Source: an uncultured Pelagibacteraceae bacterium (GTDB lineage Bacteria; Pseudomonadota; Alphaproteobacteria; Pelagibacterales; Pelagibacteraceae). Taken from it: 34,377 nt of DNA. The notes beneath the pieces are model-generated. The model did no database searches and had not been told where the DNA came from. It was given only the letters and a program-made list of their open reading frames with translations. The stretch spans positions 1 through 34,377 of the forward strand of contig CACJOS010000002.1 of NCBI GenBank assembly GCA_902595115.1, given 5' to 3'. Positions 1 to 34,377 of the stretch are shown one piece after another (within the stretch, counting starts at the first letter, position 1; every line of letters starts with the position of its first letter). Made by a program: the position numbers and the translations under genes.

Positions 1-582
1 AGAAATTCTAAAAATGGAAAATTTGCAGCTATTTGGGCAAAAATGAATTCATTAGTAGATCCAGAAATTATTGATAAATTTTATGAAGCTTCAAATGCTG
101 GTGTAAAAATTCATTTATTTGTGAGAGGTGTTTGTTGTTTAAGACCAGGAGTTAAAAATAGATCAGAAAACATAGTGGTAAAAAGCATCATAGGAAGATT
201 TTTAGAGCATTCTAGAATTTACTGCTTTAGTAACGGTACAAAAAAAATGCCTGATAGAAATGCAAAAGTATATATTTCTTCAGCTGATTTAATGCCGAGA
301 AATTTGAATAGAAGAGTAGAACTTCTAGTGCCAATTGAAAATGAAACCGTTCATGAGCAAATTTTAGATCAAATAATGTTAGCAAATTATCTTGATACTA
401 ATCAGAGCTGGGAGCTCAATGCTGATGGTAATTATAAAAAAATTAAATATAGTAATAACGATTCCTTTTCAGCTCATGAATATTTTATGAATAATCCGAG
501 CTTATCTGGAAGAGGCAAGGCTAAATTAAAAATGCAGCCTAAACAACTGCACTTAAGATTGATTAAAAGTGGAAGTAATTAA
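1..582 (+). CDS. ppk: Polyphosphate kinase 1, C-terminal part (5' truncated by window)
   Basis: This is the carboxy-terminal end of polyphosphate kinase, which reversibly transfers the terminal phosphate of ATP to growing polyphosphate. The frame is open from base 1 with no start, so the gene begins before the window; the ATG at 43 is an internal Met. Recognisable PPK1 blocks are NSLVDPEIID, the VRGVCCLRPG block, FLEHSRIYCF (its His is the second conserved histidine of the active site) and SSADLMPRNLNRRVELLVP. The last 14 nt overlap the start of the following Ppx/GppA gene, so synthesis and degradation of polyphosphate are probably translationally coupled. Family identity is secure; only the length is unknown. 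Confidence 0.95.
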   Translation, partial: RNSKNGKFAAIWAKMNSLVDPEIIDKFYEASNAGVKIHLFVRGVCCLRPGVKNRSENIVVKSIIGRFLEHSRIYCFSNGTKKMPDRNAKVYISSADLMPRNLNRRVELLVPIENETVHEQILDQIMLANYLDTNQSWELNADGNYKKIKYSNNDSFSAHEYFMNNPSLSGRGKAKLKMQPKQLHLRLIKSGSN

Positions 583-2080
583 AAGCAAAAATAGTTTAAA
601 ATTAAAACAGGCAAAATTAGCTATAATAGACATTGGATCAAACTCTATAAGAATGCTAATTTATGAAGATTTCAGTTCTTCTCGTGTGCCTTTTTTTAAT
701 GAAAAAGCTGTTTGTGAACTTGGAAAAAATTTAGATAAATCGAAAAAACTTCACAGATCTGGTACTGAATATGCTTTAAAAGTTTTAAAAAGATTTTCTG
801 AAATTTTAAATATTTCAAAAATCACAAATCTAAAGATTATTGCAACAGCAGTTATAAGAGAAGCAACTGATACAAAACCTTTTATTGATGAAGTTGAAAA
901 ACTTTTTAAAACTAAGATTAATATATTATCAGGCGAAGAAGAAGCTACATGCTCAGCTGAGGGAGTAAAAATAGGTTTTGAAAATGTTGATGGATTAGTT
1001 GCTGATCTTGGGGGTGGTAGTTTGGAGTTAGCCCGAGTTGAAAACAATATAGTAACCAATACAACCTCATTACCCGTTGGCGTTTTAAGATTATTAAATA
1101 ATCCTATAGTTAAAAAAAGAAATTTAGCAAAATATATTAAAAAATTATTAAGAGATGAAAAATGGCTCTCAAAAAAGAAGTTTAATAATTTATATTTAGT
1201 TGGAGGTACTTGGCGTGCATTATTTAAGTTACATCTTTTTCAAAATAATCATCCGGTACATATAATTCATCAATATAGTATTGATAACAATGTTTTATCT
1301 AAGTTTGTTGAAAAAATTTCATCTTTTAATAAATCTAAACTTAAAACAGTTGAGTATATTTCAAAATCTAGAACACCATATTTACCCTATAGTTGCATTA
1401 TACTTGATGAAATTATGAGAGTTACAAATCCAAGAAATATAATTTGTTCTATAAGTGGTTTGCGTGAAGGTTCTTTATCAATTGACTATTTTAAAGATGT
1501 AAAAGAATCTGAAATCTTTTACAAAGCACTTGAGAATGTTGCAAAAAAAAGAGGTGATCTAGGATCGAACTATAAAAAATATTATGATTTTATTCAGCCA
1601 GTTTTTGAAGGCAATGAACATTTTAATAAGAAATTATTATATCTAGCATGTGTATTAAGCCATATGGATTGGGGATTAGGAGCATTTCAAAAAGCTGAAT
1701 TAGTATTTCAAGAAACGATAAACACTCCGTTACTTAGACTGACACACAAAGAAAGAATACAATTAGCTTTGTCATGTTATTGGCGCTATTGCAGTATCAA
1801 ATATAATCCAAAAATGGAGTACCTAACTTTTTTAAATAATAATGAAATTTTTTCAAGCAAACAAGTGGGAGCTGCATTGAGATTTTCACAATCATTGACC
1901 TCGATATCTACGATATTTCTTGAAGAGTTTAAATTGTATAAAAGAGGTAATGCTGTATTTTTGAAAATTCCATCACAACATCAAGAAATAATCTCAAAAC
2001 AAGTTACTAAAAGATTTAAAGCTCTTGCTAGAGAATTATTTTTAGAGCCAAGAGTAATTTATTCAAATAATTCAAAATAA
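569..2080 (+). CDS. ppx: Exopolyphosphatase / guanosine pentaphosphatase (Ppx/GppA family)
   Basis: A 503-residue sugar-kinase/actin-fold phosphatase that removes terminal phosphate from polyphosphate, or converts pppGpp to ppGpp. The N-terminal phosphate-binding block IIDIGSNS lies at about residues 19-26, SGEEEATCSAEG follows, and the second phosphate loop ADLGGGSLELA starts at about residue 145 with Asp146. The length (about 500) indicates the form with an extra C-terminal helical, HD-like domain. The start is GTG at 569, overlapping the end of ppk by 14 nt; no ATG lies before the first conserved block. Sequence cannot separate Ppx from GppA activity, but pairing with ppk favours exopolyphosphatase. 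Confidence 0.92.
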   Translation: MEVIKSKNSLKLKQAKLAIIDIGSNSIRMLIYEDFSSSRVPFFNEKAVCELGKNLDKSKKLHRSGTEYALKVLKRFSEILNISKITNLKIIATAVIREATDTKPFIDEVEKLFKTKINILSGEEEATCSAEGVKIGFENVDGLVADLGGGSLELARVENNIVTNTTSLPVGVLRLLNNPIVKKRNLAKYIKKLLRDEKWLSKKKFNNLYLVGGTWRALFKLHLFQNNHPVHIIHQYSIDNNVLSKFVEKISSFNKSKLKTVEYISKSRTPYLPYSCIILDEIMRVTNPRNIICSISGLREGSLSIDYFKDVKESEIFYKALENVAKKRGDLGSNYKKYYDFIQPVFEGNEHFNKKLLYLACVLSHMDWGLGAFQKAELVFQETINTPLLRLTHKERIQLALSCYWRYCSIKYNPKMEYLTFLNNNEIFSSKQVGAALRFSQSLTSISTIFLEEFKLYKRGNAVFLKIPSQHQEIISKQVTKRFKALARELFLEPRVIYSNNSK

Positions 2081-2201
2081 ACCAAAGTTAATTAAACTTT
2101 AATAATAAGTAAATATTTCTGTAACTTAATCTTTTTAAGATAACTTACGAAATTTAAATATTCATTATTTATTCCCCTATTTAAATTTTGTTAATTAACT
2201 A

Positions 2202-2236
2202 CTTTCTCCCTTCTTTTAAATTAAGAAGGGAGGAAG
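2202..2236. terminator. Bidirectional hairpin between ppx and the lysine-rich gene
   Basis: A strong inverted repeat with arms CTCCCTTCTT (2206-2215) and AAGAAGGGAG (2223-2232) and a 7-nt AT loop. It extends outward by one T-G wobble and three more pairs to about 14 bp. It is GC-rich against a very AT-rich background and sits between the convergent ppx and the lysine-rich gene, so it probably ends transcription from both sides. Flanking T tracts are weak. The rest of 2081-2251 holds no ORF or other structure that I can support. Confidence 0.7.
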
Positions 2237-2251
2237 ACAATTTATTTGATA

Positions 2252-2458
2252 TTAATTATTTATAGATGCAGGAGACTGCTCTGCTTTTTTAGCAAGTTTT
2301 TTTGCTTTTTTTTCAGCAACCTTTTTTTCTAAACCAGCAATTTTAATATTAACTTTTGACAATTTTTTTTCTTTTGCCGTAATTTTATTTTTCAATCTAT
2401 CAATTGCTTTTAAAATTTTTGTTTTTTTCTTCTCATTTTTTTTTAATTTTTTTCCCAT
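2252..2458 (-). CDS. Lysine-rich coiled-coil microprotein, unknown function
   Basis: A 68-residue protein with 24 lysines and only 6 acidic residues, so strongly basic. Hydrophobic residues at heptad-like spacing (I15, I19, L22, I26, then L33, I40, L43, V47) suggest one long amphipathic helix or coiled coil, followed by an AEKKAKKLAKKAE tail. I place the start at the ATG at 2458: the in-frame TTG at 2470 overlaps what is clearly the Shine-Dalgarno (GGAGGT at 2463-2468, 4 nt before the ATG). It follows the Nudix gene on the same strand after an 80-nt gap containing a palindrome. I do not recognise the family. Lysine-rich helices of this kind can bind nucleic acid or polyphosphate, but that is only a guess. 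Confidence 0.7.
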   Translation of the reverse strand: MGKKLKKNEKKKTKILKAIDRLKNKITAKEKKLSKVNIKIAGLEKKVAEKKAKKLAKKAEQSPASINN

Positions 2459-2462
2459 TTCT

Positions 2463-2468
2463 ACCTCC
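2463..2468 (-). promoter_or_regulatory. Strong Shine-Dalgarno that decides the start of the lysine-rich gene
   Basis: GGAGGT on the minus strand, 4 nt before the ATG at 2458. It overlaps the upstream TTG codon and therefore excludes that codon as the start. Strong SDs are uncommon in this window, so the gene is probably well translated. Confidence 0.75.
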
Positions 2469-2478
2469 AAATTTTTAG

Positions 2479-2495
2479 ATGATTAATTTAATCAT
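2479..2495 (-). promoter_or_regulatory. Operator-like palindrome upstream of the lysine-rich gene
   Basis: A perfect inverted repeat with 8-bp arms around one central base (ATGATTAA, A, TTAATCAT read on the minus strand). It lies 10 nt upstream of the Shine-Dalgarno of the lysine-rich gene and could be a repressor site or a 5'-UTR hairpin. AT-only palindromes of this size can arise by chance in such a genome. Confidence 0.3.
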
Positions 2496-2537
2496 ATAAT
2501 TCTTAAATAAAAAAGATATTTTGATACAACCTATGGT

Positions 2538-3029
2538 TTATAGATTTTCAAGAATTGTTATTAGATATAAAAACATTGCTATATGAGAACTATTATTGAA
2601 TTTTTGATTTAATATTAATTTGAATATATCTCTTTGATTAAAAAGATGAATTCTAATACCTTGTTCTGGCTTCGAGATTTTAATTAAGTCTTCTGTGTAA
2701 TAACCAGTAATTTTAGTAGTTAGTCGTCCAGGCTCTGAATAAAAACTAACTATTTTAGTCAATTTTGATCTTGATCTATATCCTGTTTCTTCTCTTAATT
2801 CTTTTTGTGCTGATTGCAGAGTTGTTTCCTTTTTTTCCACTATGCCAGAAGGAAACTCGTAATTAATTTTGTTAATTGGAACTCTTTTTTGGGAAACTAC
2901 TACATATTTGTCTTTAATCTTAGGTATTACTAATGAAAGATTAGAAGTTTTAAGATAATGATAAAACTCTTTTTTTTTAAATTTTTTGTTAATTAAACTT
3001 ATTCGATTGGTAAGTTTTATATTTTTCAA
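2538..3029 (-). CDS. Nudix hydrolase, ADP-ribose pyrophosphatase-like
   Basis: A 163-residue Nudix protein that probably hydrolyses a nucleoside diphosphate linked to another group. The Nudix box is at residues 62-84: G62, E68, E77, L78, E80, E81, G83 and Y84 fit G-x5-E-x7-REUxEExGU, but the Arg position is Lys (K76). The FPSG before the box and the SEPGRLTTKITGYY segment after it resemble ADP-ribose pyrophosphatases, so that activity is the best guess. The start is a TTG at 3029 that overlaps the TGA stop of the aquaporin gene as TTGA, an arrangement typical of translational coupling; no in-frame ATG lies near the N-terminus. Confidence 0.85.
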   Translation of the reverse strand: MKNIKLTNRISLINKKFKKKEFYHYLKTSNLSLVIPKIKDKYVVVSQKRVPINKINYEFPSGIVEKKETTLQSAQKELREETGYRSRSKLTKIVSFYSEPGRLTTKITGYYTEDLIKISKPEQGIRIHLFNQRDIFKLILNQKFNNSSHIAMFLYLITILENL

Positions 3030-3685
3030 TTTTTTTCTAAAAATAACTTTTTAACAATAAATACAGCAATTAACATTCCTATAAGCTCAGCTAAGATATA
3101 ATAAGGAGTGTTTAAATAACTAATACCTGTAAAAGACTCTGTAAATGTTCTAGCAATTGCAACAGCTGGATTTGCAAAAGAAGTAGATGAAGTAAACCAA
3201 TAACCAGCAGTAATATAAAGACCAACACTAGCTGCAACAGCAATTTTACCTGACTTCATTGAACCAAAAATTATTGTTATTAGCCCTAATGTTGCTATTA
3301 CCTCAGATGTGAATATGTAAATTCCATCTCTTGATTTAGTAGACAATTCATAAATTTCATTTTCAAAAAAGAAATTGGCTAAACCAACTCCAATCAAGCA
3401 ACCAACCAATTGAGCAATTATATAGTAGGCTAGAAGTTTCTTTTTTAATTTACCTGTTATTGCCATTGCGATACTTACAAATGGATTAAAGTGAGCTCCC
3501 GATACATCAGCAAAAACTGTAATAAGTACAAATAAACCTGCTCCTGTTGCTATAGTGTTTGCAATTAACATTACCGCAACATCATCAGTTAAGTTTTCTG
3601 CCATTAAACCTGAGCCAACAATAATCATTACTAAAAAACAACTGCCTAATAGTTCAGCAAGAAAATAACGACTTTTATTTTTCAT
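3026..3685 (-). CDS. MIP/aquaporin family channel, AqpS-like
   Basis: A 219-residue protein with six predicted membrane segments in the two-repeat plan of aquaporins. The first pore motif is GAHFNPF (N67-P68-F69 in place of NPA) and the second is FANPAVAIAR (N172-P173-A174, then R179), so the two half-helices and the selectivity-filter arginine are recognisable. It overlaps arsC by 11 nt. In some alphaproteobacteria (Sinorhizobium meliloti ars operon) an aquaglyceroporin, AqpS, sits beside arsC and lets arsenite made by ArsC leave the cell; the same role is inferred here. Water, glycerol or other small solutes remain possible. No other arsenite exporter is present in the window. Confidence 0.85.
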   Translation of the reverse strand: MKNKSRYFLAELLGSCFLVMIIVGSGLMAENLTDDVAVMLIANTIATGAGLFVLITVFADVSGAHFNPFVSIAMAITGKLKKKLLAYYIIAQLVGCLIGVGLANFFFENEIYELSTKSRDGIYIFTSEVIATLGLITIIFGSMKSGKIAVAASVGLYITAGYWFTSSTSFANPAVAIARTFTESFTGISYLNTPYYILAELIGMLIAVFIVKKLFLEKN

Positions 3686-4106
3686 TTATTAGTTCCCTTA
3701 TTCGTTTATGAATATTATTGTAAACTTTTTCAATTATTTCGTCTTTTTTATTTAAGTCATTTATTTCATTAAGTAATTTAACAGGATCCTCTATATCCCA
3801 ATGAATTATCTGGTCTTTATTAGGCCAAATAGGACAGACTTCATTATTGGCATTATTACAAACTGTAACAACATAATCCATTTTAATTTGACTATTGATA
3901 AATTCATTAAAATTTTTAGATCTATAATTTGAAAGATCATAATGTTTTGATAATAAATAATTCTTCACATTTTCATTTATTTTTCCTGTTGGATTACTCC
4001 CAGCACTAAAACCTTTATACAAATCGTCATACTCGTTATTTATTATACTTTCAGCAATAATACTTCTTGCTGAATTACCTGTGCACACGAACAATATATT
4101 CTTCAT
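3675..4106 (-). CDS. arsC: Arsenate reductase, thioredoxin-coupled type (low-Mr phosphatase fold)
   Basis: A 143-residue enzyme that reduces arsenate to arsenite. The P-loop CTGNSAR (C8, R14) is the CX5R site shared with low-molecular-weight tyrosine phosphatases. The cysteine relay of the thioredoxin-coupled class is present (C83 in VTVCNNA and C91 in EVCPIWP), with the downstream HWDIEDP segment supplying the acid residue. These extra cysteines separate it from plain phosphatases. The upstream gene's stop abuts its ATG directly, and its own end overlaps the aquaporin gene by 11 nt, so reductase and channel are one transcription unit. Confidence 0.92.
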   Translation of the reverse strand: MKNILFVCTGNSARSIIAESIINNEYDDLYKGFSAGSNPTGKINENVKNYLLSKHYDLSNYRSKNFNEFINSQIKMDYVVTVCNNANNEVCPIWPNKDQIIHWDIEDPVKLLNEINDLNKKDEIIEKVYNNIHKRIRELINEK

Positions 4107-4328
4107 TTAAAAAATAATCTTGTAAATACCAATTACAAACAATGGAATTTGTAATCCAAAGTTTGTAAGAATTGCCTTATCTTTGCTAATAAATCCAGCG
4201 ACAGTCCATCCAACAACTCCTAATCCATGAAAGTAAATATTAATGGGGTAGATGTTTAAGTTTGTAAGTAATATTCCGGTTAATACAAGGAATGTACTGA
4301 TCCATTTTAAGTATTTTTTTAAAAACAT
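4107..4328 (-). CDS. Small two- or three-helix membrane protein (possibly DUF6552-like)
   Basis: A 73-residue hydrophobic protein with about three membrane stretches: WISTFLVLTGILLTNL, the region around YFHGLGVVGWTVAGF, and FGLQIPLFVIGIYKIIF. The NIY...GxxGW...KDKAI pattern recalls the short alphaproteobacterial DUF6552 proteins, from memory only. It is the first gene of the arsC-channel-Nudix unit, ending directly at the arsC start codon with no spacer. Its function is unknown; a role with the channel or in metalloid stress can be inferred only from position. Confidence 0.7.
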   Translation of the reverse strand: MFLKKYLKWISTFLVLTGILLTNLNIYPINIYFHGLGVVGWTVAGFISKDKAILTNFGLQIPLFVIGIYKIIF

Positions 4329-4423
4329 TTTAATCCTTTTTATTTCTTATATTTAAGTTTTGTTAAGATTTTATTAAATTATCATCTAGTAAAGAATATA
4401 AATAGTGATACAACTAAGAATAT

Positions 4424-5422
4424 ATGTCTACAGTTCCACTTTCATTAGACCAAATATACGATCTTGCCTTTAACACACTTAAAGCCAATGGTTGTGATGA
4501 TGAAAACGCAAAAATTCTAAGTACTTTAATTACAAATGCAGAAAGAGATGGATCAATGTCTCATGGATTGTTTAGACTTCCTGCTTATGTATCAGGTTTA
4601 AAAAGTGGAAAGATTAATGGGAAGGGTAGACCTGAAATCAAAAAAATATCATCAAGCGTGATAAAAGTTGATGGTAAAAATTGTTTAGCTCCTATGGTAC
4701 TAAATAAAAGTATTCCAGATCTAATTGCTGCAGCAAAAGAAAATGGAGTAGCTGTACTTGCCATAACTAATTCGCATCACATGGCAGCCATGTGGCCTGA
4801 AACAGAAATGATTGCTGAACAAGGTTTGGTCGCTTTTGCATGTACATCGTATAAACCTGCTGTAGCTCCCGCAGGAGCAAAAAAACCTTTATTTGGTACG
4901 AACCCAATTTCATTTGCTTGGCCAAGACCTGGGATGACACCAGTTGTTTATGATATGGCAACTGCATCAATGGCAATGGGAGAAGTGCAAGTTGCTAAAA
5001 GAGAAGGTCATAAAGTTCCGTTAGGTACAGGATTGAGTAAAGAGGGAAAAGAAACTACAGATCCGGCTGAGATTGCTGATGGAGGAATTCTTTTACCTTT
5101 CGGTGGTTACAAAGGATCAGGTATCGCTATGATGGTAGAGTTATTAGCTGGAGCTTTAGTAGGTGATAACTTTAGTTATGAAACAGCTGCAAAAGATAAT
5201 AAAGACGGTGGCCCACCTAGCGGTGGTGAATTTATTTTAGCAATGTCACCTGACAAAATATCTGAGAGAAATTGGAAAGATCACTCAAATAACTTTTTTG
5301 AAAAGATGAAAGGTTTAGAGGGAGTAAGATTACCAGGTGAAAGACGTCATAAAAATAGATTAGATAAAGGTCCAAGAAATATAAATGAGGACTTAGTAAA
5401 AAAAATAAAATCTTTAAGCTAA
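4424..5422 (+). CDS. Ldh family NAD(P)H-dependent oxidoreductase (malate/L-lactate dehydrogenase-like)
   Basis: A 332-residue member of the Ldh_2 family, unrelated in fold to classical Rossmann lactate dehydrogenases. Visible family blocks are the N-terminal helical part, GMSHG-like SMSHGLFRLPAYV (residues about 45-57), the AITNSHHMAAMW active-site region, FGTNPISFAWPRPG, VYDMATASMAMGEV and LPFGGYKGSGIAMMVE. Family members reduce 2-keto acids or cyclic imino acids (malate, ureidoglycolate, 2,3-diketogulonate, or piperideine/pyrroline-2-carboxylate by DpkA); substrate cannot be assigned. It is transcribed away from the arsenic cluster and its last 9 nt overlap the 3' end of xthA tail to tail. 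Confidence 0.88.
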   Translation: MSTVPLSLDQIYDLAFNTLKANGCDDENAKILSTLITNAERDGSMSHGLFRLPAYVSGLKSGKINGKGRPEIKKISSSVIKVDGKNCLAPMVLNKSIPDLIAAAKENGVAVLAITNSHHMAAMWPETEMIAEQGLVAFACTSYKPAVAPAGAKKPLFGTNPISFAWPRPGMTPVVYDMATASMAMGEVQVAKREGHKVPLGTGLSKEGKETTDPAEIADGGILLPFGGYKGSGIAMMVELLAGALVGDNFSYETAAKDNKDGGPPSGGEFILAMSPDKISERNWKDHSNNFFEKMKGLEGVRLPGERRHKNRLDKGPRNINEDLVKKIKSLS

Positions 5423-6190
5423 TTCAATCTCAATAGGCGTGTGATCTGATGGTTTTTCTTTTCCACGCGGTGTCTTATTAATACTTACATTTTTTAAAAT
5501 ATTTATAAGTGAATTTGATAATAGAAAATGGTCTATGCGCATCCCATTATTTTTTTGCCATGCACCCCTCATATAATCCCAAAATGTGTAACCCTCAGTA
5601 TCGGGATATTTATGTCTATAACTATCAACATAGCCCATGTTTAATATTTCCCTATATTTTTTTCTTATTTCCAATCTAAATAATGCATCATCTTCAAAAC
5701 TTTTTGCATTATAAACATCTTCTGCTGCAGGAATGATATTAAAATCACCAGATAAAATAATATTCTCATTTTTCTGACCTAATTTTTTAAGTAACTTTGT
5801 AAGATCATCTAACCATTTTTTTTTATAATCATATTTTTCTGTATCTACTGGGTTTCCATTTGGAGTATAAATATTTATTACCAATATTTTTCTTTTTTTA
5901 AATTCAAACTCTGCAGATATTGTTCTTGCCTGTTTAAGTTTATCCTTGATTATATCAGTACTTACATTTTCTAATTTTTTTTTGGAAATAATAGCTACTC
6001 CGTTATAGCTTTTTTGACCAAATACATAACTATGATAACCTAAATCCTCAAACTCCTTAAAAGGGAAATTTTTTTCTTCTGTCTTGATCTCCTGCATTAA
6101 AAGAATATTTGGTGAAAATTTATTAATATAATCTTTTATATTTTCAATTCTTGCTCTTACAGAATTAACATTCCAAGAGCTGATTTTCAT
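5414..6190 (-). CDS. xthA: Exodeoxyribonuclease III / AP endonuclease
   Basis: A 258-residue base-excision-repair nuclease that cuts at abasic sites and removes 3' blocks. Motifs in order: MKISSWNVNSVRAR at the N-terminus, LLMQEIK with the metal-binding Glu, YTPNG, LSGDFNIIP with the catalytic Asp-Asn pair, RIDHFLLS, and the terminal SDHTPI with the catalytic Asp-His. The ATG at 6190 is chosen because the conserved N-terminus begins there; a longer reading adds 10 residues from a non-ATG codon with no homology. The start overlaps the erpA stop by one base (TAATG), so the pair is coupled. Confidence 0.95.
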   Translation of the reverse strand: MKISSWNVNSVRARIENIKDYINKFSPNILLMQEIKTEEKNFPFKEFEDLGYHSYVFGQKSYNGVAIISKKKLENVSTDIIKDKLKQARTISAEFEFKKRKILVINIYTPNGNPVDTEKYDYKKKWLDDLTKLLKKLGQKNENIILSGDFNIIPAAEDVYNAKSFEDDALFRLEIRKKYREILNMGYVDSYRHKYPDTEGYTFWDYMRGAWQKNNGMRIDHFLLSNSLINILKNVSINKTPRGKEKPSDHTPIEIELA

Positions 6191-6507
6191 TAAAGAGAGA
6201 AAGAAACGCCACAGCCACAAGAAGATTTGCTTTGTGGATTTGTGATTTTAAATGACTCGCCAATTAACTCAGAAACGTAGTCAACTTCCGATCCATTTAA
6301 AAGTTCAGCTGATTTTTTATCAATCAAAACATTATTAAATACTAGATCGTCTTGCTCAGCTTTTGTATCGAAAGAGAAATCATATTGGAAACCTGAGCAA
6401 CCACCACCTTTAATAGCGATTCTAAAAAAAGATCCTTTTGCTTTTTCGACAAGAAGGTTGTTTATCTGTTTTATAGCTTTATCAGTAAATTTAATTTCTT
6501 TATTCAT
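6190..6507 (-). CDS. erpA: Iron-sulfur cluster insertion protein (ErpA / A-type carrier)
   Basis: A 105-residue HesB/IscA-type protein that carries nascent Fe-S clusters to apo-enzymes. The three cluster ligands are present: C37 in GGGCSGFQY, and C97 and C99 in SSCGCGVSF. It is read divergently from dgt with a 50-nt gap and is followed by xthA. The xthA-erpA-dgt block is a familiar alphaproteobacterial neighbourhood, which favours ErpA over IscA or SufA. Those alternatives cannot be excluded from sequence alone. Confidence 0.9.
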   Translation of the reverse strand: MNKEIKFTDKAIKQINNLLVEKAKGSFFRIAIKGGGCSGFQYDFSFDTKAEQDDLVFNNVLIDKKSAELLNGSEVDYVSELIGESFKITNPQSKSSCGCGVSFSL

Positions 6508-6557
6508 ATATAATCACTGTTATTACTAATATAATATTTTTTTTCTAATTTTAAAGT

Positions 6558-7676
6558 ATGAATAATTTCATAAAACTAGGTCAATTTAAAAGCAATGGAC
6601 GCCTTGTCTCTGAGCCAATTAACAAATTCAGAACACCCTTTCAAAGAGATCGAGATAGAATTATACATAGCGAAGCATTTAGAAGGTTAAAACACAAAAC
6701 ACAGGTATTCGTTAATACTGATGGAGATCATTTTCGAACTAGAATTACACATTCAATTGAGGTTTCACAAATTGCAAGGACAATATCGAAATATCTACAT
6801 TTAAATGAGGAACTAACAGAAACTCTAAGTCTTGCACATGATTTAGGTCATACACCGTTCGGCCATGCGGGTGAAGATGCTTTAAATGAATGCATGATTA
6901 ATTATGGAGGTTTTGATCATAATATTCAAACCTTAAGAATTGTGATGTTTTTGGAAAATAAATATTTAAAATTTAAAGGATTAAATTTAACTTTAGAAAC
7001 TTTAGATGGACTAATAAAACATAACGGTCCAGTACAAAATAAATTGAAAATTGACAATTTGATTGGAATTAAAAACTTTAAAAATAAAATTAATTTTAAT
7101 AAATATCCCTCTCTCGAAGCACAGATAGCGGCTATTTCTGATGACATAGCTTATAATAATCATGATATTCAAGACGGAATAAAGGCAAAAATTTTGTCGT
7201 TAAATGAATTATTAGAAATTAATTTTTTTAAAAATATTTATAAAAAATATAAATCAAAAATAGAAAATAATAATAAGCAGGTAATACTTAATCAGATAGT
7301 AAGAGACTCTATAAATTTAATGGTAAAAGATATAATTGATAACACTATTGAAAATATAAAAAGAAATAAGGTAAATTCAAAAAATAAAATATATTCAAGC
7401 ACTAATTTGATAGTAGATTTTTCTAGCAAATATAAAAGCATTATTAGCGAGATTAGATCATTTTTGAGAATCAGCATGTATAATAATAAAAAGGTTTTAT
7501 TGAATAATAATAATGGGAAAAAAATTATTAAAAAATTATTCAATAAAATTCAAAAAAAACCTAATTTATTTATTAGTCATCTCTCTAATAAATCTGATAA
7601 ACAAAGAGCAGTAGCTGATTTTATATCGGGTATGACAGATAGGTATGCAATCAGTATATATAATAAAATAAAATGA
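6558..7676 (+). CDS. dgt: Deoxyguanosinetriphosphate triphosphohydrolase-like protein
   Basis: A 372-residue HD-domain phosphohydrolase that splits dNTPs into deoxynucleoside and triphosphate, trimming dNTP pools. The family start RTPFQRDRDRIIHSEAFRRL is present. The metal-binding HD set follows: H65 in RITHSIEV, H94-D95 in LAHDLGHTPFGHAGE, and the later Asp in SDDIAYNNHD. The C-terminal third is very Lys/Asn-rich and slightly short compared with the usual 380-400 residues. It overlaps argS by 4 nt (ATGA). Confidence 0.93.
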   Translation: MNNFIKLGQFKSNGRLVSEPINKFRTPFQRDRDRIIHSEAFRRLKHKTQVFVNTDGDHFRTRITHSIEVSQIARTISKYLHLNEELTETLSLAHDLGHTPFGHAGEDALNECMINYGGFDHNIQTLRIVMFLENKYLKFKGLNLTLETLDGLIKHNGPVQNKLKIDNLIGIKNFKNKINFNKYPSLEAQIAAISDDIAYNNHDIQDGIKAKILSLNELLEINFFKNIYKKYKSKIENNNKQVILNQIVRDSINLMVKDIIDNTIENIKRNKVNSKNKIYSSTNLIVDFSSKYKSIISEIRSFLRISMYNNKKVLLNNNNGKKIIKKLFNKIQKKPNLFISHLSNKSDKQRAVADFISGMTDRYAISIYNKIK

Positions 7677-9406
7677 ATATATTTGAGACATATCAAGACA
7701 AAATAAAGAATTTAATTTTAGATATTAATAAGCAAGGAAAAATTGAAATTTCTGACAATCTAGACTCTATTGGCGTAGATTTACCACCTAGTCAATTTAA
7801 GGCTCACATTTCAACAAACGTTGCAATGGTTTTATCCAAAGTAAATAAATCAAATCCTAATGACCTTGCAAAAAAAATTGAGGTTGAGCTATTAAAAATT
7901 GATAAGGATATTGAAAAAATTGAAATCGTAAAACCTGGGTTTATAAATATAACTTTCAAAAATACTTTTTGGAATAAATTTATTCAAAATGTAATTAATC
8001 AAAAACTAGAATATGGTACAAATTTAATAGCTAAAAAGAAAAGTTTCTTTTTAGAATTTGTTTCCGCTAATCCTACAGGACCACTGCACGTTGGCCATTG
8101 CAGAGGAGCTGTTTCAGGTGATGTACTTGCTAATATTTTAAAATTCAATAAGCACAAAGTGCATAAAGAGTATTATGTAAATGATTATGGTAATCAAATA
8201 ATCAATTTTACAAAATCCGTTTACTACAGAATTAAAGAACAAACCGATAATGAACCTTTTCCAAAGGATAATGAGGATTTATATCCGGGTGATTATATTA
8301 TCCAAATCGCAAAAAATATAATCAATGATAATAAAGGTCTGGATTTTAAAAATTTCGATAAAATATCCGATCAATTAATAATACTAGCTGTAAACGAGTC
8401 TATTAAAATTATTAAATCAAATTTGAAAAATATTGGTATTGTTCATGACAAATTTCAAAGCGAAAGAGAAATTGTTAACAATAATGAAGTTCAAAAAACA
8501 GTTGATAAATTAATTAAAAAAAAATTCGTTTATAAAGGAAAAATAAAAGCACCTGAAGGTGAAGATAAAAAAAATTGGGTGGAAAGAGAACAACTTTTAT
8601 TTAAATCAACAGATTTTGGAGATGACAAAGATAGAGCTTTACAAAAATCAGATAACAGCTGGACTTACTTTGCCGGTGACGTTGCATATCATGAAAATAA
8701 ATTAAATAGAAAGTATGATACTTATATTAATATTTTAGGCGCGGACCATGCAGGATATATAAAAAGAATAACAGCCTCTGTCGAAGCTTTATCAGGAGAA
8801 AAGAATAAATTAGTTTGCAAAGTTAGTCAGTTAGTTAAATTAATTAAAGACGGCAAACCTTTTAAGATGTCAAAAAGAAAAGGCGATTACATAACAGTTG
8901 AGGATCTAATCGATGAAGTTGGAAAAGATGCTACAAGATTTATAATGTTAAATAGAAGTAGTGATGCAGAGATAGATTTTGATTTTGATAAAGTAAAAGA
9001 AAAATCAAAGGATAATCCCTTATATTATGTTCAATATTGCTATGCTAGAATTTGCTCGGTATTCAGACATATAGGTAAAGAAATTGATAAGGATATAAAA
9101 GTAGATGACTATAATTTTAATTTTTCTCCAGAAGATATTGATATTTATAAAAAAATATCTGAATGGCCAAAATGTATTGAAATCTCGTCAAAAAAATTAG
9201 AGCCTCACAGAGTGCCAACATATCTCTATGAACTATCATCACTATTTCATTCTTACTGGAGCATGGGTAAAGATGATAAAAGTAAAAGATTTATTAGTGA
9301 AGATAAAAAAATTTCAGATGAAAAATTAGTACTATTAAAGTCAGTTTCTAATGTAATAAAATGTGGAATGAATCTAGTTGGGGCTAGTACTCCAGAAAAA
9401 ATGTAA
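7673..9406 (+). CDS. argS: Arginyl-tRNA synthetase
   Basis: A 577-residue class I aminoacyl-tRNA synthetase charging tRNA-Arg. It has the N-terminal Add1-like domain, the signature SANPTGPLHVGHCRGA with HVGH at residues 139-142 (HIGH motif), and a full KMSKR (residues 398-402) in FKMSKRKGDY, unlike many ArgS proteins that lack it. The C-terminal DALR anticodon-binding domain follows (YVQYCYARICSV onward). It overlaps dgt by 4 nt and the next small gene by 1 nt, within one long plus-strand operon. Confidence 0.96.
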   Translation: MNIFETYQDKIKNLILDINKQGKIEISDNLDSIGVDLPPSQFKAHISTNVAMVLSKVNKSNPNDLAKKIEVELLKIDKDIEKIEIVKPGFINITFKNTFWNKFIQNVINQKLEYGTNLIAKKKSFFLEFVSANPTGPLHVGHCRGAVSGDVLANILKFNKHKVHKEYYVNDYGNQIINFTKSVYYRIKEQTDNEPFPKDNEDLYPGDYIIQIAKNIINDNKGLDFKNFDKISDQLIILAVNESIKIIKSNLKNIGIVHDKFQSEREIVNNNEVQKTVDKLIKKKFVYKGKIKAPEGEDKKNWVEREQLLFKSTDFGDDKDRALQKSDNSWTYFAGDVAYHENKLNRKYDTYINILGADHAGYIKRITASVEALSGEKNKLVCKVSQLVKLIKDGKPFKMSKRKGDYITVEDLIDEVGKDATRFIMLNRSSDAEIDFDFDKVKEKSKDNPLYYVQYCYARICSVFRHIGKEIDKDIKVDDYNFNFSPEDIDIYKKISEWPKCIEISSKKLEPHRVPTYLYELSSLFHSYWSMGKDDKSKRFISEDKKISDEKLVLLKSVSNVIKCGMNLVGASTPEKM

Positions 9407-9663
9407 TGTTTAAGGAAATTAAATATCTAATATATTTACTTGTTATAGCCTTTTTTTTCATTTTTTCTGTCAGATATTACATATCGGATGATTATAAAAA
9501 AAAATATTATAGAGGTCTTGAGTCACATAAAGATAAGACAATTACTTACGCTAAAAATTTACCAACTTTAAAAAATGATACAGATAAAATTCTTACATAC
9601 GTTGAAAATAACAATACATCTAAAAAAAAATATAAATTCTGGGATTTGTTAGATAATGATTAG
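9406..9663 (+). CDS. Short single-pass membrane protein in the SPOR-protein slot
   Basis: An 85-residue protein with one N-terminal membrane helix (about residues 7-25, LIYLLVIAFFFIFSVRYYI), leaving about 60 charged residues presumably in the periplasm and ending in KFWDLLDND. In many alphaproteobacteria the gene between argS and nagZ encodes a membrane-anchored SPOR-domain protein that binds denuded peptidoglycan. Position and topology match that protein, but no SPOR domain is visible. It overlaps argS by 1 nt and nagZ by 8 nt. It may be a reduced relic or a different protein in the same slot. Confidence 0.75.
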   Translation: MFKEIKYLIYLLVIAFFFIFSVRYYISDDYKKKYYRGLESHKDKTITYAKNLPTLKNDTDKILTYVENNNTSKKKYKFWDLLDND

Positions 9664-10606
9664 TAAAAGAAGAGCATTTATAGTTGGTATAAAGGGTTAT
9701 AAATTAACAAATAAAGAGATTTCGTTTTTAAGGAAATACAGGCCTTGGGGCATTATACTTTTTACAAGAAATATTAAATCAATAGAGCAAACCAGACTAT
9801 TAACTGAGAAAATTAAATCAATTTTTAAAGATAAAAACTTCCCAATTATGATCGATCAAGAAGGAGGTGTTGTTTCAAGATTGGAAAATATTTTGACCTC
9901 AAAACCATTTAATTCAAATTATTATGAAAGTATTTACAAAAAGGATAACAGAAATTTTGAAACATATTTAAAAATTTACGTAGATCAAATCTCATATCTT
10001 TTAAAAATGATTGGAATAAATATAAATAATACTCCTGTTCTTGATCTAAAATATAGCTTTTCCCATAAAATTATTAAAAGTAGAGCTTTTTCGAAAAATC
10101 CAAAAATTGTTAGTAAAATTGGTGATTTAGTTATTAAACATTATAAAAAAAATGGCATTTCATGTGTTATTAAACATATACCAGGTCATGGCTTAGCTAA
10201 ATTAGATAGTCATCACTCATTACCAAAAGTTAATAAAAGTCTTAAATATTTAGATAAAAACGATTTCAAAGCATTTAGAAAGAAAGATGCAATTTTCGCA
10301 ATGACATCTCATGTAATATTTAACTCAATAGATAAAAAAAACACTGCAACACATTCAAAAAAAATTATTAATATAATAAGAAATAAATTAAACTTTAAAA
10401 ATGTTTTAATCAGTGATGATATTTCGATGAAAGCATTGAGATATTCAATAAAACAAAATACTATTAGGTCGTTTGATGCCGGTTGTAATATCGTACTTCA
10501 TTGCAACGCTAAATTGTCTGAAATGTTAGAAGTGGCTAAAAACTCACCAAAACTAAACAGTTTTTTAATGAAAAAAACTATAGAATTTTATAAATTGGTA
10601 AGTTAG
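9656..10606 (+). CDS. nagZ: Beta-N-acetylhexosaminidase (glycoside hydrolase family 3)
   Basis: A 316-residue cytosolic enzyme that removes GlcNAc from anhydro-muropeptides in peptidoglycan recycling. GH3 NagZ motifs are present: PWGIILFTRNI, PIMIDQEGGVVSR, the catalytic loop KHIPGHG followed by DSHHSLP (from K173), and the nucleophile region LISDDISMKAL with D254 and D255. The length is normal for a single-domain NagZ. The start at 9656 lies 8 nt inside the upstream gene, and the stop directly abuts the scpA ATG. Confidence 0.93.
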   Translation: MISKRRAFIVGIKGYKLTNKEISFLRKYRPWGIILFTRNIKSIEQTRLLTEKIKSIFKDKNFPIMIDQEGGVVSRLENILTSKPFNSNYYESIYKKDNRNFETYLKIYVDQISYLLKMIGININNTPVLDLKYSFSHKIIKSRAFSKNPKIVSKIGDLVIKHYKKNGISCVIKHIPGHGLAKLDSHHSLPKVNKSLKYLDKNDFKAFRKKDAIFAMTSHVIFNSIDKKNTATHSKKIINIIRNKLNFKNVLISDDISMKALRYSIKQNTIRSFDAGCNIVLHCNAKLSEMLEVAKNSPKLNSFLMKKTIEFYKLVS

Positions 10607-11344
10607 ATGCTAAATGAAAACAATGCACAATTTAATGTAAATCTTACACACTTCAGTGGATCATTAGAGGTTTTGTTAGATTTAGCAAAGTCACAAAAAG
10701 TAAATTTAGAAAATATTTCAATTACTAAACTAGCAGATCAATTTCATGATTTTATTTCTAATTCAAAGGATCTAGATTTAGAATTGGCTTCAGAATACCT
10801 GCTGATGGCTACATGGCTTGCCTATTTAAAATCTAAACTATTATTGCCTGAAAGTGACGAGGAAGAATTTAAAGCTTTAGAGGTAGCTGAAAAATTGAAG
10901 CTACAATTAAAAAAGTTAGAGCTAATTAGATTATTATCCGACCAAATGCTTAAGAGAAAGAGATTGGGTCGAGATGTTTTTTTAAGAGGAGTAAAAGGCC
11001 AGATTAGATCTATATATAGCTCAAAATATTCACTTTCATTATTCGAATTATTAAAAACTTACGCAACAATCATAATGACAAAAGATTTTCAAAGAATAAA
11101 TATTCCAAAATTACCTGTCTTCACAACAGAAGAGGGTATCAATCAAATTAGAAGTTTTTTTGGAAAACTAGATGATTGGAAAAATATTGATGAATTGGTC
11201 CCAAAAAATTTTGTCAATAAAAAACTTAATAAAACTGGTAAAGCAGGGATATTTGCTGGTTCTTTAGAGCTCGTTAAAGAAGGTAACCTAAAAATTAAAC
11301 AAGATAAGCTTTTTAGTGATATTTATATAAGAGAAAATAAATGA
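10607..11344 (+). CDS. scpA: Segregation and condensation protein A (kleisin)
   Basis: A 245-residue kleisin that bridges the SMC heads and, with ScpB, forms the SMC-ScpAB condensin that organises and segregates the chromosome. The N-terminal FSGSLEVLLDLAKSQKVNLENISI and the LASEYLLMATWLAYLKSKLLLP block are characteristic; a winged-helix C-terminal part follows. It begins immediately after the nagZ stop and shares ATGA with scpB. The SMC gene is not in the window. Confidence 0.94.
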   Translation: MLNENNAQFNVNLTHFSGSLEVLLDLAKSQKVNLENISITKLADQFHDFISNSKDLDLELASEYLLMATWLAYLKSKLLLPESDEEEFKALEVAEKLKLQLKKLELIRLLSDQMLKRKRLGRDVFLRGVKGQIRSIYSSKYSLSLFELLKTYATIIMTKDFQRINIPKLPVFTTEEGINQIRSFFGKLDDWKNIDELVPKNFVNKKLNKTGKAGIFAGSLELVKEGNLKIKQDKLFSDIYIRENK

Positions 11345-12033
11345 AAAAAGATACTAAAAATAACATAGTCAATTTTCCTAGTAATTCAGTAAATGGAGAA
11401 CGAGAAGTTGAAGCAATCTTATTTGCTGCAGCTGAACCTTTAGATATAGATACAATAGAGTCAAAAGTAAAAAAGAATGTTAACGTAAAAAAAATCTTAG
11501 AAAAACTTCAGCATACTTATTCAAACAGAGGTATTAATTTGGTTTGTATTTCAAACAAATGGTCTTTTAGAACTGCTCAAAATCTTTCAAAGTTAATGTC
11601 TCAAGAAAAAACAGTAGAAAAAAAATTATCAAAAGCTGCAATTGAAACCTTAGCAATAATAGTTTACCACCAACCCGTTACTAGGGCTGAGATAGAAGAA
11701 ATAAGAGGTGTTGCATTTGGAACTAATACTCTTGAGATACTCATGGAACTTAATTGGGTTAAACCACAAGGTAGGAAAAATGTTCCAGGTAAACCTATAC
11801 AATACGGAACAACTGATGAATTTTTAAGCCATTTTAATTTACAAAAACTCAGTGATTTACCAACAGTTGATGAACTTGGTTCTGCAGGTTTAATTGACTC
11901 AAGTAGTATAGACGCGTCGGTCTTTGGAACTGGCAAGTTCTATAAAGAAAAGCAAGAAGAGAAGAAGGAAAATATTTATTCTAATATAGACGAAATGTTA
12001 GGCAGTACTTTAAAAGAGACTGATAGTGACTAA
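11341..12033 (+). CDS. scpB: Segregation and condensation protein B
   Basis: A 230-residue protein of two winged-helix domains that dimerises and binds the middle of ScpA. Recognisable blocks are EVEAILFAAAEPLD near the N-terminus, and AAIETLAIIVYHQPVTRAEIEEIRGV followed by LEILMELNWVKPQGRKNVPGKPIQYGTT. A low-complexity acidic tail of about 55 residues extends beyond the conserved part. It overlaps scpA by 4 nt and precedes tatA by 43 nt. Confidence 0.94.
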   Translation: MKKDTKNNIVNFPSNSVNGEREVEAILFAAAEPLDIDTIESKVKKNVNVKKILEKLQHTYSNRGINLVCISNKWSFRTAQNLSKLMSQEKTVEKKLSKAAIETLAIIVYHQPVTRAEIEEIRGVAFGTNTLEILMELNWVKPQGRKNVPGKPIQYGTTDEFLSHFNLQKLSDLPTVDELGSAGLIDSSSIDASVFGTGKFYKEKQEEKKENIYSNIDEMLGSTLKETDSD

Positions 12034-12076
12034 AATTGCTCTTTCAAATTAAAGACAAAGGATATATATATTAGAC

Positions 12077-12277
12077 ATGAGTATAGGATTTTGGCAAATA
12101 GCAATCGTAGTAATATTAGTAGTTTTACTCTTTGGTAGAGGAAAAATATCTAGTTTAATGGGTGATGTTGCCAAAGGTATTAAAAGTTTCAAAAAAGGTA
12201 TGGCTAGTGATGTAACAGACGATAGCCAACCTAAAAATATCTCTGAAAATAATCAAGACTCAGATAAAAAAGAGTAA
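12077..12277 (+). CDS. tatA: Twin-arginine translocase subunit TatA
   Basis: A 66-residue protein with one N-terminal membrane helix ([18 protein letters not shown]), the hinge FGRGK, and an amphipathic helix ([12 protein letters not shown]) followed by a polar tail. It multimerises to form the passage for folded proteins. It is the first of a compact tatA-tatB-tatC set inside the longer operon. A candidate substrate, the M48 protease with an RRNFIK signal, is encoded at 26258-27085. Confidence 0.95.
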
Positions 12278-12282
12278 AATTG

Positions 12283-12507
12283 ATGCCGCAAATAGGCTGG
12301 TTAGAAATTCTAATTATCGTTTCCATAGCTATAATTGTTATTGGTCCCAAAGATTTTCCAGTAATGTTAAAAAAAGTTGGTTCATGGATAGGATCAGCTA
12401 AAAGATATTTTAGCAATATACAGAGTGAAATAACTTCTCTTGAAACAGAGGATTTAACTGCAGAAAAAAAAGAAAATAATAATTTAGAAAACAATGAGCC
12501 AAAGTGA
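12283..12507 (+). CDS. tatB: Twin-arginine translocase subunit TatB
   Basis: A 74-residue protein starting MPQIGWLEILIIVSIAIIVIGP, with one membrane helix and the GPKDFP hinge typical of TatB, then an amphipathic helix. It forms the substrate-receptor complex with TatC. The start is ATG at 12283; a TTG three bases upstream is less likely. The protein is shorter than most TatB proteins (usually 100-180 residues) because the variable C-terminal tail is minimal. Its end overlaps tatC by 14 nt. Confidence 0.93.
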   Translation: MPQIGWLEILIIVSIAIIVIGPKDFPVMLKKVGSWIGSAKRYFSNIQSEITSLETEDLTAEKKENNNLENNEPK

Positions 12508-13270
12508 AGAAAAAATAGGTTTTATCAGCCACTTAACTGAGCTTAGAAAAAGATTAATTCATTGTTTAATTTTTTTATTTTCTTTATTTGCAGTTTGTTA
12601 TTTTTTTTCAGAGTATATTTATGGTTTCTTAGTAGAGCCGTATGCAAATGCAGTTAAAGACGACAACGTAGAGAGAAGGTTAATATTTACAGCACTTCAG
12701 GAAACTTTTTTAACATATTTAAAAGTATCTTTTTTTGCAGCTTTTTTTATTACTAGCCCCTTTATACTAATTCAAATATGGAAATTTATAGCTCCAGGTT
12801 TATATGATCATGAAAAATCTGCCATATTGCCTTACTTAATAGTAACACCAATTCTTTTTTTATTAGGAGGAATGTTGGTTTATTATTTGATAATGCCACT
12901 TGCGATAAAGTTTTTTCTGTCTTTTGAAAGTGTTGGTGTGTCAACAAACTTACCAATACAACTTGAAGCTAAAGTAAACGAGTATTTATCACTGGTAACG
13001 AAATTAATTTTTGCTTTCGGATTGAGTTTTCAATTACCTGTCGTACTTAGTTTGCTTGCAAGAATTGGATTTATAGATGCTAAATTTCTTAAAGAGAGAC
13101 GGAAATATGTAGTTGTTATTATATTTGCAGCTGCTGCACTGCTTACGCCACCAGATCCAATTACACAAATAGGTTTAGCAATACCATTATTAATTTTATA
13201 TGAATTATCAATATTTTCTGTAAATTTGATTGAGAAAAGAATCAAAGAGAAAGAAAAAGAGCATGCATAA
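12494..13270 (+). CDS. tatC: Twin-arginine translocase subunit TatC
   Basis: A 258-residue inner-membrane protein with six membrane helices that recognises twin-arginine signal peptides. Conserved elements are FISHLTELRKRL at the N-terminus (first cytoplasmic region), FKFIAPGLYDHE-like IWKFIAPGLYDHEK, LAFGLSFQLPVV-like FAFGLSFQLPVV, and the late ALLTPPDPITQIGLAIPLLILYE. It overlaps tatB by 14 nt and serS by 8 nt. Confidence 0.96.
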   Translation: MSQSEEKIGFISHLTELRKRLIHCLIFLFSLFAVCYFFSEYIYGFLVEPYANAVKDDNVERRLIFTALQETFLTYLKVSFFAAFFITSPFILIQIWKFIAPGLYDHEKSAILPYLIVTPILFLLGGMLVYYLIMPLAIKFFLSFESVGVSTNLPIQLEAKVNEYLSLVTKLIFAFGLSFQLPVVLSLLARIGFIDAKFLKERRKYVVVIIFAAAALLTPPDPITQIGLAIPLLILYELSIFSVNLIEKRIKEKEKEHA

Positions 13271-14522
13271 TATAAAGGATATTAGAGCAAATTTAGAAAA
13301 TTTTGTAAAAACAATATCAAAAAGAAATCACAAAGTTGATCAAAGCTTACTAGTATCATTAGATACAAAGAATAGAGATTTAATTCAAAAAAAAGAAAAT
13401 CTTGAACAAGAAAAAAAAATTATTTCAAAAAGTAAAGATAAATCATTATTTGAAAAGTCAAAAAAATTGTCAAATGAGATAGATCAAATATCTTCTGAAC
13501 AATTAAAAATAAAAAATGATTTAGATAATTTATTATCTAATATACCTAATTTACCTTTAACTGACGTACCAGAGGGTACAGATGAAAGTCATAATACTGA
13601 AGTTGAAAAGAAAGGAAAAATACCTGAATTTAAATTTAAACCAAAGTCTCATAGCGAGCTAGGTGGTGATTTATCAATGATTGATTTTGACTTGGCTACA
13701 AAAACTACAGGATCAAGGTTTGTATTTTTAAAGGAAAAAATAGCTCTTCTAGAGAGAGCTTTATCAAACTTTATGATTGATAAACATACTACCGATAACG
13801 GATATACAGAAATTTCACCACCTCTTATTGCTTCGGAAAGTACGATGTATGGAACAGGGCAAATACCGAAATTTATCGATGATCAATTTGAAATAAAGCT
13901 TGATGATAAATCTGAGAGAAAGTTTTTAATACCAACTGCTGAAGTTATTTTAACAAATATGGTTAAAGGTAAAATATTAAATAAAAATGATTTACCATTA
14001 AGGTTAGTTGCATCTACCCCTTGTTTTAGAAAAGAAGCTGGTAGTTACGGCAAAGACACTAAAGGCATGATAAGACAGCATCAATTCTATAAAGTTGAAT
14101 TGGTTAGTATTGTCGAACCGCAAAATTGTAAAAGTGAATTAGAACGAATGACAAATTGTGCGACTGGAATTTTAGATTCATTAAAATTACCTTATAGAAA
14201 AGTTGTTTTGTGTACTGGAGATATGGGTTTTAGTGCTGAAAAAACATATGATATTGAGGTATGGATACCCTCAGAAAATAAATATAGAGAAATTTCAAGC
14301 TGTTCATCTTGTGGTTCTTTTCAAGCTAGACGAATGAAGGGTAGGTACAAAAATGATAAAAAGGAAACATTATTTTTAGGAACTCTTAATGGAAGTGGTC
14401 TTGCCGTTGGTAGAACTTTAATAGCGATATTAGAAAATTATCAGCTCGAAGACGGGTCAATAAAAATTCCTAATGTTCTTAGACCTTACATGAATAATTT
14501 GGATAAAATCTCAATTAAATAG
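13263..14522 (+). CDS. serS: Seryl-tRNA synthetase
   Basis: A 419-residue class II synthetase. It has an N-terminal tRNA-binding coiled coil (about residues 25-100) and then a catalytic domain with motif 2 (TPCFRKEAGSYGKDTKG ... RQHQFYKVE) and motif 3 (TLNGSGLAVGRTLIAILENYQ). The start is the ATG at 13263, giving the standard MHNIKDIRANLENF N-terminus; the upstream TTG at 13230 lies within tatC and adds only a Lys-rich out-of-family leader. The gene overlaps tatC by 8 nt. In the same window a tRNA-Ser(TGA) is present at 30068-30157. Confidence 0.96.
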   Translation: MHNIKDIRANLENFVKTISKRNHKVDQSLLVSLDTKNRDLIQKKENLEQEKKIISKSKDKSLFEKSKKLSNEIDQISSEQLKIKNDLDNLLSNIPNLPLTDVPEGTDESHNTEVEKKGKIPEFKFKPKSHSELGGDLSMIDFDLATKTTGSRFVFLKEKIALLERALSNFMIDKHTTDNGYTEISPPLIASESTMYGTGQIPKFIDDQFEIKLDDKSERKFLIPTAEVILTNMVKGKILNKNDLPLRLVASTPCFRKEAGSYGKDTKGMIRQHQFYKVELVSIVEPQNCKSELERMTNCATGILDSLKLPYRKVVLCTGDMGFSAEKTYDIEVWIPSENKYREISSCSSCGSFQARRMKGRYKNDKKETLFLGTLNGSGLAVGRTLIAILENYQLEDGSIKIPNVLRPYMNNLDKISIK

Positions 14523-14565
14523 AAGTTGTTTTCAAATATCATTTAGTATAAAAAACTGATTAGTT

Positions 14566-14853
14566 ATGTCAAATTCAGGAATAGGTCAGTTTATACCTCT
14601 AATACTAATATTCGTTATATTTTATTTTTTTCTAATAAGACCACAGCAGAAGAAAGCAAAAGAACACAAGATAATGGTAGAGAACCTTAAAAAAGGAGAT
14701 AAAGTTATAACATCTGGTGGAATTGTTGGTAAAGTTGATAGAATTATTGATAATGAAAAAGTCGAAATTGAAATTGCTGACAATGTTACAGTAGAGGTAA
14801 TTAGAGCAACTGGCATACAAGCATTAGTTACTACACAAGAAGTTAAAAAATAA
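14566..14853 (+). CDS. yajC: Preprotein translocase accessory subunit YajC
   Basis: A 95-residue protein with one N-terminal membrane helix (FIPLILIFVIFYFFLIRPQQKK) and the cytosolic GDKVITSGGIVGKV segment typical of YajC. It associates with SecDF to assist SecYEG export. It lies 43 nt after serS and 11 nt before secD, in the classic yajC-secD-secF order. Confidence 0.95.
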   Translation: MSNSGIGQFIPLILIFVIFYFFLIRPQQKKAKEHKIMVENLKKGDKVITSGGIVGKVDRIIDNEKVEIEIADNVTVEVIRATGIQALVTTQEVKK

Positions 14854-14864
14854 ATTTTCACATA

Positions 14865-16421
14865 GTGCTTAAATTTTCTAAAATAAATATTTTAGTCACT
14901 TTAGTTTTATCAATATTAGTAATTTTTTTTTCAATTTCAAATATAACAAAATTTGATGATAATTTTTTTAAAAAAAAAATAAACTTAGGCCTTGATTTAC
15001 AAGGTGGTTCATACTTATTGTTAAAGATAGATAACGAACCTGTAGTAATTAAAGAACTTCAAAATAAGGCAGTTTCTTTAAAAAACTTTTTCAAAGAAAA
15101 TAACATTCAAATTTTTAATATTAATATAAATGAAAATAAAGAGATAATTTTTTCAACTAATGAAAAAAATATTGAAATGGTAGAATCTTTTTTGAATGAT
15201 AAAGACGGATCTATTAATATTTATTTTGACCAGTTTAAATCTTTTCAATATGAAGTTGAAAATGAAAAAGAAAATTTTAAATTAAAATTATCAAAATATG
15301 GTCTTATTAAAATTAAAACATCATCTTTGGATCAAGCTATAGAAATAGTTAGAAGAAGAGTTGATGAGGTTGGTACGAATGAACCAAATATTCTAAAAAG
15401 AGGCAATGATAGAATTCTTGTAGAGTTACCTGGTCTTGATGATCCAATGAGAATTAAAAATTTACTAGGTAAAACAGCGAACTTAACATTTAGATTTATT
15501 ACAAAATCTAATGATGAAACTTTTGGATCTGAACAATTGGAATTTGAGGATGGTTCTGAAATAGCAAATGTTAGTAAAAGAATAATTGTAAGTGGTGAAA
15601 ATCTTGTCGATGCACAACCTCGTATGGATAATCAAACCAATGAAACCGTAGTTACCTTTGATTTTGATAGAGTGGGAGCAAAAAGATTTGGTAGAGCAAC
15701 TACAAAAGGTGTAGGTAAAAGGTTAGCAATTGTTTTAGATGGTAAAGTAATTAGTGCACCTGTCATACAGGAGGCTATCGTAGCAGGCTCAGGTCAAATC
15801 TCTGGAGATTTTACATTTCAAACTGCAACAGATTTGGCTTTATTACTGAGATCTGGTGCTTTACCTGCACCATTAGAAATTATAGAAGAAAGAACAGTTG
15901 GACCAGGTTTAGGTGAAGATTCAATTAAATCAGGATTACTAGCATTGTTAATAGGTTTTGTGTTGGTAATTGCGTTTATGTTATTTAAATACAAAGTTTT
16001 TGGAATAATAGCTAATACAACATTAATTCTAAATTTGTTTTTTTTAATTGGAATATTAACTATTTTTGAAGCAACACTTACCTTACCAGGGATCGCAGGT
16101 ATTATTTTAACAGTGGGAATGGCAGTTGATGCTAATGTGTTAATTTTTGAGAGAATTAAAGAAGAAATCAGAAATGAAAAAAACAAAATTATTGCTTTCG
16201 ATACTGGTTACGTTAAATCTAGATCAGCCATTTTAGATGCAAATATCACGACTTTAATAGCTGCTTTAATTTTATTTTTTTTAGGTTCTGGTCCAATTAA
16301 AGGGTTTGCCGTAACGTTAGGAACAGGTATTTTTACAACTCTTTTCACAGTTTATTTTATTGCAAGATTACTAACGTCTTTATATGTAATTAAGAATAAA
16401 AATAAGGAGAGTCTAATCTGA
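14865..16421 (+). CDS. secD: Protein translocase subunit SecD
   Basis: A 518-residue RND-type membrane protein that uses proton motive force to complete protein export. It has an N-terminal membrane helix, LGLDLQGGSYLLL, a large periplasmic region with the RRRVDEVGTNEPNI and ELPGLDDP blocks, and then five C-terminal membrane helices including GMAVDANVLIFERIKEE. The start is GTG at 14865, since the LKFSKINIL helix follows directly. Its TGA shares one base with the secF ATG (TGATG). Confidence 0.95.
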   Translation: MLKFSKINILVTLVLSILVIFFSISNITKFDDNFFKKKINLGLDLQGGSYLLLKIDNEPVVIKELQNKAVSLKNFFKENNIQIFNININENKEIIFSTNEKNIEMVESFLNDKDGSINIYFDQFKSFQYEVENEKENFKLKLSKYGLIKIKTSSLDQAIEIVRRRVDEVGTNEPNILKRGNDRILVELPGLDDPMRIKNLLGKTANLTFRFITKSNDETFGSEQLEFEDGSEIANVSKRIIVSGENLVDAQPRMDNQTNETVVTFDFDRVGAKRFGRATTKGVGKRLAIVLDGKVISAPVIQEAIVAGSGQISGDFTFQTATDLALLLRSGALPAPLEIIEERTVGPGLGEDSIKSGLLALLIGFVLVIAFMLFKYKVFGIIANTTLILNLFFLIGILTIFEATLTLPGIAGIILTVGMAVDANVLIFERIKEEIRNEKNKIIAFDTGYVKSRSAILDANITTLIAALILFFLGSGPIKGFAVTLGTGIFTTLFTVYFIARLLTSLYVIKNKNKESLI

Positions 16422-17317
16422 TGAAAAATAATATTCAGTTTAATAGATTTTATAAAGTTTTCAATTTTATATCATTAGCATTAGTAATAATTTCTGTTTT
16501 ACTGATTTTTTTTAAGGGTCTAAATTTTGGAGTCGATTTTAAAGGTGGAACTTTAATTGAGTTACGTGTCAATGATAAACAAACGAACATTTCAAGTTTA
16601 AGAAGCGCGTTTAATTCAATGAATTTAGGTGATGTTGCTATAAAAAACTTTGGAAATGAAAATGATTATTTAATTAAATTTGAAAAAAAGGATAAAGATA
16701 AAAATCTTATTCAAAATATTAAAAAAGATCTTACTAAAAAAATTGGTCCGGTATATGAATTTAGGAGGGTAGAAAACGTTGGTCCTAAAGTTAGTGCTGA
16801 ATTACTAAATAAAGGTTTGATTGCTATTGCAGTAGCACTTGGTGCGATGCTTTTTTACATATGGATAAGATTTGAATGGCAATTTAGTATCGGGGCAATT
16901 ATTGCTCTATTTCACGATGTAATTATAACAATTGGAATATTTTCATTGTTTAGTATTGAAATTAATTTATCCATTGTAGCAGCAGTATTGACAATAGTTG
17001 GTTATTCTATGAATGATACTGTTGTTATATTTGATAGGGTTAGAGAAAATCTAAAAAAACACATCAGTATTAAAATATTTGAATTAACAAATATTTCTAT
17101 TAATGAAACTTTATCTAGAACAATAATAACCTCCGTAACGACATTATTAGCATTATTATCTATTTTTATATTTGGTGGTGAAATTTTAAAAGGGTTCTCG
17201 CTTGCTATGATTTTAGGTGTTATTTTTGGAACCTATTCATCTATTTATATTGCAAATCCTACATTAGTTTATTTAAATGTTTCTTACAGAACAGTAGTTA
17301 AAGAAGAGAATAATTAA
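16421..17317 (+). CDS. secF: Protein translocase subunit SecF
   Basis: A 298-residue partner of SecD. Visible are the N-terminal helix, FGVDFKGGTLIELRV, FRRVENVGPKVSAEL, and the C-terminal five-helix part with GYSMNDTVVIFDRVREN and TRTIITSVTTLL-like SRTIITSVTTLLA. A good SD (AAGGAGAG) lies about 10 nt before the ATG, inside secD. Its last 4 nt overlap the convergent membrane-protein gene. Confidence 0.95.
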   Translation: MKNNIQFNRFYKVFNFISLALVIISVLLIFFKGLNFGVDFKGGTLIELRVNDKQTNISSLRSAFNSMNLGDVAIKNFGNENDYLIKFEKKDKDKNLIQNIKKDLTKKIGPVYEFRRVENVGPKVSAELLNKGLIAIAVALGAMLFYIWIRFEWQFSIGAIIALFHDVIITIGIFSLFSIEINLSIVAAVLTIVGYSMNDTVVIFDRVRENLKKHISIKIFELTNISINETLSRTIITSVTTLLALLSIFIFGGEILKGFSLAMILGVIFGTYSSIYIANPTLVYLNVSYRTVVKEENN

Positions 17318-17919
17318 TATAAGTTTTGAGCTGCAACCATTGATAATAACATCGGAAGCGATAGTAATGTGTTTGTTCTAGAAAATAACATAGCCATTCT
17401 TGCTGACTTAGCTTTACTTTCAGGATCACTCTCAACAATGCCCAAAGCTCTTTTTTGATTTGGCCAAATTACAAACCATACATTAAAAGCCATTATAAGG
17501 CCTAGCCACATACCAATACCTATTGCTGTATTTCTCCCACCTCCAGATCCTATACCTAAAGTCATAGATTCATGTAAATAACCATTCAACCAGCCTAGTA
17601 TAAGTCCAGAAACAATAGTGGCAAGTGCTGCCCAACGAAAATAGAATAAAGCAGCTGGGGCTATTACTTTACCTATGGCAGGTTTGTGCTCATCAGGGAT
17701 TTTAGGCATATTAGGGATTTGTACAAAATTGAAATACCATAATAATCCTATCCACATAATCCCTACAACCACGTGAATATACCTAAATAACCAACTCCAA
17801 AATATTCTATCTATATCAAAGCCTTCGTTGTTAAAAAAAAGGCCTAAAAATAAAAGTATACTTATTGCTAATGAAGTATGAATTGTTTTTGGTAGAGATG
17901 ATAAAATTTTACCCATCAT
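17314..17919 (-). CDS. PuuD N-terminal-like (urate oxidase N) membrane protein
   Basis: A 201-residue integral membrane protein with about four or five helices. The segment RYIHVVVGIMWIGLLWYFNFVQIP and the later GIGMWLGLIMAFNVWFVIWPNQKRAL match what I recall of the Urate_ox_N family, the membrane half of the bacterial urate hydroxylase PuuD. The C-terminal cytochrome c domain of PuuD is absent, and no purine-degradation gene is nearby, so urate oxidation should not be assumed. The conserved His in the second helix could bind heme. Two adjacent ATG codons (17919 and 17916) are possible starts. Confidence 0.72.
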   Translation of the reverse strand: MMGKILSSLPKTIHTSLAISILLFLGLFFNNEGFDIDRIFWSWLFRYIHVVVGIMWIGLLWYFNFVQIPNMPKIPDEHKPAIGKVIAPAALFYFRWAALATIVSGLILGWLNGYLHESMTLGIGSGGGRNTAIGIGMWLGLIMAFNVWFVIWPNQKRALGIVESDPESKAKSARMAMLFSRTNTLLSLPMLLSMVAAQNLY

Positions 17920-17946
17920 TTATATTAGCATAATTCTTGAACCAAA

Positions 17947-20823
17947 TTAAGCAATTTTTTTTGTTTTATTGATTAGTAAATTTTTTAAAAATTGACCAGT
18001 ATAACTGTCCTTTACTTTAACGATGTCCTCGGGCTTACCTTGTGCAATGATATTTCCACCTTTTACACCACCATCTGGACCCATATCTACAATATGATCA
18101 GCTGTCTTTATTACATCAAGATTATGTTCAATTACAACTACTGTATTTCCAGTTGCAACAAATGTATGTAGTATTTCTAGTAATTTCTTTATATCGTGTT
18201 GATGTAATCCAGTCGTGGGTTCATCAAGTATATATATGGTTCTACCGGTAGATCTTCTTGATAATTCTTTTGCAAGTTTTATTCTCTGAGCTTCACCTCC
18301 TGATAATGTAGTAGCTTGTTGACCAATTTTTATATAACCCAGCCCAACTTTTTTTAATGTAAGTAATTTTGTTTTTATAGAGGGAATATTTTCAAAATAA
18401 TCACATCCTTCGTCTACAGTCATATTAAGCACATCTGCAATACTTTTATCTTTAAATTTAATTTCAAGTGTTTCTCTGTTATATCTGCTACCCTTACATT
18501 CATCACATGTAATATAAACATCTGGTAAAAAATGCATTTCGTAAGTTATTACTCCATCACCTTCACAAGCTTCACATCTTCCACCTTTAACATTAAATGA
18601 AAAACGACCCGGTTTATACCCCCGACTTTTTGCTTCTGGAAGATTTGTAAACCAATCTCTTATTGGTCCGAATGCACCTGTATATGTTGCCGGATTCGAT
18701 CTTGGTGTTCTACCGATAGGTGACTGGTCGATATTAATAATTTTATCAACTAATTCAATTCCTTTAAAACGTTTAAATGGCATAGGAATTTTTCTAGTTT
18801 TGTTATTATTTAAACTAAGATTTAATGCATTATACAATGTTTGAAGTATTAAAGTGGACTTTCCGCTTCCTGATACTCCCGTTACACAAGTAAAGCAACC
18901 AAAAGGTATTTTTAAATCAATATTTTTTAAATTATTTCCAGTTGCTCCTCCAATTTCAAGGAATCTTCCGTTTTTTGCTAATTTTCTTCCTTTTGGTATT
19001 GGTATATATTTTTTATTAGATAAATATTTACCAGTTATACTATTTTCATTTGATAATATTTCTTTATATTCACCTTCAGCAACAACTATTCCTCCTTTGC
19101 TCCCAGCCTCTGGTCCTAGATCAATAATATGATCAGCATTTTCCATTGTTTCGGTATCGTGCTCAACTACTATAACCGTGTTACCTAAATCCCTTAATCT
19201 TTTTAACGCATTAATTAATTTTACGTTATCTTTTTGGTGTAAACCGATTGATGGTTCATCTAAAACATATAGAACTCCAGTTAATCCTGATCCAATTTGA
19301 GAAGCTAATCTTATTCTTTGAGCCTCTCCACCTGAAAGAGTTCCTGACTCTCTAGACAAGGTTAAATAGTCTAATCCAACGTTTAATAAGAAACTTAATC
19401 TTTCATTAATCTCTTTAAGGATGTGCTGAGCAATTTTCAGTTCTCTTGAATTTAGATTTAGTTCAAGACTTTTAAACCATTTTTGAGCTTCTATTATTGA
19501 TTTTTCTGTTATCTCACTTATGTGATGATCATTTATTTTTATACACAAAGCTTCCTCTTTTAATCTAAAACCTTTACAAACTTCACATTTTGAATCGGAT
19601 TGATATTGAGAAATCTCTTCTCTTTTCCAATCACTATCAGTTTCTAAATACCTTCTTTCAAGATTATTAACTACGCCTTCAAAGGTTTTTTTATGAGAAT
19701 ATTTCTCATAACCATCATCATAAGAAAATTTAATTTCCTCATCGTCAGACCCAAAAAGTATTATATCTTTAATTTTTTTGGGTAATTTTTGCCATTTGTC
19801 ATTAAGTGAAAATTTATAGTGTTTAGCTAACGATGATAGTGTTTGAGCATAATACAAAGATGAAGATTTTGACCAAGGTTCTATCGCACCGTCTGCAATT
19901 GATTTCTTTTCATCAGGAACAACCAAATTTGGATCAACATTTAGTTTTACTCCAATACCCTCACATTCAGCACATGCACCGTAGGGACTATTAAAAGAAA
20001 ATAATCTTGGTTCAATTTCCTCTATTGTAAAACCACTTTCTGGACAAGCAAATTTGGATGAGAAAATTAATTTTTCTGTTTTTCTTAAATTTTTTGGCAA
20101 TGTTTCATTTTCGTATTCTACAAAAAGTAAACCATTTGACAAATTAAGAGCAACCTCAATACTTTCTGCCAATCTATTTCCTAGAGACGAATTAAGAACT
20201 ATTCTGTCAACTAAAATATTAATATCGTGTTTTAGTTTTTTATTTAATTCCGGGACTTTATCAATCTCATATATAGTTCCATCAATTTTAATTTTCCTGA
20301 AACCCCTTTTTTTATATCCTTGAATTTCTTTCTTGTATTCACCTTTTCTTCCTCTTACAACTGGTGAAAATAAATAAATTGTACTTTTCTTTGGTAATTC
20401 TTTTATTTTGTCGACCATTTGAGAAATTGTTTGAGACTGGATTCTTTTGCCTGTAAAGGGAGAGTAGGGTATACCAACTCTAGCAAACAAAACTCTCATG
20501 TAATCATAAATTTCTGTCACTGTGGCTACTGTAGATCTTGGATTTTTAGATGTGTTTTTTTGTTCTATAGATATGGCTGGGCTTAATCCCTCTATAAGAT
20601 CCACATTTGGCTTTTTCATTTTATCTAAAAACTGTCTTGCATATGCTGATAAACTTTCAACGTATCTTCTTTGACCTTCAGCATAAATTGTGTCGAAGGC
20701 TAATGATGATTTTCCTGACCCAGAAAGGCCAGTAATAACAACAAATTTATTTTTCGGAACCTCTAAAGATATATTTTTTAAATTGTGTTCTTTTGCGCCT
20801 TTAATAACTATGTTTTTGAGCAT
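17947..20823 (-). CDS. uvrA: Excinuclease ABC subunit A
   Basis: A 958-residue DNA-damage sensor of nucleotide excision repair with two ABC ATPase modules. N-terminal Walker A is [14 protein letters not shown] and the C-terminal one is [14 protein letters not shown]; the two signature motifs are [13 protein letters not shown] and [13 protein letters not shown], with [12 protein letters not shown] and [12 protein letters not shown] as Walker B. The second zinc module (CEACEGDG ... CDECKGSR) has all four Cys. The first has C260, C284 and C287 but Ser at 263. It is divergent from ssb across 91 nt, the usual alphaproteobacterial arrangement. Confidence 0.97.
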
Positions 20824-20914
20824 ATTTTTTGTTGCTTTAAATAAATAAAATTAATATTCACTCTTATTTGTGATATAAATATATAAGTATTATTTATATC
20901 TTCATTAAAATATT

Positions 20915-21367
20915 ATGGCAGGAAGCTTAAATAAAGTATTATTAATTGGCCGTTTGGGCGCAGACCCAGAAATTAAGCAAATGGTCAATGGTAAAAGTGT
21001 TGCAAGATTGAGCCTTGCAACAAGTCAGTCCTGGAAAGATAAGAATACAGGCGAAAAAAAAGAAAAAACAGAGTGGCACCGTATAGTTGTATTTAATGAA
21101 GGTCTAGTTAATGTAGTTCAACAGTATTTAAAGAAGGGTGCACAAATTTATGTTGAGGGTCAACTAACTACTAGAAAATGGAAAGACGAGCAATCTGGCC
21201 AAGATAAATATTCAACAGAAATTCTTATTCAAGGATACAATTCATCTCTTACAATGTTGGGTGGTAATAATTCTAATACCGGTACACCTATTCAAAATAA
21301 GAACAAATCTGATGATGAAATCTCTCAAGATATGTCAGCTGATCTTGATGACGATATTCCGTTTTAA
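20915..21367 (+). CDS. ssb: Single-stranded DNA-binding protein
   Basis: A 150-residue SSB with an N-terminal OB fold ([19 protein letters not shown], then [31 protein letters not shown]) and a short disordered linker. It ends in the acidic tip DLDDDIPF that recruits repair and replication partners. It is divergent from uvrA and 5 nt upstream of gyrA. Confidence 0.97.
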
Positions 21368-21372
21368 TTTTT

Positions 21373-23955
21373 ATGGAAAAAATTCAGGATAGCGAAAAAT
21401 CAAATATTAAGCCAATAGCAATGTATGATGAGATAAGTTCATCATATTTATCATATGCTATGAGCGTTATAGTTAGCAGAGCTCTTCCTGATGTTAGAGA
21501 TGGTTTAAAACCTGTGCATAGAAGAATTTTATATGCAATGTATAAAGGTGGTTTTGATTGGTCAAAACAATTTCGTAAATCTGCACGTGTTGTTGGTGAT
21601 GTAATTGGTAAGTACCATCCACACGGGGATCAAGCAGTATATGATGCACTTGTTAGGATGGTGCAAGATTTTTCTATGAGTTTACCATTGATTGATGGAC
21701 AAGGTAATTTTGGGTCAATCGATGGAGATCCACCCGCAGCAATGAGATATACTGAAACTAAATTATCAAAAATCTCACAGTATTTAATAGATGATATAGA
21801 AAAAAATACAGTTAGTTTTAAAAGTAATTATGATGAAACTGAGGTCGAACCCGTTGTTTTACCCGCGCAATATCCTAATCTGTTAGTAAATGGTGCGGGA
21901 GGAATTGCAGTTGGAATGGCAACAAGTATACCGCCACATAACCTCGGTGAAGTAATTGACGGAACACTCGCATTGATAGGTAACCGAGATATCAAACTAA
22001 ATGAGTTAATGAAACATATACCAGGACCAGACTTTCCAACAGGAGGAACAATTATAGGGAAAAATATAATTAAAGAAGGTTACAAAAGTGGAAGAGGATC
22101 TTTTAAAATTAGAGGAGATATCAAAATAGAGCAAATAAAAAATGATAAAGAAAGAATTGTAATAACTTCTGTGCCTTATCAAGTAAATAAAGCTACATTG
22201 AATGAGAGAATAGTAGAGCTTGTAAGAGATAAAAAGATTGAAGGTATAAGCGATATTAGAGATGAGTCAAACAGAGAGGGAATTCGTGTATCTATAGATT
22301 TAAGACGAGGTGTTGAACCAGAAACTGTCAAAAGACAGCTATACAAATTTACAGCAATAGAAAGTTCATTTGGATTTAACACTTTAGCAATTGTAAATCA
22401 AAAACCGCAAAATTGTTCATTAAAAGATTTTCTGGAAAATTTTTTAGAATTTAGAGAAGATGTTGTAATTAAAAGAACTAAATTTGATTTACAAAAGGCT
22501 GAAGAAAGAGCACATATATTAATTGGTTTAACTGTTGCAGTTGAAAATTTAGATAAAATTATAAAAATTATTCGTTCATCTAAATCCCCAGATGAAGCTA
22601 AAAACCAATTGTTAAAAACTAAGTGGAAAATTTCAAAGACTACGAAATTTATTAAATTAATAGAAAATAAAAATATTTCTGGAAGCTACTCATTAAGTCA
22701 ATCTCAAGTTATATCAATTCTAGAATTGAGATTACAAAAGTTAACTGCACTTGGAATTCAGGAAATTGAAATAGAAATAAAAAAATTATCTGAGTTAATT
22801 GTGAATTTTAAAAAAATAATTAATTCAAAAAAAGAACTTATGAAAGTTATCAGTGACGAGCTTAAAACTATTAAAGATAAATATTCTGAGCCTCGTAGAA
22901 CCAAGATTATTGATGCTGTATTAAATTATGATATTGAAGAGACTATACAAAAAGAGGCAGTATTAATTACAGTTACAATTCAAGGTTATATTAAAAGAAG
23001 TTCTTTAAGTAATGTAAAAAAACAGAAAAGAGGTGGCAAAGGTAAATCAGGTATCAAAACAAGAAATGAAGATTCTGTTGTACAGACATTATCAGTTAAC
23101 ACTCATACCCCAGTATTATTCTTCTCTACTGAAGGATTGGTATATAAAATAAAAGCTTGGAAAATACCTGAAGGTTCTGCTTCATCTAAAGGAAAGTCTC
23201 TTTTTAATATTTTACCTTTAAAAAATCATCAATCTATTAGCTCTATTATGCCTTTTCCAGACAAAGATAATCAATCAAAAAATATGCATATAATATTTGC
23301 AACTTCCAAAGGCAAAATAAGAAAAAATAGCATTGAGGATTTTTCTTCAATTAACACTGCTGGAAAAATTGCCATGAAACTTGATTCTGATGACAAAATT
23401 ATAGGTGTAAAAATTTGCGATGATGATAAAGACATAGTTCTTAGTACTAGACTAGGTAAATGTATCAGATTTGAAGCAAAAAAATTAAGAATTTTTAAAG
23501 GCAGGTCATCAAAAGGCATTAGAGGCATTAATCTTGCACGAAACGACAGTATTGTTTCATTGTCTATTATTGATCATGACTCTAAAGCTAAAAAAAATGG
23601 TAAAAATGGATCTGATAATAAAGCAGAAGTAGCTGCTAAACAAAAATTTTTGTTATCTATTACAGAAAACGGGTATGGAAAAAGAAGCTCTCATTACGAT
23701 TTTAGAGTAACTAACAGAGGAGGAAAAGGTATAATTGGTATTGTAAATTCAACTAGAAATGGGGATGTTTCATCTTCCTTTCCTGTTGTTGAAGGAGATG
23801 ACATTTTAATTTCCACCAATACAGGTCGTGTAATAAGAGTTGGAGTTAAAGAAATAAGAGTGGCAGGAAGAAACACTCAAGGTGTTAGAATTATTAAATT
23901 AAGTGGTGATGAAAAAGTAGTTTCAGCAATTAAAATTGATGATAATTTAATATAA
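21373..23955 (+). CDS. gyrA: DNA gyrase subunit A
   Basis: An 860-residue breakage-reunion subunit of DNA gyrase. The catalytic tyrosine is Y126 in [11 protein letters not shown], the DNA-gate region is [17 protein letters not shown] (residues 80-96), and the C-terminal beta-pinwheel contains the GyrA-box variant QKRGGKG, which marks gyrase rather than topoisomerase IV. Residue 87, equivalent to E. coli Ser83, is Gln; the partner acidic D91 is kept. The gene lies between ssb and coaD and shares one base with coaD (TAATG). Confidence 0.96.
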
Positions 23956-24449
23956 TGAAAAGAAACGTACTATATCCAGGAACTTTTGATCCTATTACTT
24001 ATGGACATATTGACTTAATTAAAAAAGCTTTAAAAATTGTTGATACTGTTATTGTAGCAATATCCGAAAACAGTAATAAAAATTATCTTTTTAATGCTAA
24101 TGAAAGATTGGAAATTGTTGAAAATGCTCTATACAAAGATTTAAAATTTAATTCAAAAAAAGTAAAGGTAATTACATTTAATTCTTTGACTACACAATTG
24201 TGTAAAAAAATGAAATCAAAAATAATTTTAAGAGGGTTAAGAGCTGTTTCTGATTTTGAATACGAATATCAATTAGCAGGGATGAACAAAAATTTAGATA
24301 ATAATATTGAAACAATGTTTTTAATGTCTGATATCGAAAATCAAATAATATCATCAAATTTTGTTAAAGAAATTATAGAGCTTGGAGGTAATATAAAAAA
24401 ATTTACTACACCAAGTACTATCAAAGCCCTCAAAAATAAATATGTATAA
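23955..24449 (+). CDS. coaD: Phosphopantetheine adenylyltransferase
   Basis: A 164-residue nucleotidyltransferase making dephospho-CoA from ATP and 4'-phosphopantetheine. The TxGH motif is at residues 15-18 (GTFDPITYGHIDLI), with RGLRAVSDFEYEYQLAGMN and the C-terminal ISSNFVKEIIELGG typical of CoaD. Its length is normal. It overlaps gyrA by 1 nt and the cyclophilin reading frame by 8 nt. Confidence 0.96.
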   Translation: MKRNVLYPGTFDPITYGHIDLIKKALKIVDTVIVAISENSNKNYLFNANERLEIVENALYKDLKFNSKKVKVITFNSLTTQLCKKMKSKIILRGLRAVSDFEYEYQLAGMNKNLDNNIETMFLMSDIENQIISSNFVKEIIELGGNIKKFTTPSTIKALKNKYV

Positions 24450-24996
24450 AAATTTTTTAATTATAATCTTATTTTTTTTAATACCAAATAATATAATAGC
24501 AAAGGAGAATACAATGATACTAAAACTAAAAGATGGTGATGTGGAAATTGAATTATTTGAAGATAAAGCACCAAAGCATGTAGAAAGAATTAAGAAATTA
24601 GCTAATGAAGGAAAATATGACAATGTAGTATTTCACAGAGTTATAGACGGTTTTATGGCTCAAACTGGTGACGTTCGATTTGGAAATTCATCTTCTGATC
24701 AGTTTAATTTGGATAGAGCTGGTATGGGTGGATCGGATCTTCCTGATCTTCCAGCAGAATTTAGTGATATTCCACATTTGAGAGGCACATTATCTATGGC
24801 TAGATCATCAGATCCTAACAGTGCTAATAGTCAATTTTTTATATGTTTCGATGATGCTCCTCATTTAGATAGAAACTATACAGTATTTGGAAAAGTAACA
24901 AAGGGTATGGAATATGTTGATAAAATTAAAAGAGGTGCGGGTCCAAACGGTTCTGTATCTGACCCTGATAAGATCATTAGTTTTAAATCAAAATAA
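24442..24996 (+). CDS. Peptidyl-prolyl cis-trans isomerase (cyclophilin), with signal peptide and internal start
   Basis: A 184-residue cyclophilin that speeds proline isomerisation. Residues 1-20 form a plausible signal peptide (MYKNFLIIILFFLIPNNIIA, cleavage before KEN). The catalytic domain has VVFHRVIDGFMAQTGD, GTLSMARSSDPNSANSQFFI and LDRNYTVFGKV. The first ATG (24442) has no Shine-Dalgarno and lies inside coaD. An in-frame ATG at 24514 (Met25) has AAAGGAG 6 nt upstream and begins exactly where cytosolic cyclophilins begin (MILKLKDGDVEIELF). Two products, exported and cytosolic, are therefore likely. Alternatively only the inner start is used and the leader is an AT-rich accident. Confidence 0.93.
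   Translation: MYKNFLIIILFFLIPNNIIAKENTMILKLKDGDVEIELFEDKAPKHVERIKKLANEGKYDNVVFHRVIDGFMAQTGDVRFGNSSSDQFNLDRAGMGGSDLPDLPAEFSDIPHLRGTLSMARSSDPNSANSQFFICFDDAPHLDRNYTVFGKVTKGMEYVDKIKRGAGPNGSVSDPDKIISFKSK
24501..24507 (+). promoter_or_regulatory. Internal Shine-Dalgarno inside the cyclophilin gene
   Basis: AAAGGAG with 6-nt spacing to the in-frame ATG at 24514. It is placed at the end of the signal-peptide coding region and is among the best SDs in the window, whereas the upstream start has none. It decides that an internal start is likely used. Confidence 0.65.
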
Positions 24997-25004
24997 TATG
25001 ATTG

Positions 25005-26117
25005 ATGTCTTTAAGAAAATTTTCTTTTAAAGTAACATCTAAGGAAAATTATGCTAGGACTGGTTTAATTAAGACACATCGGGGAAAAATACATACACCT
25101 GTTTTTATGCCTGTGGGTACACAGGCTACAGTAAAAGCAACTTTTATCGACGATATAATTGAAACTGGAAGTGAGATAATTTTAGCAAACACTTACCATT
25201 TAATGCTAAGACCTGGATTAGATAGAATTAAAAAAAGTAAAGGTTTGCATAAATATATGAATTGTAAGCTTCCAATTTTAACTGACTCAGGTGGTTTCCA
25301 AGTGATGTCTTTATCAAAATTAAATAAAATAGATAGAGAAAAAGGGGCAATTTTCAACTCACATATAGATGGTAGAAAATTTATACTTAGTCCTGAGGAA
25401 AGCATTAAAATACAAAAAGGACTTAATTCAGATATTGTAATGGTCATGGATGAATGTCCAAAAAATACTCAAGATAAAAGAAAAATAAAAGAATCTTTAG
25501 ATTTATCAATGTATTGGGCCAAAAGGTCAAAAATCGCGTTTGGTACAAATAAACTTAAAGCATTATTTGGCATTGTTCAGGGTGGTTTATTCAATGATTT
25601 ACGACTGGAGTCTATTGAAAAACTTTTAGATATTAATTTTGATGGTTACGCACTTGGCGGATTGGCAGTTGGCGAAACTCAAAATGAAATGTTTACTGTT
25701 TTAGATGCTGTAAAAGATTATATGCCTGAAAATAAACCAAGATATTTAATGGGTGTTGGTACACCATCTGACATTTTAGGAGCTGTAAGAAGGGGCGTAG
25801 ACATGTTTGATTGTGTCCTACCAACAAGATCAGGAAGAACTGGTCTCGCTTTTACATGGAAAGGTAGAGTTAATATTAGAAACGCAAAATATAAATATGA
25901 TAATTCACCACTAGACAAAGATTGCAAAAAATTTGGTTTAAATAAATATTCAAAGAATTATTTGAACCATTTGTTTAATACCAATGAAATATTAGGTTCT
26001 ATGTTGCTAACACTTCATAATTTAAATTTCTATCAAGAATTGATGCAAGCTATAAGATATAATATTAAAAAGGGAAAATTTGAAAGGTTTCATAGGAAAT
26101 ACTTTAATAAATTATGA
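25005..26117 (+). CDS. tgt: Queuine/preQ1 tRNA-guanine transglycosylase with degenerate zinc site
   Basis: A 370-residue TIM-barrel enzyme exchanging G34 of GUN-anticodon tRNAs for preQ1. Active-site blocks are present: ILTDSGGFQVMSL, MVMDECP, GIVQGGL, LGGLAVGE (the Val typical of bacterial preQ1-type enzymes) and MFDCVLPTRSGR with the nucleophile Asp. The structural zinc site, normally CxCxxC plus a distal His, reads C307, K309, L312 and H338, so two ligands are lost. The ATG at 25005 is chosen over the TTG one codon earlier. queA, often adjacent in alphaproteobacteria, is not here. It is followed by tRNA-Lys. Confidence 0.94.
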   Translation: MSLRKFSFKVTSKENYARTGLIKTHRGKIHTPVFMPVGTQATVKATFIDDIIETGSEIILANTYHLMLRPGLDRIKKSKGLHKYMNCKLPILTDSGGFQVMSLSKLNKIDREKGAIFNSHIDGRKFILSPEESIKIQKGLNSDIVMVMDECPKNTQDKRKIKESLDLSMYWAKRSKIAFGTNKLKALFGIVQGGLFNDLRLESIEKLLDINFDGYALGGLAVGETQNEMFTVLDAVKDYMPENKPRYLMGVGTPSDILGAVRRGVDMFDCVLPTRSGRTGLAFTWKGRVNIRNAKYKYDNSPLDKDCKKFGLNKYSKNYLNHLFNTNEILGSMLLTLHNLNFYQELMQAIRYNIKKGKFERFHRKYFNKL

Positions 26118-26130
26118 TACCTTTTAAACA

Positions 26131-26158
26131 TTGATTATATCTAAAAAAAGTCTATATA
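26131..26158 (+). promoter_or_regulatory. Promoter of tRNA-Lys
   Basis: A -35 box TTGATT (26131-26136), a 16-nt spacer and a -10 box TATATA (26153-26158) lie 11 nt before the first base of tRNA-Lys. This is close to the sigma-70 consensus. Transcription would begin around 26165. Confidence 0.6.
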
Positions 26159-26169
26159 AGGAACTCTTT

Positions 26170-26245
<76 letters not shown>

Positions 26246-26257
26246 TTTATGGTGAAA

Positions 26258-27085
26258 TCAACTTATTTGTATTGGTGGATACTTTAAGATAATCTCATTC
26301 ATCCATTCATTTATCTGATTTATTCTATTGGTCGAGGATGGATGTGTACTCATAAATTCTGGAGGTTCTTGACCTTTGTTAGCTTCTCTCATTCTCTCCC
26401 AAATTTTTGTAGTTTCTCTAATATCGAAACCTGATAAAGAAGAGAAAATTAATCCTAAATAATCTGCCTCCGTTTCTTGTTTACGATTAAATGGATTCAT
26501 CAAGCCTAATTGTGCCAACAAACCAACAGTATCCATTCCTGTAGTTCGGTTTACTTGACTTATTTTACCACCAGTTAATATATCTGTTATTTGAATTGTT
26601 GTTTTCATAAGAACTCCTCTGCTAGCTCTTTCTACAGAATGTTTAGCAACAGCATGAGCAACTTCATGACCCATAACAGCAGCAAGACCATTTTTATTTT
26701 TAGTAATATCCAGTAATCCTGTGTAAACTGCTATTTTACCACCTGGCATACACCATGCATTTTTAATTTTCTTGTTATCAATTAGAATATACTCCCATTG
26801 AAAATTAGTTGTTGGGTCTTTAAGATTCTGTTTATAGAAATATTCGCTTATGGAGTCCTCCATTTTACTACCTATCTCTTTAATTTCTTTAAGTGTGCTT
26901 CCATCAGTAATTAGTTTTTCTTTCTCCTTAACTTTTTCATAAATTTGAGCAGCTTGTGCATTTAATTTTGACTCGGGTATCAATTTAAGCTGTTTTCGCT
27001 CGGTTATAGGTGCCGAACCACAAGAATTTAATAAAAATCCACCACAACCGCATCCAATATACTTTATAAAATTACGTCTGTTCAT
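26258..27085 (-). CDS. M48 family metalloprotease with Tat/lipoprotein-type signal
   Basis: A 275-residue zinc protease of the M48 (BepA/LoiP-like) group, probably periplasmic. The zinc motif is H140-E141-V-A-H144 in MGHEVAHAVAKHS, and the third ligand is E204 in QETEADYLG. The N-terminus MNRRNFIKYIGCGCGGFLLNSC has a twin-arginine motif (RRNFIK) and a lipobox-like LNSC ending at C22, so export as a folded lipoprotein via TatABC (12077-13270) is likely. BepA-like relatives act in outer-membrane protein quality control. The C-terminal TPR domain of BepA is absent. Confidence 0.9.
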   Translation of the reverse strand: MNRRNFIKYIGCGCGGFLLNSCGSAPITERKQLKLIPESKLNAQAAQIYEKVKEKEKLITDGSTLKEIKEIGSKMEDSISEYFYKQNLKDPTTNFQWEYILIDNKKIKNAWCMPGGKIAVYTGLLDITKNKNGLAAVMGHEVAHAVAKHSVERASRGVLMKTTIQITDILTGGKISQVNRTTGMDTVGLLAQLGLMNPFNRKQETEADYLGLIFSSLSGFDIRETTKIWERMREANKGQEPPEFMSTHPSSTNRINQINEWMNEIILKYPPIQIS

Positions 27086-27144
27086 TTTGAATTAGATTTT
27101 AAAATAATATTATTATATTATCAATATCAGCATTAACAAAGAAA

Positions 27145-27750
27145 ATGAAAAAAAAAATTTCAATTCTTAACAAACTACGAAACTACTTTATCGCAGGTAT
27201 AGTTGCAATTATACCCATAGGTATCACTTTATACTTGACTATGTTTATAATTGACATCTCCTCAAAACTTATACCTAAAGAAATTAATCCTAATAACTAT
27301 CTACCTTTTTCAATACCTGGTCTAGAAATTATTATATCTATTATTGTAATTACCTTTATTGGAGGTATCTCGGTATCATTTATTGGAAAAAAAATTTTAC
27401 AATTAATTAATGATCTCTTTAAAAGAATACCATTCTTAAGAACGATATATTCTGCAATAAATCAAATGACAGAAAGTTTTACTACAAAAGATAAAAGTAA
27501 AAAAAGTGTTGTTTTAGTTGAATATCCAAGAAAGGGAAGTTGGGCAGTTGGTTTTGCAACCAAAGATAATCAGGGTGAAATTTCCAAAAAGACAAGCACA
27601 GAATTAATTAATGTATTTGTACCAACCACACCAAACCCAACCAGTGGTTTTTTATTAATGTTCCCCAAAAAAGAAATTATATATTTAGATATGACATTTG
27701 AGGAAGCTTCTAAATTTATAGTGTCAGCTGGAACATCCAATACAAAATAA
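27145..27750 (+). CDS. DUF502 family membrane protein
   Basis: A 201-residue protein with two membrane helices (YFIAGIVAIIPIGITLYLTMFII and GLEIIISIIVITFIGGISVSFIG) followed by the conserved DUF502 blocks RIPFLRTIYSAINQMTES, VLVEYPRKGSWAVGF and VFVPTTPNPTSGFLLMFPKKEI. The family is widespread but its function is unsettled. It converges on recG with 1 nt between stops, a neighbour pair common in alphaproteobacteria. It is divergent from the M48 gene across a 59-nt gap. Confidence 0.9.
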   Translation: MKKKISILNKLRNYFIAGIVAIIPIGITLYLTMFIIDISSKLIPKEINPNNYLPFSIPGLEIIISIIVITFIGGISVSFIGKKILQLINDLFKRIPFLRTIYSAINQMTESFTTKDKSKKSVVLVEYPRKGSWAVGFATKDNQGEISKKTSTELINVFVPTTPNPTSGFLLMFPKKEIIYLDMTFEEASKFIVSAGTSNTK

Positions 27751-27751
27751 T

Positions 27752-29791
27752 TTAAATTATATCGTTTAAAATATCTGCACGATCATAAAGTTTTAACAAA
27801 GATAAATATTTATCTAAATTTTCGTCTCTTTTTTCTATTTTTTTAACCTCTTTTTCAGCGAGAATAAATAAATCTTCATTTAAAATAGGATCAGCTAATC
27901 TAAAGTTTTTAATCCCACTTTGTTTAAAACCTAATAAATCGCCATACCCTCTTAATTTCATATCCTCTTCAGATATTTTAAATCCGTCGTTACTTGACTT
28001 TAGAATATTAATTCTTTTTTTTGCATTCTCGCTTAAATTTGTTTTAAACATTAAAATACAAAAAGATTCTTTTGAACCACGACCAACTCTACCTCTTAAT
28101 TGATGAAGTTGTGAAAGACCAAACTTATTAGCATTTTCAATTATAATTACATTGGCGTTTGGAAAATCAATACCAACTTCAATTACAGTTGTGGACACTA
28201 TTATGTCTATTTTTTTATTTAAAAAATTTGATAAAATTTTATCTTTTTCAACTTTATTAAGTTCGCCATGTAAAAGTCCAACTTTTTTTTTAAAAATTTT
28301 TTCTAATATTTCATATCTTTTTATTGATGATTGATGATCAACTTTTTTTGACTCATCAATTAATGGACATACCCAAAAAACTTGATTGCCGTTGTGAATT
28401 TGTTTTTTTACAAAATTAATTATATCTTTAATATTTTTTTCGTTCTTGCTGTACGTTTTTATTTGTTTTCTATTTTGGGGTTTAGATTTTATTATAGAGG
28501 TGTCCATATCTCCATAAATAGTCATAATCATGGTTCTAGGTATTGGTGTTGCTGACATTACTAATACATCACAATTTTTTCCTGCCTTATCTGATAATTT
28601 TTTTCTTTGTTTTACCCCAAATTTATGTTGTTCATCTATTATAATTAAGCCAAGTTTATTATATTTAATTTTTTCTTGAAAAAGCGCGTGGGTACCAATT
28701 AATAAATCAATTTTTGCACTTGATAAATCCTCTAAGATTTTTTTTCTATCTTTGTAATCGGTTTTTCCTGTTAACAATTTTACTATTATATTTTTAGGTA
28801 AAACATCCTTTGCTAGTTTATAGTGTTGCTGAGCTAATATTTCCGTAGGAGACATAAATGCTACTTGAAACTTACTTTGTATGACATTTAATGATGCAAT
28901 TAATGAAACGATTGTTTTTCCACTACCAACATCTCCTTGTAGTAGTCTAAACATTTTTTTATCTGATCTTAAATCTTTATTAATCTCGTTAATAGTTTTT
29001 ATTTGATCACTCGTTAAATTGTAGTTAACATTTTTAAGAATTGATTTTATTGGTTTATTATCAAAATTTTTTTTTACCTTCTTAATTTTTTTTATTTTCC
29101 TTCTTATTCTAGAACTTACTAGAAAGTTTGAAAAAATTTCATCGAAAATAAGTCTATTCAAAAAATCCCCTTTTTTATTAAAATATTTAGGATCATGCAG
29201 TTGCATCATAGAATTTTTCCATGAAATATTATTAAATTTATTTTGGATATCCTTACTTAACCATTCATCAAGATCGGGTAAATCTTTAAGAACACTGCTC
29301 ATAATTTTTTGATATTTTTTTTCCGTTATCCCTTCAGTTAAACTATATTTAGAATGAATTTTTTTTATAGAATTTATATTTGTAGATACATGTGTAGGAT
29401 TTACTATCTGATATCTATTATTATAATAATTAACCTTACCGCTTATGGTTATCTCATGATCTATAGGAAGTATTTTTCTTATGTACCCTTCATAACTATT
29501 AAAAAAAATACAATCCAACTTACCGGTTTCATCTTCACATATAACTTTATTTGGGAGATTTCTTATTCTTGGAAAGTTATATTTTTTTACCAAGACCTTT
29601 AATGTTTGTACTTTTCCAACCTCAAGTTCATTAACTTTAAAAATTTTGCTTCTATCTACATAATCTCTTGGCAAGTTCCATAGAAGATCGAAAATAGTAT
29701 TTATGTTCTTTTTTTTTAATAAATTAGCTGTTTTTGTACCTACGCCATTAATACTATTTATATTTGAAAGTAAGTATTCTATACCATTCAT
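27752..29791 (-). CDS. recG: ATP-dependent DNA helicase RecG
   Basis: A 679-residue branched-DNA translocase that regresses stalled forks. It has an N-terminal wedge/OB domain (INGVGTKTANLLKKKNI, then WNLPRDYVDRSK) and a helicase core with Walker A LLQGDVGSGKTIVSLI, DEQH box IIDEQHKFGVKQR, MSATPIPRTM and QLRGRVGRGSKESFC. The length is normal. Its ATG lies only 17 bp from the divergent sdhE start. Confidence 0.96.
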   Translation of the reverse strand: MNGIEYLLSNINSINGVGTKTANLLKKKNINTIFDLLWNLPRDYVDRSKIFKVNELEVGKVQTLKVLVKKYNFPRIRNLPNKVICEDETGKLDCIFFNSYEGYIRKILPIDHEITISGKVNYYNNRYQIVNPTHVSTNINSIKKIHSKYSLTEGITEKKYQKIMSSVLKDLPDLDEWLSKDIQNKFNNISWKNSMMQLHDPKYFNKKGDFLNRLIFDEIFSNFLVSSRIRRKIKKIKKVKKNFDNKPIKSILKNVNYNLTSDQIKTINEINKDLRSDKKMFRLLQGDVGSGKTIVSLIASLNVIQSKFQVAFMSPTEILAQQHYKLAKDVLPKNIIVKLLTGKTDYKDRKKILEDLSSAKIDLLIGTHALFQEKIKYNKLGLIIIDEQHKFGVKQRKKLSDKAGKNCDVLVMSATPIPRTMIMTIYGDMDTSIIKSKPQNRKQIKTYSKNEKNIKDIINFVKKQIHNGNQVFWVCPLIDESKKVDHQSSIKRYEILEKIFKKKVGLLHGELNKVEKDKILSNFLNKKIDIIVSTTVIEVGIDFPNANVIIIENANKFGLSQLHQLRGRVGRGSKESFCILMFKTNLSENAKKRINILKSSNDGFKISEEDMKLRGYGDLLGFKQSGIKNFRLADPILNEDLFILAEKEVKKIEKRDENLDKYLSLLKLYDRADILNDII

Positions 29792-29808
29792 TATTTATAT
29801 ATATAGGC

Positions 29809-30063
29809 ATGTCGAGAAATAAAGAAGAGATTAAAAATAAAATAATTTATAGAAGTTCATACAGAGGAACTAAAGAAATGGATATATTAATGACTAATTT
29901 CGTAAAAAATATAATCGACAATCTTAGTCATGATCAATTAATACATCTTGATGAATTTGTAAATTATGACGATGAGGTTTTAAAATCGCTAAAGAATAAT
30001 GAATCAGATCTGAATATAAATCCAAAGCTAAATTATATTTTAGAAAAGTTTCAAAAGTTTTAA
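29809..30063 (+). CDS. sdhE: Succinate dehydrogenase assembly factor SdhE (FAD assembly factor)
   Basis: An 84-residue protein that helps attach FAD to the succinate dehydrogenase flavoprotein. The family signature is RSSYRGTKEMDILM (R19, G20, E23). The ATG at 29809 is chosen because the conserved region begins there; the longer reading from 29764 runs antisense into recG. It is divergent from recG, and it ends 4 nt before the convergent tRNA-Ser. In other alphaproteobacteria mfd often follows; here a tRNA-Ser and accessory DNA follow instead. Confidence 0.88.
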   Translation: MSRNKEEIKNKIIYRSSYRGTKEMDILMTNFVKNIIDNLSHDQLIHLDEFVNYDDEVLKSLKNNESDLNINPKLNYILEKFQKF

Positions 30064-30067
30064 TTTA

Positions 30068-30157
30068 TGGCGGAGAGACTGGGATTCGAACCCAGGAAAG
30101 AGTTGCCCCTTTGCCGGTTTTCAAGACCGGTGCTTTCAACCGCTCAGCCATCTCTCC
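30068..30157 (-). tRNA. tRNA-Ser (anticodon TGA)
   Basis: A 90-nt class II tRNA on the minus strand. The acceptor GGAGAGA pairs with TCTCTCC, the anticodon stem is CCGGT/ACCGG around loop CTTGAAA with anticodon TGA at 30121-30123, and there is the long variable arm expected for serine, a GGTTCGAAT T loop, discriminator G and encoded CCA at 30068-30070. Its 5' half (30119-30157) is perfectly repeated at 31576-31614. It converges on sdhE with a 4-nt gap. Confidence 0.97.
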
Positions 30158-30258
30158 GTTTGCTAGGTTTTATTAGTATAATTTATAATTTCAACAAAAA
30201 AACAGCGATAATTATTTTAAAAATTTTACCTTTCGTTCTAGTTTCGCTCTAGTTATCC
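30119..30258 (-). repeat. Direct repeat copy A: tRNA-Ser 5' half plus upstream region
   Basis: The 39 bp 30119-30157 (tRNA positions 1 to 38, acceptor strand through the end of the anticodon loop) are identical to 31576-31614 at an offset of 1,457 bp. The following roughly 100 bp, which is the promoter side of the tRNA, match copy B at about three quarters of positions with a single one-base gap (hand alignment). Conserved parts include the run around TTTTTTTGTTGAA and ATAAAACC just before the tRNA start on the minus strand. Confidence 0.9.
30235..30254. repeat. 20-bp motif, copy 1 of 3
   Basis: GTTCTAGTTTCGCTCTAGTT lies at the far edge of tRNA-Ser upstream repeat A. It matches 31441-31460 at 19 of 20 bases and 31691-31710 at 15 of 20. 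On the minus strand it is part of a near-tandem 11-bp repeat (CTAGAGCGAAA, CTAGAACGAAA). Confidence 0.75.
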
Positions 30259-30318
30259 TATAAAATCCTATAACCAAGCTTCATTGAGTCTAGTATTGGA
30301 ATTTGGTAATCTTCGATT

Positions 30319-30789
30319 GTGAAAAAAATTTTATTTATTCTAATATTTTTTATTATTGGTTTTAATAGCATATCATATGCCTTTATTTCAAAAGATATCA
30401 TTTTAAATTGCGAACCTAAAGATGAGTACTTTAAAGACACTTATAAAAAGATTAAATATTTTAAATTCGATAGTTCAGGTGAAGATGATAATATTGAATT
30501 TGAGTGGGATGCAGTTGAGAAAAAATTTATGAGAGAAAAAAATACAAGTTTGAAGGTTAAGGAAGAAACATTTCATATAATTGATTGGGATTATTATCCA
30601 GAGACAAAAGATTACAGATATAGAGAAATATACATTATAGACAGAGTAAACGGTACTCTGACTGCAGATATGGATCAATTAATTAAAAAAAATTATAAAT
30701 TTAATAAGCATCGTAAAACAACATATTTTCAATGTAAAAAAATAAGAAAAAACAAACTTCCAAAAAAAATAATAAAGAAAAAATTTTAA
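30319..30789 (+). CDS. Small exported protein, unknown function (two conserved-position Cys)
   Basis: A 156-residue protein with a clear signal peptide (MKKILFILIFFIIGFNSISYA, residues 1-21), then ILNCEPKDE with C31 and a C-terminal TTYFQCKKI with a second Cys, so one periplasmic disulfide is possible. A middle block, EIYIIDRVNGTLTADM, looks beta-strand rich, and the tail is very basic. The start is GTG at 30319. The family is not recognised. Its plan (signal, early Cys, Y-K-F-D segment, late Cys) resembles that of the exported protein at 31062. It lies in the putative tRNA-Ser insertion. Confidence 0.65.
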   Translation: MKKILFILIFFIIGFNSISYAFISKDIILNCEPKDEYFKDTYKKIKYFKFDSSGEDDNIEFEWDAVEKKFMREKNTSLKVKEETFHIIDWDYYPETKDYRYREIYIIDRVNGTLTADMDQLIKKNYKFNKHRKTTYFQCKKIRKNKLPKKIIKKKF

Positions 30790-30793
30790 ATAA

Positions 30794-30979
30794 ATGACTA
30801 TAAATAAAAAATTTGTTCTCAGAATATATATTGTTTTAGCTGTATGTTGGTCTTCTTGGTGGTTAATTCGAATTGGAAATAGATACGATGGTATAATGGA
30901 CAGCACTATAATGATAAATGCAATTGTACCAATACCATTATATTTTGCTTTAAGATGGGTTTTGAACGCATTAAAATAA
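30794..30979 (+). CDS. Small membrane protein, unknown function
   Basis: A 61-residue hydrophobic protein with two likely membrane segments (VLRIYIVLAVCWSSWWLIRI and MINAIVPIPLYFALRWVL). It begins 4 nt after the preceding exported-protein gene and so is probably co-transcribed with it. The family is not recognised. Short, AT-rich and hydrophobic reading frames can arise by chance, but the ATG, the tight spacing and the two well-formed helices support a real gene. Confidence 0.5.
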   Translation: MTINKKFVLRIYIVLAVCWSSWWLIRIGNRYDGIMDSTIMINAIVPIPLYFALRWVLNALK

Positions 30980-31061
30980 TTATTATCTATACTAATTTTA
31001 ATATCATTTTTTTAACAAAGTTAAGTCTAATTAACACCAATTAATTATATTATGTAGGGAT

Positions 31062-31430
31062 ATGAGATTTTTCATATTATTCCTTTTAATCCCAACATTT
31101 ATTCACGCTGATCAAGGTGTAAATATATCTTGTGTAAATATGAAGAACTTGTTGGATAAAGATTACATAATTTACAAATATAAGTTTGATGTAACTACAT
31201 TTCAATATTTTGATCATAATAAAAATCTTTATGTAGAAGTGCCAAATAAAGATTTAATTATAAAAAAAGATTTCTTTGCAGCTAGGTTTCCTGAATATGA
31301 ATTGGGTTTTCAAATTAATGAATTTGAGGGAAAAAAAGATCCAATTATGTCTATGTCAAAGTATGATTATATAAATGATAAATTTTTGGATCACTATTTA
31401 TGTGATGTAAAAGTTGCTGAGATTAATTAG
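31062..31430 (+). CDS. Small exported protein, unknown function
   Basis: A 122-residue protein with a signal peptide (MRFFILFLLIPTFIHA, cleavage before DQG), an early Cys (C24 in NISCVNMKN), a YKYKFDVTTFQYFD segment and a late Cys in DHYLCDVKVAE. A weak SD (AGGG) lies 5 nt before the ATG. The family is not recognised. Its architecture parallels the protein at 30319, suggesting distant paralogs of one periplasmic fold. It follows 82 nt of non-coding sequence and is the last gene before the tRNA-half repeat. Confidence 0.6.
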   Translation: MRFFILFLLIPTFIHADQGVNISCVNMKNLLDKDYIIYKYKFDVTTFQYFDHNKNLYVEVPNKDLIIKKDFFAARFPEYELGFQINEFEGKKDPIMSMSKYDYINDKFLDHYLCDVKVAEIN

Positions 31431-31440
31431 TTAATTTCTC

Positions 31441-31460
31441 GTACTAGTTTCGCTCTAGTT
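31441..31460. repeat. 20-bp motif, copy 2 of 3
   Basis: GTACTAGTTTCGCTCTAGTT is nearly identical to 30235-30254 but here stands without the rest of the tRNA-Ser upstream repeat, 11 nt after the exported-protein stop. It may mark the end of an earlier insertion or a protein-binding site. Confidence 0.7.
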
Positions 31461-31511
31461 TTGTAGCTTAGGCAAGTCAAGAATGATGCGTTTTTCGTAA
31501 AAGCTAAATTT

Positions 31512-31532
31512 AAAAAAATAAGCAATGGCTTA
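31512..31532 (-). terminator. Hairpin plus T7 downstream of the tRNA-Ser half copy
   Basis: On the minus strand TAAGC, a 4-nt loop and GCTTA are followed by seven T residues (stem 31519-31523 and 31528-31532, tract 31512-31518). This has the form of a short intrinsic terminator. It would end any transcript started from the tRNA-Ser-like promoter of copy B. The 5-bp stem is weak. Confidence 0.45.
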
Positions 31533-31614
31533 ATTTGTAAGTGTATTGTCGTAAAGGGGTAGGGGTTACTTGGAATTTCAAGACCGGTGCTTTCAACCGC
31601 TCAGCCATCTCTCC
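31512..31614 (-). ncRNA. Candidate chimeric RNA: tRNA-Ser 5' half plus novel 3' part
   Basis: The copy B promoter region could drive a transcript of about 103 nt beginning like tRNA-Ser (acceptor strand, D arm, 5' anticodon strand and loop). It continues into unrelated sequence with a C-rich stretch (CCCCTACCCC inside a GTAA/TTAC stem) and ends at the hairpin plus U7. It cannot form a tRNA because the 3' halves of the acceptor and anticodon stems and the whole T arm are missing. It could equally be a silent tRNA remnant. Confidence 0.3.
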
Positions 31615-31714
31615 ATTAACAAGGTTTTATAAGTAAAATAATTAAATTCAACAAAAAAACAGACATTTTTTTTTGAAAATTTTACCTGGCGTACAAGTTT
31701 TGTTCAAGTTATCG
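31576..31714 (-). repeat. Direct repeat copy B: tRNA-Ser 5' half remnant plus upstream region
   Basis: 31576-31614 equals tRNA-Ser positions 1 to 38 with no mismatch to the intact gene, then sequence departs abruptly. The upstream side 31615-31714 matches 30158-30258 at about three quarters of positions. Perfect tRNA identity beside a diverged flank implies either strong constraint, gene conversion, or use as a recombination site. Confidence 0.9.
31691..31710. repeat. 20-bp motif, copy 3 of 3 (diverged)
   Basis: GTACAAGTTTTGTTCAAGTT lies at the outer edge of repeat B and differs from copy 1 at 5 positions. The changes create a TTGTTC box on the plus strand that may serve the downstream restriction gene. 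Confidence 0.6.
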
Positions 31715-31728
31715 TATAGTTATATACT
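31700..31728 (+). promoter_or_regulatory. Possible promoter of the restriction-modification gene
   Basis: TTGTTC (31700-31705), a 17-nt spacer and TATACT (31723-31728) sit only 4 nt before the ATG at 31733, and no Shine-Dalgarno is present. The message would then be nearly leaderless. An alternative -10, TATAGT at 31715-31720, lacks a good -35. Confidence 0.35.
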
Positions 31729-31732
31729 TGCT

Positions 31733-34377
31733 ATGAAAAAAGATAAATCAGAATTTATAAAATATTTTGAACAAATAAATAAATCTGCAAATGAGACACA
31801 AAAAAAAGAACGCTTCATCTCATTCCTTGAAAGAATTTTTTCTGAAAATCCCAAAATCAAATCCATAATAGACAAAATTACAGGAGGTGCTGAAAATCAT
31901 TTGAAAATAATTAAAGATAATAAAGATTATGGTTTTGCTGATACACAGTATGAAAATGTAATAATCGAATTTGAGAATAATTTAAAAAAAACAGAAGAAC
32001 ATGCAAAAAGTCAATTACTAGAATATTTGTCTGCTATTTACAAATCTAAAAAAAAAATTAATTATAGATTAATTTCTACAGATGGTATTAAATGGATTAT
32101 TTACTATTTTGACAGCACTCTTGTAAAAAAAAATGTTAATTGGAACAATCTAGATTTACTAAAAGAAAAAGAAATTTTTATTGTAAATAAGCTTAATTTC
32201 GAGGACTTCTATTTCTTCATATCTAAATATCTTTTTCAAAATATTGAAAAAAATCCAACGCTAAAAAATTTTATAGATGATTTTGGTGTAAAATCTAATT
32301 TATTTGCAAATTGTTTCTTTGAGTTAAACGATGTTTATACGAAAATCAAAAATAACCCATCAGTAATTATTTGTTTTGAGGAATGGAAAAAATATTTAAG
32401 CATAGCATATAATTTTAGAATAAATTCCGAAGAAACGTTTATTACACATACTTATATAAGTATATTTACAAAAATACTCACATATAAAATTCTTTCCAAA
32501 GATGATTTTATTGACTCAAAAGAACTACAAAAGATTTTAGATGGAACAATTTTTTATAGTCTTAATGTACAAAATTTTACAGAAAAAGATTTTTTTAGTT
32601 GGGCTTCTACTAGCGAAAATATAAATAAAATTTTTAAACTTTCTCAATCAATAGTTAATGAAATTAATAACTATAATTTCAGTTCAATTAATGAAGATAT
32701 TTTAAAGGGTATATATCAAGAATTTATGGATACAGATAGCAAGAAAGCTCTAGGCGAATATTACACCCCAGACTGGCTATGTGAATTAATTGTTGCAAAT
32801 ATTAGTATTAAAGAAAATAGTAAAATAATTGATCCATCCTGTGGAAGTGGTTCTTTTCTCAGAGCTTCGATTAATATGCTTATTAAAAAAAATCTTACAA
32901 TTGAGGAAATATCAAGCAGGGTTTATGGTTTAGACATACACCCTTTATCAGTTTTAATTTCAAAAACTACAATTCTATTAACATTAAAAAATAAACTAAA
33001 AGAATTAAAAAAACCTCTTTTGTTAAATGTTTTTATGACTAATACATTATTACCACCTTTTGAAGAAACCTTAGAGGGTTCAACTTTTAATTTAAGAATT
33101 AATACAGTTAAATATAATTTAAATTCAGTTATTTTTGAAAATCTTGATATTTTTAACGATTGTTTAAATTTTTGTAATGATCTAGCCAAACTTCACCAAA
33201 ATAAAAATACATTTAATTATGAGCAATTTGAAAAAACTTTTAAAGGATCATTAAAAGGTAAGAATTATAATGAATTAATTACTGAATCATTTCATAAAAT
33301 TTATAAAGGTCTTAAAAATGCAAAAGATCAGGATAGAAATACGATTTGGAAATTTATTTTATCAAATTTGTATAGACCCTATTTTTTTAAAAACCAATTC
33401 GACATAGTTATAGGTAATCCTCCATGGTTCACTTACAAATCTATTAATAGCAATGACTATAAAGAAGATTTGAAAAAAATTGGCAAAACTTATGATTATT
33501 TACCTGAAGGCCAACAAAATCTAACGCATTACGAAGTTGCTGCACTTTTCGTTGCTCATTGTTTTAAAAATTATTTTAAAAAAAAATCAAAACTAGCTTT
33601 TGTTCTTCCAAGAAGTTTTTTTAATGGAATGCAACATGAAAAAACTAGAAATGAACATTTAGAAAAAATGAAAATTACTGAAATTTGGGACCTTGAAGAA
33701 GTTAAACCGTTATTTAAAACAGTATCCTGTGTTTTATTTTTTGATAATTTTTCACCTAAAAATGGAACAAAAGCTTGGGATGGCAAAATTTTTACAGGTA
33801 AATTGCCTTATTCGGATTTGAATTTAATATCTGCACAAAAATACTTAGATACTAAAAAAAGCAAATTTTACTTATCAAATCTTGGTGATCAGACTGCCAT
33901 AACAAAATTAAAAACTAGCACACATAAAATAAATTATTATAAAGATAAATTTTATCAAGGCGCAACAATAACCCCGCGAAATTTATATTTTTTTGATTTC
34001 AATCAAAAAAATCCAGGTCAATTAAAAGATAAAAAAATTAATATTAAAACAAGTGAGGAAATAAATAAAACAGCAAAAAAACCTTACAAAGATAAAAAAA
34101 TTGAAGGACTAATATCAAGTAAATATATCAATATAACTTGTCTATCTAACAGCTTAATACCTTTTGGTTTTACTAGATTTTATAAAATTGTTTTACCATT
34201 AATTAAAAAACCAAACAATTTAGAAATATTTTCATCACAAGATATGGAAATGGATGGAGACTTAGACAGTTCTCGATGGTTTAATAAAGCAGAAGTAATA
34301 TGGAAAAAAAACAATAAATCTATGACCTTATATGAAAGACTTAATTATCAAAATTTACTTACTAGACAAAGATTAGA
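31733..34377 (+). CDS. Type IIG-like restriction-modification protein (N6-adenine methyltransferase), 3' truncated by window
   Basis: At least 881 residues in one open frame that runs off the window. The N-terminal part resembles a PD-(D/E)xK nuclease: GFAD with D70, then NVIIEFEN with E79 and, where Lys is usual, E81. A helical linker leads to the methyltransferase: KALGEYYTPDWLCE, AdoMet motif I IIDPSCGSGSF (D367 to F375), DIHPLSVLISK, and catalytic motif IV GNPPWFTY (N562-P-P-W). Beyond about residue 680 a target-recognition region is expected. This layout fits single-chain Eco57I/MmeI-like enzymes that methylate adenine and cut DNA, a phage defence. A methylase-only form remains possible because of E81. 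Confidence 0.85.
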   Translation, partial: MKKDKSEFIKYFEQINKSANETQKKERFISFLERIFSENPKIKSIIDKITGGAENHLKIIKDNKDYGFADTQYENVIIEFENNLKKTEEHAKSQLLEYLSAIYKSKKKINYRLISTDGIKWIIYYFDSTLVKKNVNWNNLDLLKEKEIFIVNKLNFEDFYFFISKYLFQNIEKNPTLKNFIDDFGVKSNLFANCFFELNDVYTKIKNNPSVIICFEEWKKYLSIAYNFRINSEETFITHTYISIFTKILTYKILSKDDFIDSKELQKILDGTIFYSLNVQNFTEKDFFSWASTSENINKIFKLSQSIVNEINNYNFSSINEDILKGIYQEFMDTDSKKALGEYYTPDWLCELIVANISIKENSKIIDPSCGSGSFLRASINMLIKKNLTIEEISSRVYGLDIHPLSVLISKTTILLTLKNKLKELKKPLLLNVFMTNTLLPPFEETLEGSTFNLRINTVKYNLNSVIFENLDIFNDCLNFCNDLAKLHQNKNTFNYEQFEKTFKGSLKGKNYNELITESFHKIYKGLKNAKDQDRNTIWKFILSNLYRPYFFKNQFDIVIGNPPWFTYKSINSNDYKEDLKKIGKTYDYLPEGQQNLTHYEVAALFVAHCFKNYFKKKSKLAFVLPRSFFNGMQHEKTRNEHLEKMKITEIWDLEEVKPLFKTVSCVLFFDNFSPKNGTKAWDGKIFTGKLPYSDLNLISAQKYLDTKKSKFYLSNLGDQTAITKLKTSTHKINYYKDKFYQGATITPRNLYFFDFNQKNPGQLKDKKINIKTSEEINKTAKKPYKDKKIEGLISSKYINITCLSNSLIPFGFTRFYKIVLPLIKKPNNLEIFSSQDMEMDGDLDSSRWFNKAEVIWKKNNKSMTLYERLNYQNLLTRQRL

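Follow-up and report, generated by a model that had tools for sequence, protein, structure and literature searches.

A SAR11 bacterium, an uncultured member of the Pelagibacteraceae, carries two small gene cassettes inserted in tandem at the anticodon loop of its tRNA-Ser(TGA) gene. Each cassette is read as supplying a new 5′ half and upstream region for the tRNA, neither has an integrase of its own, and similar cassettes occur at two tRNA genes in many relatives. Our best reading, with a probability of about 0.75, is that the cassettes are mobilised in trans by the integrases of satellite-like elements. Here, "the window" refers to the whole stretch of DNA analysed, i.e., positions 1 to 34,377 of contig CACJOS010000002.1 (C2). 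Genomes in the comparison are denoted by G-numbers, with G000 being the window genome (0.92 Mb in 25 contigs, 72% complete).

ARAGORN finds a single tRNA-Ser(TGA) gene in the window. A second, same-strand copy of tRNA positions 1–39 lies at an offset of 1,457 bp and is identical at 39 of 39 bases, with position 39 being the last base of the 7-base anticodon loop CTTGAAA (33–39). The observation that prompted this work, a duplicated tRNA-Ser 5′ half that stops at the anticodon loop, is therefore confirmed, although the sequence-only reading gave the repeated positions as 1–38 alongside the correct count of 39 of 39. About 100 bp beyond the two copies also align by eye. We infer that a 39-base same-strand repeat of a tRNA end is not due to chance, and the arrangement recurs. 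In a draw of 297 genomes of the order, 11 genomes, including G000, have two copies (≤2 mismatches) on one contig and strand, 1.1–7.5 kb apart, and G139 has them on two contigs. The features of the locus are listed in the table.

Table. Features of the tRNA-Ser(TGA) locus in G000 (window coordinates unless marked C2).
Position	Strand	Feature	Basis
30068..30157	-	Intact tRNA-Ser(TGA); the 3′ half (30068-30118) is host sequence, the 5′ half (30119-30157) is read as supplied by module 1	ARAGORN; 100% identical to the tRNA at the empty site of G026
30158..30233		Upstream region brought by module 1 (tRNA promoter region, inferred)	Differs from the native spacer of G026, G009 and G034, which is found next to rarD instead
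30234..30254		Left arm repeat of module 1, 11-bp period (CGTTCTAGTTTCGCTCTAGTT)	Repeat comparison
30319..30789	+	orfA, 156 aa	No Pfam or PADLOC match
30794..30979	+	orfB, 61 aa	No Pfam match
31062..31430	+	orfC, 122 aa, also next to the right end of modules in G271, G289, G422 and G021 (79-88% aa)	No Pfam match above cut-off
31440..31460		Right arm repeat of module 1 (CGTACTAGTTTCGCTCTAGTT)	Repeat comparison
31465..31575		Conserved right end of module 1, up to the attachment core	Right-end model R1 hit 31465-31587, 106 bits
31576..31614	-	Displaced tRNA-Ser 5′ half (39 bp), the former 5′ half supplied by module 2	39/39 identity
31615..31689		Upstream region brought by module 2	Alignment
31690..31710		Left arm repeat of module 2 (CGTACAAGTTTTGTTCAAGTT); its right arm is at C2:34836-34856, outside the window	Repeat comparison
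31733..34377	+	Type IIG restriction-modification enzyme, cut by the window end; stop at C2:34831	Eco57I 3.3e-17; N6_Mtase 3.6e-16; REase_MTase_IIG 1.2e-55

Relatives keep the gene order recG - sdhE - tRNA-Ser - rarD - mltB. In 21 of the 25 relatives compared, rarD follows the tRNA within about 100 bp. The other four are G008 and G021, where contigs break inside an element with a similar left end; G019, which has a 2-kb insert with two sugar-metabolism genes; and G001, which has different neighbours. In G019, a nucleotidyltransferase and an epimerase sit between tRNA-Ser and rarD (locus L047, 745-2492), with no displaced half found. The nearest relative, G026 (recG 97% identical), has an empty site, with tRNA-Ser joined to rarD by a 65-bp native spacer. 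Comparison with related genomes had been named in advance as the way to check the insertion, with an empty site expected to join 30118 directly to 31576. Empty sites do exist, at 28 of the 50 loci where the tRNA–rarD gap could be measured (many loci were chosen because they are occupied, so this is not a frequency), but the predicted junction requires correction. Removing both modules joins the tRNA to a native spacer that now starts at C2:34863, outside the window, with rarD starting at C2:34920.

The 4.7 kb inserted in G000 consists of two tandem modules. Module 1 holds three small genes, and module 2 holds a type IIG restriction enzyme that runs past the window. G139 carries module 2 with 91.7% and 95.1% nucleotide identity, against 78.2% in the flank, and has its right end and displaced half next to the native spacer, although its two ends are on two contigs. 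Judged against G139, G000 lacks 156 bp between TAG|CTT and the native CTT, a deletion with 3-bp microhomology that removed the right end and outer 5′ half of module 2. In intact relatives the displaced 5′ half abuts the native spacer, so the element does bring a new tRNA 5′ half and upstream region. Indeed, of the ten relatives with two copies on one contig, the displaced copy lies next to rarD in 8; in G173 a further 1.4 kb intervenes, and in G273 the contig ends.

A sequence-only model built from 12 right ends hits 24 of 399 genus genomes at E ≤ 5e-12, with 28 matches; members of the model match by construction. Weaker hits were treated as chance, with the exception of G539 (8.8e-5), which lies at the same site. 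In 22 of the 24 genomes the tRNA-Ser or rarD context is seen, while G021 is split over contigs and G420 ends inside the right end. G556 has no detectable half, G504 has 0.9 kb between the half and rarD, and G422 has three tandem modules. The gene orfC, of unknown function, recurs next to the right end of modules with different other cargo. A consensus fold of the 12 right ends reached only −1.17 kcal/mol with RNA parameters, ruling against a structured RNA or an integron-type, attC-like site at the cassette end; IntI was not searched for.

Most modules have matched repeats with an 11-bp period at both ends. The left arm repeat lies 70–77 bp from the 5′ end of the tRNA, and the right one lies 128–149 bp before the displaced half (G000 module 2, which has lost its half, set aside). 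In 22 modules, left and right arms agree better within than between modules (15.14 vs 12.27 of 16, 0 of 20,000 shuffles). However, four of the 22 modules, G000 module 2 among them, match another module's right arm better than their own. This test leaves out G315 and G585 (near-identical to G150), G271 (a partial half lies inside it), G392 and G544; G271 and the second module of G544 show unlike arms at their two ends. A 14.7-kb module in G544 (locus L152, 4550-19100) with three caspase-domain proteins, a trypsin-like protein and MORN repeats has two arms that differ, so it may be a fused pair. By contrast, G392 has a cargo-free element (locus L164, 7231-7571) consisting of tRNA, spacer, a single arm repeat, right end and half, as if cargo was lost between the two arms. 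Left arms are often followed by ATCCTATAAAATCCTA or a variant at both tRNA-Ser and tRNA-Leu sites (window 30255-30273 in module 1), perhaps a cargo promoter. A promoter scan gave 19 sites against 14.9 (sd 4.4) in shuffles, and no promoter is claimed from it.

Comparison of near-identical cassettes points to horizontal movement. G150, G315 and G585 share a 3,171-bp cassette with diacylglycerol kinase, metallophosphoesterase and glycosyltransferase domains that is 99.2–99.5% identical between them (99.5% for G150–G315), whereas flanks are 74.6% (G150–G315), 73.6% (G315–G585) and 94.3% (G150–G585) identical. Between G150 and G315, identity is 73.3% left of the tRNA, 71.0% in the native spacer at the other edge and 73.2% to the right. 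The last 60 bp of the element, beside the core, are only 90% identical between these two genomes (loci L093 and L102), against 99.4% over the whole, which is unexplained. Conversely, G306 and G541 have 94.4% identical flanks but no module stretch of 300 bp or more in common.

None of 26 module pieces at tRNA-Ser matches the integrase profile, while the control does; these pieces leave out modules of G008, G021, G341, G392, G420, G504, G544 and G556. PF00589 hits in 32 of 38 genomes lie outside the modules. However, G544 carries a 9-kb element at this tRNA that encodes a divergent 558-aa integrase (phrog_1, E 6.5e-15; no Pfam match). The element also encodes a 751-aa protein 46–49% identical to proteins of G179 and G384, of which the G384 one matches phage primases. 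(G544, G179, G384 and a fourth genome, G144, are placed in the genus of the window genome.) The arms of the G544 element are of the GTCTCAAGTTT class, also seen in G392 and G557, although its right arm is less regular (6 of 11). A related integrase in G384 matches PF00589 at 3.2e-10, and relatives of the integrase at E ≤ 1e-10 occur in 6 of 399 genus genomes. A scan of species genomes with short patterns, which would miss distant relatives, gave six loci, the G544 one included, all in Pelagibacterales. Five of the six have a tRNA, four tRNA-Leu(TAA) and one tRNA-Ser, each with a 39–40-nt 5′ fragment beyond the integrase and an 11-bp-period repeat beside the tRNA. No integrase was found in G000 itself, and G544 is the only genome in which an integrase element was found at tRNA-Ser, so the helper for most arm classes is not identified. 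A model of the integrase fold was too poor to use (mean pLDDT 44.8), so no fold search was run, and a profile search of solved structures gave one unrelated hit at E 0.069.

Searches of viral and phage sequences gave no record with these ends or this integrase. An exact 33-base pattern of the 5′ half, used to look for a phage attP, hit seven viral contigs (L113-L119), all of which carry complete tRNA-Ser(TGA) genes rather than attachment sites. Right-end and left-end patterns gave 0 viral hits. The integrase had no relative in viral contigs (with a pattern prefilter) or in 50,697 phage records, and a primase-type protein had only distant matches, under 60% identity, in 224 phage records. These searches reach only close relatives or exact patterns.

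A second site, tRNA-Leu(TAA), shows the same kind of arrangement. Of 199 genomes, 159 have any copy of the 38-nt 5′ part and 68 have two or more same-strand copies, as counted by eye; all of these genomes are at least 85% complete except that of the window, and in G603, for one, the copies are on two contigs. We examined 17 of the 68 and two single-copy genomes. In 17 of 17 the intact tRNA is the 3′-most copy, and the 26 modules have no integrase-profile match at E ≤ 0.01. Arms again match within modules (13.77 vs 11.09, 0 of 20,000 shuffles), although eight of the 26 score 12 of 16 or less.

We interpret the locus as a tandem pair of small non-autonomous integrative cassettes. In this view, each cassette recombines within the anticodon loop and carries, beside its attachment core, a tRNA 5′ half and about 75 bp of upstream DNA, so that integration rebuilds the tRNA with an element-supplied front end and pushes the old 5′ half and its upstream region to the far edge. 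The shared 7-bp loop flanked by the anticodon stem fits the overlap and core geometry of tyrosine integrases (PMC8371274). In attP order, the element reads right arm, conserved right end, core with 5′ half, upstream region, left arm. We read the arms as most likely arm-type binding sites of a tyrosine integrase, encoded by a satellite-like element (integrase plus primase) that integrates the same way and acts in trans, because they bracket the core at both ends, match within a module, and also flank elements that encode an integrase; binding was not assayed. In G000, module 2 would have come first, with module 1 inserting in front of it and the ~156-bp deletion following later. The analysis itself demonstrates the anatomy, the empty site, the recurrence, the sharp element boundaries, the matching of arms, horizontal movement, and an integrase-bearing element with the same ends at this tRNA. 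Crossover within the loop, arm binding, action in trans, promoter use, the order of insertion and the route of transfer are inferences from these, and no excised circle, recombination or transcript was seen.

The interpretation offered by the sequence-only reading is supported. Its proposals of an insertion ending at the anticodon loop, a restored part made of the 5′ half plus upstream region, the absence of an integrase inside, and continuation past the restriction gene all hold. Relatives that lack the small genes yet keep both repeats had been put forward as evidence that would count against it, and relatives lacking the small genes do not keep both repeats. Mobilisation in trans, which it raised as a possibility, is the best inference, and the "new promoter" is seen only as new upstream DNA. 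The refinements are that the insertion comprises two modules, that the second has lost its outer 5′ half, and that an integrase is found in satellite-like elements of relatives with the same end anatomy.

Several alternatives were considered. A pelagiphage integrase, rather than a satellite integrase, could be the usual helper in trans, since pelagiphage-type genomes with an integrase and a 46-bp tRNA-Leu match are reported (PMC3861242) and only one satellite integrase was seen at tRNA-Ser; the lack of any viral record with these ends or this integrase, within the reach of our searches, makes this unlikely. The cassettes could also be decayed remnants, i.e., former autonomous satellites that lost their integrase by internal deletion and no longer move by site-specific recombination. 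They share end anatomy with integrase-bearing elements, G000 module 2 has lost its right end, and G392 retains only a pair of ends. However, the near-identity of the intact 3,171-bp cassette in three genomes, two of them with 74–75% identical flanks, and the retention of both arms and the right end across many unrelated cargoes make recent movement of at least some cassettes hard to avoid, and we consider this reading unlikely too.

Spread by homologous recombination of incoming DNA through the conserved tRNA and flanks, without any integrase, is less likely still. Flanking genes are conserved and synteny is strict, but the drop in identity at both edges of the G150/G315 element means that flanks did not travel, and the same 5′-half end point recurs with unrelated cargo and at a second tRNA. 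A 5′-half repeat alone would look like simple local duplication of the tRNA front half, but this is all but ruled out: empty relatives have one copy, the conserved right end is not tRNA sequence, and the pattern recurs with different cargo.

A broader reading is possible, though we hold it only tentatively. SAR11 may have a cassette system in which integrase-less modules with changing cargo (restriction enzymes, caspases, lipid genes) are stacked at tRNA-Ser(TGA) and tRNA-Leu(TAA), each with a private 11-bp arm code read by one of several satellite integrases. Each insertion would replace the front half and promoter of an essential tRNA, so the host would depend on the latest arrival for that tRNA. 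SAR11 cells are among the most abundant in the sea, and how their streamlined genomes exchange defence and nutrient genes is an open question. Small, sharply bounded, integrase-less cassettes at one or two tRNA genes give a testable route, and island finders that demand an integrase would reject them by design.

Literature searches, with limited coverage of subscription journals, listed no paper whose title or abstract start describes this system in SAR11, so novelty is judged with caution; related systems are known. Islander describes tRNA genomic islands with an intact tDNA, a displaced 5′ fragment and an anticodon-centred crossover, listing 159 islands with a 5′ fragment against 3,760 with a 3′ fragment (PMC4383910). 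The locus shares with these islands an intact tDNA and displaced fragment that mark the two ends, with an empty site in relatives, the outermost fragment in G000 having been lost by deletion. However, Islander requires an integrase gene in the island and at least 2 kb, whereas most modules here have no integrase, with only the G544 element satisfying that criterion, and several are shorter. Cis-mobilisable elements have been proposed for Dehalococcoides ssrA islands, where tandem islands lie at one RNA gene, 15 of them without an integration module, and are proposed to move with the help of others (PMC3146451). The cassettes likewise keep attL and attR and lack an integrase, with transfer genes judged only from open reading frame lists and Pfam searches of selected proteins, and tandem arrays are seen, although movement with a neighbouring or co-resident element was not observed. 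The Dehalococcoides islands involve the 3′ end of ssrA and a serine recombinase; here it is the tRNA 5′ half, and the candidate helper is a tyrosine integrase.

Phage satellites with integrase and primase resemble the G544, G384 and G179 elements (about 8–9 kb), which carry an integrase and a primase-type protein. The window cassettes have neither gene by open reading frame list and Pfam, no helper phage, packaging signal or induction was seen, and dependence on a helper was not measured, so the evidence does not settle whether these are phage satellites. Tycheposons (Hackl et al. 2023; PMC10872708) are marine, tRNA-integrated elements with a tyrosine recombinase, some satellite-like and some cargo-bearing, and similar elements reportedly occur in co-occurring microbes. 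The SAR11 elements share integration at tRNA genes in marine bacteria, with cargo or satellite genes; the recombinase relationship, hallmark genes, attachment half and integrase-less small cassettes were not compared. Lastly, for pTN3-like archaeal integrases, attB is the tRNA 5′ half and the rebuilt tRNA is expressed from an element promoter, that of the integrase gene, an arrangement described as seldom seen in bacteria, where rebuilt tRNA genes use their original promoter with very few exceptions (PMC8371274). Making a tRNA depend on element-supplied upstream DNA is a rare arrangement, and the elements described here are bacterial and mostly integrase-less.
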